Assembly: GCF_021284765.1 (NCBI RefSeq)
Contig: NZ_CP089924.1
Location: 633,501-697,500 of the forward strand
From: Lysobacter sp. 5GHs7-4
Lineage (GTDB): Bacteria > Pseudomonadota > Gammaproteobacteria > Xanthomonadales > Xanthomonadaceae
DNA length: 64,000 nt
Reading direction: 5' to 3'
The notes beneath the pieces are model-generated. The model searched no databases. It saw only the letters and a list, made by a program, of their open reading frames with translations, and had not been told where the DNA came from. Positions within the stretch are counted from its first letter, which is position 1. Every line of letters begins with the position of its first letter. The position numbers were made by a program, and so were the translations under genes. This document shows positions 1-64,000 of this stretch, piece by piece.

Positions 1-2
1 GC

Positions 3-206
3 GCCGCCTACGCGATCGGCGCGGTGTGCGAGGGGCTGTGGCATGCCTTGCCGCTGAAGGGCGAGCCGCTGATGACGCGCTTCCTCGCCGAACAACTGGC
101 GACCTCGCACTGGTACGACATGGCGCCAGCGACGCGCGATTTCGGCTACGTGCCGCGGGTCAGTTTTCACGAAGGCCTCACCCGACTGAAGGCCGCCTGC
201 ACGTAA
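3..206 (+). CDS. NAD-dependent epimerase / 3-beta-HSD family, C-terminal fragment
   Basis: The gene begins before the window; only the last 67 codons are present, ending in TAA. The visible part reads as the C-terminus of an extended short-chain dehydrogenase. It has a membrane- or interface-like [16 protein letters not shown] stretch, then a [15 protein letters not shown] block, then the [17 protein letters not shown] tail typical of sterol-dehydrogenase-like epimerases. The catalytic YxxxK and the Rossmann motif lie outside the window. Among xanthomonad proteins this tail resembles OleD, the 2-alkyl-3-oxoalkanoate reductase of long-chain olefin synthesis. That is a resemblance from memory, and other 3-beta-HSD family members are possible. 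Confidence 0.6.
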
Positions 207-300
207 GCGCGCCTCATCACTCTCCGACTACCGCGGCATGGACAGGATCGAGCCACACCCCCGGCCACTGTCCGCCGCGGACCATCGTCAGGAGATCGCC

Positions 301-459
301 ATGCTCAGTTACGCCGTTATCTTCTTCATCATCGCCATCGTCGCCGCGGTACTGGGCTTCAGCGGCATCGCCGGCGCGGCCACCAACATCGCCTGGATCC
401 TGTTCGTCGTGTTCGTGATCCTGGCCATCATCTCGCTGCTGCGCGGCCGCAAAGTCTGA
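301..459 (+). CDS. DUF1328 small membrane protein
   Basis: A 52-residue peptide made almost entirely of two hydrophobic helices (about residues 4-24 and 29-46) with a basic RGRK tail. It matches the DUF1328/YtjA family of tiny inner-membrane proteins, whose role is unknown. The ATG at 301 is preceded by CAGGAG with a six-base gap, which fixes the start; a GTG or ATG further upstream would add a non-conserved hydrophilic tail. It stands alone between the truncated dehydrogenase and ubiJ. Family assignment is good; function cannot be stated. Confidence 0.8.
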
Positions 460-609
460 CGCGGTGGGATATGGATGCACTGCCTTCCGGCCCGCCTTGC
501 GGGCCGGAAGCGTATTGGGCCCCGCGTCGGTGCCTTGCCTGGCAACCAGGCCCCGGCGGCGGGCGCCACCGCCACCGGACCGCTGCCGGGCGCGGGCTAC
601 AATGACGGC

Positions 610-1269
610 ATGACCGACTCCGCCAACGTGCTGTTCCCGTCCTGGGCCAAGTCCACTGCTGGGGGCGCGCTCGAAATCGCGCTCAACCGCGCGCTCGAGC
701 TCGATCCGGAGACCCGCGAGGCCCTGCGTAGCCTCGACGGCCGGCGCGTGCAGCTGCATCTGGCCGCCCCGCCGCTGGCCTTGCAGGTGCGCGTGGACGG
801 CGACCGGCTCCGCGTCGGCCCGCCCGATGCGGACGCCGAGCCGGACCTGTCGGTGCGCAGCACCCTGGCCGGACTGGTCTCGCAGCTGCCGTTCCTGCGC
901 AACGACGACGCGCCGCCGGTCGGCAAGCTGCGTATCGAAGGCGATGCCGATCTCGCCCGCCGCCTGCAGCGCCTGGCCGAGCGGTTCGATCCGGATTGGC
1001 AGCGGCCGTTCACCGGCGTGTTCGGCGACGTGCTCGGCGTGCAGATCGCCAACGGCCTGGCCGGCGCCGTGCGCCATGCGCGCGACGCGGCCGGCGCCTT
1101 CGCCCACAACGCCGCCGAGTTCGTCACCGAGGAGTCGCGCGACGTGGTCGGCCGCGACGAGCTCAACGCCTTTCACGACGATGTCGATGCGCTGCGCGAC
1201 GGCGTCGAACGCGCGAGTGCGCGGGTCGCGCGCTTGCGCGAGCGCGTCGCCGCCCGGAGCGGCGCATGA
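610..1269 (+). CDS. ubiJ: UbiJ, ubiquinone biosynthesis accessory factor (SCP2 domain)
   Basis: A 219-residue protein with an N-terminal SCP2-like lipid-binding domain (roughly residues 10-110) and a charged helical C-terminus ending in a likely coiled coil ([18 protein letters not shown]). UbiJ is an assembly factor of the soluble ubiquinone-synthesis metabolon and binds the polyprenyl intermediates. The identification rests on the domain plan and on the ATGA overlap with ubiB, the usual arrangement of these genes. The start at 610 lies only six bases after a TACAAT box at 598-603 and has no Shine-Dalgarno, so the mRNA may be leaderless. ubiE, often the first gene of this operon, is absent from the window. 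Confidence 0.8.
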
Positions 1270-2924
1270 AGTCGGCGCTGCGCGCCTGGCGCATCGGCCG
1301 GGTCCTGTTGCGCTACCGCCTCGACGCGCTGCTCGACGGCACGCCGGCCGAGCGCTGGCTCAAGCTCGCGCGCCCGTTCGTGCCGCGCGCCTCGGCCGAG
1401 ATCGCGGCGATGCCGCGCGGCGCGCGCCTGCGCCTGGTGCTGCAGGAGCTGGGGCCGATCTTCGTCAAGTTCGGTCAGATCCTGTCCACCCGCCGCGATC
1501 TGGTGCCGCCGGATGTGGCGATCGAACTGGCGCTGCTGCAGGACCGCGTGAAGCCGTTCGACGGCGAAGCCGCGCGCGCCATCGTCGAGACCGCGCTGGA
1601 GCGCAGCATCGGCGAGGCCTTCGAAGCCTTCGACACCACTCCGCTGGCTTCGGCCTCGATCGCGCAGGTGCACGCGGCGATCCTGCCCGGCGGACGCGAG
1701 GTCGTGGTCAAGGTGCTGCGGCCGAACATCGAAAAGCAGATCGCCGGCGACATCGCCCTGCTCAAGACCATCGCCAGCGTGGTCGACCGCGCCCATCCCA
1801 GCGCCGACAAGATCCGTCCGCGCGAGATCGTGGCCGAGATCGAAAGCACCCTGGCCGCCGAACTGGACCTGCAGCGCGAGGGCGCCAACGCCAGCGTGCT
1901 GCGCCGGTTCTGGAAGGACAGCGAAGACCTGTACGTGCCGGAAGTGATCTGGTCGCACACCGCCGAGCGTGCGCTGACGCTGGAGCGCGTCTACGGCATT
2001 CCGTCCGACGACATCGCCGCGCTGGACGCGGCCGGCATCGACCGCAGCGCGCTGGCGGCCAAGGGCGTGCGGGTGTTCTACACCCAGGTGTTCCGCGACA
2101 ATTTCTTCCACGCCGACGCCCACGCCGGCAACATCTGGGTCGACAGCGATCCGGCGCGCAAGCGCAATCCGCGTTTCATCGCGTTGGACTTCGGCATCAT
2201 GGGGCAGTTGTCGGACGAGGATCAGTACTACCTCGCCGAGAATTTCATGGCGATCTTCAACCGCGACTATCGCCGCATCGCCGAGCTGCACGTGCAGGCC
2301 GGCTGGATGCCGTCGCATATCAGAATCGACGAGTTGGAAGCGGCCACGCGCGCGGTGTGCGAGCCGTATTTCACCCGACCCTTGAGCGAGATTTCGCTGG
2401 CCGAGGTATTGGTCAAGCTGTTCCGCACCGCGCAGCGCTACGAGCTGACCTTGCAGCCGCAGTTGATCCTGTTGCAGAAGACCTTGCTCAACATCGAAGG
2501 CGTGGGCCGTCTGCTCGATCCCAAGCTGGATATCTGGGCGGTGGCGCGGCCGGTGCTGCAGCGCATCCTGGTGGAGCGCTACAGTCCGCAGCGGCTGGCC
2601 TCGGAGTTTCGCAAGCGGTTGCCGGAATTGGTCACGCACGCGCCGGAGATGCCGCGTTTGTTGCACGCCTGGCTCACGCAGCAGGTCAGCGGCGAGCATG
2701 AGTTGCGTATGCGGTCGCAGGATCTGGCGGAGTTGACGCGCACGGTGAAGGATGCGCAGCGGCGGACGGTGGCGGCGATTCTGGGTACGGGTCTGTTGAT
2801 CGTGGCGGCGGTGCTGTACGGGTTGGAGGCGGGCGGTCCGCGCTTCTGGTCGGTCCCGGCTTCGTCTTGGATCGCCGGTATCGGCGGTGTGTGGGCGTTC
2901 CTGGCGGCGCTGCCGCGCAAGTAG
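1266..2924 (+). CDS. ubiB: UbiB, ubiquinone biosynthesis atypical kinase/ATPase
   Basis: A 552-residue ABC1/ADCK/UbiB family protein. The family-defining KxGQ motif is visible in [18 protein letters not shown], and the alanine-rich nucleotide loop and kinase-like core follow ([22 protein letters not shown], the HADAHAGN catalytic loop and the ALDFGIMG metal motif). Two hydrophobic segments close the C-terminus (about residues 500-520 and 527-547), as expected for the membrane anchor. UbiB is an ATPase needed for aerobic ubiquinone synthesis, probably to extract lipid intermediates from the membrane. Its ATG overlaps the ubiJ stop by four bases, so translation is likely coupled. Confidence 0.95.
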
Positions 2925-2933
2925 TTTGTTTTG

Positions 2934-2979
2934 CTTGCCCGTGCTTGCCCGTGCTTGCCCGTGCTTGCCCGTGCTTGCC
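2934..2979 (+). repeat. Tandem 10-mer array CTTGCCCGTG
   Basis: Four perfect consecutive copies of CTTGCCCGTG followed by a partial CTTGCC, starting nine bases after the ubiB stop. No gene covers it. It is a plausible slippage-prone minisatellite; copy number may differ between strains. Confidence 0.9.
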
Positions 2980-3306
2980 GGCCACCGAGTTCGATTCCGC
3001 TCTCGCCGTTACTTTCGCCAGCCCCCTGTAGGAGCGGCGTGAGCCGCGACCGCGAATCCCGGCTATCGCGCCTATCCGGTTCCGATGGCCTCCAGATCCT
3101 GGCGTTGCGCTTTTAGCTCCCTCCTTTGACAAAGGAGGGTTGGGGAGGATTTGCTTTTGTTCTTGCTCTGCTTCTTCTGACCGAAGGTCAAAGGCTTCCG
3201 CCTGCTGCGCATGCGGGTCACTTTCTCTTGCTGACCCAAGAGAAAGTAACCAAAGAGAAGGGTCTGAGCCAAGAGCTCCCGTGTGGCTTCGGATCTTGCG
3301 CCGGGA

Positions 3307-3340
3307 TTTTTCGATAAGACATCCCTGTCTTATCGAAAAA
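3307..3340. terminator. 15-base perfect hairpin, possible bidirectional terminator
   Basis: The arms TTTTTCGATAAGACA (3307-3321) and TGTCTTATCGAAAAA (3326-3340) are perfectly complementary around a TCCC loop. The T-run on one side and A-run on the other would give a U-tract to transcripts from either direction. It lies between ubiB and the convergent M16 peptidase gene. It may equally be part of a dispersed repeat. Confidence 0.5.
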
Positions 3341-3424
3341 CGGCGCGCGTCCTGCGCGCCGCCCTTCGGGTCTGGGGTGGTTCGTGTGGCTTCGGTTCTA
3401 TGGACTTCAATGCCGGAGCAGACT

Positions 3425-3476
<52 letters not shown>

Positions 3477-3587
3477 AGCGAAAGCGATGGCGGTGTGGTA
3501 GCTGTTGCGGTTTGCTCTCTGTGGGAGCGGCGTGAGCCGCGATTGCAGCCCGGTGGCCCGAGGCTGCGATCGCGGCCTATGCATCGA

Positions 3588-6398
<2,811 letters not shown>

Positions 6399-6490
6399 GC
6401 GGAATCCTGATGGAGAGTGGGGCGGCGTGTGGCCGACGCAGCTATAGACGAAAATACCCGCTGCGCCCCCTACTGCCTGTGCCATTGAGC

Positions 6491-7222
6491 ATGACCGAGA
6501 CATTCAGCCCTGCCGACGAACCCGCCGAGCTGCCGGTGCTGTACGCCGACGACTGGCTTGCGATCATCGACAAGCCGGCGGGCCTGATGGTTCACGACAG
6601 CGCGCTCGCGCGCGGCGAGACCGATTTCGTCGCCGACCGCCTGCGCGCCCAGTTCGGCCGGCCGGTGTACCTGGTCCACCGCCTGGACCGCGCCACCAGC
6701 GGCTGCCTGCTGCTGGCGTTCGAGCGCGAGGCGGCTTCGGCGCTGGGCAAGGTGCTGATGTCGCGCGAGTTCGAAAAGGACTACCTGGCGGTCTGCCGCG
6801 GCTGGCCCGAGGACCGGTTCACCATCGACTACGACCTGGACGGCGGGCCGGGCAAGCCGCAGAAGAAACCGGCGATCACACGTTTCCGCCGTCTGGGCGC
6901 CTGCGAGCTGGCCCATCCCTCCGGCGGCTTCGAGACCTCGCGCTACGCGCTGTTGCTGGCGCAGCCGGAGACCGGGCGCTTTCGCCAGATCCGCCGCCAC
7001 CTCAAGCACGTCTCGCATCACCTGATCGGCGACACCAGCCACGGCGACGGCCGCCACAACCGCGCGTTCCGCATGATGGGCATCCACCGCATGCTGCTGC
7101 ACGCGCAGCGGCTGTCGTTCCTGCATCCGGTCAGCGGCGCGCGGGTCACCGCGACCGCGCCGCCGGATCGCGAGCTGGCGCGGGCGCTGGCCTTGTTCGA
7201 GGGCGCCGCGCCCGTCGAATGA
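6491..7222 (+). CDS. truC: TruC-like tRNA pseudouridine(65) synthase
   Basis: A 243-residue RluA-family pseudouridine synthase. The catalytic motif HRLDRATSG places the nucleophilic aspartate at residue 66. Motif I is seen in DDWLAIIDKPAGLMVH, and the RFRQIRRHLKHVSHHLIGDTSHG block is characteristic of the TruC branch (tRNA position 65) rather than the rRNA enzymes. The length suits TruC, which lacks an S4 domain. The ATG at 6491 is taken because the conserved region starts soon after; the spacer to the divergent M16 gene is 92 bases. Confidence 0.85.
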   Translation: MTETFSPADEPAELPVLYADDWLAIIDKPAGLMVHDSALARGETDFVADRLRAQFGRPVYLVHRLDRATSGCLLLAFEREAASALGKVLMSREFEKDYLAVCRGWPEDRFTIDYDLDGGPGKPQKKPAITRFRRLGACELAHPSGGFETSRYALLLAQPETGRFRQIRRHLKHVSHHLIGDTSHGDGRHNRAFRMMGIHRMLLHAQRLSFLHPVSGARVTATAPPDRELARALALFEGAAPVE

Positions 7223-7241
7223 GGGCGCGGCGCACGTGCGC

Positions 7242-7817
7242 TTACTTGGTTTGCGCGCCCGCGCTCTTGTCCTTGATCTTCTGCTCGCGCGACGGCGGTG
7301 CGGGCGGTGCCGGCGGCGGTACGAACGGCGCCGGCGGACGCGCCTCGGCTTCGATGTCCTGCTGCAGCTCCTGCATCATCGGCACCACCAGCTTCTGCAT
7401 CGCGGTCATGGTGTTCTGCATCAGCGCCGGCATCTTCTCGAGCAGGCGCTGTCCGGCCGCGCTGCCGTAGAACGCGATCAGGGCATCGGTGTCCTCGGCG
7501 CTGAAGGTGTTGCGATAGATGTCGCGATAGACCGGCTCGAGCTTGTCCCAGGCCAAGGCCTTGCGCATCTGCGCGCTGGAGCGGGCGATCATGCGGTCCA
7601 GGCGCGCGCGTTCGTCGGCCGACAGTTCGCGGCCGGCCATCATCTGCTCGACCATCTGCTTCTGCGAGGCCTCGATCTGCGGCAGCAGCGCGTCCACGGT
7701 CTGGCGCGCGCGCATGACCTCGAGCAGGCGCGCGACCTGGGCGTCGTTGGGCGGGCCGGCCAGGGCCGCCAGCGGTGCGGCCAGCATCAGGGCCAGGGCG
7801 AAGACGTAACGTTTCAT
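7242..7817 (-). CDS. DUF2059 domain periplasmic protein
   Basis: A 191-residue protein with a clean signal peptide (MKRYVFALALMLAAPLAALAG). An all-helical region follows, in which FSAEDTDALIAFYGSAAGQRLLEKMP is the hallmark of DUF2059. The C-terminus is a proline-rich linker (PPAPFVPPPAPPAPP) and a lysine-rich tail, which suggests an extended periplasmic end. The function of DUF2059 is not known. The gene converges with truC (19 bases between stops) and diverges from arfB. RBS GGAGGATC lies upstream of the ATG. Confidence 0.85.
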   Translation of the reverse strand: MKRYVFALALMLAAPLAALAGPPNDAQVARLLEVMRARQTVDALLPQIEASQKQMVEQMMAGRELSADERARLDRMIARSSAQMRKALAWDKLEPVYRDIYRNTFSAEDTDALIAFYGSAAGQRLLEKMPALMQNTMTAMQKLVVPMMQELQQDIEAEARPPAPFVPPPAPPAPPSREQKIKDKSAGAQTK

Positions 7818-7947
7818 GGGGCGATCCTCCGTGATGAGCAGCGCATCGTCGTTGCCGACGACGGCGGCGTCAACGCCAGGGCGCCGGCCCGGACGGCGAC
7901 ACTCGGTCTACAGCACATCGGTCTACAATCGGGGCCGGAGGGGCGCA

Positions 7948-8361
7948 ATGGCCGAGGCCGACATCAACATCCCCGAGCAGGAACTGGTCGAACGCTTCGT
8001 ACGCTCGACCGGGCCCGGCGGGCAGAACGTCAACAAGGTCGCCACCGCGGTCGAGCTGCGCTTCGACGTGGCGCAATCGCCGTCGCTGCCCGAGGCGGTG
8101 CGCGAGCGCCTGCTGGCCAAGCGCGACCGTCGCGTCACCGGCGACGGCGTGCTGGTGATCAGCGCGCAGCGGTTCCGCACCCAGGACCGCAATCGCCAGG
8201 ACGCGCGCGAGCGCCTGGCGGCGTTTATCGAAAGCGGCCTGCACGCACCCAAGCCGCGCATCGCCACGCGCCCCAGCCGCGCCGCCAAGGAGCGGCGCCT
8301 GGGCGCCAAGCGCGAGCGCAGCACGGTCAAGCGCGGCCGTGCGACGCGCGATTGGGACTGA
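7948..8361 (+). CDS. arfB: ArfB, alternative ribosome-rescue hydrolase
   Basis: A 137-residue peptidyl-tRNA hydrolase of the ArfB/YaeJ type. The GGQ catalytic tripeptide is in STGPGGQNVNKVATAVELRF near the N-terminus. The basic C-terminal tail (AAKERRLGAKRERSTVKRGR) is the part that enters the mRNA channel of stalled ribosomes in ArfB. The protein is too short to be release factor 1 or 2. GGAGGGGC precedes the ATG, and a TACAAT box lies at 7924-7929. The acyltransferase gene follows after ten bases and may be co-transcribed. Confidence 0.92.
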   Translation: MAEADINIPEQELVERFVRSTGPGGQNVNKVATAVELRFDVAQSPSLPEAVRERLLAKRDRRVTGDGVLVISAQRFRTQDRNRQDARERLAAFIESGLHAPKPRIATRPSRAAKERRLGAKRERSTVKRGRATRDWD

Positions 8362-8371
8362 AGGAGCGCGC

Positions 8372-8980
8372 ATGCCGACCGACGCCGACGACGTGGTGCT
8401 GCCGCTGCCGCCCAACGCGCCGCGCGTGCGCGGCAGCCGCCTGACCCGCTGGATCGGCCGCAGCGTGCTGCGGCTGGGCGGCTGGCGCATGGTCGGCGCG
8501 TTTCCCGACATCCCCAAGCTGGTGCTGATCGGCGCGCCGCACTCGTCCAACTGGGACGGCGTCTGGGGCTTCGCGGCCAAGGCGGCGCTGGGCCTGGACA
8601 TCAAAGTGCTGGGCAAGGATTCGCTGTTCAAGGTGCCGCTGCTGGGCGGGCTGCTGCGTCACCTGGGCGTGATTCCGGTCGACCGCAGCGCCTCCCACGG
8701 CGTGGTCGAGCAGGCCGCGGCGATGATCCGCAACGCCGACCGGTTCTGGTTCGGGCTGGCGCCGGAAGGCACGCGCAAGCCGGTGGAGCGGTGGAAAACC
8801 GGCTTCTGGAAGATCGCCAAGGCCGCCGACGTGCCGGTGCTGCCGGCCTATTTCCACTACCCCGACAAGATCATCGGCATCGGCGAGCTGTTCTGGCTGG
8901 GCGAGGACATGAACGCCGACATCGCCCGCATCCGCGCCTGGTACCGGCCCTGGCAGGGCAAGCACCACGGCACGACCTGA
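8372..8980 (+). CDS. 1-acylglycerol-3-phosphate acyltransferase-like protein
   Basis: A 202-residue PlsC-superfamily protein. The HX4D catalytic motif is HSSNWD, and the phosphate-binding motif is APEGTRKPVERWKTGF. GVIPVDRSASHGVVEQ matches the third acyltransferase block. It lacks obvious transmembrane helices and is shorter than typical PlsC, which fits the cytosolic-looking small acyltransferases common in gammaproteobacteria. Acceptor and acyl donor cannot be read from sequence. The ATG at 8372 follows AAGGAG. It lies just downstream of arfB. Confidence 0.85.
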   Translation: MPTDADDVVLPLPPNAPRVRGSRLTRWIGRSVLRLGGWRMVGAFPDIPKLVLIGAPHSSNWDGVWGFAAKAALGLDIKVLGKDSLFKVPLLGGLLRHLGVIPVDRSASHGVVEQAAAMIRNADRFWFGLAPEGTRKPVERWKTGFWKIAKAADVPVLPAYFHYPDKIIGIGELFWLGEDMNADIARIRAWYRPWQGKHHGTT

Positions 8981-9149
8981 GGGCCTGCGCCGGGCCGGAT
9001 GCGCCGGCGCTGGCCGCCCGATCCGACCCGCCAAACCGGTGTTTGCGGCCGTGCCGCGAACGGCGACCGCTTTTGGCCGCGCTTTACGTGTCGCTTCATT
9101 ACGGGGTCGATGCGTCGCGGGGGGTGGCGCAGGTTCCCGGTTCGGAGCA

Positions 9150-9265
9150 GGAGGTCGGTCGTGCCGGGCAGGATGTCCTTGAAACACGTGGCGGAGTCCA
9201 CGATCGCCGCACCTGCGGAGCTGTCGGATAGGGTCGGCGCCTGCCGGCGGGAGGTCGGTCGTGCC
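9150..9265 (+). repeat. Duplicated SD+GTG 16-mer before the glycosyltransferase
   Basis: The 16-mer GGAGGTCGGTCGTGCC occurs at 9150-9165 and again at 9250-9265, exactly 100 bases apart. The second copy holds the Shine-Dalgarno and GTG start of the glycosyltransferase. The first copy offers the same signals for a 42-codon reading frame (9161-9289) that ends inside the glycosyltransferase gene in another frame. The rest of 8981-9260 shows no gene. Confidence 0.7.
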
Positions 9266-10628
9266 CGCGTTGCCCTGGTTCGCGCTTAGTCCCAACGGCC
9301 TGCTCAGCGCGGTCGGCCTGTGGCGGGGCGCCGAGGAAACCGTGCCCACGCCGGTCGAGGACTGGCGCCAGGCGGTGGTCGACGTGGTCATCACCGCGCG
9401 CCGCCAGCAGCACGACATCGCCCACTGCCTGGCCGCGTTGCTGGCGCAGACGCTGCAGCCGCGCAGCGTGGTGCTGGTGGACGACGGCGGCACCGAGCGC
9501 GACGGCACCGCCGCGATCGCGCGCGAGTTCGCCGCCGCCAACGGCTTGTCGCTGCGCGTGATCGAGCGCATGTGGTCGATCGGGCGTGCGCCCACGATCA
9601 AGCGCCAGGCGCGCGAGTCCGACGCCGATGTCGAGTTCGTGCTCGACGGCGACACGCTGCTGCATTCGGCCGACTACATCGAACGCTGCGTGCGCGAGCT
9701 GTACGAAGGCGTCGGCATCGCCAGCGTCTGCGGCGTGGTCCAGCCGATGCGCGGCGAGCACCGGCGCGCGCTGGAGCGGTCGCCGGCGTTCCAGCGCTGG
9801 CTGCACGGCGAGGCCTATCGCGATCCGCGCGCGCGCCGCGGGGGCGTGCGGCGCAGTCTGCAGTGGCTGGGCGACGTCTATCGCGAAACCAGCTGCCTGC
9901 TGCAGCAACGCTTCATCAACCGCGGCCAGATGGCCCTGTTCGGCGGCGTGGTGGTGCCGCGCGGCAATGCCATCGCGTATCGGCGGCGTTACATCAAGGA
10001 CTTGTTCGATCGTTACGAGCCGGTGTGCGGCGATCAGCTCGACGAAGCCGAGGACGTGTTCATCGCCCTGGCGCTGGCGCAGCAGGGCTACCGCAACGTG
10101 CAGCTGTCCGAGGCGCTGGCGCATGCCGAGCAGCTGCCGCTGGACCGGTTGCCGCGGCAGAGCTTCCGTCAGGCCGGCGCGTTCTTTCGCGGTTGCCGCG
10201 AGTTCAACGCCTTGCTGCTGACGCCGTTCAAGGCCTGGCGGCGCTGGCTGCGGCCGCGCGCGCCAGCCGGCGGCGAGCAACGGCGCGTGCGCGAGGCCTA
10301 CCGGCAGCCGTTCGGCGAACGCCTCACCCACGAGTACGGGCGCCCGATCGGCTGGGCGCTGTTCCTGATGGCGCTGGAGCGGCTGGCCTATCCGTTGCTG
10401 CTGTTGTGGCTGGCGTTCGCCGGCCATTGGCTGTGGCTGGGCGCGATCGTGCTGGCGGAAATCGCGGCCACCGCGCTGGTGCTGGCCGCGGTCACGCGCG
10501 CGGCGCGCGCGCCCACCATCGGCAAGGCCTTGCTGGTGGCGCCGGTGCGCTACGCGATGGCGTTCGTGGACCTGGCCGCGGCGGCGGTGTTTCTGCCGCA
10601 GCGGTTTCGCGCGCCGAAGCGGCGCTGA
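9261..10628 (+). CDS. Family 2 glycosyltransferase with C-terminal membrane helices
   Basis: A 455-residue GT-A fold enzyme. The nucleotide-binding region VVDVVITARRQQHDIAH is followed by VVLVDDGG, a DxD-type metal motif in VLDGDTLL, and the QLDEAEDVFIALAL acidic motif. The last third carries hydrophobic helices (about residues 365-400 and 425-440), so the protein is probably anchored in the inner membrane. It resembles processive-type synthases of the NodC/HasA/cellulose-synthase group, but a full QxxRW is not seen (QSFRQAGAFFRG stands at its place), so processivity is uncertain. Start is GTG at 9261 with GGAGG six to seven bases upstream. The sugar and product are unknown. Confidence 0.8.
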   Translation: MPALPWFALSPNGLLSAVGLWRGAEETVPTPVEDWRQAVVDVVITARRQQHDIAHCLAALLAQTLQPRSVVLVDDGGTERDGTAAIAREFAAANGLSLRVIERMWSIGRAPTIKRQARESDADVEFVLDGDTLLHSADYIERCVRELYEGVGIASVCGVVQPMRGEHRRALERSPAFQRWLHGEAYRDPRARRGGVRRSLQWLGDVYRETSCLLQQRFINRGQMALFGGVVVPRGNAIAYRRRYIKDLFDRYEPVCGDQLDEAEDVFIALALAQQGYRNVQLSEALAHAEQLPLDRLPRQSFRQAGAFFRGCREFNALLLTPFKAWRRWLRPRAPAGGEQRRVREAYRQPFGERLTHEYGRPIGWALFLMALERLAYPLLLLWLAFAGHWLWLGAIVLAEIAATALVLAAVTRAARAPTIGKALLVAPVRYAMAFVDLAAAAVFLPQRFRAPKRR

Positions 10629-10672
10629 GGCGTTCGTCGCCGGATCGTCTCGCTCATCGGTGCAGGGCGTTG

Positions 10673-10747
10673 GTGCGGTTGTCACCGCACCCTACGGCAT
10701 TCGCGACACGCACCCGTAGGATGCGGTGAGCCGCAGGCGAACCGCAT
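10673..10747. repeat. Nested REP-like palindromes
   Basis: Three palindromic pairs follow each other: GTGCGGT/ACCGCAC (10673-10690), CCTACGG/CCGTAGG (10691-10720) and ATGCGGT/ACCGCAT (10721-10747). A related sequence in the opposite orientation lies at 47476-47512. This looks like a dispersed REP element between the glycosyltransferase and lysR genes. Confidence 0.7.
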
Positions 10748-10769
10748 CGTCGCGCCACCCCGCGCGCGC

Positions 10770-11687
10770 TTATCGATCCGACTGCCCGGTCGCGTAGTAA
10801 TCGCCGCGGAAAAACAGATCCGGCTGGATCAGCTCGGTGAACGCTCTGGCTTGCGGGGACAGGTACTTGCCCTTGCGCACCACCACGCCGTAGCTGCGCG
10901 AGGGGAAGTAATCGGCCAGCGAGCGCGCCGCCAGCCGCGTGCGGTCGGCGTCGGTCAGGCAGATCGCGGTGACGATGCTGATGCCCAGGCCCATGGCCAC
11001 GTACTGCTTGATGACCTCCCAGCCGCCGACCTCCAGCGCCACCGTGTAGGGCACGCGGTTCTGCTGGAACACCAGGTCGACCATGCGGTAGGTGGTCAAG
11101 CGCTGCGGCGGCAGGATCAGGCCGTAGGGCGAGAGATCCTGCAGGCTCAGATCGGGCTTGCGCGCCAACGGATGATCGCGCGGCGCGATCAGCATCGGTT
11201 CGAAGCGGTACACCGGCGCGTAGCTGAGGTCGCCGGGCACGTCCAGCATCGAGCCCACCGCCAGGTCCACGCCGTCGGAGCGCAGCAGGTCCAGGCCGCT
11301 GGCGCCGGTGACGTTGTGCAGGGTCAGGCGCACGTCGGGGTGGGCGGCGCGGAAGGCTTCGACGATCTTGGGCAGCAGGTAGAGGATGGTCGAGCTGCCG
11401 GCGGCGACGTGCAACTCGCCCGCGTCCAGCCCGCGCACGCGCTCGCGGAAGGCGCCGTCCAGGCCGTCCAGGCCCTCGACCAGGGGCCGGGCCAGTTCGT
11501 ACAGCTCCTGGCCTTCGCGGGTCAGGCTGAGCCGGCGCCCACTGCGCTCGAGCAGGCGCACGCCCAGGTCGCGCTCCAGCGCCTGCAGCTGCAGGGTCAC
11601 CGCCGGCTGGCTCAGGTACAGCGCCTCGGCGGCGCGTGAGACCGAGCCCAGTCGGGCGGTCTGGCAGAACGCCCGCAGCGGCTTCAG
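10770..11687 (-). CDS. LysR-type regulator divergent from the glyoxylate genes
   Basis: A LysR family protein of about 305 residues. The winged helix-turn-helix is LKPLRAFCQTARLGSVSR followed by AAEALYLSQPAVTLQLQALE, and a CysB/CbbR-like effector domain begins near residue 90 (ELHVAAGSSTILYLLPKIVEAF). It is transcribed away from aceB and so probably controls aceB-aceA. The start is uncertain. The frame stays open up to a TTG at 11795 with a GTG at 11738, but the family domain begins at the CTG at 11687, which has AAGG upstream. The longer starts would add 17 to 36 unusual residues and run into the palindrome at 11754-11786. Confidence 0.85.
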   Translation of the reverse strand: MKPLRAFCQTARLGSVSRAAEALYLSQPAVTLQLQALERDLGVRLLERSGRRLSLTREGQELYELARPLVEGLDGLDGAFRERVRGLDAGELHVAAGSSTILYLLPKIVEAFRAAHPDVRLTLHNVTGASGLDLLRSDGVDLAVGSMLDVPGDLSYAPVYRFEPMLIAPRDHPLARKPDLSLQDLSPYGLILPPQRLTTYRMVDLVFQQNRVPYTVALEVGGWEVIKQYVAMGLGISIVTAICLTDADRTRLAARSLADYFPSRSYGVVVRKGKYLSPQARAFTELIQPDLFFRGDYYATGQSDR

Positions 11688-11753
11688 GCGGTCGCCTTTG
11701 TAAGCAAAACGGGGGCTGGCGGGGCGCCTGGCGGTCACTTTCGAGACATATAT

Positions 11754-11786
11754 AAGTTTTTCAAATGATATGCATTGAAAAAACTT
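11754..11786. promoter_or_regulatory. Long AT-rich palindrome, probable LysR operator
   Basis: AAGTTTTTCAA (11754-11764) pairs with TTGAAAAAACTT (11775-11786), the right arm carrying one extra A, around ATGATATGCA. A second smaller palindrome, TTGA-TTG-TCAA, overlaps its right edge at 11786-11796. The block is strikingly AT-rich for this genome and lies between the divergent lysR and aceB genes, where a LysR protein would bind. A LysR-type T-N11-A core can be fitted. The effector is unknown. Confidence 0.6.
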
Positions 11787-11859
11787 GATTGTCAAATACT
11801 AGACGCCGGCGCATGGTCGGAGCCCTAACGAAACACGCTACAGGCGTAGGAGCACGGGC

Positions 11860-13470
11860 ATGTCGGCAGTGATGCAGCAGCGGCAGGAGTCGAACGGGAT
11901 CGAGCTGACCGCCACCCTGGCCGGTCAGGAGCAGTTGCTGACGCCGGCCGCGCTGGCCTTCCTGGCCGACCTGCACCGCCGCTACGAACCCGCGCGCCAG
12001 GCCCGCCTGGCCGCGCGCCGCGAGCGCCAGGCCTGGTTCGACGCCGGTCACCTGCCGGACTTCCGCGCCGACACCGCCGCGATCCGCAACGGCCAGTGGC
12101 GCGTCGCCGCGCTGCCCGCCGCCCTGCTGGACCGCCGCGTCGAGATCACCGGGCCGGTCGATCCCAAGATGGTCATCAACGCCCTCAACTCGGGCGCCAA
12201 GGTCTTCATGGCCGACTTCGAGGACAGCACCGCGCCGACCTGGGCCAACCTGCTGACCGGCCAGCGCGCGCTGAAGAAGGCCGTCGCCGGCACCCTGGAC
12301 TGGATGGCGCAGGACGGCTGCAAGCACTACACCCTCAAGCCCTACGAGCAACAGGCGGTGCTGATGGTGCGCCCGCGCGGCTGGCACCTGGACGAGAAGC
12401 ACCTGCTGATCGACGGCGCGCCGATCGCCGGCAGCCTGTTCGATCTGGGCCTGTTCGCGTTCCACAACGCGCAGGCGCTCGCGGCCAAGGACCGCGGCCC
12501 CTACTTCTACCTGCCCAAGCTGCAGTCGATGGAAGAGGCGCAGCTGTGGAACGAAGTGCTGGATCGCGTCGAGCAGGCGCTGGGCCTGGAGGCGGGGCAG
12601 ATCAAGGTCACCGTGCTGATCGAGACCCTGCCGGCGGTGTTCGAGATGGACGAGATCCTGCATGCGCTGCGCACGCGCATCGCCGGCCTCAACTGCGGCC
12701 GCTGGGATTACGTGTTCTCCTACCTCAAGACCTTCCGCGCGCACCGCGACAAGGTCCTGCCCGAACGCGGCCAAGTGACGATGCTGCAGCCGTTCCTGCG
12801 CGCGTACTCGGAACTGCTGATCCAGACCTGCCACAAGCGCGGCGCGCACGCGATGGGCGGCATGGCCGCGCAGATTCCGATCAGCGGCGACGAGGCCGCC
12901 AACGAGGCCGCGCTGGCCAAGGTGCGCGCCGACAAGTTGCGCGAGGTCACCGCCGGCCACGACGGCACCTGGGTCGCGCATCCGGCGCTGATCCCGCTGG
13001 CGATGCGCATCTTCGACGAGCGCATGCCCGGCCCGCACCAGCAGCACGTGCTGCGCGACGACGTGCTGGTGATCCGCGACGACTTGATCAAGCCCTCGTT
13101 GGGCACGATCACGCGCGCCGGTTTCGAGGGCAACGTCGAGGTCTGCGTGCGTTACCTCGCGGCCTGGCTGGACGGCAACGGCTGCGTGCCGATCCATTGG
13201 CTGATGGAGGACGCGGCCACCGCCGAGATCGCGCGCACCCAGCTGTGGCAGTGGCTGCACGCGTCGGGCCTGCACCTGGACGACGGCACGCCGGTCGATT
13301 TCGCCCTGCTCGAGCGCGCCCTGATCGGCCTGCCCAGCAAGCTCGCCGAGCGCATGAAGCTGCCCGGCGGCGAGCGCCTGGGCGAGGCGATCGCGATGCT
13401 CGACCAGCTCACCCATGCCGACACGCTGGAAGAGTTCCTGACCCTGCCGGCTTACGAACGCATCGACTGA
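11860..13470 (+). CDS. aceB: Malate synthase A
   Basis: A 536-residue malate synthase of the A type, which condenses glyoxylate with acetyl-CoA to malate. The signature AGLNCGRWDYVFSYLK is present, with MADFEDSTAPTW for metal binding and AMGGMAAQIPI for the active-site loop. Length matches the A form (about 530), not the 720-residue G form. Start ATG at 11860 follows AGGAGCACGGGC. It is followed by aceA about 200 bases downstream, so the glyoxylate bypass is complete here. Confidence 0.97.
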   Translation: MSAVMQQRQESNGIELTATLAGQEQLLTPAALAFLADLHRRYEPARQARLAARRERQAWFDAGHLPDFRADTAAIRNGQWRVAALPAALLDRRVEITGPVDPKMVINALNSGAKVFMADFEDSTAPTWANLLTGQRALKKAVAGTLDWMAQDGCKHYTLKPYEQQAVLMVRPRGWHLDEKHLLIDGAPIAGSLFDLGLFAFHNAQALAAKDRGPYFYLPKLQSMEEAQLWNEVLDRVEQALGLEAGQIKVTVLIETLPAVFEMDEILHALRTRIAGLNCGRWDYVFSYLKTFRAHRDKVLPERGQVTMLQPFLRAYSELLIQTCHKRGAHAMGGMAAQIPISGDEAANEAALAKVRADKLREVTAGHDGTWVAHPALIPLAMRIFDERMPGPHQQHVLRDDVLVIRDDLIKPSLGTITRAGFEGNVEVCVRYLAAWLDGNGCVPIHWLMEDAATAEIARTQLWQWLHASGLHLDDGTPVDFALLERALIGLPSKLAERMKLPGGERLGEAIAMLDQLTHADTLEEFLTLPAYERID

Positions 13471-13494
13471 CCCGCGTCGCGGCTTCGGTGATTC

Positions 13495-13582
13495 CTGTGG
13501 GAGCGACGTAAGTCGCGATTTCCTCCACATACCGAAGATCTGGCGCGTGCGGAGCGAATCGCGACTTACGTCGCTCCCACAG
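13495..13582. repeat. Large inverted repeat between aceB and aceA
   Basis: A 26-base arm CTGTGGGAGCGACGTAAGTC... (13495-13520) is repeated perfectly inverted at 13557-13582, with a 36-base loop. The arm is a variant of the GTGGGAGCGGCGTGAGCCGC element found elsewhere in the window, with compensated changes that preserve internal pairing. In RNA it would form a very stable stem and could uncouple aceA from aceB expression. Confidence 0.85.
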
Positions 13583-13677
13583 AAAGCCTCATCTGCCGTC
13601 GCAGCAACGCCTCACTCCATCCACCGCAACACGCCCACACCCCACGTCGTTACGACCCACACGCAAGGAACGAAGTC

Positions 13678-14976
<1,299 letters not shown>

Positions 14977-15210
14977 ATGCGGCCCCGCGGCGCGACCGGC
15001 GAGGGGGCCGGGCGCGCCGTGGCGGCGGCTGCGGGCCGCCACCGCGAACCGGGCGAACGGCGCCCGGTCCGCGCCGTCCGTCGTCCGCCTGAACCGGCGC
15101 GATGCCGATGCCGATGACCGACTTCCGCCGACCGGGGCGTTTGCTATTCAGGCGAGGTGCTATCCTGCTTCTCCAGCCTCTGAAGGAGCCGGGGATCCGG
15201 GGGTCGTGGG

Positions 15211-16260
15211 ATGAATCGCGATGGTGCTGCGCCGAGCATGACGGGCGGTCAGTTCAATTCGGATCCGATCGCGGCGCCTAACGAAGCGGCGACGGCAGCG
15301 CTTAGCCAAGCGGAATTCGAACTGTTCGCCGAACTCGGCCGCCCGCGTCACGTCGAGGCCGGTCAAGTGCTGTTCCGCCGCGGCGAACTGGGCACCACCA
15401 TGTTCGTGGTCGCGCGCGGCGCGATCGATCTGGATTTCGGCGACGACCTGGTCACCAAGCGCCTGGGCCCGCGCGAATTCTTCGGCGAACTCGGCCTGCT
15501 GATCGGCGACCACGCGCGCAGCGCCGACGCCATCGCCGCCAGCGCCGGTGCGCTGATCGAACTGCGCCACGAGGAATTCCAGCGCCTAGTCGACCGTAAC
15601 GCCGGCCTGGTCTGCCACTTCCTGCGCCGCGCGATCATGCGCGTGGTGCTCAACGAGCAAGGCCTGATCCGGCGGCTGCGCCGTCGCAACCAGGATCTGG
15701 AGGCCGCGCTCGACAGCCTGTACGCGACCACCCACCAGCTCAACCAGACCGAAGAGCTGATCCGCACCGACGAGCTCACCGGCTTGTACAACCGCCGCGG
15801 CCTGACCCTGCACCTGCAGGAAGCGCGCACGCGCGGCATGCCGCAGACCCTGGGCCTGGTGCTGGTGGACTGCGACCGCTTCAAGCAGGTCAACGACGAT
15901 CACGGCCACCTGGCCGGCGACCGCGTGCTGCAGAGCATCGCCGCGATCATGCGCTCGGTGGCCGGGCCCGACGACATCGCCTGCCGCCTCGGCGGCGACG
16001 AATTCTGCCTGCTGGTCTCGGCCGCGCACGCGCACGACGTGATGCGCTTCGCCGAGTTCATCGTCGCCACCGCGCAGAACCTGATGCTGATGCCGCAGTC
16101 GCCGCCGACCATCTGTCCGGTCAGCGTCGGCGCCTGCATGGTCGACCCGCGCGCGGACTGGAACGACTGGTACGCGCGCGCCGACGAAGCGCTGTACCAA
16201 GCCAAGCGCAAGGGCGGTAACCGCGTGCATTGGCAAGACGCGGCACTGGAACCGGTTTGA
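15211..16260 (+). CDS. Cyclic-nucleotide-binding GGDEF protein (diguanylate cyclase)
   Basis: A 349-residue soluble protein. Residues about 30-150 form a cNMP-binding (CRP-like) beta-roll (EAGQVLFRRGELGTTMFVVARG, GPREFFGELGLLIGDHARSA). A helical linker with heptads follows (about 150-190), then a GGDEF domain (about 190-345). The active site is intact (RLGGDEFCLL, LVDCDRFKQVNDDHGHLAGD), so it should make c-di-GMP. The residues where an RxxD inhibitory site would sit are PDDI, so product inhibition of the usual kind is unlikely. The ATG at 15211 is taken; an ATG at 15238 is possible. A class III nucleotide cyclase gene starts 30 bases downstream, so a cyclic nucleotide made next door could be the ligand. 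That is inference. Confidence 0.88.
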   Translation: MNRDGAAPSMTGGQFNSDPIAAPNEAATAALSQAEFELFAELGRPRHVEAGQVLFRRGELGTTMFVVARGAIDLDFGDDLVTKRLGPREFFGELGLLIGDHARSADAIAASAGALIELRHEEFQRLVDRNAGLVCHFLRRAIMRVVLNEQGLIRRLRRRNQDLEAALDSLYATTHQLNQTEELIRTDELTGLYNRRGLTLHLQEARTRGMPQTLGLVLVDCDRFKQVNDDHGHLAGDRVLQSIAAIMRSVAGPDDIACRLGGDEFCLLVSAAHAHDVMRFAEFIVATAQNLMLMPQSPPTICPVSVGACMVDPRADWNDWYARADEALYQAKRKGGNRVHWQDAALEPV

Positions 16261-16290
16261 CCGGGACACGCGAACAAGGATGCCCTCGCG

Positions 16291-18927
16291 ATGAACGACG
16301 CCCATAGGCCCCATCCGGAAGCGCCGCAGCTGCGCACCCTGCTGCTGACCGACCTGTGCGATTCGACCACCCTGGTCGAGCGCCTGGGCGACGGCCCGGC
16401 GGCCGAGCTGTTCCGCGAGCACGACCGCCTGGTGCTGCAATTGCAGCAGCAATGGCGCGGCCGCCTGATCGATCGTTCCGACGGCCTGCTGCTGCTGTTC
16501 GAACGCCCGATCGACGGCCTGGGTTTCGCCCTGGATTACGAGCGCGGCCTGCGCGAGATCGGACGCGAGCGCAAGCAGACCCTGTTGGCGCGCGCCGGCC
16601 TGCACGTGGGCGAAGTGCTGACCTGGCGCAACAGCGACGAGGCGGTCAAGGTCGGCGCCAAGCCGCTGGAAGTCGAAGGCCTGGCCAAGCCCATGGCCGG
16701 GCGATTGATGGCGATGGCGCGACCGGGCCAGATCCTGCTGTCGGCGGTGGCCGAGCCGCTGGCGCACCGCGCCGCGCGCGAACTCGGCGAGCGCGGCCAA
16801 CAACTGCTGTGGAAGTCCTACGGCCGCTGGCGCTTCAAAGGCGTGCCCGACGCGCAGGAAATCTACGAGGTCGGCGAGCCCGGCATCGCGCCGCTGCGCG
16901 CGCCGCCGAATTCGCCCAAGGCCTGGCGCGACGTGCCGCTGTGGCGGCGCCCGGCCGCGCTGGCGGCGGAGGTCGCGGTGCTGGCGGTGATCGGCGTGGG
17001 CGTGTGGTTCGTGACCAAGCCGCAGCCGGCGATCGCCTTCAACGAGCGCGACTGGGTGGTGGTCGGCGACCTGCGCAACCTCACCGGTCAGAGCGTGCTG
17101 GACGATTCGCTGGAGCAGGCGTTCCGCATCAGCCTGGAGCAGTCGCGCTACGTCAACGTGCTGTCGGACCTGAAGGCGCGCGACACCCTGGCGCGCATGC
17201 AGCGCAAGCCCGACACCTTCCTGGACCGCACCGTCGCCTCCGAAATCGCGCTGCGCGACGGCGCGCGCGCGGTGATCCTGCCGACCGTGGCCGAAGTCGG
17301 CGGGCGCGTGCGGGTGAGCGCGGAAGTCATCGACCCGCACACCCAGACCACGGTCTACGCCGAGTCCGTCGACGGCGTCGGCGCCGGCTCGGCGCTGTCC
17401 TCGATCGACCAGGTCACCGCCAGCCTGCGCAACAAGCTGGGCGAAGCGCTGAAGTCGATCGACAACGACTCCGCGCCGCTGCCGCAGGTGACCACCAAGA
17501 ACCTCGACGCGCTGCGCGCCTACGCGCTGGGCACCAAGGCCTACGCCAAGCGCCAGTTCCCCGAGGCGCTGCAGTACTTCCAGCGCGCGCTGGAGCTGGA
17601 CCCGAACTTCGCCCTCGCCCACATGGGCGTGATGCGCGTGTACGTGAGCAACGCCGACAACGCCGCCGCCAAGCCCTCGCTGACCCGCGCGCTGGCGCTG
17701 CGCGAGCACCTGCCCGCGCGCGACGCGCTGTACCTGGATGCGTGGGCGGCCGAGTTCGGTCCGCAGCCCTCGCGGCGCGCGGCGCCGAAGTGGAAGCTGC
17801 TGGCCGGCCTGTACCCCGATTACTACGCCGGCCAGAGCCGGCTGGCCTGGTTCGATTTCACCTCCGGCCGCTACGACGCCGCCCTGCGCGGCGCGCAGGC
17901 GTTCTCGGCGCCGCAGAATGCGCTGCGCGACATCGCCATGGAGCTCAAGGGCCGCGTCTACCTGGCGCAGGAGCGTCCGGCGCAGGCGCTGGAAAGCTTC
18001 AAGCAGGCCGAAACCGCCGGCCAGTACCCGCCCACGCGCCGCCACGCCGCCGCGCTGGCGACCCTGCGCCGCTATCCCGAGGCGGAAAAGATCCTCGCCG
18101 CGCTGCCCGCCAACGACCGCAGCCTGGGCGCGCTGGTCAACGAGTTCGAACGCATCTCGATCCCGCTGGACCAGGGCCGCCTGAGCGACGCGCAGCGCAG
18201 CGCCGACCGCGCCGCGGCGGCCGCCAGCGGCGCCAATCCGCTGCTGCGCTACCCGTTCGCGATTGCCGACTACTGGACCGACCTGCTGCGCGATCCCAAG
18301 TCGGTGCCGCCGGCCAAGATCGCTGCGCTGGCCGACGCCATCGTCGCCGACGCCGCCAACCCGGCCGGCGAAGCCGATCGCGACGACCTGCTGGTGATGG
18401 CCCTGGCCGCGGTGCGGCTGGGCCAGCGCGCCGGCGACCGCGCCATCGGCGAACGCCTGCTGCCCAAGCTGAGCACGATGACCGAAGAGTCCGGCCATGC
18501 CGGCGCGATCAAGCTGCTGAGCGTGGCCAAGGCCGAGCAGCTGCGCCTGTCGGGCAAGCCGGCCGAAGCGGCTTCGTTGCTGGCGCGCGAAATCGACGGC
18601 ACCGAGCCGTTCCAGCTGCGCGTCGCCCTGCGCGATGCGCTGCGCGATGCCGGCAAGGCCGAGGAAGCGCTGAAGCAGGACCGTTGGCTGGCCGCGCACC
18701 GCGGCCTGGCCTATATCGAGCCCTTGGGCGGCCAGGCCCTGCAGGCGATGAGCGTGGCCGACGCCAGCCTGGCGCCGCTGGACGCGGCCGAACGTTTGCT
18801 GGGTCTGGGTCGTCCGGACGAAGCGCGACGGGAAGCCGAGGCCTTCCGCCGCGCCTGGACGAGCGAGACCTTGCCGCCTTACTTGGCGCGCAGGCTGGAC
18901 GCGACGCTGCCCGCTTCGAAGCAGTGA
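16291..18927 (+). CDS. Putative peptide-modification-system cyclase (class III cyclase + TPR)
   Basis: An 878-residue protein. Residues about 12-195 are a class III adenylate/guanylate cyclase domain with both metal aspartates (D21 in TDLCDSTTLVERLG, D64 in RSDGLLLLF) and the AGLHVGEV strand. One transmembrane helix follows at about 226-245 (AALAAEVAVLAVIGVGVWFV). A region resembling the TolB-like/FlgO fold (VVGDLRNLTGQSVLDDSLEQ) and then TPR repeats (from about 410, FPEALQYFQRALELDPNF) make up the rest. From memory this matches the predicted cyclase of the TIGR04509/04510/04511 peptide-modification trio. The two other members follow at once: a precursor on the other strand (overlapping 49 bases) and a SagB-like dehydrogenase. 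How a nucleotide cyclase would serve peptide maturation is unknown; regulation is as likely as catalysis. Confidence 0.8.
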   Translation: MNDAHRPHPEAPQLRTLLLTDLCDSTTLVERLGDGPAAELFREHDRLVLQLQQQWRGRLIDRSDGLLLLFERPIDGLGFALDYERGLREIGRERKQTLLARAGLHVGEVLTWRNSDEAVKVGAKPLEVEGLAKPMAGRLMAMARPGQILLSAVAEPLAHRAARELGERGQQLLWKSYGRWRFKGVPDAQEIYEVGEPGIAPLRAPPNSPKAWRDVPLWRRPAALAAEVAVLAVIGVGVWFVTKPQPAIAFNERDWVVVGDLRNLTGQSVLDDSLEQAFRISLEQSRYVNVLSDLKARDTLARMQRKPDTFLDRTVASEIALRDGARAVILPTVAEVGGRVRVSAEVIDPHTQTTVYAESVDGVGAGSALSSIDQVTASLRNKLGEALKSIDNDSAPLPQVTTKNLDALRAYALGTKAYAKRQFPEALQYFQRALELDPNFALAHMGVMRVYVSNADNAAAKPSLTRALALREHLPARDALYLDAWAAEFGPQPSRRAAPKWKLLAGLYPDYYAGQSRLAWFDFTSGRYDAALRGAQAFSAPQNALRDIAMELKGRVYLAQERPAQALESFKQAETAGQYPPTRRHAAALATLRRYPEAEKILAALPANDRSLGALVNEFERISIPLDQGRLSDAQRSADRAAAAASGANPLLRYPFAIADYWTDLLRDPKSVPPAKIAALADAIVADAANPAGEADRDDLLVMALAAVRLGQRAGDRAIGERLLPKLSTMTEESGHAGAIKLLSVAKAEQLRLSGKPAEAASLLAREIDGTEPFQLRVALRDALRDAGKAEEALKQDRWLAAHRGLAYIEPLGGQALQAMSVADASLAPLDAAERLLGLGRPDEARREAEAFRRAWTSETLPPYLARRLDATLPASKQ

Positions 18928-19205
18928 ACCACGGTGTGGGTGTCTTGCGACGTCAGGTAGCTGCGTAGCTCATCCCGGGACGCCTGGATTTCTTCCTTCG
19001 GGGCGATGTTCGCCACCATCATGCAGCTCGAATCCGACAGCGCGGCCTTGGTTTGCGCCGGCGCCAGACCGACCCGTCCCAGTGCCGCGGCCGGATCCTG
19101 AACGAACAGCTCGCGGAAATGATCGTCGTTGCCGAGCTTGTCGAGCAGCTTGTCGGCGACCTTCGGATCCAGAGGCGGATGCCCCTTGGTGTTGTCGTTG
19201 CCCAT
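18879..19205 (-). CDS. Candidate RiPP precursor peptide (TIGR04509-like)
   Basis: A 108-residue protein on the minus strand. The first half (about residues 13-50) looks like a nitrile-hydratase/NHLP-type helical leader (VADKLLDKLGNDDHFRELF, then QDPAAALGRVGL). The second half is a presumed modified region with two cysteines (C61 in DSSCMMV, C95 in VVHCFEAG) and many Ser/Thr. GGGGGAG lies five bases before the ATG, so it is a real gene although its 3' end overlaps the end of the cyclase gene by 49 bases, tail to tail. It is divergent from the dehydrogenase gene. No double-glycine cleavage site is obvious. Family assignment is from memory of the xanthomonad trio; the product and modification are unknown. 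Confidence 0.75.
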   Translation of the reverse strand: MGNDNTKGHPPLDPKVADKLLDKLGNDDHFRELFVQDPAAALGRVGLAPAQTKAALSDSSCMMVANIAPKEEIQASRDELRSYLTSQDTHTVVHCFEAGSVASSLRAK

Positions 19206-19317
19206 CGGTACTCCCCCTAGCAGAGCCTGTTGCGGCCCCGATAGGCGACGAATCTATCCTTGTCGCACGTAGGGGACAACCTCAAACTCCTTAAAAAATG
19301 CAGCGCGGGAGTGGAAT

Positions 19318-20481
19318 ATGCAGGTGAGGCGTTGCGCGGTGGTGTTCATGGAGCCGCGCGAGGAGGTCGGTTTCGATCTGCGATCCCTGCTGGCCGGCGG
19401 CGCCGGACTGCGCCGGCAGCGGCGCTGGCTGGCGCTGGCGCCGCACCTGGACGGCGAAATCGAGATCGACGCCGACGAGCGCGAACTGTTGGGGCAGCTC
19501 AGTCCTGGCGAATGGAGCGCGGCGGATGCCTGGCCCGCGAGCACGACGCAACGCCTGCTCGAGGTCGGCCTGTTGATCGGCGACGCGCCCGCGCACGCGC
19601 ACCACCGCGAACGCGACCAACGCCTGCGCGACGGCCATTGGTGGCCGGCCGCGGCGATGCTTCATCGGCTGGCGCGCTGGGACGGCGTGGACGGCGTGGC
19701 CGACATGGAAGCCAAGGAGCTGACCACCGTGTCGGGCCTGCGCGACAAGCTGGGCGCGCCGCCGCCGCCGGTGCACGAACGCGTGCCGGCCGCGCAACGC
19801 ATCGGCCTGCCGGAAATCGCGCCGGGCGAATTCGACGCACTGCTCGCGCGCCGCGCCACCTGCCGCAACTTCGACCGCGAACGCGCGCTGCCGCGTGAGC
19901 TGTTCGCGCACATGCTGGTGCGCAGCTTCGCCGCCCAGGCCCAGCTGCAGACCCACGACGACGCGGCCTTCCTCAAGAAGCATTCGCCGTCGGCCGGCGG
20001 CCTGCACGCGACCGAGGCCTACCTGATCGTGCAGCGCGTCGAGGGCGTCGCGCCCGGGCTGTACCACTACCACCCGGTCGCCCACGCGCTGGAACCGCTG
20101 CCGTCGCCGCCGGACCTGGGCGCGTTCGCGTTGGCCGCGGTGGCCGGCCAGCATTGGTTCGCCGACGCGCCGGTGCTGGCGGTGCTGGCGCCGCGCTACG
20201 CGCGCTGTTTCTGGAAGTACCGCCATCACGCCAAGGCCTACCGCGCGCTGGTGCTGGACAGCGGCCACCTCTCGCAGACCCTGTACCTGAGCGCGACCGA
20301 GCTGGGCCTGGGCGCGTTCGTCACCTGCGCCATCAACGAGGTCGACATCGAACGCGGCTTCGCCTTGGACCCGCTGGAGGAGGGGCCGCTGGCGGTGTGC
20401 GGCTTCGGCTGGCGCGCCGCCGACCTGCGCACGGCCGAGTTCGACCCCGGCGGCGCGGTGTGGGCGCCGGCCGCGGGCTAG
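19318..20481 (+). CDS. SagB-like peptide maturation dehydrogenase (TIGR04511-like)
   Basis: A 387-residue protein. The C-terminal 210 residues are a nitroreductase/SagB-type flavin domain (LLARRATCRNFDRERALPRE, KKHSPSAGGLHATEAYLIVQ, GLYHYHPVAHALEPL, LVLDSGHLSQTLYLSATELG). The N-terminal 170 residues are a family-specific domain. SagB enzymes oxidise azolines to azoles in thiazole/oxazole-modified peptides. Here no YcaO cyclodehydratase is encoded nearby, so the substrate reaction may differ. GGGAG precedes the ATG. It forms a compact locus with the cyclase and the precursor, from which it is separated by 112 bases. Confidence 0.82.
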   Translation: MQVRRCAVVFMEPREEVGFDLRSLLAGGAGLRRQRRWLALAPHLDGEIEIDADERELLGQLSPGEWSAADAWPASTTQRLLEVGLLIGDAPAHAHHRERDQRLRDGHWWPAAAMLHRLARWDGVDGVADMEAKELTTVSGLRDKLGAPPPPVHERVPAAQRIGLPEIAPGEFDALLARRATCRNFDRERALPRELFAHMLVRSFAAQAQLQTHDDAAFLKKHSPSAGGLHATEAYLIVQRVEGVAPGLYHYHPVAHALEPLPSPPDLGAFALAAVAGQHWFADAPVLAVLAPRYARCFWKYRHHAKAYRALVLDSGHLSQTLYLSATELGLGAFVTCAINEVDIERGFALDPLEEGPLAVCGFGWRAADLRTAEFDPGGAVWAPAAG

Positions 20482-20824
20482 TCCGCGACGCCGAAGCCCG
20501 TCCTTGTATGAATGGGGTGCCGGCGGACCTCGGCCGTCCGTCCTGCCCGGCCCCGGCGCCACGCGCGCGGGGCCGCCAGGCGGCCACGGTTCGGCGCAGG
20601 GCGGGCACGGCTGATCGCAATGGGGCGGGATCGTGCAAGGGCCGCCGGTCCGTCCGCAGGCCGGGGTGTTCTGCGCTCAAGTGATTGTTGCCATTGACTT
20701 TATTTCCCCGCTCTGCGGCCGGCAGCGGCGCCGATCGCGCGCCCGGGATTGGTTGAAGGTCACATTTCGCGGGCGTAACGTCGGGCATCCGCAATCCGGC
20801 TGTCCGCACTCCAGGAGTCGAACT
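20482..20824. other. Spacer without recognised gene
   Basis: These 343 bases follow the dehydrogenase and precede the exported-protein array. No coding frame is convincing. An AT-richer stretch at about 20681-20712 (GTGATTGTTGCCATTGACTT) stands out and may hold the promoter of the array, but no clean -35/-10 pair can be named. Confidence 0.5.
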
Positions 20825-21271
20825 ATGAAGTTCCGCGTTTGGGCCTTGTCGCTGTTGCTGGTGGCCCCTGTCACGTTCGCGTCGGTCGATCGCGGCGTGC
20901 TGCAGTTCGAATCGATCCGCTCCCAGCAGACCGAAATCCGCAGCGCCGTGCAGGCCGCCAGCGGCCGCTACCGGGAAATGTCGGCCAACACGCGCGGCGA
21001 GCTGTTGGCCAAGCAGGACCACCTGTTCCAGCTGATGCAGGGCAAGCAGTCGACCCAGGAGCTCAACGAAGAGCAGAAGACCGACGTCTTCAACACCCTG
21101 GAATGGATCGAGGCTGCGATCAACAAGGCCGACGACGAGCGCATGGTCTGCGAACGCCGCCCGGTGCTGGGCAGCACGCGCAAGGAGCGCGTGTGCAAGA
21201 CCGTCGGTCAGTTGCGCGCTGAGCGCGAATCGGCCCGCGAACGCATGCAAAACGGCGACGTGCGCCAGTAA
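20825..21271 (+). CDS. Exported small protein, array copy 1
   Basis: A 148-residue protein with a signal peptide (MKFRVWALSLLLVAPVTFAS). The mature part is a charged helical domain shared by all copies of this array: an SQQTEIRS start, GRYREM, TRGELLAKQ, a central NTLEWIEAAINKADDERM, then two cysteines in CERRPVLGSTRKERVC, 14 residues apart and probably disulfide-bonded in the periplasm. I do not recognise a named family and assign no function. The ATG at 20825 is preceded by CAGGAG. It is closest to copy 5: 109 bases of the two genes differ at only four positions. Confidence 0.8.
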   Translation: MKFRVWALSLLLVAPVTFASVDRGVLQFESIRSQQTEIRSAVQAASGRYREMSANTRGELLAKQDHLFQLMQGKQSTQELNEEQKTDVFNTLEWIEAAINKADDERMVCERRPVLGSTRKERVCKTVGQLRAERESARERMQNGDVRQ

Positions 21272-21325
21272 CGCCTGGCGGGCTCGGCGCGCATGCCGCG
21301 CGTCGAGCCCGCTAGGAGGCGCATC

Positions 21326-21532
21326 GTGAAAATGTCGCTTGTATGGACGCCGGCGCTCATGCCGTGCGTCGCCTCCGCCGCTACCGCCAATGTCGGCCTT
21401 CTCGGCCAGATCCTGCAGGAACAGCGCCAGATCCGCGCCGCGTCCGAGCGCGCGACCGGCCGGTGCCGCGTCGGCGTCGCGCGCGCGATCCCATCCAGCC
21501 ATCGACCGCCGCCGTCCTCGCCGTTAGAGTGA
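21326..21532 (+). pseudogene. Exported small protein, array copy 2 (broken)
   Basis: A strong GGAGG precedes a GTG at 21326 (ATG alternative at 21332). The first 45 codons read like the other array members: a signal peptide (SLVWTPALMPCVASAAT), then ILQEQRQIRAASERATGR, which aligns with the QQTEIRS...ASGR block. Right after this point the similarity stops. The frame runs into unrelated Arg/Pro/Ser-rich sequence and ends at 21532, so the LEWIEAA core and both cysteines are missing. This looks like a copy truncated by a deletion. A short functional peptide cannot be excluded because start signals are intact. Confidence 0.65.
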
Positions 21533-21568
21533 TCGGGCCCGGAATGGGCGCGGGCTGGAGAGGTGGCG

Positions 21569-22036
21569 ATGCGTTCGTTGGCCATAGGGACCTTGTTGCT
21601 GGCGGTACCCGCCGCGGCCGCGCGCGAGCGCGCGTCGGCACCGCCGCCGTTGCCGATCGTGGCGATCGTCGAACAGCAAAAGCAGATCCGCGCCGACGAC
21701 ATCGCGCGCCGCGGCCGTTACGGCCAGCTGCCGCTGGCCACCCGCGCCGAGCTGATGACCAAGCAAGTGGAAATCCTCAGCCTGGTCGAGGACAAGGCCA
21801 GCACCGCCGAGCTGAGCCGGCGCGAGCAGGTGGAAGTGTTCAACCGCCTGGAATGGATCGAGGCCACGGTCAACGACACTGAGGACGAGCGCATGATCTG
21901 TCGGATCGAGCGCACCCTGGGCAGCAACCGCATGGTCCGCACCTGTCGCACCGTGGCCGACGAGCGCAAGGAAAAAGAGCGCGCCGGTCGCAGCCTGGAC
22001 CGTCGCCCGCGTCAGGTCGGCGGGCGGGAAATCTGA
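21569..22036 (+). CDS. Exported small protein, array copy 3
   Basis: A 155-residue member of the array. Its signal peptide is MRSLAIGTLLLAVPAAAARE. The core shows VEQQKQIRADDIARRGRYGQ, TRAELMTKQVEILSLVED, VFNRLEWIEATVNDTEDERM and a cysteine pair CRIERTLGSNRMVRTC. It is closer to copy 4 than to copies 1 and 5. The ATG at 21569 is chosen because GGAGAGG stands six bases before it; a GTG at 21563 lies within that spacing. The C-terminus is basic (RSLDRRPRQVGGRE). Confidence 0.8.
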   Translation: MRSLAIGTLLLAVPAAAARERASAPPPLPIVAIVEQQKQIRADDIARRGRYGQLPLATRAELMTKQVEILSLVEDKASTAELSRREQVEVFNRLEWIEATVNDTEDERMICRIERTLGSNRMVRTCRTVADERKEKERAGRSLDRRPRQVGGREI

Positions 22037-22056
22037 CGCGTTCCAGCGGGCTGAGA

Positions 22057-22090
22057 TTGTCGACGTATTTTTGGTGCCTTGCGTCGACAA
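22057..22090. promoter_or_regulatory. Inverted repeat TTGTCGACG / CGTCGACAA
   Basis: Perfect nine-base arms (22057-22065 and 22082-22090) flank a 16-base AT-rich spacer (TATTTTTGGTGCCTTG) between copies 3 and 4. Each arm holds a GTCGAC palindrome. It could be an operator for copy 4 or a weak terminator after copy 3. Confidence 0.4.
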
Positions 22091-22179
22091 ATTTTCCACG
22101 AAACTTGCCAATCGACAGAACCCCATGCCGCCGATAGCGTGATCCGGTCCGAATGAGCGGATGCGAAGGGGGCGAGTTC

Positions 22180-22638
22180 ATGCGTGGTTTGTTGTTGCTT
22201 GGCGTCTTGTGGCTGGCATCCACGGCTGCAGGCGCGGCCGATGCCGCTGGCCGTCCGCCGTTGGCGATCTCGGATATCACCGCCCAACAAACGCAGATCC
22301 GCGAGGATGTGATCGCGCAGCGCGGCCGCTACAAGGACATGCCGGCCGCCACCCGGGCCGACCTGCTGGCCAAGCAGGCCGAGGTGCTGGCGATGGTGGA
22401 GGGGAAAACCACCTCCGCCGAGCTCAGTCCGCACGAGCAGGTCGAGGTGTTCAATCGCCTGGAATGGATCGAGGCCGCGATCAACGACGCCGAGGACGAG
22501 CGCATGGTGTGTCGGCGCGAGAAAACCATCGGCAGCACGCGGCTGACCCGGGTCTGTCGCACCGCCGCGCAAGAGCGCGAGGCCCGCGACGCGGCCCGCG
22601 GGGCCTTGGATCGGGGCGATATTCAGAATCGCCGTTGA
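22180..22638 (+). CDS. Exported small protein, array copy 4
   Basis: A 152-residue member of the array. Signal peptide MRGLLLLGVLWLASTAAGAA; core ITAQQTQIREDVIAQRGRY, then KDMPAATRADLLAKQAEVL, VEVFNRLEWIEAAINDAEDE and the cysteine pair CRREKTIGSTRLTRVC. The ATG at 22180 follows AAGGGGGCGAG; an in-frame ATG at 22153 would put a charged stretch before the signal peptide and is less likely. Preceded by a 143-base spacer containing the GTCGAC inverted repeat. Confidence 0.8.
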   Translation: MRGLLLLGVLWLASTAAGAADAAGRPPLAISDITAQQTQIREDVIAQRGRYKDMPAATRADLLAKQAEVLAMVEGKTTSAELSPHEQVEVFNRLEWIEAAINDAEDERMVCRREKTIGSTRLTRVCRTAAQEREARDAARGALDRGDIQNRR

Positions 22639-22834
22639 GGCCGGATCGGGACGCGACACGCCCGCGCGGGACGGCGCCGGCGCCGTCCGGGCCGATCGGA
22701 AACCTGAACGCGCGAGCGCACGGATAAGCGGTGCCCGCAAGCATAAGACGGGCGTACGAACCGTGCCTACAGGCAGTCGACAGCGCCGATTCGGCAAAGT
22801 ACTTTCGGCAGTCCCAAATCCACGGACCGCTGTA

Positions 22835-23296
22835 ATGTCGATGAAGCATCTAGTTCTGGCCACGGTACTGACCTGCCTGCTCGCGCCCGCGGCGTACGCT
22901 TCGGCCGATCGCAAGGCGCTGCAGGCCGAGTCGATTCGCAGCCAGCAGGCGGAGATCCGCGCGGGCGTGGAAGCGCGCACCGGTCGTTACAAGGACTTGC
23001 CCGCCGGTACGCGTTCGGAGCTGCTGGCCAAGCAGAGCGAAGTGCTGCGCATGATCGACGGCAAGCAGTCCACCGACGAGCTGGACGAGAACCAGAAGGT
23101 CGAAGTGTTCAACGCGCTGGAATGGATCGAGGCCGCGATCAACAAGGCCGACGACGAACGCCTGGTCTGCGAGCGCCGCCCGGTGCTGGGCAGCACGCGC
23201 AAGGAGCGCGTGTGCAAGACCGTCGCGCAGATGCGCGACGAGCGCGAAGCCGCGCGCAGGAGCATGGACACGCACGGCGGCATCAAGACCAACTGA
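22835..23296 (+). CDS. Exported small protein, array copy 5
   Basis: A 153-residue member of the array. Signal peptide MSMKHLVLATVLTCLLAPAAYA; core SIRSQQAEIRAGVEARTGRY, TRSELLAKQSEVLRM, VFNALEWIEAAINKADDER and the cysteine pair CERRPVLGSTRKERVC. The start is either the ATG at 22835 or at 22841; no strong Shine-Dalgarno helps. A clear intrinsic terminator follows at 23320-23346 and closes the array. Confidence 0.8.
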   Translation: MSMKHLVLATVLTCLLAPAAYASADRKALQAESIRSQQAEIRAGVEARTGRYKDLPAGTRSELLAKQSEVLRMIDGKQSTDELDENQKVEVFNALEWIEAAINKADDERLVCERRPVLGSTRKERVCKTVAQMRDEREAARRSMDTHGGIKTN

Positions 23297-23319
23297 TACG
23301 CCGCGAATGCGGAACCCGA

Positions 23320-23346
23320 CGGGCGGCCAGTGGCCGCCCGTTTTCG
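23320..23346 (+). terminator. Intrinsic terminator closing the exported-protein array
   Basis: CGGGCGGCC (23320-23328) and GGCCGCCCG (23332-23340) form a nine-pair stem with an AGT loop, followed by TTTTCG. It lies after array copy 5 and before the convergent comM gene. Confidence 0.8.
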
Positions 23347-23399
23347 TTGCGGCGTTGTCGTGCCGGCGTGGCGCCGCCAGCGCGGCGGTCGCCGTAGCG

Positions 23400-24914
23400 C
23401 TACGCCGCCTGCATCGCCGCGCCTCTGTCCGCACGCCGATAGCCGATCGCCTCGCTCAGGTGCGTGCTGAGGATGCGCGGACTGCCGGCCAGGTCGGCGA
23501 TGGTGCGCGCGACGCGCAGGATGCGATGGGTGGAGCGTGCCGACAGCTGCAGGGTTTCCACCGCGCGCTCCAGCAGGGCATGGTCGCGATCTTCGAGGCG
23601 GCAGGTCGCCGAGGTCTCGGCCTGGGTCATCTGCGCATTGACCTTGCCGGCGCGGCTGCGCTGCAACTCGCGCGCCTGTGCCACGCGCTCGCGCACTTGC
23701 GCGCTGGTTTCGTTGGGCGGCGCGTCGGTGCGCAGCTCGGTGGGCATCAGCCGCGGCACTTCGATGTGCAGGTCGATGCGGTCCAGCATCGGGCCGGACA
23801 CGCGCGCGCGGTAGCGGCGGATCGCGTCGATGCCACAATGGCAGCGGCCGCTGCGGTCGCCGGCCCAGCCGCAGGGGCAGGGATTCATGGCCGCGATCAA
23901 CTGGAACCGCGCCGGGAACTCGCTGCTGCGCGCGGCACGCGAGATGGTGACCACGCCCGACTCCAGCGGTTCGCGCAGCACTTCCAGGGCGCGCCGGTCC
24001 CATTCGGGCAACTCGTCCAGGAACAGCACGCCCTGATGCGCGAGCGAGATTTCGCCGGGACGCGGTTCGGTGCCGCCGCCGACCAGGGCGACCGCGCTGG
24101 CGGTGTGGTGCGGCGAGCGGAACGGGCGTTCGCGCCAGCGCGCCGGATCCAGTCCGCGGCCGCTGACCGAGGCGATCGCGGCGGCCTCAAGGGCTTCGTC
24201 TTCGTCGGCTTCCGGCAGCAGGCCGGACAGCCGCGTGGCCAGCAGAGTCTTGCCGCTGCCGGGCGGGCCGATCAACAGCAGGTGGTGACCGCCGGCGGCG
24301 GCGATCTCCAGCGCGCGGCGCGCTTGGTTCTGGCCGCGCACGTCGGCCAAGTCCGGCCCCGGCGTGCGGACGCTGGGCACGGCGACCGCGGCGGGCAGCG
24401 CCTTGCGCGCCGACAGCATGGCGCAGACTTCCAGCAGGGTGCGCGCGGTCATGGCCTCGACGCGGCTGGCCAGCGCGGCCTCGGCGCCGTTGTCGGCGGG
24501 CACCACCAGCTTGCGGCCGGCGTCGGCCGCGGCCAGGGCGGCGGGCAGCACGCCGTCGATCGCGCGCAGCTCGCCGGTGAGCGCGAGCTCGCCCAGGAAT
24601 TCGTACTCGCCCAGCGCCTCCAGCGGAATTTGCCCGCTGGCGGCGAGGATGCCCAGTGCGATCGCGAGGTCGTAGCGGCCGCCGTCCTTGGGCAGGTCGG
24701 CCGGCGCCAGGTTGACGGTGATGCGCCGCGCCGGGAACTCGAACTGCGCGCATTGGATCGCCGCGCGCACGCGGTCCTTGGCCTCGCGCACGGCGGCCTC
24801 GGGCAGGCCGACGATGGACATGGCCGGTAGGCCGCCGGCCAGATGGACTTCGACCCGAACCGCGGGCGCGCGCACGCCCGTACGCGCACGGCTGTGCGCG
24901 ATCGCCAGATTCAT
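23400..24914 (-). CDS. comM: ComM / YifB, Mg-chelatase-like AAA+ helicase
   Basis: A 504-residue protein with the N-terminal ChlI-like fold (VEVHLAGGLPAMSIVGLPEA), a Walker A motif GPPGSGKTLLATRLSGLLP, the Walker B region GVLFLDELPEWDR and a C-terminal lid domain. The four-cysteine-like NPCPCGW...CHC insert is present (MNPCPCGWAGDRSGRCHC). ComM is the branch-migration helicase that integrates transforming DNA in naturally competent gammaproteobacteria. It starts nine bases after the ubiK stop, so the two are likely one transcript. Confidence 0.93.
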   Translation of the reverse strand: MNLAIAHSRARTGVRAPAVRVEVHLAGGLPAMSIVGLPEAAVREAKDRVRAAIQCAQFEFPARRITVNLAPADLPKDGGRYDLAIALGILAASGQIPLEALGEYEFLGELALTGELRAIDGVLPAALAAADAGRKLVVPADNGAEAALASRVEAMTARTLLEVCAMLSARKALPAAVAVPSVRTPGPDLADVRGQNQARRALEIAAAGGHHLLLIGPPGSGKTLLATRLSGLLPEADEDEALEAAAIASVSGRGLDPARWRERPFRSPHHTASAVALVGGGTEPRPGEISLAHQGVLFLDELPEWDRRALEVLREPLESGVVTISRAARSSEFPARFQLIAAMNPCPCGWAGDRSGRCHCGIDAIRRYRARVSGPMLDRIDLHIEVPRLMPTELRTDAPPNETSAQVRERVAQARELQRSRAGKVNAQMTQAETSATCRLEDRDHALLERAVETLQLSARSTHRILRVARTIADLAGSPRILSTHLSEAIGYRRADRGAAMQAA

Positions 24915-24923
24915 GGCGGCGGC

Positions 24924-25190
24924 TCAGTGCTGGGGCGGGGCGGATTGGCCCAGCTGGGCTTCCAGCTCGGCCACGGTGCGCTGCAGTTCGTCCAGTTTTT
25001 CGCGCGTGCGCAGCAGCACCGCGCGCTGCACCTCGAACTCCTCGCGCGTGACCAGGTCGAGCTTGGCCAGCCCGCTCTGCAGCACGGCCTTGAAGTTCTG
25101 CTGAATTTCCTCGCGGCCGTCGCGCACGCCCGGCGGCAGCAGCGAGCCCAGGCGGCGGGCGAGGTCGTCGATATGGTTCAGGTCGATCAT
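24924..25190 (-). CDS. ubiK: UbiK, ubiquinone biosynthesis accessory factor
   Basis: An 88-residue protein of the BMFP/YqiC family. An N-terminal amphipathic segment (MIDLNHIDDLARRLGSLLPP) is followed by FKAVLQSGLAKLDLVTREEF and a trimeric coiled coil (VLLRTREKLDELQRTVAELE). UbiK works with UbiJ in the ubiquinone metabolon; ubiJ and ubiB are also in this window, some 24 kb away. Start ATG at 25190 matches the family N-terminus; the open frame upstream is not conserved. It is divergent from the PII gene. Confidence 0.88.
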   Translation of the reverse strand: MIDLNHIDDLARRLGSLLPPGVRDGREEIQQNFKAVLQSGLAKLDLVTREEFEVQRAVLLRTREKLDELQRTVAELEAQLGQSAPPQH

Positions 25191-25297
25191 CGGTCGGGAC
25201 TCTATCCGGGGGACGTGGCCAGCATGGCCTCGTGGCCGGGACGGCGCCGTCGGTGCGGGCCGCGCCGCGCTGTCAGAAAAATCCGACATTGCGGTGA

Positions 25298-25804
<507 letters not shown>

Positions 25805-26739
25805 AGCCGGAGTGCGCGGGACCGACGCGCGGACCTTCGCTGCGCGGCGGCCTGCCTCAGGCCGTCGTCCGAATCTCGGAAACGGTGCTTGCCTGTCGGC
25901 CGCTCGCGCCTTCGGGTGCCGCGGCGCCCGATTCCGCCATCGCGTGATTGCCTGTCGCGCCGCCATGAGGTCGTGCGACAGCCGCGTTGTCCTGAGCGAC
26001 CGATACGCCGCCGCGCGGTAACGACGCCGCGTTACCGCGGCGGCCGCAGCCCGGACGGTTCGCACCTATATATATGGAAGGCGACAGCGATCGCCGCCTC
26101 GTGCACAGGCATGCGCGCGCGTGGCGTCGAATGCCAGCTTTCGATTGGCACGACCGCGGGCCAGTCCGCCGCGGCGCCGTGATCCCGTGCGGCAACGCAG
26201 AGCCAAGCCATTCAATCACCTGCGCGCGCGCGATCCGGTGCGAGTGCGCGCAGCGATTGCGAGCGTATGCATTTTTCAATCGGCGTTGTGGGCGCGCATC
26301 CAGTCGCGATGTTCGTTTTTCTGCGTTCGAAGCGTGGGGAGATCGTCTTCGTTTTACGTACGCGCGCACGAACGCGCGCGCGAGAAATCCGCGTTCGCGC
26401 AATGCATCCAACCTTCGGCTGTGAGTTCTCATCTTGCATTGCAACAAGCGCGAACGCGTTCGCGTGCGCATGGTGCGCGGCGAGCGCGCTAGGCGGAATT
26501 GCGTGAATGGCGCGATATGTCGCTTGTTTTCAGCGATTTGAGATGCGTGCACGCATTCGCGCGATGCGCGTGTCGATCAACGCGATAAAAATTTTCGTTC
26601 ACGATCTCTTGACATCGCGAATCCGTCTTCATTAGGTTCCATCGGCCCGCGTAGCGTCGCGCGCGCACACATGGATGCGAAGTGGGCAGGATCCGTCGTC
26701 GTCCGACGGCGGAAGTTCAATACACAAGGAGAGTCGAAC
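25805..26739. other. Gene-free 0.9 kb upstream of the lanthipeptide cluster
   Basis: No convincing gene is present. Base use changes here. There are runs of alternating purine-pyrimidine (CGCGCGCG and GCGCGCGCACGAACG, mostly 26105-26420), a TATATATA at about 26068, and from about 26260 to 26640 clearly more A/T than in the core genes. Open frames on either strand translate to Arg/Ala/Ser-rich sequence without domains. The last 130 bases hold the likely promoter and leader of the lanthipeptide precursor. The change is consistent with a boundary of acquired DNA. Confidence 0.6.
26609..26638 (+). promoter_or_regulatory. Candidate promoter of the lanthipeptide precursor
   Basis: A perfect TTGACA (26609-26614) is followed after 18 bases by TAGGTT (26633-26638). 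Transcription would start near 26645, leaving a leader of about 95 bases before the precursor ATG. The -10 match is modest, so this is a candidate only. Confidence 0.4.
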
Positions 26740-26886
26740 ATGGATATGATCCTGTCTCTGCAGGCGATGGAAGTCGAAACCGATTCCGCCGCCGGCAACA
26801 GCGGCGCCAGCGTCAACTGCACCTCGGGCAGCTCGGTGAGCAATCACTGCGGCGGCCAGCAGACGAAGGTCGAAGCCGCGTTCTAA
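26740..26886 (+). CDS. lanA: Class III lanthipeptide precursor
   Basis: A 48-residue peptide starting MDMILSLQAMEVETDSAAG. The ILSLQAMEVE segment matches the ILxLQ leader motif recognised by class III LanKC enzymes (compare SapB and labyrinthopeptin precursors, from memory). The core after about residue 19 contains S21-x2-S24-x2-C27 and S29-x2-S32-x4-C37, the two motifs expected for labionin or paired lanthionine rings. A hydrophilic tail GGQQTKVEAAF ends the peptide. AAGGAGAG lies seven bases before the ATG; the alternative upstream start is not supported. The LanKC gene follows 97 bases later. The symbol is generic. Mature end points are not known. Confidence 0.88.
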   Translation: MDMILSLQAMEVETDSAAGNSGASVNCTSGSSVSNHCGGQQTKVEAAF

Positions 26887-26894
26887 TGCGGTCA

Positions 26895-26928
26895 GGCTGG
26901 CATCGGCTCCGCCGGTGCCAGCCCTTTC
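26895..26928 (+). terminator. Hairpin between precursor and synthetase genes
   Basis: GGCTGGCATCGG (26895-26906) pairs with CCGGTGCCAGCC (26912-26923) with one G-T wobble around CTCCG, followed by CTTTC. It lies eight bases after the precursor stop. Such a partial terminator or mRNA-stabilising stem would give more precursor than enzyme transcript. Confidence 0.6.
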
Positions 26929-26983
26929 GCCGGCGAGGATCGCCGGTTGAACGCTCAGCAACTGCACGCGAAAGGACTCGCAC

Positions 26984-29656
26984 ATGCTCTACACGCTCGT
27001 CGACCGGCGCTTCTTCGAAGACGTAGTCAACCTGGAATGGGAAGACACCTTCCAGCAAGCCGTGAGCGAGGCCCTACCCGAGCACTGGAACGCACGCCGC
27101 AACGGCGTCTGGCTGTCGGTGTCCTCGCCGCAGCACGTGTTCCCGCAGCAGGGTTTCAAGATCCATCTTTCCGGCACGCCTGCGTTGGCCAGCCAGATCA
27201 TCCGCGCCGCCGCGCCGGTTTGTTACGCGCACGACGTGCCGTTCAAGACCGCGCGCGATCCGCGCATGCTGTCGGTGATGGGCTCCAAGCACTACCCGCG
27301 CGGCTATGCGGGCAAGCTGATGACGGTGTACCCGGGCGACCAGGACGTCTTCCTGCGCCTGATCGACGCGCTGCACGTGGCCACCGACGGATTCGACGGG
27401 CCTTACATCCTGTCGGATCGGCGCTACAAGGACCGCGGCGTCGTCTACTACCGCTATGGCGAAATTCTGTCCAAGTCGCGCCTGACCATCGACGGCGGCA
27501 GCGCCAGCGATCTCACCGCGCCGGACGGGCAGCCTTATCGCGAGGAGCGCCTGCCGTACTTCCGCCTGCCGCCGTGGGTGACCGATCCGTTCGCCAACGA
27601 GCCGCGCCACCAGGGCGAGCATCTGCTCAACGACCGCTACCAGGTCGAGAAGGCGCTGACGTTCTCCAACGCCGGCGGCGTCTATCGCGCGCTCGATCGC
27701 CAGACCGGCGACACCGTGGTGCTGAAGGAGGCGCGCCCGCATACCGCGCACTTCCGCGCCGACTCGGTCGATATCGACGCCATCCATTTGCTCGAACACG
27801 AATACAACGTGCTGCGCCGGCTGGACGGCATCCCGGGCGTGGTCGCCGCGATCGAGATGTTCGGCCAGTGGGAACACCGCTACATGGTCGAAAGCCATGT
27901 GGTCGGCATGCCGCTGGCGCAGTTCCGCGCGCGCCACGACGTGTCGCTGCTGCCGTTCGACGGCGGCGAGGACACCGCGCGCACCTTCTGCCGCAAGTTC
28001 GCCGTCATCGCTTTGCAGCTGATCGACATCCTGCAGGCGATCCATGCGCGCGACGTGATCGTCGCCGATCTGTCGCCCAACAACATCCTGGTCGATCCGG
28101 ACACGCTGGCGGTGTGCCTGATCGATTTCGAGGGCGCGCACGCGCGCGACGCGGATCTGCCGGAAGCGTTCGCGGCGCAGTGGTCCACGCCGGGCTTCCG
28201 CCATCAGCGCCGCCAGCAGGAGCTGAAGCTGAGCACCGCCGACGACTGGTTCGGGCTGGGCATGGTGCTGTACAGCATGATCCTGCCGATGCAGTCGCTG
28301 TTCGACCTGGAAAAGCGCAACGTCGATGCGCTGCTGGACTGCCTGAGCGGCGTGGCCTCGCTGCCGGCGCAGGTGCCGCAGGCGATCCGCGCGTTGTGGG
28401 AGGCCGAACCGGAGACCGCGCGCGGCGCGTTCGAGCGCATCCGCGCTTACGGCGAACGCGAGGGCGCCGATCCCGAGCGAGTGCCGGCACCGCCCGCCGA
28501 GCTGCCCGCGGAAGATCTGCAGGAGCTGCTGCAGGGCATCGACGATTTCATCGACGCGGTCTGCCACCCGCAGCGTCAGGACCAGCTGTGGCCGGGCGAT
28601 CCGGAGATGTTCAACCGCAATCCGATCAGCCTGGCCTACGGCGCCGGCGGGCCGCTGCTGTACCGGGCCCTGCGCGGGCGCGAGTGCACGCCCGAACAGC
28701 GCGCCTGGTTCGACGCCAAGACCGAGCAGCCCGAGCGCCTGCCGCCGGGCCTGTACTCCGGGCTGGCTGGCGCGGCCTGCGTTTACCTGCGCCTGGGCGA
28801 TCCCGGCCGCGCCCTGCACCTGCTGGAATCGGCCTGCCAGTCGTCCCTGCTGGGCACCGACGCGTCGATCTTCCAGGGCGATGCCGGCGTGGCCATGGCC
28901 TGCCTGCAGCTGCACGCGGGCACCGGCGACGAGCGGGCGCTGCAGTGGGCGCACCGCCTCGGCGAGGGCCTGCTCGCGCAGGCGATCACCGACGAGGCCG
29001 GCACCCGTTGGCCCTCGCAGATGCAGCGCGGCGAGCACGTGCTGGGCTATGCCTACGGCGGCAGCGGCACCGCCCTGGCCCTGCTGTACCTGGGCCACAG
29101 CCTGGGCGACGCGCGCTACATCGACTGCGCGCGCCGGGCCATGGACACCGAGGTGTTGCACGCGATCGCCGGCGACGGCCCGCTGCGCTGGGCGCGCGCC
29201 GTCGGCCACAGCACCGACGAGCCCTACTGGCTGCACGGCGGCAGCGGCGTGGGCACGGCCCTTATCCGCTTCGCCGTCCTGTGCCAGGATGAGGGCTACG
29301 GACGATGGGCGCGGCAGGCGGCCGAAGGCTGCTACTGCCGATTCACGGTACTACCGGGCCAGGTCGAAGGAATGAGCGGCATCGGCGAATTCATGCTGGA
29401 TATGCACCAGTTGACCGGTGAGGCGGTGTACTTGGCGCGCGCGAACGCGCTGGCGCACAGCATCGGCCACTACCGCGTGCACGGGCAGCGCAGCATCGCG
29501 TTCCCGGGGCGCGGCCTGCTGCGGCTGAGCTGCGACCACGCCTACGGCGCCGCCGGCGTCGGCAGCTTCCTGCATCGTCTGCGCCACGGCGGCGAACGCC
29601 TGTTGCACGACCTGCCGCTGCTGCGCGCCAAACGCGCCGACGGACCGCGCCCATGA
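26984..29656 (+). CDS. lanKC: Class III lanthipeptide synthetase LanKC
   Basis: An 890-residue three-domain enzyme. Residues about 1-200 are the SpvC-like phospho-Ser/Thr lyase (HYPRGYAGKLMTVYPGD, ILSDRRYKDRGVVYYRYGEI). About 215-500 is a Ser/Thr-kinase-like domain (K248 in VVLKEARPH; catalytic loop VADLSPNN with D362; DFE at 381-383 in place of DFG). About 530-890 is a LanC-like cyclase (YAYGGSGTALALLYLGHS, YWLHGGSGVG with H751). The cysteine zinc ligands of true LanC (CHG) are not seen, which is the rule for class III. The domain order fits dehydration by phosphorylation-elimination and ring closure of the upstream precursor. AAAGGA precedes the ATG; the stop overlaps the next gene by ATGA. 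Confidence 0.93.
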   Translation: MLYTLVDRRFFEDVVNLEWEDTFQQAVSEALPEHWNARRNGVWLSVSSPQHVFPQQGFKIHLSGTPALASQIIRAAAPVCYAHDVPFKTARDPRMLSVMGSKHYPRGYAGKLMTVYPGDQDVFLRLIDALHVATDGFDGPYILSDRRYKDRGVVYYRYGEILSKSRLTIDGGSASDLTAPDGQPYREERLPYFRLPPWVTDPFANEPRHQGEHLLNDRYQVEKALTFSNAGGVYRALDRQTGDTVVLKEARPHTAHFRADSVDIDAIHLLEHEYNVLRRLDGIPGVVAAIEMFGQWEHRYMVESHVVGMPLAQFRARHDVSLLPFDGGEDTARTFCRKFAVIALQLIDILQAIHARDVIVADLSPNNILVDPDTLAVCLIDFEGAHARDADLPEAFAAQWSTPGFRHQRRQQELKLSTADDWFGLGMVLYSMILPMQSLFDLEKRNVDALLDCLSGVASLPAQVPQAIRALWEAEPETARGAFERIRAYGEREGADPERVPAPPAELPAEDLQELLQGIDDFIDAVCHPQRQDQLWPGDPEMFNRNPISLAYGAGGPLLYRALRGRECTPEQRAWFDAKTEQPERLPPGLYSGLAGAACVYLRLGDPGRALHLLESACQSSLLGTDASIFQGDAGVAMACLQLHAGTGDERALQWAHRLGEGLLAQAITDEAGTRWPSQMQRGEHVLGYAYGGSGTALALLYLGHSLGDARYIDCARRAMDTEVLHAIAGDGPLRWARAVGHSTDEPYWLHGGSGVGTALIRFAVLCQDEGYGRWARQAAEGCYCRFTVLPGQVEGMSGIGEFMLDMHQLTGEAVYLARANALAHSIGHYRVHGQRSIAFPGRGLLRLSCDHAYGAAGVGSFLHRLRHGGERLLHDLPLLRAKRADGPRP

Positions 29657-31257
29657 TCGTGCCGCCGCGCGTACGCACGCTGCTGGTCGCGCTGTTCCGC
29701 CAACACGGACGCGTGATGCTGGTGCTGCTGGCGTTCGCCACGCTGCAGACCGTGGTGTCCACCGCCGGCGATCCCTTGCTGATGAAATGGCTGATCGACA
29801 GCCTGGACGGCGGCAACCTGCGCCTGTTCATCACCATCGGCTGCAGCGCGGTGGCGTTCTACACCGCCACGCGCGTACTGGACTACGTCTACGTCATCAT
29901 CAAGACGCGGGTACGGCTGGCGGTGATGAGCGGCAACATGCGCAACTCGGCGCAGTTGTATTTCCGTCAGCCTTACGACGACATCCGCAAGCACGACAAC
30001 GGCTACTACCACGGCCGCATTCTCGACGAGTCCAAGGAAATGGCCGGCGTGCTGGACACGGCCATCGACATCTACCGCGCCATCGTCGGATTCGTCAGCG
30101 CGCTGGCGGTCTGTCTGTGGCTGTCCTGGCAGCTGGCGCTGGCGATCAGCCTGATCGTGCCGCTGCTGCTGTATCTGGCGCGCCGTTACAGCAAGCGCAT
30201 CTCGCAATCCAGCGCGGAAGTGCAGGAAACCGAGGCGCAGCTGCGCGATACGCTGGGCCAGCTGATCGGCAGCTACCGCCAGGTCAACACCGTGCCCGGC
30301 GTGCAGTTGCCGCACCGCGCGCTGGACGCGTCGTTGCAGCACAACGTCGATGCGCGCATGCGCGTGGCGCGGCATTCGTCGCTGTTCCAGATGGCCAGCG
30401 GCATCTCGCTGTCCTACGCCGAGATGGCCGTGCTGCTGGCCGCGGGCGTGGCGGTGATGGCCAAGCGCATCACCGTGGGCGGGCTTTTCAGTTTCATGAG
30501 CGCGTACTGGCGCGCGGTCAACGCGATCCAGCGCCTGATCGATCTGGCGCCGCAGCTCGCGCGGCTGGACGGCGTGGCCCAGCGCCTGGAAGAGTTCGCC
30601 CAGGCTGCGATCGCGCCGATGGACGAAGCGGCGGCCGCGCGGCCGCACGGTCCGGTGCGTTTCGACGGCGTCGATCTCGACATCGGCGAGCGCCGCCTGA
30701 TTTCGAACCTCAGCCTCACCCTGCAGCGCGGCCAGCGCCTGCTGATCGTCGGCGCCAACGGCAGCGGCAAGTCGACCCTGATCGACATGCTGTGCGGCTT
30801 CCGCGCGCCGCGCAGCGGCATCGTCTCGCTGCCGCCGCGCGGCGCGATCAGCTGCCAGTTCACCGAAGCCGGCTTCTTCCCCGGCAGCGTGCGCGACAAC
30901 CTGGAAGCCATGGCCGGCGAGCGCGTCGACGAATGGCTGCAGCGTTGCGACCTGGACACGGTGGCCGAACAGCAGCCGTACCTGCTGTCGGCCGGTCAGC
31001 AGCGCAAGCTGCAGATCGCGATGGCGCTGGCGCGCGAGGTCGACTACTACGTGTTCGACGAGCCGCTGGCCAACCTCGACGACGAGAGCCGTGGACGCTT
31101 CTTTTCGATGATCCTGCGCCATACCCAGGGCAAGACCCTGGTGGCGGTGATGCACGGCGACATCGAGCTGGCGCGGCATTTCGACCAGATCCTGGATTTG
31201 AACCGGCACGCGGCGCCGATGGTGCTGGCGCCGGACGTCGACGCGGCGGTGGCCTAG
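29653..31257 (+). CDS. ABC exporter of the lanthipeptide cluster (LanT-like)
   Basis: A 534-residue fused membrane and ATPase half-transporter. About five to six hydrophobic helices lie between residues 20 and 300. The nucleotide domain has Walker A (GANGSGKSTLIDML), signature LSAGQQRKLQIAMALAREVD and Walker B YYVFDEPLANLDD. The usual LSGGQ is LSAGQ. There is no N-terminal C39 peptidase, so the protein should export the peptide without cutting the leader. Overlap of four bases with lanKC (ATGA) shows tight coupling. The family plan matches class III lanthipeptide exporters. Confidence 0.88.
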   Translation: MIVPPRVRTLLVALFRQHGRVMLVLLAFATLQTVVSTAGDPLLMKWLIDSLDGGNLRLFITIGCSAVAFYTATRVLDYVYVIIKTRVRLAVMSGNMRNSAQLYFRQPYDDIRKHDNGYYHGRILDESKEMAGVLDTAIDIYRAIVGFVSALAVCLWLSWQLALAISLIVPLLLYLARRYSKRISQSSAEVQETEAQLRDTLGQLIGSYRQVNTVPGVQLPHRALDASLQHNVDARMRVARHSSLFQMASGISLSYAEMAVLLAAGVAVMAKRITVGGLFSFMSAYWRAVNAIQRLIDLAPQLARLDGVAQRLEEFAQAAIAPMDEAAAARPHGPVRFDGVDLDIGERRLISNLSLTLQRGQRLLIVGANGSGKSTLIDMLCGFRAPRSGIVSLPPRGAISCQFTEAGFFPGSVRDNLEAMAGERVDEWLQRCDLDTVAEQQPYLLSAGQQRKLQIAMALAREVDYYVFDEPLANLDDESRGRFFSMILRHTQGKTLVAVMHGDIELARHFDQILDLNRHAAPMVLAPDVDAAVA

Positions 31258-31383
31258 GCGATGTCGCGCATCGCGCCGCCGTTGCGCCGTTGGTCGCCGG
31301 GCGAGGGCATGCGCGCCCCGACGGGCCGCGCAATGAAAGGGGCGATGCGCTCGCCCGCGTACGTGGAGTAAAGGCAAGACCGC

Positions 31384-32631
31384 ATGGACATCCAGAAGCC
31401 CAAACCCAAACCCTCGCCGCGCCGCAAGCTGATCCTCGGCGTGGGCGGCGCCGCACTGCTGGTCGCGGTGCTGGGCGTGTTCAACCTGGGCAGCGCCTCG
31501 CCGTCGGTGGAGCGCAACGCGCTGTGGATCGACACCGCCCAGCGCGGCGACATGCTGCGCGAGATCCGCGCCAGCGGCACGCTGATCCCCAAGAACCTGC
31601 GCTGGATCGCCGCCGACACCACCGCGGTGGTGCAGGACGTGCTGGTCGAGGCCGGCGCCAAGGTCGAAGCCGACACGGTGATCCTGCGCCTGAGCAATCC
31701 CACCGTGCTGGCCACGCGCGAGAAAGCGCGCGCGGCGCTGGCCGGCGCGCAGGCCGAGATGGCGGCGCAGCGCAATGCACTGACCTCGCAACTGCTGGAT
31801 CAGCAGGCCGCGTTGGCCAAGGCCGAGTCGACTTACCAGATCAGCCAGATGCGCGCGCAGGCGCAGGAACGCGCCGAGGCCGCAGGCGTGATGTCGAAGC
31901 TGGAGGCCAGCCAGAGCCGCATCGTCGCCGATCAGGAGCGCGGACTGGTGCAGATCGAGCGCCAGCGCGTGGATGCGTTCCGCCAGAATCAATCCGCGCA
32001 GATGCAGGCCGCGCAGGCGCGTCGCGACGAGGCCGCCAGCGCGCTGGCGATCGCCGAGCAGGAGGCGCAGGCGCTGGAAGTGCGCGCGGGCATCGCCGGC
32101 ACCTTGCAGCAATTGAACGTCGAGCCCGGCCAGCGCGTCGAGGCGGGCGCGGCGCTGGCGCGGGTCGCGCGTCCGGACGAGTTGATCGCGCGCCTGCAGG
32201 TACCCGAGGTGCTGGCCAAGGATCTCAGCCTGGACCTGGCCGCGGCCGTCGATACCCATAACGGCGTGGTCCAGGGCCGCATCGCACGCATCGATCCGGC
32301 GGTGCGCAACGGCAAGGTCACCGTGGACGTGCATTTCGACCGCGCCCTGCCCAAGGGCGCGCGCCCGGACCTGTCGGTGGACGGACGCATCGTGTTGGAC
32401 AAGCTGCAGGACGTGCTCAGCATCGGCCGGCCCGCGCAGGCCATACCCGACGGCGCGTCGGAGTTGTTCGTGCTGCGCGCGGGCGACGACGTCGCGCGGC
32501 GCGTGCGGGTGACCTACGGCGCCGCGTCCAGCGAGCGCATCCAGGTGCGCAGCGGCCTGAACCCGGGCGATCAGGCGATCCTGTCCGACACCGCGCAATG
32601 GCAGCAGTACGACGAGCTGCGCCTGCAGTGA
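31384..32631 (+). CDS. HlyD/MacA-type periplasmic adaptor
   Basis: A 415-residue membrane-fusion protein. One N-terminal transmembrane helix (about residues 15-36) precedes a first lipoyl half (AADTTAVVQDVLVEAGAKVE), a long alpha-hairpin coiled coil (about 110-230, ALAGAQAEMAAQRNALTSQL and on), the second lipoyl half (GIAGTLQQLNVEPGQRVEAG) and beta-barrel. It would link an inner-membrane pump to an outer-membrane channel. It starts 126 bases after the exporter gene and is followed by a MacB-like ATPase and permease, making a tripartite efflux set without its own TolC. Confidence 0.9.
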   Translation: MDIQKPKPKPSPRRKLILGVGGAALLVAVLGVFNLGSASPSVERNALWIDTAQRGDMLREIRASGTLIPKNLRWIAADTTAVVQDVLVEAGAKVEADTVILRLSNPTVLATREKARAALAGAQAEMAAQRNALTSQLLDQQAALAKAESTYQISQMRAQAQERAEAAGVMSKLEASQSRIVADQERGLVQIERQRVDAFRQNQSAQMQAAQARRDEAASALAIAEQEAQALEVRAGIAGTLQQLNVEPGQRVEAGAALARVARPDELIARLQVPEVLAKDLSLDLAAAVDTHNGVVQGRIARIDPAVRNGKVTVDVHFDRALPKGARPDLSVDGRIVLDKLQDVLSIGRPAQAIPDGASELFVLRAGDDVARRVRVTYGAASSERIQVRSGLNPGDQAILSDTAQWQQYDELRLQ

Positions 32632-32725
32632 GGCGCGCATCCCGCCATCACCCCATCGCCGCGGGCCCGCGCCCGCGACCCACGGCGCAGTGACGCGCCG
32701 TTTCCACGACAGCCCAGGACGGACC

Positions 32726-33487
<762 letters not shown>

Positions 33488-33494
33488 GGCGCAC

Positions 33495-35939
33495 ATGGCG
33501 ACCAAACCCGACGTGCTGCTGGCCGAAGTCGCGCAGGCCTGGCGCAACCTGATCCGCAAGCCCGCCTTCCTGCTGCTGGCCGCGGGCACGCTGGCGCTGG
33601 GCATCGCGACCACGGCGGCGGTGTTCAGCCTGCTCGACCAGGCCTTGCTGCGGCCGCTGCCGTTTGCGCAGGCCGATCGCCTGGTCACCGCCGGCATGAA
33701 GCAGGACGGCGACAGCAACATCGGCGCGCCGGCCTTGTACCAGCGTCTGCAGGGCGCGCAGGGCGTGGCCGCGCTGGGCCTGGTGTCGGCGCAGCCGCGC
33801 AGCGCCAATCTCTCTGGCGAAGGCGTAGCGGTGGTGGGCACCTTGCTCAGCGCCGATCGCGGCTTCCTCGATACGCTGGCGCTGCCGATGGCGGTGGGCC
33901 GCAACTTCAACGCCCAGGAGGACCGCGTCGACGGCGTGCCGGCGGTGATCCTCAGCCATGCTTTCTGGATGACGCGTTACGGCGGCAACCCGGCGATCGC
34001 GGGGCAGACTCTGCGTGTGGAAGGCAAGCCGATGACGGTGGTCGGCGTGCTGCCCGAGCGCTTCGCCTGGCCGCAGCGCTTCGACCTGCTTGCGCCGATG
34101 CAGCTGGCCGCCGACAGCAGCAACACCGGCACCAACGAATACATCGTCGCGCGCCTGAACGACGGCGTCGCGGTAAGTGCATTCGCCGATCAGGTCGACG
34201 CGCGCATCCGCGCCGCGTTGCCGGCGCTGCGCGGGCAGATCGGCGAGGACGGGTTCCGCTACCTGCAGCAGCAGAGCTACGACGCGCGACCCCTGATCGG
34301 GCTGTACACCGGCGCCTCCGGCTCGACCCTGTGGTTGTTCTTCGGCGCCGCCCTGTGCGTGCTGCTGATCGCGGCGATCAACCTGACCAATCTGATGGTG
34401 CTGCGCTCGATCGCGCGCAGCCACGACATGGCGGTGCGCGCGGCGATGGGTGCGCCGGCTTTGCGTCTGGCGCTGCCGGCCTTGGCCGAGGGCGCGCTGG
34501 TCGGCTTGCTGGGCAGCGCGATCGGCATGCTGCTGGCCTGGCTGGGCCTGCGCCTGCTCGGCGGCCTGGTGCCGCCGGAGTGGTTGCGCGGCGCCGATGT
34601 CGGCTTCACCGCAATGGGCGCGGTGTTCGCGCTGGTAGCGGGCGCGGCGGTGGCCTTGCTGGCGGCCGGGCTGAGCGTGTGGCGCGGCCGCTATGCGCAG
34701 CTCGGGCGCGAACTGGTCGGCGGCGGCCGCACCGGCTGGAGCCGCGCCGCGAGCCGCCTGGGCCGGGTGCTGGTGATCGCCCAGACCACGGTGGCGGTGG
34801 TGCTGCTGATCGGTGCGGCCTTGTTCGCGCGCAGCGTGCTGGCGCTGGCCTCGGTGCCGATGGGGTTCCAGAGCGCGTCGGTGGCGACGTTCTCGCTGTC
34901 GCCGGTGCGCGAGAGCCACCCCGATCTGCGCGCGGTCGAGGATCTGAGCCGGCGCCTGAGCGAACGCTTGCAACAGCTGCCCGGCGTCGAGCGCGTGGCG
35001 GTGTCCACCAACCTACCCACCGGTTCGCAACTCAATCTGCCCGCGACCCTGGCCGACGGCCAGACGGTGTCGCCCCAGTACCGGCCGGTGAGCCCGGGCT
35101 TCGATCAGGTGTTCGGCATTCCGGTGGTGTCCGGGCGCGGCCTCACCGCGCAGGACAGCGCCGGTGCCGAGCCGGTGTGCGTGGTCAGCGCCGCGTTCGC
35201 GCGCCAGTACCTGGGCGCGCAGCCGATCGGTGCGGTGGTGCGCAGCCTGGCCGACGCCGATGGCGCCTTGCTGGCGATGCGCGTGGTCGGCGTGGTCGGC
35301 GACGTGCGTCAGTTCGGTCCGGACCAGCCGGCGCCGCCGGTGATCTACGTGCCGCTGGCGCAGATGCCGCCGGCGATCTGGACCCTGCTGCGCGATTTCG
35401 CGCCGCTGCGGTTCGCATTGCGCGTGCGCGGCGAGCCCGGCGCCTTCGAGGCCGGCATCCGCGCCGCGGTCGCCGAGGTCGAATCCACCCAGCCCATCGC
35501 CGAAGTGCTGCCGATGGCGGCGGTGGTGGCGGCCACCACCAGCACGCAGAAGTTGAACCTGCTGCTGGTGGGTGTGTTCGCGGCGATGGCGCTGCTGCTG
35601 GCCTGCGTGGGCCTGTACGCGGTGATGGCGGTGGCGGTGGCCGCGCGCCAGCACGAGTTCGGCATCCGCGCCGCCCTGGGCGCGCCGCCGCGGCGTCTGT
35701 TGCGGCTGGTGTTGAAGGAAGCCGCCTTGCAGGTCGCGATCGGTTCGCTGATCGGCGTGGCGATCGCGGTGTCCTTGTCGCAGGTGTTGCAGCGCTTCCT
35801 GTTCGGCGTCGGCGCCGCCGATCCGCTGGCGATAGGCGCGGTGCTGCTGGCGCTGTCGTTGGCCGGCTTGGCGGCGAGCCTGCCGCCCGCGTTGCGTGCT
35901 GCGCGCGTGCACCCGATGCGGGTGCTGCACGCGGATTGA
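33495..35939 (+). CDS. ADOP-type FtsX-fold ABC permease
   Basis: An 814-residue permease with two MacB-type periplasmic domains and about eight transmembrane helices: one near residue 30, three at about 280-395, one at about 425-445, and three at about 690-800. The second-half motif RQHEFGIRAALGAPPRRLLR mirrors SHDMAVRAAMGAPALRLALP in the first half, showing an internal duplication. This is the architecture called ADOP (duplicated orphan permease). With the ATPase and adaptor just upstream it likely forms a mechanotransmission pump like MacAB. In this setting it could give self-protection against, or export of, the lanthipeptide; that is inference from position. Confidence 0.88.
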   Translation: MATKPDVLLAEVAQAWRNLIRKPAFLLLAAGTLALGIATTAAVFSLLDQALLRPLPFAQADRLVTAGMKQDGDSNIGAPALYQRLQGAQGVAALGLVSAQPRSANLSGEGVAVVGTLLSADRGFLDTLALPMAVGRNFNAQEDRVDGVPAVILSHAFWMTRYGGNPAIAGQTLRVEGKPMTVVGVLPERFAWPQRFDLLAPMQLAADSSNTGTNEYIVARLNDGVAVSAFADQVDARIRAALPALRGQIGEDGFRYLQQQSYDARPLIGLYTGASGSTLWLFFGAALCVLLIAAINLTNLMVLRSIARSHDMAVRAAMGAPALRLALPALAEGALVGLLGSAIGMLLAWLGLRLLGGLVPPEWLRGADVGFTAMGAVFALVAGAAVALLAAGLSVWRGRYAQLGRELVGGGRTGWSRAASRLGRVLVIAQTTVAVVLLIGAALFARSVLALASVPMGFQSASVATFSLSPVRESHPDLRAVEDLSRRLSERLQQLPGVERVAVSTNLPTGSQLNLPATLADGQTVSPQYRPVSPGFDQVFGIPVVSGRGLTAQDSAGAEPVCVVSAAFARQYLGAQPIGAVVRSLADADGALLAMRVVGVVGDVRQFGPDQPAPPVIYVPLAQMPPAIWTLLRDFAPLRFALRVRGEPGAFEAGIRAAVAEVESTQPIAEVLPMAAVVAATTSTQKLNLLLVGVFAAMALLLACVGLYAVMAVAVAARQHEFGIRAALGAPPRRLLRLVLKEAALQVAIGSLIGVAIAVSLSQVLQRFLFGVGAADPLAIGAVLLALSLAGLAASLPPALRAARVHPMRVLHAD

Positions 35940-35959
35940 TCGTCGCTGGGGCGATGGCT

Positions 35960-36898
35960 TCAGCCGTTCGCCCGGCGGCGGTCCGCAGCCCGGGGCGCGT
36001 CGGCATCCAAGGCCAGGAACGCGCGCAAGGCCGGCGCTCGCGGCCGATTGGCCAGCTCCAGACGGAACAGCCGGCGGCTCGCGGCCTGGCCGCCGCCGGC
36101 GGGCGATAGCGCGCGCAGCCGGCCCATCGCCAACAGATCGGCGACCGCGGTTTCCGGCAGCAGCGCGATGCCCGCGCCGGCTGCGACGGCGCGCGCGATG
36201 GCTTCGTTGCTGCCGATCTCGATCGTGCGCGCGGGCGCGATGCCCTGCGCATCCAACCAGGCCTGCGCGGCCTGACGCGTGCCCGATCCCGGCTCGCGCA
36301 GCAGCCAGGTCTGCCGCGCCAGCGCGGCCGGCGACATGCGCTTCGCGCGCGCGGGCGTCGCCGCCCCTTCGACCGCGCCGATCAGGCACAGCGGTTCGGT
36401 CCGCCACAGCGAGGCCGCGATGCGGGCATCGTCCACTTCGCCCTCGACGTAGCCCACGTCGATGCGGCAGTCGACCAGCGCGCGGCTGATGTCGTCGGTG
36501 TTGCCGACCACCAGTTCCAGTTCCAGCGACGGGTGGCGGCGCGCGAACGCCGCGATCGTGCGCGGCAGCCAGTACGCGGCCACGGTGGTGCTGGCGCCGA
36601 TGCGCAGGCGGCCCTGGCGCAGTTCGACGCGGTCGCGCACATCCTCGCTGGCGGCGCGCTCCAGGGCGAAGATCGCGCGCGCGTGCTCGAACACGGCGCG
36701 GCCATGTTCGGTCAGCACCACGCCGCGCGGCGTCTTGCCGTCGGCGCCGCGCTCCACCAACGGCAGGTCTAGCTGATGTTCCAGCTCGCGCACGGCCTTG
36801 GACACGGCCGACTGGCTGACGAACAGCGCCTGCGCCGCGCGCGAGTAGCTCTGCGTCTCGACCACGGTCAGGAAGCTGCGCAGCAGGTGCAGGTTCAT
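35960..36898 (-). CDS. LysR-type regulator next to the YeiH exporter
   Basis: A 312-residue LysR protein. The helix-turn-helix is YSRAAQALFVSQSAVSKAVR, and the effector domain starts near residue 90 (GRLRIGASTTVAAYWLPRTI), of the CysB/CynR-like substrate-binding fold. The ATG at 36898 matches the usual N-terminus MNLHLLRSF; an ATG at 36916 would add six residues. It diverges from a YeiH-type exporter gene, an arrangement seen in many bacteria, so it most likely regulates that gene. It converges with the ADOP permease (20 bases between stops). Confidence 0.87.
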   Translation of the reverse strand: MNLHLLRSFLTVVETQSYSRAAQALFVSQSAVSKAVRELEHQLDLPLVERGADGKTPRGVVLTEHGRAVFEHARAIFALERAASEDVRDRVELRQGRLRIGASTTVAAYWLPRTIAAFARRHPSLELELVVGNTDDISRALVDCRIDVGYVEGEVDDARIAASLWRTEPLCLIGAVEGAATPARAKRMSPAALARQTWLLREPGSGTRQAAQAWLDAQGIAPARTIEIGSNEAIARAVAAGAGIALLPETAVADLLAMGRLRALSPAGGGQAASRRLFRLELANRPRAPALRAFLALDADAPRAADRRRANG

Positions 36899-37010
36899 GG
36901 CATGAGTCCAATTCATGAATTCTTGAATTATATGTATTGGACGCTAGTTCCGCGCCGGCCTAAGGTGGCGCCGATTTCGCCAGGCGCGCCGCGCGCCGGA
37001 GTGCACAGCC

Positions 37011-38078
37011 GTGTCGTCCCTACCGAAAACCGCCGTCCCGCCCGCCGCCCGCTCGTGGCAGGCCTGGCGCAGCGCGAAGGTGTGGGCGCCAGGCTTGGCG
37101 CTGGCGGCCGCGCTGGCCGCCGCGGCCTGGCGGCTGGCCGAATGGGCGCCGCTGCGGCACCTGGGCTTGAGCGCGCTGACCCTGGCGATCGTGCTCGGCA
37201 TCGCCTTGGGCAACACCGGTTTCGCGCGTGTGGCTGCGGTCGCCGGCCCCGGCGTGGACCTATGCCGCAGCCGCCTGCTGCGGCTGGGCATCGTGCTGTA
37301 CGGGTTCCGCGTGAGCCTGCACGACCTGGCCGCGGTCGGCGTCGCCGGCCTGGCGGTGGACGCGGTGGTGGTGGCGGGCGTGTTCGCGACGGCGGTGTGG
37401 CTGGGCACGCGCTGGCTGAAACTGGACCGCGAGACCGCGATGCTGATCGGCGCCGGCAGCGCGATCTGCGGCGCGGCGGCGGTGATGGCGACCGGACCGG
37501 TGCTGCGCGCGCGTGCGCACCAGGTGTCGGTGGCCGTGGCCACGGTGGTCGTGTTCGGCACCGTCGGCATGTTCCTGTATCCCTGGCTGTACCCCTACCT
37601 GGGCCTGAGCGAACACGCCTACGGCCTGTATGTGGGTTCGACCGTGCACGAGGTGGCGCAGGTGGTGGTGGCCGGACGCGCGATCGGCGAAACCGCGGCC
37701 GCGACCGCCGTCGTCGAAAAGATGCTGCGGGTCATGCTGCTGGCGCCGTTCCTGTTGCTGCTGTCCACGCGCGTCGCTCGCGGCGAGGGCGCGCGCGCCC
37801 AACTGACGGTGCCTTGGTTCGCGCTGGCGTTCATCGCCGTCAGCGCCGTGCACTCCTGGTTGGCGCTGCCGCCGGCCTGGGTGGATGCGATCGTGCGCCT
37901 GGACACCGCCTTGCTGGCGATGGCGATGGCCGCGCTGGGCCTGCGCACCCAGATCGGCGCGATCCGCCAAGCCGGCGCCAAGCCGCTGGTACTGGCCGGG
38001 CTGCTGTTCGCACTGCTGACGGTGGGCGGCTATGCGCTCAATCGGGCGGCGATGCACTGGATCGGCGCTGGCCCGTAG
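37011..38078 (+). CDS. YeiH/UPF0324 family putative sulfate exporter
   Basis: A 355-residue integral membrane protein with about ten helices. Family blocks are visible: LTLAIVLGIALGNTGF, LRLGIVLYGFRVSL, MLIGAGSAICGAAAVMATGP, VGSTVHEVAQVVVAGRAI. The family is annotated as putative sulfate (or sulfonate) exporters; the substrate is not proven. Start is a GTG at 37011. The 112-base space to the divergent lysR gene includes an AT-rich stretch (ATTCATGAATTCTTGAATTA, 36912-36931) that could hold the operator. Confidence 0.87.
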   Translation: MSSLPKTAVPPAARSWQAWRSAKVWAPGLALAAALAAAAWRLAEWAPLRHLGLSALTLAIVLGIALGNTGFARVAAVAGPGVDLCRSRLLRLGIVLYGFRVSLHDLAAVGVAGLAVDAVVVAGVFATAVWLGTRWLKLDRETAMLIGAGSAICGAAAVMATGPVLRARAHQVSVAVATVVVFGTVGMFLYPWLYPYLGLSEHAYGLYVGSTVHEVAQVVVAGRAIGETAAATAVVEKMLRVMLLAPFLLLLSTRVARGEGARAQLTVPWFALAFIAVSAVHSWLALPPAWVDAIVRLDTALLAMAMAALGLRTQIGAIRQAGAKPLVLAGLLFALLTVGGYALNRAAMHWIGAGP

Positions 38079-38147
38079 TACCGTTAGTCCGCTGCCGCGA
38101 CCGAGAAGCGTCGAGGATAGCGCCCAGGCGCGCACGGTGGAGACGGA

Positions 38148-38705
38148 ATGAACGCGAACTATCGAACCCACGCTTTACGATCGCTGGCGCGTTGGCTGGT
38201 CTGGCCGTTGGCGGCGATCGCGACGCCGGCATGGTGCTGTTCGCCTGCCGCGCCGTTGGACGGCGGCACCGCCTACGCCGCCAAGCAAGTGTTCGTGTTC
38301 CAACTGAAGGCCACCCGCCTGGCGTCGCCGCCGAAGGAGGTCGAAGGTACGGTGTACGGCGATATCCGGGTGCTGAACGTCCTGCGCGGTAGCGCGCCGA
38401 TCTCGCCGAGTATTCGCTACTACACCGGGCCATGCGGCGGAACGCGGTTGGACACCGGCCACTACTACGCCGCCTTCGTCGAGCAGGCCAAACCGGGTTG
38501 GTGGGCCAACAGCGGCACGGTCATCCATCTGGGCGGCGCGTCGCCGCAGGGCGGTGGGACCATCGCCGAACTGCGCAAGATTCTGGACGGTCGCATCGCC
38601 TTGGAACGCAGCCCCTTGTTCGCGGGACGCGCTTTCGTCGAAAGCAGATGGCCGCCGCCGCCGCGGCTTCCGCCACCGAAACCCGCCAAGCCGCGCGCCC
38701 ACTGA
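38148..38705 (+). CDS. Secreted hypothetical protein, possible NTR/TIMP-like fold
   Basis: A 185-residue protein with a hydrophobic N-terminus (LARWLVWPLAAIATPAWCC) that may be a signal peptide. The mature part starts CCSPAAP and runs as an alternating beta-strand pattern (KQVFVFQLKATRL, DIRVLNVLRGSAP, IRYYTGPCGGTRLDTGHYYA) before a proline-rich tail. The Cys-x-Cys-like start, the V-x-V-LRG strand and the CGG-x-L-x2-G-x-Y motif recall netrin/TIMP-like domains. I base this only on pattern. No partner gene is obvious, though a secreted metalloprotease gene lies 450 bases downstream. Confidence 0.6.
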   Translation: MNANYRTHALRSLARWLVWPLAAIATPAWCCSPAAPLDGGTAYAAKQVFVFQLKATRLASPPKEVEGTVYGDIRVLNVLRGSAPISPSIRYYTGPCGGTRLDTGHYYAAFVEQAKPGWWANSGTVIHLGGASPQGGGTIAELRKILDGRIALERSPLFAGRAFVESRWPPPPRLPPPKPAKPRAH

Positions 38706-39152
38706 GCCAGAAACGCACGTAGCGGAGCCTGCGGCGGCTTCGACTCTTGGGGCTTTAGCTTGGTCCGGGCAGGGGCGGCTGCAATACGAGTGCGTCTAGT
38801 GCGCACAAAGAGTGCCGATCGATTCGGCGCGATAGCACTGCCGAAAAAAGAGCGCATGCGGTCGGTGACCGTCCGACGCTGGACGGCCTTGGCACCGCCG
38901 CGCGCAGACGGCCGACTCAATACTGAAATCTGTGATTCGCAGCGTGCTTTACGGGTGAATTCCCCCATGACGCCGAGCAGATAGCCGCTAGACGCACGCC
39001 TAAGCTCTGGCCGTTCTCGGCGATTCGATCGCGTCGATGCGATTCCGAAACCGCGCGCGATACCACCACCGATCCGGCCACGAACACGTCGGGCGACAGC
39101 TTCGTCGCCGCCGATGCCACCCATCACCGCAGTGTTCTAGGGAGAGACTCAC
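38706..39152. other. Spacer without recognised gene
   Basis: These 447 bases separate the NTR-like gene and the secreted protease. Small frames on both strands lack domains and start signals. The stretch at about 38770-38960 is less GC-rich. The last bases (AGGGAGAG, 39140-39147) are the Shine-Dalgarno of the protease gene. Confidence 0.5.
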
Positions 39153-40436
39153 ATGCAAAAGGCAATCTTGGCTTTGTCCATCGCCGGCTTGGTCGCGGCC
39201 ACGGTCAACGTGGCGGGCGCGCAATCGGCGGCGGTGCCGGAACTGTTCCAGGCGCATTCGTCGCATGCGGCGGCCGCGGCCGCGGTGCCCGCGAGCGTCA
39301 ACCACATGATCAACGGCAAGAGCGCGCAGTGGGCCGCCTCGGTGTCCATCGACCGCAAGGTGCTGACCGGCGCGCAGCGCGAGCTGATGCTGACCATGCC
39401 GGAGGGCGCGCGTCTGCACATGCGCCTGGCCAAGTCCTATCGCACGTCCGCCGGCGACGTGGTCTGGTCGGGCGCCGACGCGCTGCTGCCCACCGGCCAG
39501 CTCAAGCTGGGCGGCGTACCGCCCTCCACGGCCTTGTTCGTGGTGCGCGGCCAGCGCGTGACCGGCCAGATCGCCACCGGTACCGGCGAGGTCTACGAGG
39601 TGCTGACTTCCGAGGACGGGGCGCAGCAGTTCCTGGTCAAGCGCGATCCGGCCAGCCTGGAAGGCGCCGACGATACGCCGGCCCATTCCGATCTGCCGCA
39701 GCAGCCCGATCGCGGCACCGTCGCGCGCCCGATGGCCAACGCGCTGCTCGCCGACACCATCATCCGCGTCCTGCAGGTCTATACGCCCGAAGCGGTGAGC
39801 GAGCTGGGCGGGCAGAACTCGGCCAACGACCGCGCCGCGTTCTTCATCGCGCAATCGAACACCGCGTTCGCCAACAACGCGCTGACCGTGAAGTTCGAGA
39901 GCGCCGGCGTCCGCTTCCCCACGCAGGGCCAGGCCACCAACGATTCCAGCACGCTGGTGTCGCGTATCAAGGGCACCAGCGACGGCTGGTACGACGCCTA
40001 TTCGACCACCGAGCGCAACAACACCGCCGCCGACCTGGTGACGCTGGTGGTGCGTGACGGCCTGAGCAGCCCCAGCGGCCTGCTGTGCGGCCAGGCTGCG
40101 GCGATCGGCGCGAGCGCGGCGAACGGATTCTTCGTGCAGAACCATTCCTGCAGCACCTTCACCTTCGTGCACGAGGCAGCGCATCTGTTCGGCGCGCGTC
40201 ACGACAACGACCCGACCACCACGCCGTTCTCGTACGGTCACGGCTACGTCAACTCGGCCGGAAACTTCCGCACGATCATGGCGGTGAACTCGAACCCGCA
40301 GCCGCGCATCGGCTATTTCTCGACCACCGACCAGAACTACGTGTCGGGCGGCGTGAGCCGGCCGCTGGGCACCAGCACCCGCAACAACGAGCGCGTCATG
40401 CGCGAGCGCGCGGCGGCGATGGCGGCGTTCCGCTGA
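39153..40436 (+). CDS. Secreted reprolysin-like zinc metalloprotease
   Basis: A 427-residue protein with a signal peptide (MQKAILALSIAGLVAATVNVAGA). A propeptide-like region of about 180 residues precedes a catalytic domain in which H340-E-A-A-H344-LFGAR-H350-D is the extended metzincin motif HExxHxxGxxHD. The Met-turn is probably RTIMAVNS. The domain resembles M12B (reprolysin-like) enzymes. The beginning of the catalytic domain, IIRVLQVYTPEAVSELGG, fits. Lysobacter secretes many lytic proteases and this is a good candidate for one. It converges on speE, with a terminator between. Confidence 0.87.
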   Translation: MQKAILALSIAGLVAATVNVAGAQSAAVPELFQAHSSHAAAAAAVPASVNHMINGKSAQWAASVSIDRKVLTGAQRELMLTMPEGARLHMRLAKSYRTSAGDVVWSGADALLPTGQLKLGGVPPSTALFVVRGQRVTGQIATGTGEVYEVLTSEDGAQQFLVKRDPASLEGADDTPAHSDLPQQPDRGTVARPMANALLADTIIRVLQVYTPEAVSELGGQNSANDRAAFFIAQSNTAFANNALTVKFESAGVRFPTQGQATNDSSTLVSRIKGTSDGWYDAYSTTERNNTAADLVTLVVRDGLSSPSGLLCGQAAAIGASAANGFFVQNHSCSTFTFVHEAAHLFGARHDNDPTTTPFSYGHGYVNSAGNFRTIMAVNSNPQPRIGYFSTTDQNYVSGGVSRPLGTSTRNNERVMRERAAAMAAFR

Positions 40437-40454
40437 TTCAGGCGCCGGAAACGA

Positions 40455-40484
40455 CGCGGGGGCCGATGCCGGCCCCCGCGATTT
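40455..40484. terminator. Hairpin between convergent protease and speE genes
   Basis: CGCGGGGGCCG (40455-40465) and CGGCCCCCGCG (40470-40480) form an 11-pair stem with an ATGC loop, followed by ATTTCC. The T-run is short, so termination from the left may be partial. Confidence 0.6.
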
Positions 40485-40535
40485 CCTACGTGCAACTCGT
40501 GTACGGAGCTGGGCCGAGCCGGGCTCCGTGCGCGA

Positions 40536-41393
40536 TTAGCCCTCGCCCAACGCCTGGGCCACGAACGGCGGCAGCGTCTGCGCGCCGCGGTGGATGTCGG
40601 CGCTGTAATACAGCGTGTCGAAGCCCTTGCCGCGCGCGTCGGCGTCGCGGAACTCGAAGCCGCCGGCGCGCTTGCGCGCCAGCGTCGCGCTCCACCAGCC
40701 GGTGGGGTAGCACGGCTGCGGGAACGGCAGGGTCTGGAAGCTGGCGAAACCGGCCTTGCCCATCTCGCCGCGCATTTCCTTGATCAGGTCCAGCAGCACC
40801 AGCGGCGATTCCGACTGCTGCACCAGGATGCCGTCCTCGCGCAGCGCGCGGAAGCAGCTTTCGTAGAAGGCCTTGTTGAACAGGCCCTCGGCCGGACCGA
40901 CCGGATCGGTGGAGTCGACGATGATGATGTCGACGCTGCCCGGCGCGCGGTTGGCCATGTAGGCGATGCCGTCGTCGAACAGCAGCTGCGCGCGCGCGTC
41001 GCCGTTGCGCTCGCACAGCTCGGGGAACCACTTCTCGGCCATGCGCGTGACCTGCTCGTCGATATCGCACTGCACGGCCTCTTCGACGCCGGGGTGCTTG
41101 AGCACTTCGCGCAGCGTGCCGCAGTCGCCGCCGCCGATGATGACCACGTTCTTGGGCGCGGCGTGGGTGAACAGCGCCGGGTGCGACATCATCTCGTGAT
41201 AGAGGAAGTTGTCGCGCGTGGTCAGCATCATCGCGCCGTCGATCAGCATCAGGTTGCCCCAGTCGGTGCTCTCGAAGATCTCGATCTTCTGGAACGGCGA
41301 CTGGACCTCGTCGAGTTTGCGGGTGATGCGGTAGCCGATGGCCGAGCCGGCGCGCTCGAAATTCTCGTAATGCCAGGTGTCGGAGCTGCTCAT
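40536..41393 (-). CDS. speE: Spermidine synthase
   Basis: A 285-residue spermidine synthase that transfers an aminopropyl group from decarboxylated SAM to putrescine. The SAM-binding GGGDCGTLREVLKH and the catalytic VDSTDPVGPAEGLF region are present, as is LMLIDGAMMLTTRDNFLYHE. In most family members the loop reads GGGDGG; here the fifth residue is Cys. The ATG at 41393 gives the standard N-terminus; the upstream frame is not conserved. It is divergent from an M48 peptidase gene, and speA is 2.2 kb away. Confidence 0.95.
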   Translation of the reverse strand: MSSSDTWHYENFERAGSAIGYRITRKLDEVQSPFQKIEIFESTDWGNLMLIDGAMMLTTRDNFLYHEMMSHPALFTHAAPKNVVIIGGGDCGTLREVLKHPGVEEAVQCDIDEQVTRMAEKWFPELCERNGDARAQLLFDDGIAYMANRAPGSVDIIIVDSTDPVGPAEGLFNKAFYESCFRALREDGILVQQSESPLVLLDLIKEMRGEMGKAGFASFQTLPFPQPCYPTGWWSATLARKRAGGFEFRDADARGKGFDTLYYSADIHRGAQTLPPFVAQALGEG

Positions 41394-41577
41394 GCGGGTG
41401 GTTCCAGAAAGGTGGGACGCGCCGTCCAAGATAACCGGCGTGGATGACGGCTTGCGTTGCGCCGCGGCGTGCGGGCGCTGCGCCAGGACGGGGGGCGGCA
41501 TTGTAGCGGACCCGGCGTGAGGCGCCCGGCCTGGCCTAAAATAGCGGCGGGCGCGGGGGGCGCATCAGGGGGCAGGG

Positions 41578-43434
41578 ATGGCATCGGTTGCACGGTATCG
41601 CGGGTTGGTCGAGCGCCTGGAGCGCGAAGCGCAGCAAGCGCCGGGACGTTACAAGTTCAAGCTGGCCCTGTTGGCGGGCCTGGGGTTCGCGGTGTTGGGC
41701 GGCACGGTGCTGCTGGCGCTGGGCATGTCGGTGGGGCTGGTGGTGGCGCTGCTGGCGATCAGTCCGGTGCTGCTGCTGAAGCTGATCAAGGTGATCTGGA
41801 TTCCGGTCGCGTTCGGCTGGTTCGTGCTGAAGGCGTTGTGGGTGAAGTTCGAGCCGCCGGAAGGCTACGTGCTGGGCGCCGACGAGGCGCCGGCGCTGCG
41901 GGCCGAGATCGAGCGCCTGCGCGAGCAGACCGGGGCGCCGCCGCTGAAGCAGATCCTGATCGATCCCAACCTCAACGCCGGCGCGGCCAGCGTGCCGCGG
42001 CTGATGGGGCTGTTGGGCCACACGCATTATCTGGTGCTGGGCCTGCCGCTGATGCAGTTGCTCAGCCGCGAACAGTTCGCCGCGGTGGTGGCGCACGAAT
42101 TCGGCCATTTCGGCGGCGGCCACGGCCGCTTCTCGGGCTGGATCTACCGGGTGCGCGCGAGCTGGTGCCGGTTCCTGGGCGAGCTGTCGCAACGCCGTTC
42201 GCGCATGGGCGCGGTGTTTCTGCGCTTCTTCAACTGGTATGCGCCGTACTTCGACGCCTACAGCTTCGTGCTGGCGCGCGCGCAGGAGTACGACGCCGAC
42301 GCCACCGCCGCGCGCGTGACCGGCGCGCCGGCCATGGCGCAGGCGTTGCAGCGCGTGGGGCTGGGCGGCCTACGTCTACAGCGCGATTTCTGGGCCGGCG
42401 TGGAACGCAGCGTGACCGCGCAGCCGGCGCCGCCGCAGGCGCTGTACCGCGATATGGCCGGCAGCTTCGCCGCGGTCAACAGCGACGAGCCGGCGCGGCT
42501 GGACGAACTGCTCAACGAGCAGCCGGGCCTGGACGACACCCACCCGACCCTGGCCCAGCGCCTGCAAGCCCTGGGCCAGACGCCCGCCGCGGTGCCGGCG
42601 CCGGCGCAGACGGCGGCGCAAGCGCTGCTGGGGCCGCTGCAGGCGACGCTGGAGGAGCGCTTCAGCCGCCAGTGGCGCGAGCAGGTCGCCGAGTCCTGGC
42701 GCCAGCGTCACGACGCGCACGGCCAGGACCAGGCGCGCCTGTCGGAGCTGGAGGCGCGCGTGGACGCGCTGGCCGGCGCCGAACTGGGCGAGTACGCCAT
42801 GCTGGTCGATCGCCTGCGCGAGGAAGCCGACGCGGTGCCGTTGTACCGCGCGGCCCTGGCCGAGCGGCCCGACGACGCGCTCACGCGTGCCCGGCTGGGC
42901 GCGAAGCTGCTGGATCGCGAGGACGCCGAGGGCGTGGAGCACCTGGAGCGCGCGCTGGCGCTGGACCCCGACCTGGCCGAGCAGGCGCTGCCGATGCTGA
43001 TGGGACACCACCGGCGCGTCGGCGACGAGGCCGCGTTCGAAGCCGCGGTCCAGCGCCTGACCGCGCTGTATCAGCGCCGCGACGGCGCCTTGCTCGCGCG
43101 CGAGCAGGTCGACGCCAAGAAGGATCGACTGCTCGAACACGGCCTGGGTGCCGACGACTTGCGCGGCGCGGTCGCCGGGCTACAGGCCTCCGGCAAGGTC
43201 AAACAGGCCTGGATCGTGCGCAAGCAGATCGAGGGCGACGACAGCGGCATTCCGCATTACCTGGTGCTGTTGGAGCTGCGCGGTGTGGCCTGGACCGAGG
43301 GCGGCATGCTGCAGCAGGTGCTCGACGGCCTGGAGCTGCCGGGCAGCGTCGTGGTCCTGCACGCGTCCAGCCACCGCGCGCTGGCCAAGCGGATCAAGGC
43401 CGTGCCGGGCGCACGGGTGTACGTGCGCGGCTGA
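41578..43434 (+). CDS. M48 family membrane metallopeptidase with TPR-like C-terminus
   Basis: A 618-residue protein. Two hydrophobic helices (about residues 27-50 and 52-85) precede an M48 catalytic domain with HEFGH at 173-177 and the third-ligand region RAQEYDADATA. The rest is soluble, with tetratricopeptide-like repeats (YRAALAERPDDALTRARLGA, ALDPDLAEQALPMLMG). It is longer than HtpX. It may be a membrane-protein quality-control protease, but no substrate can be named. A TAAAAT box lies at 41537-41542. GGGGGCAGGG precedes the ATG. Confidence 0.87.
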   Translation: MASVARYRGLVERLEREAQQAPGRYKFKLALLAGLGFAVLGGTVLLALGMSVGLVVALLAISPVLLLKLIKVIWIPVAFGWFVLKALWVKFEPPEGYVLGADEAPALRAEIERLREQTGAPPLKQILIDPNLNAGAASVPRLMGLLGHTHYLVLGLPLMQLLSREQFAAVVAHEFGHFGGGHGRFSGWIYRVRASWCRFLGELSQRRSRMGAVFLRFFNWYAPYFDAYSFVLARAQEYDADATAARVTGAPAMAQALQRVGLGGLRLQRDFWAGVERSVTAQPAPPQALYRDMAGSFAAVNSDEPARLDELLNEQPGLDDTHPTLAQRLQALGQTPAAVPAPAQTAAQALLGPLQATLEERFSRQWREQVAESWRQRHDAHGQDQARLSELEARVDALAGAELGEYAMLVDRLREEADAVPLYRAALAERPDDALTRARLGAKLLDREDAEGVEHLERALALDPDLAEQALPMLMGHHRRVGDEAAFEAAVQRLTALYQRRDGALLAREQVDAKKDRLLEHGLGADDLRGAVAGLQASGKVKQAWIVRKQIEGDDSGIPHYLVLLELRGVAWTEGGMLQQVLDGLELPGSVVVLHASSHRALAKRIKAVPGARVYVRG

Positions 43435-43554
43435 ACCGGCGGGCGTCCGGAGCGGCTGCGGCTGCGTCCGCGGTCCGTTCAGGCAGCGATGGCCGGGATG
43501 GAGGCATGGGGGCGGTAGAATGCGCGTCCCCTCCGCCCCACTGGTGCCACGCCG

Positions 43555-45444
<1,890 letters not shown>

Positions 45445-45461
45445 GCGACGACGGCGCGAGC

Positions 45462-45713
45462 ATGAAGCGGTACCTGGTGCTGGCGATGCGCGAGCCCGCG
45501 TTCGACGAGAGCGTGATCGGACCGCACCGCGAATTCATCGCCGCCCTGCGCGAGCAAGGCCGGCTGGAACGCTCGGGCGCGTTCTCGGACAAGAGCGGCG
45601 GCGCCTACGTGCTGCTGGCCCCGGACCTGGACGCGGCGACCGCGCTGGCCCACGCCGACCCGCTGCATCGGGTCGGAGCGTCGCGACTGACGATTTACGA
45701 ATGGCAGGTCTGA
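45462..45713 (+). CDS. YciI-like protein
   Basis: An 83-residue ferredoxin-like fold protein. The motif AHADPLHRVG contains the conserved His-x-Asp of the YciI/YCII domain, and the start MKRYLVLAMREPAF is typical. Members are related to chlorite dismutase-like folds and some act as lyases; the role here is unknown. The ATG at 45462 is preferred over a GTG at 45441 that overlaps the speA stop. The 27-base gap to the next gene suggests one transcript. Confidence 0.8.
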   Translation: MKRYLVLAMREPAFDESVIGPHREFIAALREQGRLERSGAFSDKSGGAYVLLAPDLDAATALAHADPLHRVGASRLTIYEWQV

Positions 45714-45739
45714 ACACCCTCACGGGACGGAAGGTTGAA

Positions 45740-46591
45740 ATGAAAGTCGGATTCATAGGCCTGGGCGCGATGGGCGCGCCGATGGTGCGTTACGTGCACG
45801 GCAAGGGCCTGCTCACCGCGGTCGGCAACCGCACCCAGTCCAAGGCCGACGCGCTGGCCGCGGAGCTGGACGTGCGCGCCGCGCGCTCGGCGGCCAACTT
45901 CGCCGACTGCGACGTGGTTACGCTGTGCGTGTCGTTGGACGCGGACGTGCTGGAAAACGTCGCCGCGCTGGCCGACGTGCTCAAGGCCGGCGCGGTGGTG
46001 GTCGACCATTCGACGGTCGCGGTGGACACCGCGCGCCGCTGCGCGGCGATGCTGGCCACGCACAACATCGGTTTCCTCGACGCGCCGGTGTCCGGCGGCG
46101 TCGAAGGCGCGCGCAACGGCAAGCTGTCGGTGATGGTCGGCGGCGACGCCGACGTGCTGGAGCGCGCGCGCCCGGCGATCGAGTCCTACGCCGCCCGCAT
46201 CAGCCACATGGGCGGCACCGGCGCCGGCCAGGCCACCAAGGCGGTCAACCAGGTGCTGGTGGCCGGCATCAACGAAGCGGTCTGCGAAGGCCTGGCCCTG
46301 GGCGAGAAGCTCGGCCTGGATCCGGAGCGGCTGCTGCCGACCCTGCTGGCCGGCGCGGCCAATAATTGGTTCCTCGACAAGCGCGGCGCGACCATGCTGC
46401 GCGACGAGTTCGCGCCGGGCTTCAAGTGCGCGCACATGCTCAAGGATCTGCGCATCGTGCAGGCGATCGCGCGCGACAGCGGCATCCGCACCACCACCAT
46501 CGACCAGGCCCTGGCCGACTACGCCGAACTGATCGAACGCGGCATGGGCGAGTCGGATACTTCGGCGCTGATCGCGATCAAGCGCAGCTGA
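45740..46591 (+). CDS. 3-hydroxyisobutyrate dehydrogenase family oxidoreductase
   Basis: A 283-residue beta-hydroxyacid dehydrogenase. The Rossmann motif GFIGLGAMGAPMVRY, the substrate loop DAPVSGGVEGARNGKLSVMV and the catalytic lysine region GAGQATKAVNQVLVAG are all present. The N-terminal cofactor loop has GNRTQSK, where the Arg suggests NADP. Candidate substrates are 3-hydroxyisobutyrate, tartronate semialdehyde or glyoxylate/succinic semialdehyde; the sequence does not decide. GGAAGG precedes the ATG at 45740. Likely co-transcribed with the YciI gene. Confidence 0.88.
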   Translation: MKVGFIGLGAMGAPMVRYVHGKGLLTAVGNRTQSKADALAAELDVRAARSAANFADCDVVTLCVSLDADVLENVAALADVLKAGAVVVDHSTVAVDTARRCAAMLATHNIGFLDAPVSGGVEGARNGKLSVMVGGDADVLERARPAIESYAARISHMGGTGAGQATKAVNQVLVAGINEAVCEGLALGEKLGLDPERLLPTLLAGAANNWFLDKRGATMLRDEFAPGFKCAHMLKDLRIVQAIARDSGIRTTTIDQALADYAELIERGMGESDTSALIAIKRS

Positions 46592-46873
46592 CCGTAGCGG
46601 CTATCGGCTCAGGCCGAGGCCGCGCCGATAATCGCATCGTCGCGATACCGCGTCGCCGTGCGATACCGCGGTCTGTTTTCGGCATGCGCCGTAGCCGCGA
46701 CTTCAAAAGCAAATCCCCCTCAATCCCCCTTTTTCAAAGGGGGAGGCCCAGGTGTGGCGTTTCGCAGGGACAGGCCCGGGCGCGGCGTTTCATGGGGGGA
46801 AAGCACAACGCGATGTTTCGCTTTCTGTGGGAGCGGCGTGAGCCGCGATCGACTCGGGCCGAAGCCGCGTCGC
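46592..46873. repeat. Spacer with dispersed palindromes
   Basis: The spacer contains a TCCCCCTTT-TTC-AAAGGGGGA palindrome (46724-46744) preceded by GCAAATCCCCCTCAATCC, which is an inverted relative of the element at 3119-3160, and a GTGGGAGCGGCGTGAGCCGC element (46825-46850). A direct repeat GGCCGAAGCCGCGTCGC (46857-46873 and 46877-46893) runs into the end of the next gene, supplying its last codons. No gene is seen. Confidence 0.7.
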
Positions 46874-47299
46874 TCAGGCCGAAGCCGCGTCGCCGCCGCG
46901 CGAGCGGCGCGCGGCCAGGAATTGCCCCAGGCTCGCACCCGCCCAGGCTGCGAGCAGGTTCAACACGATCGCGACGCCGTTGTACTTCAGCATCGCCGGC
47001 AGCGACGCCATCGGCGGCGGGCTGTCGGGGGCGATCATCGCCACCAGCACGGTCAGGATCGCCAGCCAGACGATCAGCACCATCAGCACGGCGACCGCGC
47101 GGAACTTCCTGCGCGCGATCGCGCCGCCTACGGTCATCGCCAGCAGCACCATCAGCACGTCGCCCAGCGGCACCCGTCCCAGCGGCGTGTGGAAGATCTG
47201 CCCGCCGTCGCTGTTGGCGCCGGCCAGCTGCGCGGCCAGTCCACCCAGCAACAGCACCGACAGTGCGGCGATGCAGCCCAGTAGTACGCGTTTGTCCAT
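46874..47299 (-). CDS. Small inner-membrane protein, unknown
   Basis: A 141-residue protein with four hydrophobic segments (about residues 5-27, 46-58, 68-90 and 102-128) and an Arg-rich end (ARRSRGGDAASA). I recognise no family. The last codons lie in a short direct repeat shared with the adjacent spacer. Minus strand; the ATG at 47299 has AGGG about eight bases upstream. It has no obvious operon partner. Confidence 0.65.
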   Translation of the reverse strand: MDKRVLLGCIAALSVLLLGGLAAQLAGANSDGGQIFHTPLGRVPLGDVLMVLLAMTVGGAIARRKFRAVAVLMVLIVWLAILTVLVAMIAPDSPPPMASLPAMLKYNGVAIVLNLLAAWAGASLGQFLAARRSRGGDAASA

Positions 47300-47665
47300 G
47301 CTTCACCCTGCTGCGAACCGGGCGAGTCTACCGCGAGGCCGTGGATCGCAAAGCGTCGGCGGTGCGGGCTGTGACCGCGCTCGCGCTTGCGGGCTAGTGG
47401 CTCGCGTTTAAACGGCGAAGGCGGTGAGTCCGGCAGGGGGCGCGGCGTTGCGTCCACGGTGCCGAGGGCGGCGGCGATGCGGTTCGCCTGCGGCTCTGCG
47501 CATCCTACGGCCCTATGGCCACAGGGTCCGTAAGTCTGCAGCCGCGCGCGCTGCTCCAGTCGTGAGGTGCGGCGACAACCGCACCCTCGAGGCGTCGCAG
47601 GCGGTGCGCGGCGCTTTGCCGATGTCGCGGCACGCCGAAAGCGCGCCGCATCCTTCGAAGGCCGC
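47300..47665. other. Spacer with a REP-like element
   Basis: No gene is credible in these 366 bases. The element GATGCGGTTCGCCTGCGGCT...CATCCTACGG (about 47474-47512) is a reverse-oriented relative of the REP-like palindromes at 10673-10747. Confidence 0.6.
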
Positions 47666-48505
47666 TTACTTGACCTTGATCGCCAGGCCCGGCAGGCCGC
47701 CGCTGCTGAGCTTGCGCTTGGCATCGGCGAGGTCGCTGGCGGTGCCGTAGGGCCCCATGCGCACGCGATAGACGGTCTTGCCGCCGATCTGCGCTTCTTC
47801 CACGCGCGCGCCCAAGCCCAGCATCGCGATCTTGGCCTTCATTTCCTCGGCCTGGCCAGACGCCTGGAAGGCACCGGCCTGCAGCAGGTAACGGGTGTTG
47901 TCGTCCACGGGCGTCGCCGCTGCCGCGCTGGCGTTGCCTGCGGCGGCGGGCGCCGCCGTGGCCACGGTGTTGGCAGCCGGTGCGGAGGCGGCCGGCGTGG
48001 CGGGGCCGGCATCGACCGGCTTGGGCAACGCGGCGGCGGTGTTGGCGGCGGTGGGCGTGGCGGGGTTGGCCGGCGTCGTCGCGTTCTGCGCGGCGGCCTG
48101 CGCGGCCTGCTGCTTCTGTTGCTGGGCCAGACGCTGGGCTTCGGCGCGCTCGGTGGCGGCCAGCTCGGCGTCGGTCAGCGGCACTTCCTTGCCCGGCAGC
48201 AGGGTGTAGAAGTCGTATTCGGGCCCCTGCTTGGGCGCGTCCGCGGCGGGCTTGGCCTGGGTGGGCGCGGCGTCGCCGTCGGGCGCGACGGTTTCGTCCT
48301 CGGCCACCGCCACCGGCGCGGGCTGCGCGTCGGGGTTGGGCTTGGGCCGGAAGAAGCCGTCGCCGTCGGACTTGAGGAACTTCGGCGCCGACAGGATCAG
48401 CACCACGCCCAGCAGGACGCCGATGACGCCCCAGGCCCAGCCGGGCAGGCCGCCGCTGTTGCCCTGATTGCGCTTCGCTTGCGATTTACCGCGTCGTGCT
48501 GCCAC
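47666..48505 (-). CDS. SPOR-domain membrane protein (FtsN-like)
   Basis: A 279-residue protein with a short basic cytoplasmic tail, one transmembrane helix (about residues 22-43, GWAWGVIGVLLGVVLILSAP), a long Ala/Pro-rich periplasmic linker, and a C-terminal SPOR domain (YLLQAGAFQASGQAEEMKAK, VYRVRMGPYGTASDLADAKR) that binds denuded peptidoglycan at the septum. The plan is that of FtsN-like division proteins, and argS-adjacent SPOR proteins are common in this group. Start is GTG at 48505, directly after the argS stop. Confidence 0.88.
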   Translation of the reverse strand: MAARRGKSQAKRNQGNSGGLPGWAWGVIGVLLGVVLILSAPKFLKSDGDGFFRPKPNPDAQPAPVAVAEDETVAPDGDAAPTQAKPAADAPKQGPEYDFYTLLPGKEVPLTDAELAATERAEAQRLAQQQKQQAAQAAAQNATTPANPATPTAANTAAALPKPVDAGPATPAASAPAANTVATAAPAAAGNASAAAATPVDDNTRYLLQAGAFQASGQAEEMKAKIAMLGLGARVEEAQIGGKTVYRVRMGPYGTASDLADAKRKLSSGGLPGLAIKVK

Positions 48506-50194
48506 TTACATCACCTCGGGGGCGCTGACGCCCAACAGATCCAGACCGTTCGCCAGCACCTGGCGCGTCGCCGTCGCCAGCGCCAGGCGCGCGTTGCGCA
48601 CGGCGTCGTCGTCGACCAGGAACTGGTGGTCGTTGTAATACGTCTGGAAGGTCTGCGCCAACTCCAGCAGATACGCAGCGATCTGGTGCGGTTCCAGATC
48701 GCGGCCGGCCGCGGCAACCACGTCGGGGTAGCGCAGCAGGGTGGAGACCAGCTCGCGCAGGGCGTCGTCGTCCAGATCCAGCGGCTGGGCCAGGCCCTGC
48801 TCCAGATCGAAGGACAGGCCGCGCTCCTTGAGCTGGCGCATCAGGCCGCACATGCGCGCATGCGAGACCTGCACGTAGTAGACCGGGTTGTCCATCGACT
48901 GCGAACGCGCCAGGTCGATGTCGAAGGTGAGCTGCGAGTCGGGCTTGCGCGCGATCAGGAACCAGCGCACCGCGTCGCAACCGGCCTCGTCGATCAGGTC
49001 GCGCAGGGTCAGGTAGCTGCCGGCGCGCTTGGACAGCTTCACTTCCTCGCCGCCACGCATCACCGTGACCATCTGGTGCAGCACGTATTCCGGCCAGCCC
49101 TGCGGGATGCCCGCATCCAGCGCCTGCAGGCCGGCGCGCACGCGCGCCAGCGAGCCGTGGTGGTCCGCGCCCAGTTCGGTGATGGCGCGCTCGTAGCCGC
49201 GCTGCCACTTGCTGAGGTGGTAGGCGACGTCGGGCACGAAGTAGGTGTAGGTGCCGTCGGACTTGCGCATCACGCGGTCCTTGTCGTCGCCGAAGTCGGT
49301 GCTGCGCAGCCACAGCGCGCCGCCTTCCTCGTAGGTGTGGCCGTGCGCGATCAGCTCGCGCACGGTCTCCTCGACCTTGTCGTCGGCGTACAGCGAGCTT
49401 TCCAGGAAATACACGTCGAAACCGACGCCGTAGGCGGCCAGGTCGCCGTTCTGCTCGCGGCGCAGGTAGGCCACGGCGAAGCGGCGGATCGCGTCGAGGT
49501 CGTCGGCATCGCCGGCGCCGGTCACGGCGTGGCCGTCGACCTCGACCGTGGCGCCGTCGAGGTAGGCGCGGGCGACATCGGCGATGTAGTCGCCGCGGTA
49601 GCCGTCTTCCGGCCAGCCTTCGTCGCCCGGCGCGATGCCGCGCGCGCGCGCCTGGGTCGAAATCGCCAGGTTGTTGATCTGCACGCCGGCATCGTTGTAG
49701 TAGAACTCGCGCGCCACGTTCCAGCCGTTGGCGGCCAGCACGCGCGCGATGCAGTCGCCGATCACCGCGGCGCGGCCATGGCCGACGTGCAGCGGGCCGG
49801 TCGGATTGGCCGACACGTACTCGACGCCGGCGCGGTGGCCGGCGCCGCCGTCGTTGCGGCCGTAGTGCGCGCCGGCGGCCAGCGCTTCGCGCAGCAGGCG
49901 GCGCCAGGCCGATTCGTCGACGTGGAAATTGATGAAGCCCGGGCCGGCGATCTCGACGCGCGCGATGTCGCCGTTGTTCGGCAGGGCATCGACCAGCTTC
50001 TGCGCGATCTCGCGCGGATTGGCGCGCGCGGGCTTGGACAGCAGCATCGCGGCGTTGGTCGAGAAGTCGCCTTGGGCGCGGGTCTTGGGGCGTTCGATCA
50101 CGAAATCGGGCGTGGCGAGGTCGGCCGGCAAGGTGCCGGCGGCGCGCAATGCATCGATGGCCTGCGCGACCAGCGCGCGGAGATGGGTTTTCAC
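48506..50194 (-). CDS. argS: Arginyl-tRNA synthetase
   Basis: A 562-residue class I synthetase. The HIGH-type motif is [12 protein letters not shown] within [14 protein letters not shown], the KMSKS-equivalent is [12 protein letters not shown], and the N-terminal Add-1 and C-terminal DALR anticodon-binding domains are recognisable. A TACAAT box lies at 50225-50230 on this strand, about 30 bases before the start. The SPOR gene follows immediately and is likely co-transcribed. Confidence 0.97.
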
Positions 50195-50336
50195 GGGGAT
50201 TCTGCGGGGTGCTGCGGATCGGCCATTGTACGCGAGGGCGGCCCCGCGAGCGGGCCGCGCGGGTCGTCTCGCCTGCGTCCGGCAATGTCGCGTGCCGTCG
50301 TGCCACGGGGCCGCCGCGCGGCGACCGGCCGCCGCC

Positions 50337-51011
50337 CTACAGCATGCCGCGCGCCGCCATCGACACCGGCGGGCCGTCGCCGATCACGAAATGGTCGAGC
50401 AAGCGGATGTCGACCAGGTCCAGGGCGTGGCGCAGGCGCGCGGTGACGGCGCGGTCGGCGGCGCTGGGCTCCGGATTGCCGCTGGGGTGGTTGTGGCCGA
50501 CGATCACCGCCGCGGCGTTGTGCGCGAGCGCGCGCCGGACCACCTCGCGCGGATGCACCTCGGCGCCGTCGATGGTGCCGCGGAACAGTTCCTCGAACGC
50601 GATCGCGCGGTGGCTGGCGTCCAGGAACAGGGCCGAGAACACCTCGTGCGCGAGCCCGCGCAGGCGCTGGGCGAAGTAGCGCCCGGCCGCGCCCGGATCG
50701 GCCAGGGCCTGGCCGCGTTCGAGCTGGGCCGAAAGGTGACGGTGGGCCAGCTCCAGCGCCGCGGCCAGGGTGCAGGCGCGCGCCGGGCCCAGCCCGGGCA
50801 CGCGCAACAACTGCGCCGGGCTGCTGTCGAGCAGGGCGCGCAGCGGGCCGTGCGTGTTCAGCAAGCCGCGCGCGGTGGCGACCGCGTCGCTTCCGCGCAG
50901 GCCGGAGCCGAGGAAGATCGCCAGCAGCTCGGCGTCCGAGAGCGAGCGGGCGCCGTGCGCCAGGAGTTTTTCGCGGGGCCGCTCCGCGCTGGGCCAGTCT
51001 TGGATACGCAT
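50337..51011 (-). CDS. radC: RadC family JAB-domain protein
   Basis: A 224-residue protein. A helix-hairpin-helix-like N-terminus ([38 protein letters not shown]) precedes an MPN/JAB metal domain ([20 protein letters not shown] with the JAMM histidines and aspartate). The family was named for a supposed repair role, which is doubtful; a metalloprotease or nuclease-like activity is unproven. The ATG at 51011 gives the canonical [17 protein letters not shown] start; ATGs at 51065 and 51122 are open but not conserved. Divergent from coaC. Confidence 0.88.
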
Positions 51012-51161
51012 GGCCGCAGCTTGCGCCGTGGCGCGGTCCGGGCCGATCGGGGCATCCGGGTGCATCGGGTAAGCTAAGGCCCCGTTCCGGCGTGGGAAAT
51101 CCCTTACGGGGTGGCCCGCCACCGCCGGAGCCGCACCACCGCACCAGGACCGAAGCCGAAC

Positions 51162-51725
51162 ATGGCACTAGACGCGCCACCCACCCTGCAAGGCCAGCGC
51201 CTGCTGCTTTGCGTCTGCGGCGGCATCGCCGCCTACAAGGCCGCCGAGCTGGTGCGCCGCCTGCGCGATGCCGGCGCCGACGTGCGCGTGGCGATGACCG
51301 AGAACGCGACCCGCTTCGTCGGCACCGCGACCTTCCAGGCCCTGTCCGGCCACCCGGTGCGCACCTCGCTGTGGGACGCGCAGGCCGAGGCCTCGATGGG
51401 CCATATCGAACTGGCGCGCTGGGCGCAGCAGGTGCTGATCGCGCCGGCCACCGCCGACATGATCGCCAAGCTCGCGCACGGCTTCGCCGACGATCTGATC
51501 ACCACCGTGTGCCTGGCCACCGACGCGCCGCTGACGGTGGCGCCGGCGATGAACCACCGCATGTGGGCGCACCCGGCCACCCAGGCCAACGCCGCCACGC
51601 TGCGCGCGCGCGGGGTGCGCCTGCTCGGCCCGATGGACGGCCCGATGGCGGAGCCCGAGTCCGGCCCCGGCCGCTTGATGGAACCCAACGACATCGTCGC
51701 GGCGCTGACGCAGGTGGCGGCATGA
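51162..51725 (+). CDS. coaC: Phosphopantothenoylcysteine decarboxylase (separate CoaC)
   Basis: A 187-residue flavoprotein, equivalent to the first half of the usual CoaBC fusion; it decarboxylates 4'-phosphopantothenoylcysteine in CoA synthesis. The N-terminal [20 protein letters not shown], catalytic histidine in [28 protein letters not shown] and the PAMNHRMW motif are all present. At the flap, where E. coli has ACGDIGPGRM, this protein reads [11 protein letters not shown], so the conserved cysteine is absent; some alphaproteobacterial CoaBC carry a similar Cys-less flap, from memory. It stops at TGA 51723-51725, overlapping the coaB ATG by one ATGA. Confidence 0.88.
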
Positions 51726-52381
51726 GCGCGGCCGATCTGCAGGGGCTGCGCCTGCTGGTCAGCGCCGGCCCCACGTTCGAAGACATCGATCCGGTGCGTT
51801 TCATCGGCAACCGCAGCAGCGGCAAGATGGGCTTCGCGATCGCCGAGGCCGCCGCGCGTCGCGGCGCCCAGGTCGCGCTGGTCGCCGGCCCGGTATCGCT
51901 GCCGACGCCGGCCGGCGTCGCGCGCAGCGACGTGCGCTCGGCCGCGCAGATGCGCCAGGCGGTGCTGGCCGGCCTGCCGGCCGATGCCTACATCGGCGCC
52001 GCCGCGGTGGCCGACTACACGCCCGCGCAGGTCGCGCCGGGCAAGATCAAGAAGAACGAGGAGCGCTTCGCGCTGGAGCTGATACGCACGCCCGACATCC
52101 TCGCCGAAGTCGCGGTGCACGCCGCGCGGCCGCGTCTGGTGGTGGGCTTCGCCGCCGAGACCGACGAAGTCGAGCGCTACGCGCGCGGCAAGCTGGAAAA
52201 GAAAAAGCTGGACCTGATCGCGGCCAATCGCGTCGGCGTGCCCGGCAGCGGTTTCGAGAGCGACGACAACGCCTTGACCGTGTACTGGGCCGGCGGCGAG
52301 CGCGCGCTCGGCCCCGCTCCGAAGACCCAGCTGGCCGACCAGCTGCTGGACCTGATCGCCGAACGGCTGCGGACCGCATGA
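51722..52381 (+). CDS. coaB: Phosphopantothenate-cysteine ligase (separate CoaB)
   Basis: A 219-residue protein matching the C-terminal half of CoaBC, the CTP-dependent ligase that joins cysteine to phosphopantothenate. [20 protein letters not shown], the [20 protein letters not shown] block, [12 protein letters not shown] and the KIKK lysine are intact. The frame is shifted by one base from coaC, with start ATG and coaC stop TGA overlapping. Because the junction falls exactly at the domain boundary and both halves have intact ends, this is probably real gene fission with coupled translation rather than a frameshift. The dut gene overlaps its stop by ATGA. Confidence 0.88.
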
Positions 52382-52836
52382 ACCACACCCTGGAACTCAA
52401 GATCCTCGATGCGCGCTTCGGCGACGAATGGCCGTTGCCGCAATACGCCACCGCGGCCAGTGCCGGCCTGGACCTGCGCGCGGCGCTGGACCAGTCGCTG
52501 GTGCTGCACCCGGGCGACACCGCGCTGGTGCCGTCGGGCCTGGCGATCCACCTCGGCGACCCGACTTTGTGCGCGGTGATCCTGCCGCGATCGGGCCTGG
52601 GTCACAAAAACGGAATCGTGCTCGGCAACGGTACGGGCCTGATCGATGCTGACTATCAGGGCCCTTTGCTGATCAGCGTGTGGAATCGCGGGCGCGAGGC
52701 TTTTACGATGCAGCCGGGGGATCGCATCGCGCAGCTGGTCGTACTTCCGATCGTACGGGCGACGCTGCAGGTGGTCGACGAATTCGAATCCAGCGCGCGC
52801 GGGGCCGGCGGTTTCGGCCACACCGGCGTGCGCTGA
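52378..52836 (+). CDS. dut: dUTP diphosphatase
   Basis: A 152-residue trimeric dUTPase. The five motifs are visible: [48 protein letters not shown] and the C-terminal [11 protein letters not shown]. Length equals E. coli Dut. It is translationally coupled to coaB, and the mutase gene follows after 16 bases, the common coaBC-dut-algC order. Confidence 0.97.
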
Positions 52837-52852
52837 TCAAGGGAACGCAACG

Positions 52853-55168
52853 ATGGTGGATCTGAAGATCGAACGGCCCAAGCTGTCGGCCGACCAACTC
52901 AAGCCGCTGCGTCCGGTCGCGATCGTGCTGTGCGCGCTGCTGGCGGCCTGGTTCGCCTGGAGCGGCTGGCAGCAGCATCGCGACAATGCGCGCCGCGGCG
53001 GCATCGAGCGCGCGCGCGACGCCGCCGTGGCCGCCGCCAAGACCGGCCTGGCCACCGAACTCAAGCGTCTGGACGAGCGTCTGGCCTCCGCGCCGATGCA
53101 GGCCGCGCTGACCGCCGGCGATCTGGCCGCGGCCGCGCGCGAGCTGGGCAAGGACTGGGCCGGCGCCAGCGACGCGGTGGTGCTGCGCAGCGACCTGGCG
53201 GCCGAATACGCCGCGCTGCCCAAGGGCGGCTACGGCCGCCTGGCCGCGATGGAAGCGGCGATCGCCAACGACAAGGCGGTGGCCTGGATCGCGCGCGAAG
53301 GCGCGCAGCCCACGCTGGCCCTGGCCGCGCCCGCGCGCGTTGGCCAGCAGGCGGTCGGCGTGGCCTTCCTGCGGCTGCCGCTGCAGCGCGTGAGCCAGGG
53401 CATCGAGGGCGCCAGCGTGCCCGGCGACAGCTATTTGGCCCTGCGCCAGGGCGGCTACAGCGTGGTCGAGCGCGGCGACAACTCGCTCGCCGACGGCGCC
53501 GAGGCGCTTGCGGCCAAGATTCCCGACAGCGACCTGCGCATCGCCGCGGCCATCCCCGACATCGCCGGCGGTCCGCTGGGCCTGGGCGCGATGGGCTGCT
53601 TCGGCGCGGCCGCGGTGCTGGCCCTGCTCGCCCTGCTGGCCTGGCGCGCGCCCAAGCTGCGCCGCGGCGCGGCCGTGGCGGCCGAGGAGGAAGGCCCCTC
53701 GCAGACCCTGTCCGAGGCGATGGAACAGCAACCGGTGCCGCCGCCGGTCGAACTGCCGATCGACGTGAAATCGCCGCTGCCGGCCAAGGCGGTGGCGATC
53801 GACCGCAGCATCTTCCGCGCCTACGACGTGCGCGGCGTGGTCGGCAAGACCCTGGACGGCGGCGTCGCCGAACTGATCGGCCACGCCGTGGGCTCGTTGA
53901 TGCACGAGCAGGGCCTGACCGACATCGTGGTCGGCCGCGACGGCCGCCTGTCCGGCCCGGCCATGGTCGAGGGCCTGATCGCCGGTCTGCGCAAGGCCGG
54001 CCGCAACGTGATCGACATCGGCATGGCGCCGACGCCGGTGATCTACTTCGGCGCCTACCACCTGCGCGCCGGCTCCTGCGTCTCGGTCACCGGCAGCCAC
54101 AATCCGCCGGACTACAACGGCTTCAAGATCGTGGTCGGCGGCGAAACCCTGTCCGGCGACGCGATCACCGACCTGTACGCGCGCATCGCCGACGATCGCC
54201 TGCATATGGGCGATCTGGGCACGCTGCAGGAGCGCGACATCGGCGAGGACTACGTCCAGCGCATCGCCTCCGACGTGCAGATCGACCGCCCGCTCAAGGT
54301 CGTGGTCGACGCCGGCAACGGCGTGGCCGGCGACATCGGCCCGCGCGTGCTCAGCGCGATCGGCGCCGAGGTCACGCCGCTGTACTGCGACATCGACGGC
54401 CACTTCCCCAACCACCATCCGGACCCGAGCGAGCCGCACAACCTCGCCGATCTGATCAAGATGGTGCAGCGCCTGGACGCCGACCTGGGCGTGGCCTTCG
54501 ACGGCGACGGCGACCGCCTGGGCGTGGTCACCCGCGACGGCCAGAACATCTTCCCCGACCGCCTGCTGATGCTGTTCGCCGCCGATGTGCTGGAACGCAA
54601 CCCCGGCGCGATGATCATCTACGACGTCAAGTGCACCGGCCGCCTGCCCGGCCAGATCCTGCGCCACGGCGGCAGCCCGCTGATGTGGAAGACCGGGCAT
54701 TCGCTGATCAAGGCCAAGATGCGCGAGACCGACGCCGAACTGGCCGGCGAGATGAGCGGCCACTTCTTCTTCAAGGAGCGCTGGTTCGGCTTCGACGACG
54801 GCATCTACGCCGCCGCGCGCCTGCTCGAGATCCTGGCCGCGCGCCCGCAAAGCGCCAGCGAAACCTTGGCCGCGTTGCCCGACGGCGTGTCCACGCCGGA
54901 GATCAAGGTCGACGCGCCCGAAGGCGACCCGCACAGCTTCGTCGCCCGTTTCCTGCAGCAGGCCCAGTTCGAGGGCGCGCGTCTGTCGACCATCGACGGC
55001 CTGCGCGTGGACTACGCCGACGGCTGGGGCCTGGTGCGCGCGTCCAACACCACGCCGGTGCTGGTGCTGCGCTTCGACGCCGACTCGCGCGAGTCGCTGG
55101 GCCGCATCCAGGCCGCGTTCCGCTCGCAGCTGCTGGCGGTGGACCCGAGCTTGAACCTGCCGTTCTGA
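52853..55168 (+). CDS. algC: Phosphomannomutase/phosphoglucomutase with N-terminal membrane domain
   Basis: A 771-residue protein. Residues about 1-290 form an N-terminal extension with two transmembrane helices (about 22-40 and 240-268) flanking a periplasmic region. From about residue 318 (SIFRAYDVRGVVGKTLDGG) a complete alpha-phosphohexomutase follows. Catalytic Ser415 lies in SVTGSHNPPDYNG, the metal motif is FDGDGDRLG, and the sugar loop is GEMSGHFF. The enzyme interconverts 6-phospho and 1-phospho sugars for LPS and exopolysaccharide (xanthan-type) synthesis. The same membrane-domain form occurs in pseudomonads and xanthomonads. A bidirectional terminator follows. Confidence 0.93.
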   Translation: MVDLKIERPKLSADQLKPLRPVAIVLCALLAAWFAWSGWQQHRDNARRGGIERARDAAVAAAKTGLATELKRLDERLASAPMQAALTAGDLAAAARELGKDWAGASDAVVLRSDLAAEYAALPKGGYGRLAAMEAAIANDKAVAWIAREGAQPTLALAAPARVGQQAVGVAFLRLPLQRVSQGIEGASVPGDSYLALRQGGYSVVERGDNSLADGAEALAAKIPDSDLRIAAAIPDIAGGPLGLGAMGCFGAAAVLALLALLAWRAPKLRRGAAVAAEEEGPSQTLSEAMEQQPVPPPVELPIDVKSPLPAKAVAIDRSIFRAYDVRGVVGKTLDGGVAELIGHAVGSLMHEQGLTDIVVGRDGRLSGPAMVEGLIAGLRKAGRNVIDIGMAPTPVIYFGAYHLRAGSCVSVTGSHNPPDYNGFKIVVGGETLSGDAITDLYARIADDRLHMGDLGTLQERDIGEDYVQRIASDVQIDRPLKVVVDAGNGVAGDIGPRVLSAIGAEVTPLYCDIDGHFPNHHPDPSEPHNLADLIKMVQRLDADLGVAFDGDGDRLGVVTRDGQNIFPDRLLMLFAADVLERNPGAMIIYDVKCTGRLPGQILRHGGSPLMWKTGHSLIKAKMRETDAELAGEMSGHFFFKERWFGFDDGIYAAARLLEILAARPQSASETLAALPDGVSTPEIKVDAPEGDPHSFVARFLQQAQFEGARLSTIDGLRVDYADGWGLVRASNTTPVLVLRFDADSRESLGRIQAAFRSQLLAVDPSLNLPF

Positions 55169-55200
55169 TCGCGACGCCGGCCTCGCGCCGGCACGCAAAA

Positions 55201-55229
55201 AAAAAGACCGGCCCTGGGCCGGTCTTTTT
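55201..55229. terminator. Bidirectional intrinsic terminator
   Basis: AAAAAGACCGGC (55201-55212) and GCCGGTCTTTTT (55218-55229) form a stem with a CCTGG loop. T-runs would be present in transcripts from both strands, so it serves algC and the convergent DUF4124 gene. Confidence 0.92.
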
Positions 55230-55281
55230 GTTTTAGCGGTGCGAATGCGCGTCTGCGCGAGGTGCCCCCAAGGTTCGTGCC

Positions 55282-55935
55282 TCAACCGCCCGCGCGCGCC
55301 TTCTCCGCCGCCTTCATGCTGTTGTAGCGCTCCAGCGCCGCGGTCAGGTCTTCGTCGATCGTGGCGCGTTCGGTTTTCTGCTGGGCCAGGATGCTCTGCT
55401 GACGCAGCAGCTCGGCGTGCTGGTTACGGATGTTGTCGGACAGGCCGCCGCGCACCGGCTTGCCGTTGAGTTCTTCCTCGCCCGCCTTGCGCAGCAGGCT
55501 CAGCAGGCTCTGGCGGCGGCCTTCGACGCCCAGCTGCGAAGCCTTGACGGTCTCGTCCATCACCGCGATGCGTTCCTGGAACGCGCGGCGCAGGTCGGCT
55601 TCGGTGGCGTAGGACTGGGCCATGGCGATGTCGCGGCGGGCCTTGGCTTCGTCGGCCATCGCGGCGATGCGTGCGGCCTCGGCCTGGGCCGCGGCCGCAA
55701 CGCGCTCCTCGGGGGTCAGCGCGCGATCGACCCTGGCCGTGGCCAGGCCGCTCTTGGCGCTGAACTCGGTGCGCGCGCTGTCGACCGCGCTGGCCGGCAG
55801 GGCGTCGCCGCAGACCTTGCGGCCGTTCTCGTTCCAGCAGTAGAGCTTCTTCTTCGGCGCGTCCTGCGCGACCGCGACGGTGGCGGTCAGCGCCAGCAGC
55901 ACGGCGCCGGTCAGCAGCGAGTGGATCTTGTTCAT
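55282..55935 (-). CDS. DUF4124-domain periplasmic protein
   Basis: A 217-residue protein with a signal peptide (MNKIHSLLTGAVLLALTATVAVA), a short DUF4124 domain (LYCWNENGRKVCGDALP) with its cysteine pair, then a long helical, probably coiled-coil region (about 75-215, with EAKARRDIAMAQSYATEADL). DUF4124 is common in xanthomonads, of unknown function. The ATG at 55935 begins the signal peptide; ATGs upstream lie in charged sequence. GGGAGCCGAC precedes it. Convergent with algC. Confidence 0.83.
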   Translation of the reverse strand: MNKIHSLLTGAVLLALTATVAVAQDAPKKKLYCWNENGRKVCGDALPASAVDSARTEFSAKSGLATARVDRALTPEERVAAAAQAEAARIAAMADEAKARRDIAMAQSYATEADLRRAFQERIAVMDETVKASQLGVEGRRQSLLSLLRKAGEEELNGKPVRGGLSDNIRNQHAELLRQQSILAQQKTERATIDEDLTAALERYNSMKAAEKARAGG

Positions 55936-56084
55936 GTCGGCTCCCTGCCATCGCGATGCATGGGTCATGGGATAGAACTGACGCAAGAGTCGGGCCATAT
56001 CAGCACCTCGCGCGTGCAACCGGCGTCACGATTCCATCAACGCATCCGGCCGGGCAACCCCGGCCAGACGCGAGGGCGCGGCGT

Positions 56085-56747
56085 TCAGGCGCCGGCGTGG
56101 CTGCCGTAGCGCTCGCGGTAGTCGAGCAGGCGCGCGCGCTGGGCGCCGAATTCGGCGCTGTCGCCGGTGAAGTCCAGCAGATCCGCCAGGCTGGCGACCG
56201 CGATCACCGGCAGGCCTTGTTCGATTGCGACAGTTTCTGCCGCCGAGCGTCGCGATGTGGCCGGGTCGACGGCCTCCTGGCGGTCCAGCGCGATCACGAT
56301 GCCGGCCGCCGTGCCGCCGGCCTGGGCGATGATCGCCAGCGCCTCGCGGATCGCGGTGCCGGCGGTGATGACGTCGTCGACGATCAGCACCCGACGCCCG
56401 TCCAGCGGCGCGCCGATCAGGCTGCCGCCCTCGCCGTGGGTCTTGGCTTCCTTGCGGTTGAACGCCAGCGGCAGGTCGCGGCCGCGGCGCGCGTATTCGC
56501 AGGCCAGCGCGGTCGCCAACGGAATGCCCTTGTAGGCCGGTCCGAACAGCAGGTCGAAGCCGACGCCGTGGGCGTCGATGGCGTCGGCGTAGCAGCCGGC
56601 CAGCTCGGCCAGGGCCGCGCCCGAGTCGAAGCGGCCGGCGTTGAAGAAGTACGGGCTGCTGCGGCCGGACTTGAGGGTGAACTCGCCGAAGCGCAGGGCG
56701 TCGGCGCGCAGAGCGAGCTGGAGGAAGCGGGAGCGGTGGTCGGTCAT
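56085..56747 (-). CDS. pyrE: Orotate phosphoribosyltransferase
   Basis: A 220-residue type I phosphoribosyltransferase that makes OMP from orotate and PRPP. The PRPP loop RVLIVDDVITAGTA is intact, and the flexible catalytic loop with NRKEAKTHGEGG is present. The N-terminal FGEFTLKSGRSSPYFFNAG is characteristic of PyrE. Start ATG at 56747. In this orientation a GNAT acetyltransferase gene lies just upstream (20 bases) and xthA is divergent beyond it. Confidence 0.97.
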   Translation of the reverse strand: MTDHRSRFLQLALRADALRFGEFTLKSGRSSPYFFNAGRFDSGAALAELAGCYADAIDAHGVGFDLLFGPAYKGIPLATALACEYARRGRDLPLAFNRKEAKTHGEGGSLIGAPLDGRRVLIVDDVITAGTAIREALAIIAQAGGTAAGIVIALDRQEAVDPATSRRSAAETVAIEQGLPVIAVASLADLLDFTGDSAEFGAQRARLLDYRERYGSHAGA

Positions 56748-56767
56748 GGGCGCGCGTGCAGGTGGGG

Positions 56768-57298
56768 TCAGTCGGTGATCGGCGGCTGCAGCCGACGCAG
56801 CATCAGGTGCTGCGGGCCGGCGCTGCCACCCAGGAACAGTTCGCCGGTGTCGACGAAGCCGGAGCGCCGGTAGGCGGCGATCGCGGCGAGATTGCGGCAG
56901 TTGACGGTCAGGGCCAGCAGGCGCCGCTGCGGATGGCGCCGGCGCAGATCGTCGCAGCAGGCGTCCATGGCGCGCGCGCCGTAGCCGCGGCCTTGCCGCT
57001 CGCGGTCGATGACCACCGCGCGCAGGCCCACGCTGGGTTCGTCGAAGGCGCGGCCGCCGACCGCCTTGGGGTGGAAGTCCAGGCGGTAGAAGCCGACCAC
57101 CTCGTCGCCGGCCAGCACCGCCATCGCCTCGCTGCCGGGGTCGCGGCGGGTGTCGTCGAGGTTGAAGGCGGTGTCGCCGACGAACTGCAGTTGCTCGGGC
57201 GCGACCCGCAGCGCGCGCACCGCGTCGGCGAGGCCGTCGTCGACGGGGACGACGCGGACCGGAACGGTTTCGGCGGAGGCGGCTGACATGCCGGGCAT
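56768..57298 (-). CDS. GNAT family N-acetyltransferase
   Basis: A 176-residue acetyltransferase. The acetyl-CoA binding motif is ERQGRGYGARAMDACCDDL (R/Q-x2-G-x-G/A) and the C-terminal NCRNLAAIAAYRRSGF block matches the GNAT fold. Substrate is unknown; small-molecule, aminoglycoside or peptide targets are all possible. The ATG at 57298 is used, with 57289 as alternative. The spacing to pyrE suggests co-transcription. Confidence 0.85.
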   Translation of the reverse strand: MPGMSAASAETVPVRVVPVDDGLADAVRALRVAPEQLQFVGDTAFNLDDTRRDPGSEAMAVLAGDEVVGFYRLDFHPKAVGGRAFDEPSVGLRAVVIDRERQGRGYGARAMDACCDDLRRRHPQRRLLALTVNCRNLAAIAAYRRSGFVDTGELFLGGSAGPQHLMLRRLQPPITD

Positions 57299-57356
57299 GA
57301 TAGGCCACCGGCGCCTGGGCCATTGCTATGATCGCCCGATCACCTCGGGAGTGCCC

Positions 57357-58130
57357 ATGCGCATCATCAGCTTCAACGCCAATGGCCTGCGCTCGGCGGC
57401 CACCAAGGGCTTCTTCGACTGGTTCCGCACCCAGGACGCGGACGTGCTGTGCGTGCAGGAAACCAAGGCCCAGGAGCACCAGCTCACCGGCCCGGCCTTC
57501 CTGCCCGAGGGCTACCGCGCCTATTTCCGCGACGCCATCACCAAGAAGGGCTACAGCGGCGTGGCGATCTACTCCAAGCGCGAGCCCGACGAGATCCGCA
57601 CCGCGATGGGCTGGGCGCCGTTCGACGACGAGGGCCGCTACATCGAGGCGCGCTACGGCGATCTGAGCGTGGTCTCGTTCTACATCCCGTCCGGCTCGTC
57701 CGGCGAGCTGCGCCAGGGCTTCAAGTTCGAGGTCATGGACTGGCTCAAGCCCAAGCTCGACGAATGGCTGGCCAGCGGCCGCCAGTACGTGCTGTGCGGC
57801 GACTGGAACATCGTGCGCAGCCGCCTGGACATCAAGAACTGGACCAGCAACCAGAAGAATTCCGGCTGCCTGCCGCCCGAACGCGACTGGCTCAACGGCC
57901 TGTGCGCCGACGACGGCGGCTGGGTCGACGCCTACCGCGCGCTCAAGGCCGAGGGCCAGGACTACACCTGGTGGAGCAACCGCGGCGGCGCGCGCGGCAA
58001 CGACGTGGGTTGGCGCATCGACTATCAGATCGTGACGCCCAACCTGCGCGAGCGCCTGCGTGGCTGCGCGATCCAGAAAGAACCGCGCTACTCCGACCAC
58101 GCGCCGTTCATCGTTGACTATGAGCTCTGA
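57357..58130 (+). CDS. xthA: Exodeoxyribonuclease III
   Basis: A 257-residue AP endonuclease/3'-5' exonuclease for base-excision repair. MRIISFNANGLRSA, the metal glutamate in LCVQETKAQEH, YVLCGDWNIV and the terminal YSDHAPFIVDYEL are intact. Preceded by a TATGAT box at 57327-57332; the start is the ATG at 57357. The ampG gene begins within its last codons (overlap 11 bases). Confidence 0.95.
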   Translation: MRIISFNANGLRSAATKGFFDWFRTQDADVLCVQETKAQEHQLTGPAFLPEGYRAYFRDAITKKGYSGVAIYSKREPDEIRTAMGWAPFDDEGRYIEARYGDLSVVSFYIPSGSSGELRQGFKFEVMDWLKPKLDEWLASGRQYVLCGDWNIVRSRLDIKNWTSNQKNSGCLPPERDWLNGLCADDGGWVDAYRALKAEGQDYTWWSNRGGARGNDVGWRIDYQIVTPNLRERLRGCAIQKEPRYSDHAPFIVDYEL

Positions 58131-59733
58131 GGCCGCGACCAAGCCCAAAACCGGCTGGCGGCTGGTCCTGAGCAGCCTGCGCCAGCCCAAGGTGCTGGTG
58201 ATGCTGATGTTGGGCTTCAGCTCCGGCATCCCGATCTACCTGGTCGGCAACACCCTGGGCTACTGGATGCGCGAGAACGCGATCGAGTTGTCCACGATCG
58301 GGTTCCTGTCCTGGGTCGGCCTGGCCTATTCGCTGAAATTCCTGTGGGCGCCGCTGGTCGACAAGACCGACGCGCCGGTGCTGGGCCGCTGGTTGGGGCG
58401 CCGGCGCGGCTGGATGCTGCTGTCGCAGCTGATCGCGGCCGCCGGCCTGCTCGGCATGGCGCTGCTGGAACCGCGCCACGGCGGACTGCACCTGGGCGGC
58501 GTGCAGGTGAACCAGTTGCTGGTGTTCGGCGCGATGGCGCTGATAGTGGCGCTGGCGTCGGCCACCCAGGACATCGTGATCGACGCCTGGCGCATCGAGG
58601 CGGCGGACAGCAGCGAGGAACAGGGCCTGCTGACCGCGAGTTCGGCGCTGGGCTACCGCGTCGCCTTGCTGGTCACCGACTCGCTGATCCTGATCATGGC
58701 CGCGCGCGTGGGCTGGGTGGTGTCCTACGAAATCATGGCCGCGCTGCTGGGCGTGGGCATGATCGCGGTGTTCTTCGCCCGCGAGACCCGCGTCGCGCCG
58801 GCCGAGCCGGCGGTGGAGATCGCCGACGACGGCCAGCCGCTGGGCGTGTCCGACGCCATGGTGCTGCGCTGGCTGGCGGCGCTGGTGCTGGGCGTGGGCG
58901 CGCTGGTCTACGAACTGATCGCGCACAACGTCTGGAACCTGGACTGGAGCCTGCGCGACCTCAGCTTCGCCGTCGGCGTGCCGTTGGCGCTGTGGCTGCT
59001 GCTGCGGCGCGAGCAGGACGGCCGGCCGGTGCCCGAGGCGACCTGGTCGCGGCCGCTGGTGCGGCCCTTGCTGCGCTTCTTCGACGCGGTGATCGGCCCG
59101 CTGCTGGTGTTCCTGCGCACTCACGGCAAATGGGCGCTGCTGATGCTGGTGGCGATCAGCCTGTACCGCATGCCCGACTTCGTGTTCGGGCCCATGGCCA
59201 ACCCGTTCTACGCCGATCTGGGCATGAACAAGGAAACCGTGGGCGCGGTGCGCGGTTCGATCGGCTTGATCGCAACCATCGTCGGCATCGCCGCGGCGGG
59301 CCTGAGCGCAGTGCGCTTCGGCTTCGTGCCGACCTTGCTGCTGGGCGCGGTGCTGGGCCCGGGCTCCAACCTCGCTTTCGCGTATCTGGCCATCCACGGC
59401 AACGACCCGGGCGTGTTCGCCGCGGTCATGGCCATCGACAACTTCAGCAACGGCTTCGCCGGCGTCGCCCTGATCGGCTACATGTCCAGCCTGACCAGCG
59501 TGGGCTACACCGCCACCCAATACGCTCTGCTGAGCTCGTTCTATGCGATGCCCGGCAAGTTCCTCAAGGGGCTGTCGGGCGTGGCGGTGGAGCACTTGGA
59601 AACCGGCCGCACCCTGCTCGAAGCGTATTCGCTGTTCTTCATCGGCACCGCCCTGATCGGCATACCGGCGCTGTTGTTGTGCCTGATCCTGGTCATGCGC
59701 CGACCCGTCGCGGCCGCGCCGGCAGCGGCCTGA
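58120..59733 (+). CDS. ampG: AmpG-like muropeptide permease
   Basis: A 537-residue MFS transporter with about 12-14 helices. The N-terminal LMLGFSSGIPIYLVGNTLGY and LAYSLKFLWAPLVDK are AmpG hallmarks. It imports anhydro-muropeptides from the periplasm into the cytoplasm for recycling; anmK, in the same pathway, lies 0.4 kb downstream. Alternatively it could carry related solutes, but the family match is good. Start overlaps the 3' end of xthA. Confidence 0.93.
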   Translation: MSSEAATKPKTGWRLVLSSLRQPKVLVMLMLGFSSGIPIYLVGNTLGYWMRENAIELSTIGFLSWVGLAYSLKFLWAPLVDKTDAPVLGRWLGRRRGWMLLSQLIAAAGLLGMALLEPRHGGLHLGGVQVNQLLVFGAMALIVALASATQDIVIDAWRIEAADSSEEQGLLTASSALGYRVALLVTDSLILIMAARVGWVVSYEIMAALLGVGMIAVFFARETRVAPAEPAVEIADDGQPLGVSDAMVLRWLAALVLGVGALVYELIAHNVWNLDWSLRDLSFAVGVPLALWLLLRREQDGRPVPEATWSRPLVRPLLRFFDAVIGPLLVFLRTHGKWALLMLVAISLYRMPDFVFGPMANPFYADLGMNKETVGAVRGSIGLIATIVGIAAAGLSAVRFGFVPTLLLGAVLGPGSNLAFAYLAIHGNDPGVFAAVMAIDNFSNGFAGVALIGYMSSLTSVGYTATQYALLSSFYAMPGKFLKGLSGVAVEHLETGRTLLEAYSLFFIGTALIGIPALLLCLILVMRRPVAAAPAAA

Positions 59734-59807
59734 ACGCGGGCGACCGCGTTCACGATTCGCCGATGTTCGTGCACAAAACCTGCGGTTTGCTGAGGTAGAG
59801 TGCGGCA

Positions 59808-60161
59808 ATGACCGACATCGTCCTGCACAACATCGATCCGGTGCTGGCCGAACGCATCCGCCGCGTCGCCGAGGCCCGCAACTGGGCCCCGGATCAGACC
59901 CTGATGCACCTGCTCGAGCACGGTCTGTTCGCCTGCGAAACCGAACTGGCCGCGCGCTTCAGCGATACCGACGCCGACGCGCTCAAGGCCGCGATCTCGG
60001 CCCTGGAGAGCGTCCCCAGCGACCCGGGCTACTCCCTGATCGGGCGCGCGCCGCGGCCGGTCGACGAAGGCGATTGGGGGCACACGGGCAGCAGTCAGAT
60101 CGACGAGGACCTGCAGAAACTGATCGATCAGGTGCCCGCCGGCAAAAATCAGGCCGGATAA
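59808..60161 (+). CDS. Small ribbon-helix-helix-like protein
   Basis: A 117-residue protein. The N-terminus ([20 protein letters not shown]) looks like a ribbon-helix-helix DNA-binding fold as in FitA-type antitoxins; the C-terminal half is acidic and probably disordered. No toxin gene lies beside it, so it is not called an antitoxin. A TAGAGT box at 59796-59801 ends six bases before the ATG, with no Shine-Dalgarno, which suggests a leaderless transcript. Its stop overlaps the convergent anmK end by 13 bases. Confidence 0.7.
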
Positions 60162-61300
60162 ACCACGCCGAGCACGCGCGGACCGCGCGCGCCGGTCACG
60201 CTGGGCAGGTTGCCGGGCAGGCCGGCCAGGGTCTGCCGCGCCAGCCAGGCGAAGGCCATGGCCTCGACGAAATCCGGGTCCAGCCCGTAGGCGGCGGTCG
60301 ATTCGACCTGCGCCTCCGGCAGCTGTGCGGCGACCGCCTGCAGCAGCCGCGCATTGCGCACCCCGCCGCCGCAGGCCAGCACCCGGCGCGTGCCGGGCTG
60401 CTGCGCGCGCAGGGCGTCGGCGATGGTGATCGCGCTGAGTTCCAGCAAGGTCGCCTGCACGTCTTCGGCGCGTTCGCCGCCGCTCAGGCGCGCGCGCACC
60501 CAGTCCAGGTGGAAGTGCTCGCGGCCGGTGCTCTTGGGCGGCGGCAGGGCGAACCAGGGCTCCTCCAGCAGGCGCGTCAGCAGCTCGGGATCGACCTCGC
60601 CCGTGGCCGCGTAGGCGCCGTCGGCGTCGTAGGCGCCGCCGCGCTGCAGCGCGTGCCAGGCGTCCATCAGGCAGTTGGCCGGACCGGTGTCGAAGCCGCG
60701 CACCACGCCGTCGGCGGGCAGCAGGGTGTAGTTGGCGATCCCGCCCAGGTTCAGCACCGCGCGGTCCTCGTCCGCGGCGTGCAGCAGGGCCGCATGGAAG
60801 GCCGGCACCAGCGGCGCGCCGTGGCCGCCGGCGGCGACGTCGCGGCGGCGGAAATCGGCGACCGTGGCGATGCCGCAGCGTTCGGCGATGCGGTGACCGT
60901 CGCCGAGCTGCCAGGTGAAGGGGTGGCGGCCGTCGTAGTAGGCGCCCTCCGGCCGGTGGCGCACGGTCTGGCCGTGCGAGCCGATCGCGACGATCTCGCC
61001 GGCGTCGACGCCGGCCTCGGCCAGCAGCGCCAGCGCCGATTCGGCGAAGGCGTCGGCGATCTGCACGTCCAGCGTGCCCAGCTCCTCCAGCGACTGCGCG
61101 TCGCCGCCCTGGCCCAGGCCGACCAGGCGCGTGCGCAGGGCCTCGGCCCAGGGGTAGGTGCGGCCCAACAGCAGTTCGCAGTGCGGCGTAGCGGTGGCGG
61201 CGTCGAAACGCACCAGTGCGGCGTCGATGCCGTCGGCGCTGGTGCCGGAAATCAGGCCGACGAACAGCCCTGCGGCCGGGGCCTGCGTACTGGCGGGCAC
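60149..61300 (-). CDS. anmK: Anhydro-N-acetylmuramic acid kinase
   Basis: A 383-residue kinase that phosphorylates and opens anhMurNAc in murein recycling. The ATP motif [16 protein letters not shown] and VIGSHGQT-type [23 protein letters not shown] and ACGGGVRN are present. Start is a GTG at 61300; the preceding M23 peptidase gene ends eight bases upstream, so both are one transcript. The pathway gene ampG is nearby on the other strand. Confidence 0.94.
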
Positions 61301-61308
61301 TGCAGGCC

Positions 61309-62748
61309 TCAGGCCTTGGTCTTCTTCTTCGGTGCCAGCGCCCGCGACATCGGCGAGACGGTCGGCGTCGCATCGGCGTAGATGATGTTCTCGACCTGGC
61401 GGATGCGCGCCAGCGCCACGCCGGTCTGCGAGCGGAACAGCGCCAGCGGCGCGCCGCTCAGCGGCTCCGGCGGCGGCATGGTGATCGACAGCGGGTTGCG
61501 GTGCACGCCGTTGACGCGGAATTCGTAATGCAGGTGCGGGCCGGTCGACATGCCGGTGCTGCCGACGTAGCCGATCACCGTGCCCTGGGCGATGCGCTGG
61601 CCCGGGCGGATCTTGCCGATGCGCGACATATGCCCGTACAGCGTGGTGTAGCCGCGGCCGTGGTCCAGCACCACCGCATTGCCGTAACCGCCCATCCAGC
61701 CGGCGGATTTCACCCGCGCGTCGCCGGCGGCCATGATCGGCGTGCCGCTGCCGGCGGCGTAGTCCACGCCCTTGTGCATGCGCATGCGGCCCAGCACCGG
61801 ATGGCGGCGCGCACCGAAGCCCGAGCTCAGGCGCGCGTACGGAATCGGCATGCGGATGAAGCTCTTCTTCAGCGGACGGCCGTCGCCGGTGAAGTACTCG
61901 GACTTGCCGTCGCGCTCGAAACGGAAACCGCTGTGCAGCTTGCCGTCGCTGGTGAAGGTCGCCGCCAGCACCGGACCGGTATTGACCAGCTCGCCCTCGC
62001 GCCAGGTCTGCTCGACCACCACGCTGAAACGGTCGTTGGCGCCGACGTCCTCGTTGAAGTCGATGTCGTACTTGAAGATTTCGTCGGTGAGCGTGCGGAT
62101 GTTGTTCGGGGTCAGACCGACCTTGCGCGCCGAGCGGAACAGCGAGGAACCGACCTTGCCGCTGAGTACCACGGTGCGGGTTTCGGTCGGACGCGCGATC
62201 ACCTTCTGATAGATCTTGCCGCCGTCCAGCTTCAGTTCCACCTGATGGCTGTCGTCGCGGTCGTAGCGGAAGCTGCGCAGCGTGCCGTTGACCGGCATGT
62301 CGAACGCCAGTTCGGTGCCCGGCTTCATCCGCGTCAGCGCCTGCTTGGAGCCCGGCTGCGCGAGGATCTGCTGCATGGTGGCGGTCGGAATGTTCAATTG
62401 CTTGAACACCGAGCCCAGGGTCTGGCCGCGGTCGACGCGCACCAACTGCCAGCTGTCGCCTATCTGGCCTTTGGCGCGCGCCAGCGGCAGCGGCGGCAGC
62501 GCCAGCGCCAGCGATTGGCGCGCGGCATGCAGAGGCTGGGCGTTGCTGGGGCTGCTGAAGCCCGGCACGATCGCCAGCACCAGCATGCCCATGGTCGCGA
62601 ACAGGCTGGCCTGCACCCACTGACGGCGCGACCAACGACCATTGAATCCATCCGAAATATGCCGCGCCAGCACCGGACGATGCAGGGCGGCTTCACGCAG
62701 TGCCTTCAGGCGTTCGCGCCGGTCCGTGCCGGAAACGGGTGAAGTCAT
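61309..62748 (-). CDS. M23 family peptidoglycan endopeptidase (MepM-like)
   Basis: A 479-residue protein with one N-terminal transmembrane segment (about residues 45-66), an OapA/LysM-like segment ([20 protein letters not shown]), and a C-terminal LytM domain. Zinc ligands are H325 and D329 in HKGVDYA and H405/H407 in PHLHYEF. The protein is thus likely an active DD-endopeptidase cutting crosslinks for cell-wall growth. AGGGGATCC precedes the ATG at 62748. It diverges from tyrS and precedes anmK, the conserved order in this group. Confidence 0.93.
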
Positions 62749-62942
62749 CGATGGATCCCCTGCAAAGGTGTGAAGGCTGCGTAGCGGCGTTACCATAGAC
62801 ATGCGAGCAACGTGCGTCAAACCCTTGACCTGAATAGGGTTTTTCTCCGCAGGACAATGCGGTAACGTTTAACTCCCTGTTAACTCCATTCATTGACCGC
62901 GGTCGCATTCCTGCGCCCGCGTCCGCCACCGAGTCCTCCCCC

Positions 62943-64000
62943 TTGTCCGCTCCCAGCCCCGCCTCCGTCCAAGACGCCCTCGACCTGATCCGCCGCGGCA
63001 CCGACGAGATCCTCAAGCTCGACGAGCTCGAGGCCCGTCTCAAGCTCGGCCGCCCCCTGCGGATCAAGGCCGGCTTCGACCCGACCGCGCCCGACCTGCA
63101 CCTGGGCCATACCGTCTTGCTCAACAAGATGCGCCAGTTCCAGGACCTGGGGCACCAGGTGATCTTTCTGATCGGCGATTTCACCGGGATGATCGGCGAC
63201 CCGTCGGGCAAGAACGCCACCCGTAAGCCGCTGACCCGCGAAGATGTCCTGGCCAACGCCAAAACCTACGCCGACCAGGTGTTCAAGGTGCTGGACCGCG
63301 ACAAGACCGAGGTGCGCTTCAACTCCGAATGGTTCGGCAAGATGAGCGCGGCCGACATGATCCGCCTGGCCGGCCAGCACACCGTCGCGCGCATGCTCGA
63401 ACGCGACGATTTCGCCAAGCGCTACGCCGCCCAGCAATCCATCGCGATCCACGAGTTCCTATACCCGCTGGTGCAGGGCTACGACTCGGTCGCGCTGGAG
63501 TGCGACGTCGAACTCGGCGGCACCGACCAGAAGTTCAACCTGCTCATGGGCCGCGGCCTGCAGGAGCACCACGGCCAGCCGGCCCAGATCGTGCTGACCA
63601 TGCCGCTGCTGGAGGGCCTGGACGGCGTCAACAAGATGTCCAAGTCGCTGGGCAACTACATCGGCATCAACGAGCCGGCGATCGACATCGTCACCAAGAC
63701 CATGAAGATCGACGACGTGCTGATGTGGCGCTGGATCGACCTGCTCAGCTTCGACATCTCGATCGCCGATGCGGCGCGTTTCAAGGCCGAAATCGAGGCC
63801 GGAACGCTCAATCCGCGCGATCTGAAGCTGCGCTTGGCGCACGAGTTGGCCGCGCGTTTCCATGGCGCCGAGGCCGCCGATATCGCGGTCGCCGGCTGGA
63901 ACGCGGCCGTGCGCGGCGAAGGCGACACCGCCGCGCTGCCGCTCACCGACGTGGTGGTGCCGGCCGAAGGTTTGCGCATCGCGGCGCTGTTGACCGCCGC
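62943..64000 (+). CDS. tyrS: Tyrosyl-tRNA synthetase, 5' part
   Basis: A class I synthetase that runs off the window end after 352 codons. [20 protein letters not shown] holds the HIGH motif, and KMSKSLGNY is the KMSKS loop; the C-terminal S4 domain lies partly beyond the edge. I chose a TTG start at 62943, since no ATG or GTG lies between it and the conserved region in this frame; the family N-terminus ([14 protein letters not shown]) starts a few residues later. The Shine-Dalgarno is weak (CGAG). The upstream spacer holds two TTAACTCC repeats (about 62869-62887). Confidence 0.93.

Follow-up and report, generated by a model that had tools for sequence, protein, structure and literature searches.

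Does a Gram-negative bacterium of the genus Lysobacter carry a complete operon for a class III lanthipeptide, how far does this operon extend, and which rings would it produce? These questions are raised by a locus in the window, the stretch of 64,000 nucleotides analysed here, which is part of the single-contig 4.7-Mb genome of Lysobacter sp. 5GHs7-4. Class III peptides have been made from Bacillus and Myxococcus, and two class II peptides have been called the first characterised gammaproteobacterial lanthipeptides (partial text of PMC9576775). Among the open-licence literature matches listed and the partial texts, none described the chemical characterisation of a class III peptide from a gammaproteobacterium; making the peptide encoded here would therefore extend the class, which the genes alone do not do. 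The original prediction, made from the DNA letters, described a class III cluster that spans positions 26740 to 31257 and would be uncommon in gammaproteobacteria. Its class assignment is borne out by the precursor and the modifying enzyme LanKC, both of which exceed curated class III cut-offs. Judged from sequence comparisons, the locus looks like a functional operon for the biosynthesis of a class III lanthipeptide, and we assign a probability of about 0.9 to this reading, including the modification and export steps proposed below.

Six plus-strand genes, whose reading frames are all open (26740-35939), lie in a row between a gene that looks PII-like by its sequence and a convergent LysR gene. 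The start of the ABC gene overlaps the LanKC stop by 4 bases. The features are:

25409..25804, plus strand, PII-like gene, left flank, outside the cluster
26740..26886, plus strand, class III lanthipeptide precursor, 48 amino acids
26984..29656, plus strand, LanKC, 890 amino acids, with N-terminal phospho-Ser/Thr lyase, kinase and predicted zinc-free LanC-like cyclase
29653..31257, plus strand, peptidase-less ABC exporter, 534 amino acids
31384..32631, plus strand, periplasmic adaptor (HlyD/RND_mfp type) of a MacB-like exporter, probable cluster member
32690..33487, plus strand, MacB/LolD-type ABC ATPase, 265 amino acids, probable cluster member
33495..35939, plus strand, ADOP-type duplicated permease, 814 amino acids, partner of the ATPase, probable cluster member
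35960..36916, minus strand, LysR-type regulator (LysR_substrate, HTH_1), right flank, probably outside the cluster

The precursor gene starts with an ATG at 26740, upstream of which an AAGGAG was recognized by eye as a Shine-Dalgarno sequence, and ends at 26886. Its product has the predicted length of 48 residues and begins with MDMILSLQ, which contains the expected ILSLQ leader and places the LSLQ leader motif at residues 5-8; the leader is followed by a conserved core (approximately residues 19-39) and a variable tail (residues 40-48) that ends with Phe. The residues S21, S24, C27, S29, S32 and C37 were found where they had been predicted. The precursor passed the cut-offs of the NCBIfam class III lanthipeptide model NF038154 (25.4 bits, cut-off 22) and of Pfam RamS (25.3 bits, cut-off 24.3), and just missed those of the sister models NF038159 (28 bits, cut-off 30) and NF033212/NCBIfam SapB_AmfS (23.2 bits, cut-off 25). 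LanKC is adjoined by a precursor with an LxLQ-type leader and an SxxSx(2-5)C core. Protein searches yielded six further members of its clade, P0001-P0004, P0125 of L. silvestris and P0126 of a Lysobacter metagenome-assembled genome (MAG); P0003 (Luteimonas) and P0126 are named class III lanthipeptides by NCBI, and P0125 is named a hypothetical protein. In an alignment of six sequences, comprising the own precursor, P0001-P0004 and that of L. silvestris, M1, L5, S6, L7, Q8 and E11 are invariant on the leader side, G19, N20, S21, G22, S24, C27, T28 and S29 in the core, and S31, V33, S34, C37, G38 and G39 at its end. P0126, which was compared afterwards, fits this alignment after one additional leader residue, and S21, S24, C27, T28, S29, S31, S34 and C37 are kept in all seven clade precursors, one of which has them displaced by a single position. 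The core hardly changes among six of the seven, the L. silvestris core departing from the own core at 7 of 21 places, and residues 9-18 and 40-48 vary. Since residues 19-48 contain eight Ser/Thr and T28 and S29 are invariant in 7/7 precursors, the loss of water may exceed the four molecules that were expected earlier. The tails past the last ring Cys (26857-26886 in the window) vary in sequence; Phe is the last residue in all seven members of the own clade, and the precursors of loci L042, L043, L050 and L054-L057 end with Ala-Val. This tail might act as a follower or as a tag for a protease.

LanKC was predicted to be a complete lyase-kinase-cyclase. It matches NF038151 with 678 bits (cut-off 575) and the class IV model with 571.8 bits, below the cut-off of 650 of that model, and contains the Pfam domains RamC_N, Pkinase and LANC_like. 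All 13 solved-structure matches are LanKC-type or kinase-domain proteins and include ThurKC of Bacillus thuringiensis (8sao, 8sap, 8sam) and SalKC (9ugq). The three zinc-ligand Cys positions of 8car, which we take to be a class IV enzyme and whose database title says only serine/threonine protein kinase, align with L750, V794 and E795 of LanKC, and the cyclase is therefore read as a class III, metal-free one. Furthermore, 14 residues with roles in the lyase or kinase reaction of ThurKC were taken from the partial text of PMC10604976 and compared in an alignment to 8sao, in which the index plus 3 gives the numbering of the paper. Thirteen of them are identical, namely the lyase residues K59, H61, K88, K102, K111, D145, R157 and R189 (K65, H67, K94, K108, K117, D152, R163 and R191 in ThurKC) and the kinase residues K248, E273 and D381-F382-E383 (K257, E279, D382, F383 and E384); the single mismatch is L269, the counterpart of R275. 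The ThurKC/andalusicin system shares the architecture, the LxLQ-type leader and the zinc-free cyclase with the system described here (partial text of PMC10604976), but ThurKC is distant in sequence (phmmer, 196 bits from the own LanKC to 8sao). Moreover, the ThurA1 product carries 11 dehydrations and one labionin region near its terminal Cys (partial text of PMC10604976), whereas the own core has two Cys motifs.

These twin motifs are S21-x2-S24-x2-C27 and S31-x2-S34-x2-C37, ten residues apart. The first was predicted correctly; the second had been placed at S29-x2-S32-x4-C37. Scored by Cys, S-x2-S-x2-C is found at both Cys residues in all seven clade precursors, whereas S-x2-S-x4-C at the second Cys is found in six and is absent from the L. 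silvestris orthologue, in which codon 32 encodes Gly. S29-x2-S32-x4-C37 was thus rejected as the first-choice second motif, and the rings are better read as two identical SxxSxxC units, the second one at S31/S34/C37. This revision hangs on one intact orthologue, that of L. silvestris, plus a degenerate remnant in genome G015, in which SxxSxxC also lies ahead of the second Cys, because the six sequences with S-x2-S-x4-C are alike there. When residues 19-48 were shuffled 100,000 times, two non-overlapping SxxSx(2-5)C motifs appeared in 269 cases and two SxxSxxC motifs in 22. The reverse order C-x-S-x2-S is present as C27-x-S29-x2-S32 in 6/7 clade precursors and absent in L. silvestris; given this motif, other ring patterns are possible. 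SapB/AmfS (RamS) and labyrinthopeptin of actinomycetes share the twin S-x2-S-xn-C pattern with the own precursor; SapB and labyrinthopeptin presumably have three residues before the Cys, compared to two here, and the SapB system presumably has ABC export genes, as is the case here. Unlike SapB and labyrinthopeptin, the own peptide is encoded in a Gram-negative host, has a tail after the last Cys and lies next to a MacB-like module.

The gene downstream of LanKC had been described as an exporter without a peptidase, and its product matches ABC_membrane and ABC_tran (Pfam) without a C39 peptidase match at E 0.001. In L. silvestris (Lysobacter/Solilutibacter), an ABC gene 53% identical to it likewise adjoins LanKC. 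The predicted extent of the cluster holds for these core genes; its right end probably lies farther downstream. The next three genes encode, side by side, a MacAB/ADOP-type exporter: the adaptor exceeds the cut-off of TIGR01730 (102.2, cut-off 94.9), the ATPase matches ABC_tran and, as its best NCBIfam match, DarD with 240.3 bits, under the cut-off of 375 (its start is a GTG at 32690, the exact start being uncertain), and the permease is marginally under the cut-off of TIGR03434 (ADOP; 616.4 bits, cut-off 622.3) and has two stretches each of MacB_PCD and FtsX. Twenty genomes of the genus, own included, were searched at maximum E values of 1e-60 for LanKC and 1e-80 for the permease. LanKC is present in eight, the permease in eight, and an adaptor with at least 50% identity in the same eight genomes as the permease. 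LanKC and the MacB-like module occur together in seven of the 20, within ~2.2 kb of each other in each; the module is thus found in 7/8 LanKC-bearing versus 1/12 LanKC-free genomes (one-sided Fisher p 0.0008, a value that ignores kinship among the genomes). For this reason, the adaptor, the ATPase and the ADOP permease probably belong to the cluster as well, which would then end at 35939. G161 has LanKC without the module and G151 the module without LanKC; no RiPP enzyme was found among six proteins scanned near the G151 module, whose neighbours have restriction-modification and sensor-kinase domains.

According to the pathway we propose, LanKC would bind the ILSLQ leader, its kinase domain would phosphorylate Ser/Thr residues of the core, and its lyase domain would eliminate the phosphate to give dehydroamino acids. 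The metal-free cyclase would then add Cys27 and Cys37 to Dha24 and Dha34, thereby forming two small rings, which could end as lanthionines or extend to labionins via Dha21 and Dha31. The product would be moved over the inner membrane by the peptidase-less ABC protein, its leader and perhaps also the variable tail would be trimmed by a protease encoded elsewhere, and the MacB-like adaptor, ATPase and ADOP permease might carry it from the periplasm to the outside of the cell or protect the producer. In the andalusicin/ThurKC system, the leader proteases are a known M16B pair (partial text of PMC10604976). There is no protease gene inside the cluster; protease domain matches in the genome comprise two of the prolyl-oligopeptidase type, two M1 and eight M16, one of the latter elsewhere in the window, and as none of these lies in the cluster, no candidate for the leader protease was singled out.

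The LysR gene has a match in 20/20 genomes of the genus, with or without LanKC, and the PII-like gene lies within ~0.5 kb of it in 15/20, so that the site between the two is empty or nearly so in these genomes. It is or was occupied in five: in the window, G015, G161, G150 and G151. The cluster was probably gained between the PII-like and LysR genes. With a GC3 of 0.90-0.92, the five large genes match their flanks, and composition therefore gives no evidence of a recent transfer. In G161 (L054/L135), a LanKC from a different branch likewise occupies the PII-LysR interval, and G150 (L136) and G151 (L137) have other inserts of ~4-5 kb at this site. The interval, 25804-35960 in the window, is an insertion hotspot in the genus, with two LanKC clusters of different branches.

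Three alternatives have to be weighed against parts of this reading. The precursor may acquire two plain lanthionines and additional dehydroamino acids but no labionin, with enzyme and peptide unchanged, and we rate this only slightly below an even chance. SxxSx(2-5)C is a class III motif that gives labionin or lanthionine (partial text of PMC11251773), and the same is true for Sx2Sx3C (partial text of PMC7268733), so plain lanthionine is a precedented outcome of this type of motif. In addition, the two residue pairs of ThurKC that are tied to labionin lack sequence conservation across the enzymes that make it (partial text of PMC10604976), and for this reason the sequence cannot decide between labionin and lanthionine. 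On the other hand, S21/S24 and S31/S34 are kept in 7/7 clade precursors, which is more than one lanthionine per Cys requires.

The other two alternatives concern the MacB-like module and the state of the whole cluster. The module (31384-35939) could be an unrelated pump for envelope stress or peptide detoxification that adjoins the cluster by chance. The adaptor is found in 34/149 family genomes at E 1e-60, and genomes of other genera carry adaptors of 58-62% identity at sites with no LanKC nearby. Seven such loci were read, out of 31 adaptor-bearing family genomes outside the genus, and in six of them the permease is followed by response regulator-like and sensor kinase-like genes (L131 is unclear). 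This pair was also found by tblastn in L096 and, next to LanKC, in L046 and L053; in the window, it gave no tblastn match at a threshold of 90 bits. Among eight sampled LanKC genomes outside the genus, the module lies near LanKC in one, L. silvestris (G046), where it is convergent, ~2.4 kb from LanKC and, unlike in the window, accompanied by the regulator and kinase genes; G013, G058 and G111 have the adaptor elsewhere in the genome, and in the remaining four the adaptor search was negative at E 1e-60. The 20-kb stretches L047, L048 and L054 contain MacB-type genes that are more remote, with 49-54% identity for the ATPase and 25-29% for the adaptor or permease. The link between LanKC and the module is thus weak outside the genus, and the idea of a LanKC-specific exporter is weakened, because the module is common there without LanKC. 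Chance adjacency is nevertheless unlikely in view of the association within the genus, the more so as none of the other six clusters with the module lies at the PII-LysR site and as the LanKCs involved belong to three tree groups (the placement of the third, L053, on a long branch, is unsure, and G090 is outside the tree). In our reading, a widespread regulated efflux module may have been adopted into the lanthipeptide clusters of this genus for export or self-protection. It is rather improbable, to a slightly greater degree than chance adjacency, that the cluster is intact but silent or being lost, as in the congener G015. There, the left flank is 92% and the right flank 84% identical, ~9 kb from LanKC to the permease is missing, and a remnant (L052:9746-9874; 26833-35818 in the window) consists of a precursor piece fused to the final codons of the ADOP permease gene. 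Silence or loss would also agree with the 12/20 genus genomes without LanKC and with the sole promoter-like match in 25800-27000, which overlaps the start codon of the precursor (one match compared to 0.3 expected; two terminator-like matches compared to 1.3 expected; an Rfam scan gave no match). However, the frames are open, GC3 resembles the flanks, and six of the seven clade precursors have almost the same core, all of which argues against this alternative.

The expectation that such a cluster would be uncommon in gammaproteobacteria was not upheld. LanKC is full-length or nearly so (at least 540 bits) in 11 of 149 sampled family genomes, eight of them above the NF038151 cut-off, and LanKC is present in 8/20 genomes of the genus; the own genome is part of both counts. 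Database proteins named LanKC exist in Luteimonas, Solilutibacter, Idiomarina, Pseudoalteromonas and Shewanella, and the name that NCBI gives the Luteimonas precursor orthologue also contradicts rarity. So do printed reports: mining of 24 Lysobacter genomes yielded eight class III clusters with three unique precursors (partial text of PMC11451712), and a lanKC cluster is listed for L. capsici 55 and for L. enzymogenes CX03 (partial text of PMC9410377). The CX03 region is given there as 3,031,820-3,054,549, and the LanKC of congener G159 (3041886-3044519) falls in its middle. Sixteen LanKC loci were compared, the own and 15 from the family and genus sets; each has an ORF with an LxLQ-like N-terminus close to LanKC, and ten have a precursor with two Cys fitting SxxSx(2-5)C (own, L042, L043, L045, L046, L050, L051, L053, L054 and L057; L043 and L057 are identical, and L053 carries a second precursor with one such motif). 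One fitting Cys is present in L044 and none in L047, L048, L049, L055 and L056. Beside LanKC, L047:7568-7693, L048:8063-8188 and L049:11567-11686 encode precursors with C-x-S-x2-S replacing S-x2-S-xn-C, a reverse labionin-like order described for Streptomyces (partial text of PMC11251773).

In a LanKC tree of 30 rows, from which L045 (stop), L050 (two frames) and L046 (same as P0012) were left out, P0006 and the enzymes of L. silvestris, Luteimonas and the Lysobacter MAG form one group with the own LanKC (100/100), to which none of the six other LanKCs of the genus in the tree belongs. Seven congeners have LanKCs with 33-35% identity to the own one, less than those of Longimicrobium (44%) and a Streptomyces (42%), which suggests that LanKC was gained more than once in the family. 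The LanKC of L050 (9318-11968, genome G090) is split over two overlapping reading frames and is probably for this reason frameshifted or mis-assembled. Four clusters in the genus whose precursors end with -AV (L043, L050, L054 and L057) share LanKC, the LxLQ leader and, in 3/4, the MacB-like module with the window. They differ by two SxxSxxxC motifs, with a spacing of three residues compared to two here, by one or two more Cys, and by LanKCs 30-35% identical to the own one, three of which form a separate branch in the tree (L050 being left out).

The cluster is a new representative of a known kind, and genera nearby have closely related ones. L. silvestris, Luteimonas sp. Y-2-2-4F and the Lysobacter sp. 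MAG have LanKCs 49-53% identical to the own one and the same twin SxxSxxC motifs, and their precursors differ from the own precursor in the middle of the leader and in the tail. Five clade precursors, matched to LanKCs through contigs of equal length, pair with enzymes of only 49-53% identity to the own one, and the near-frozen core (6/7 clade precursors) spans at least Lysobacter and Luteimonas, at about half identity of LanKC. It is tempting to speculate that the peptide carries two identical compact S-x2-S-x2-C labionin bicycles and a removable C-terminal tail, is exported in two steps by the ABC protein and a recruited MacB-like module, and could become the first class III peptide produced from a gammaproteobacterium, although this combination is doubtful as a whole. 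If it were true, the near-absence of change in the core would suggest a single conserved target or receptor. With its complete-looking operon, the locus lends itself to compact tests of class III chemistry in a Gram-negative bacterium, for which orthologues suggest the important Ser residues and one related species has lost the cluster. Elsewhere in the window, the plus strand of 21563-23296 encodes three tandem small proteins (157, 161 and 177 amino acids), which are visibly related and have signal-peptide-like starts; G015 has repeats that match them.
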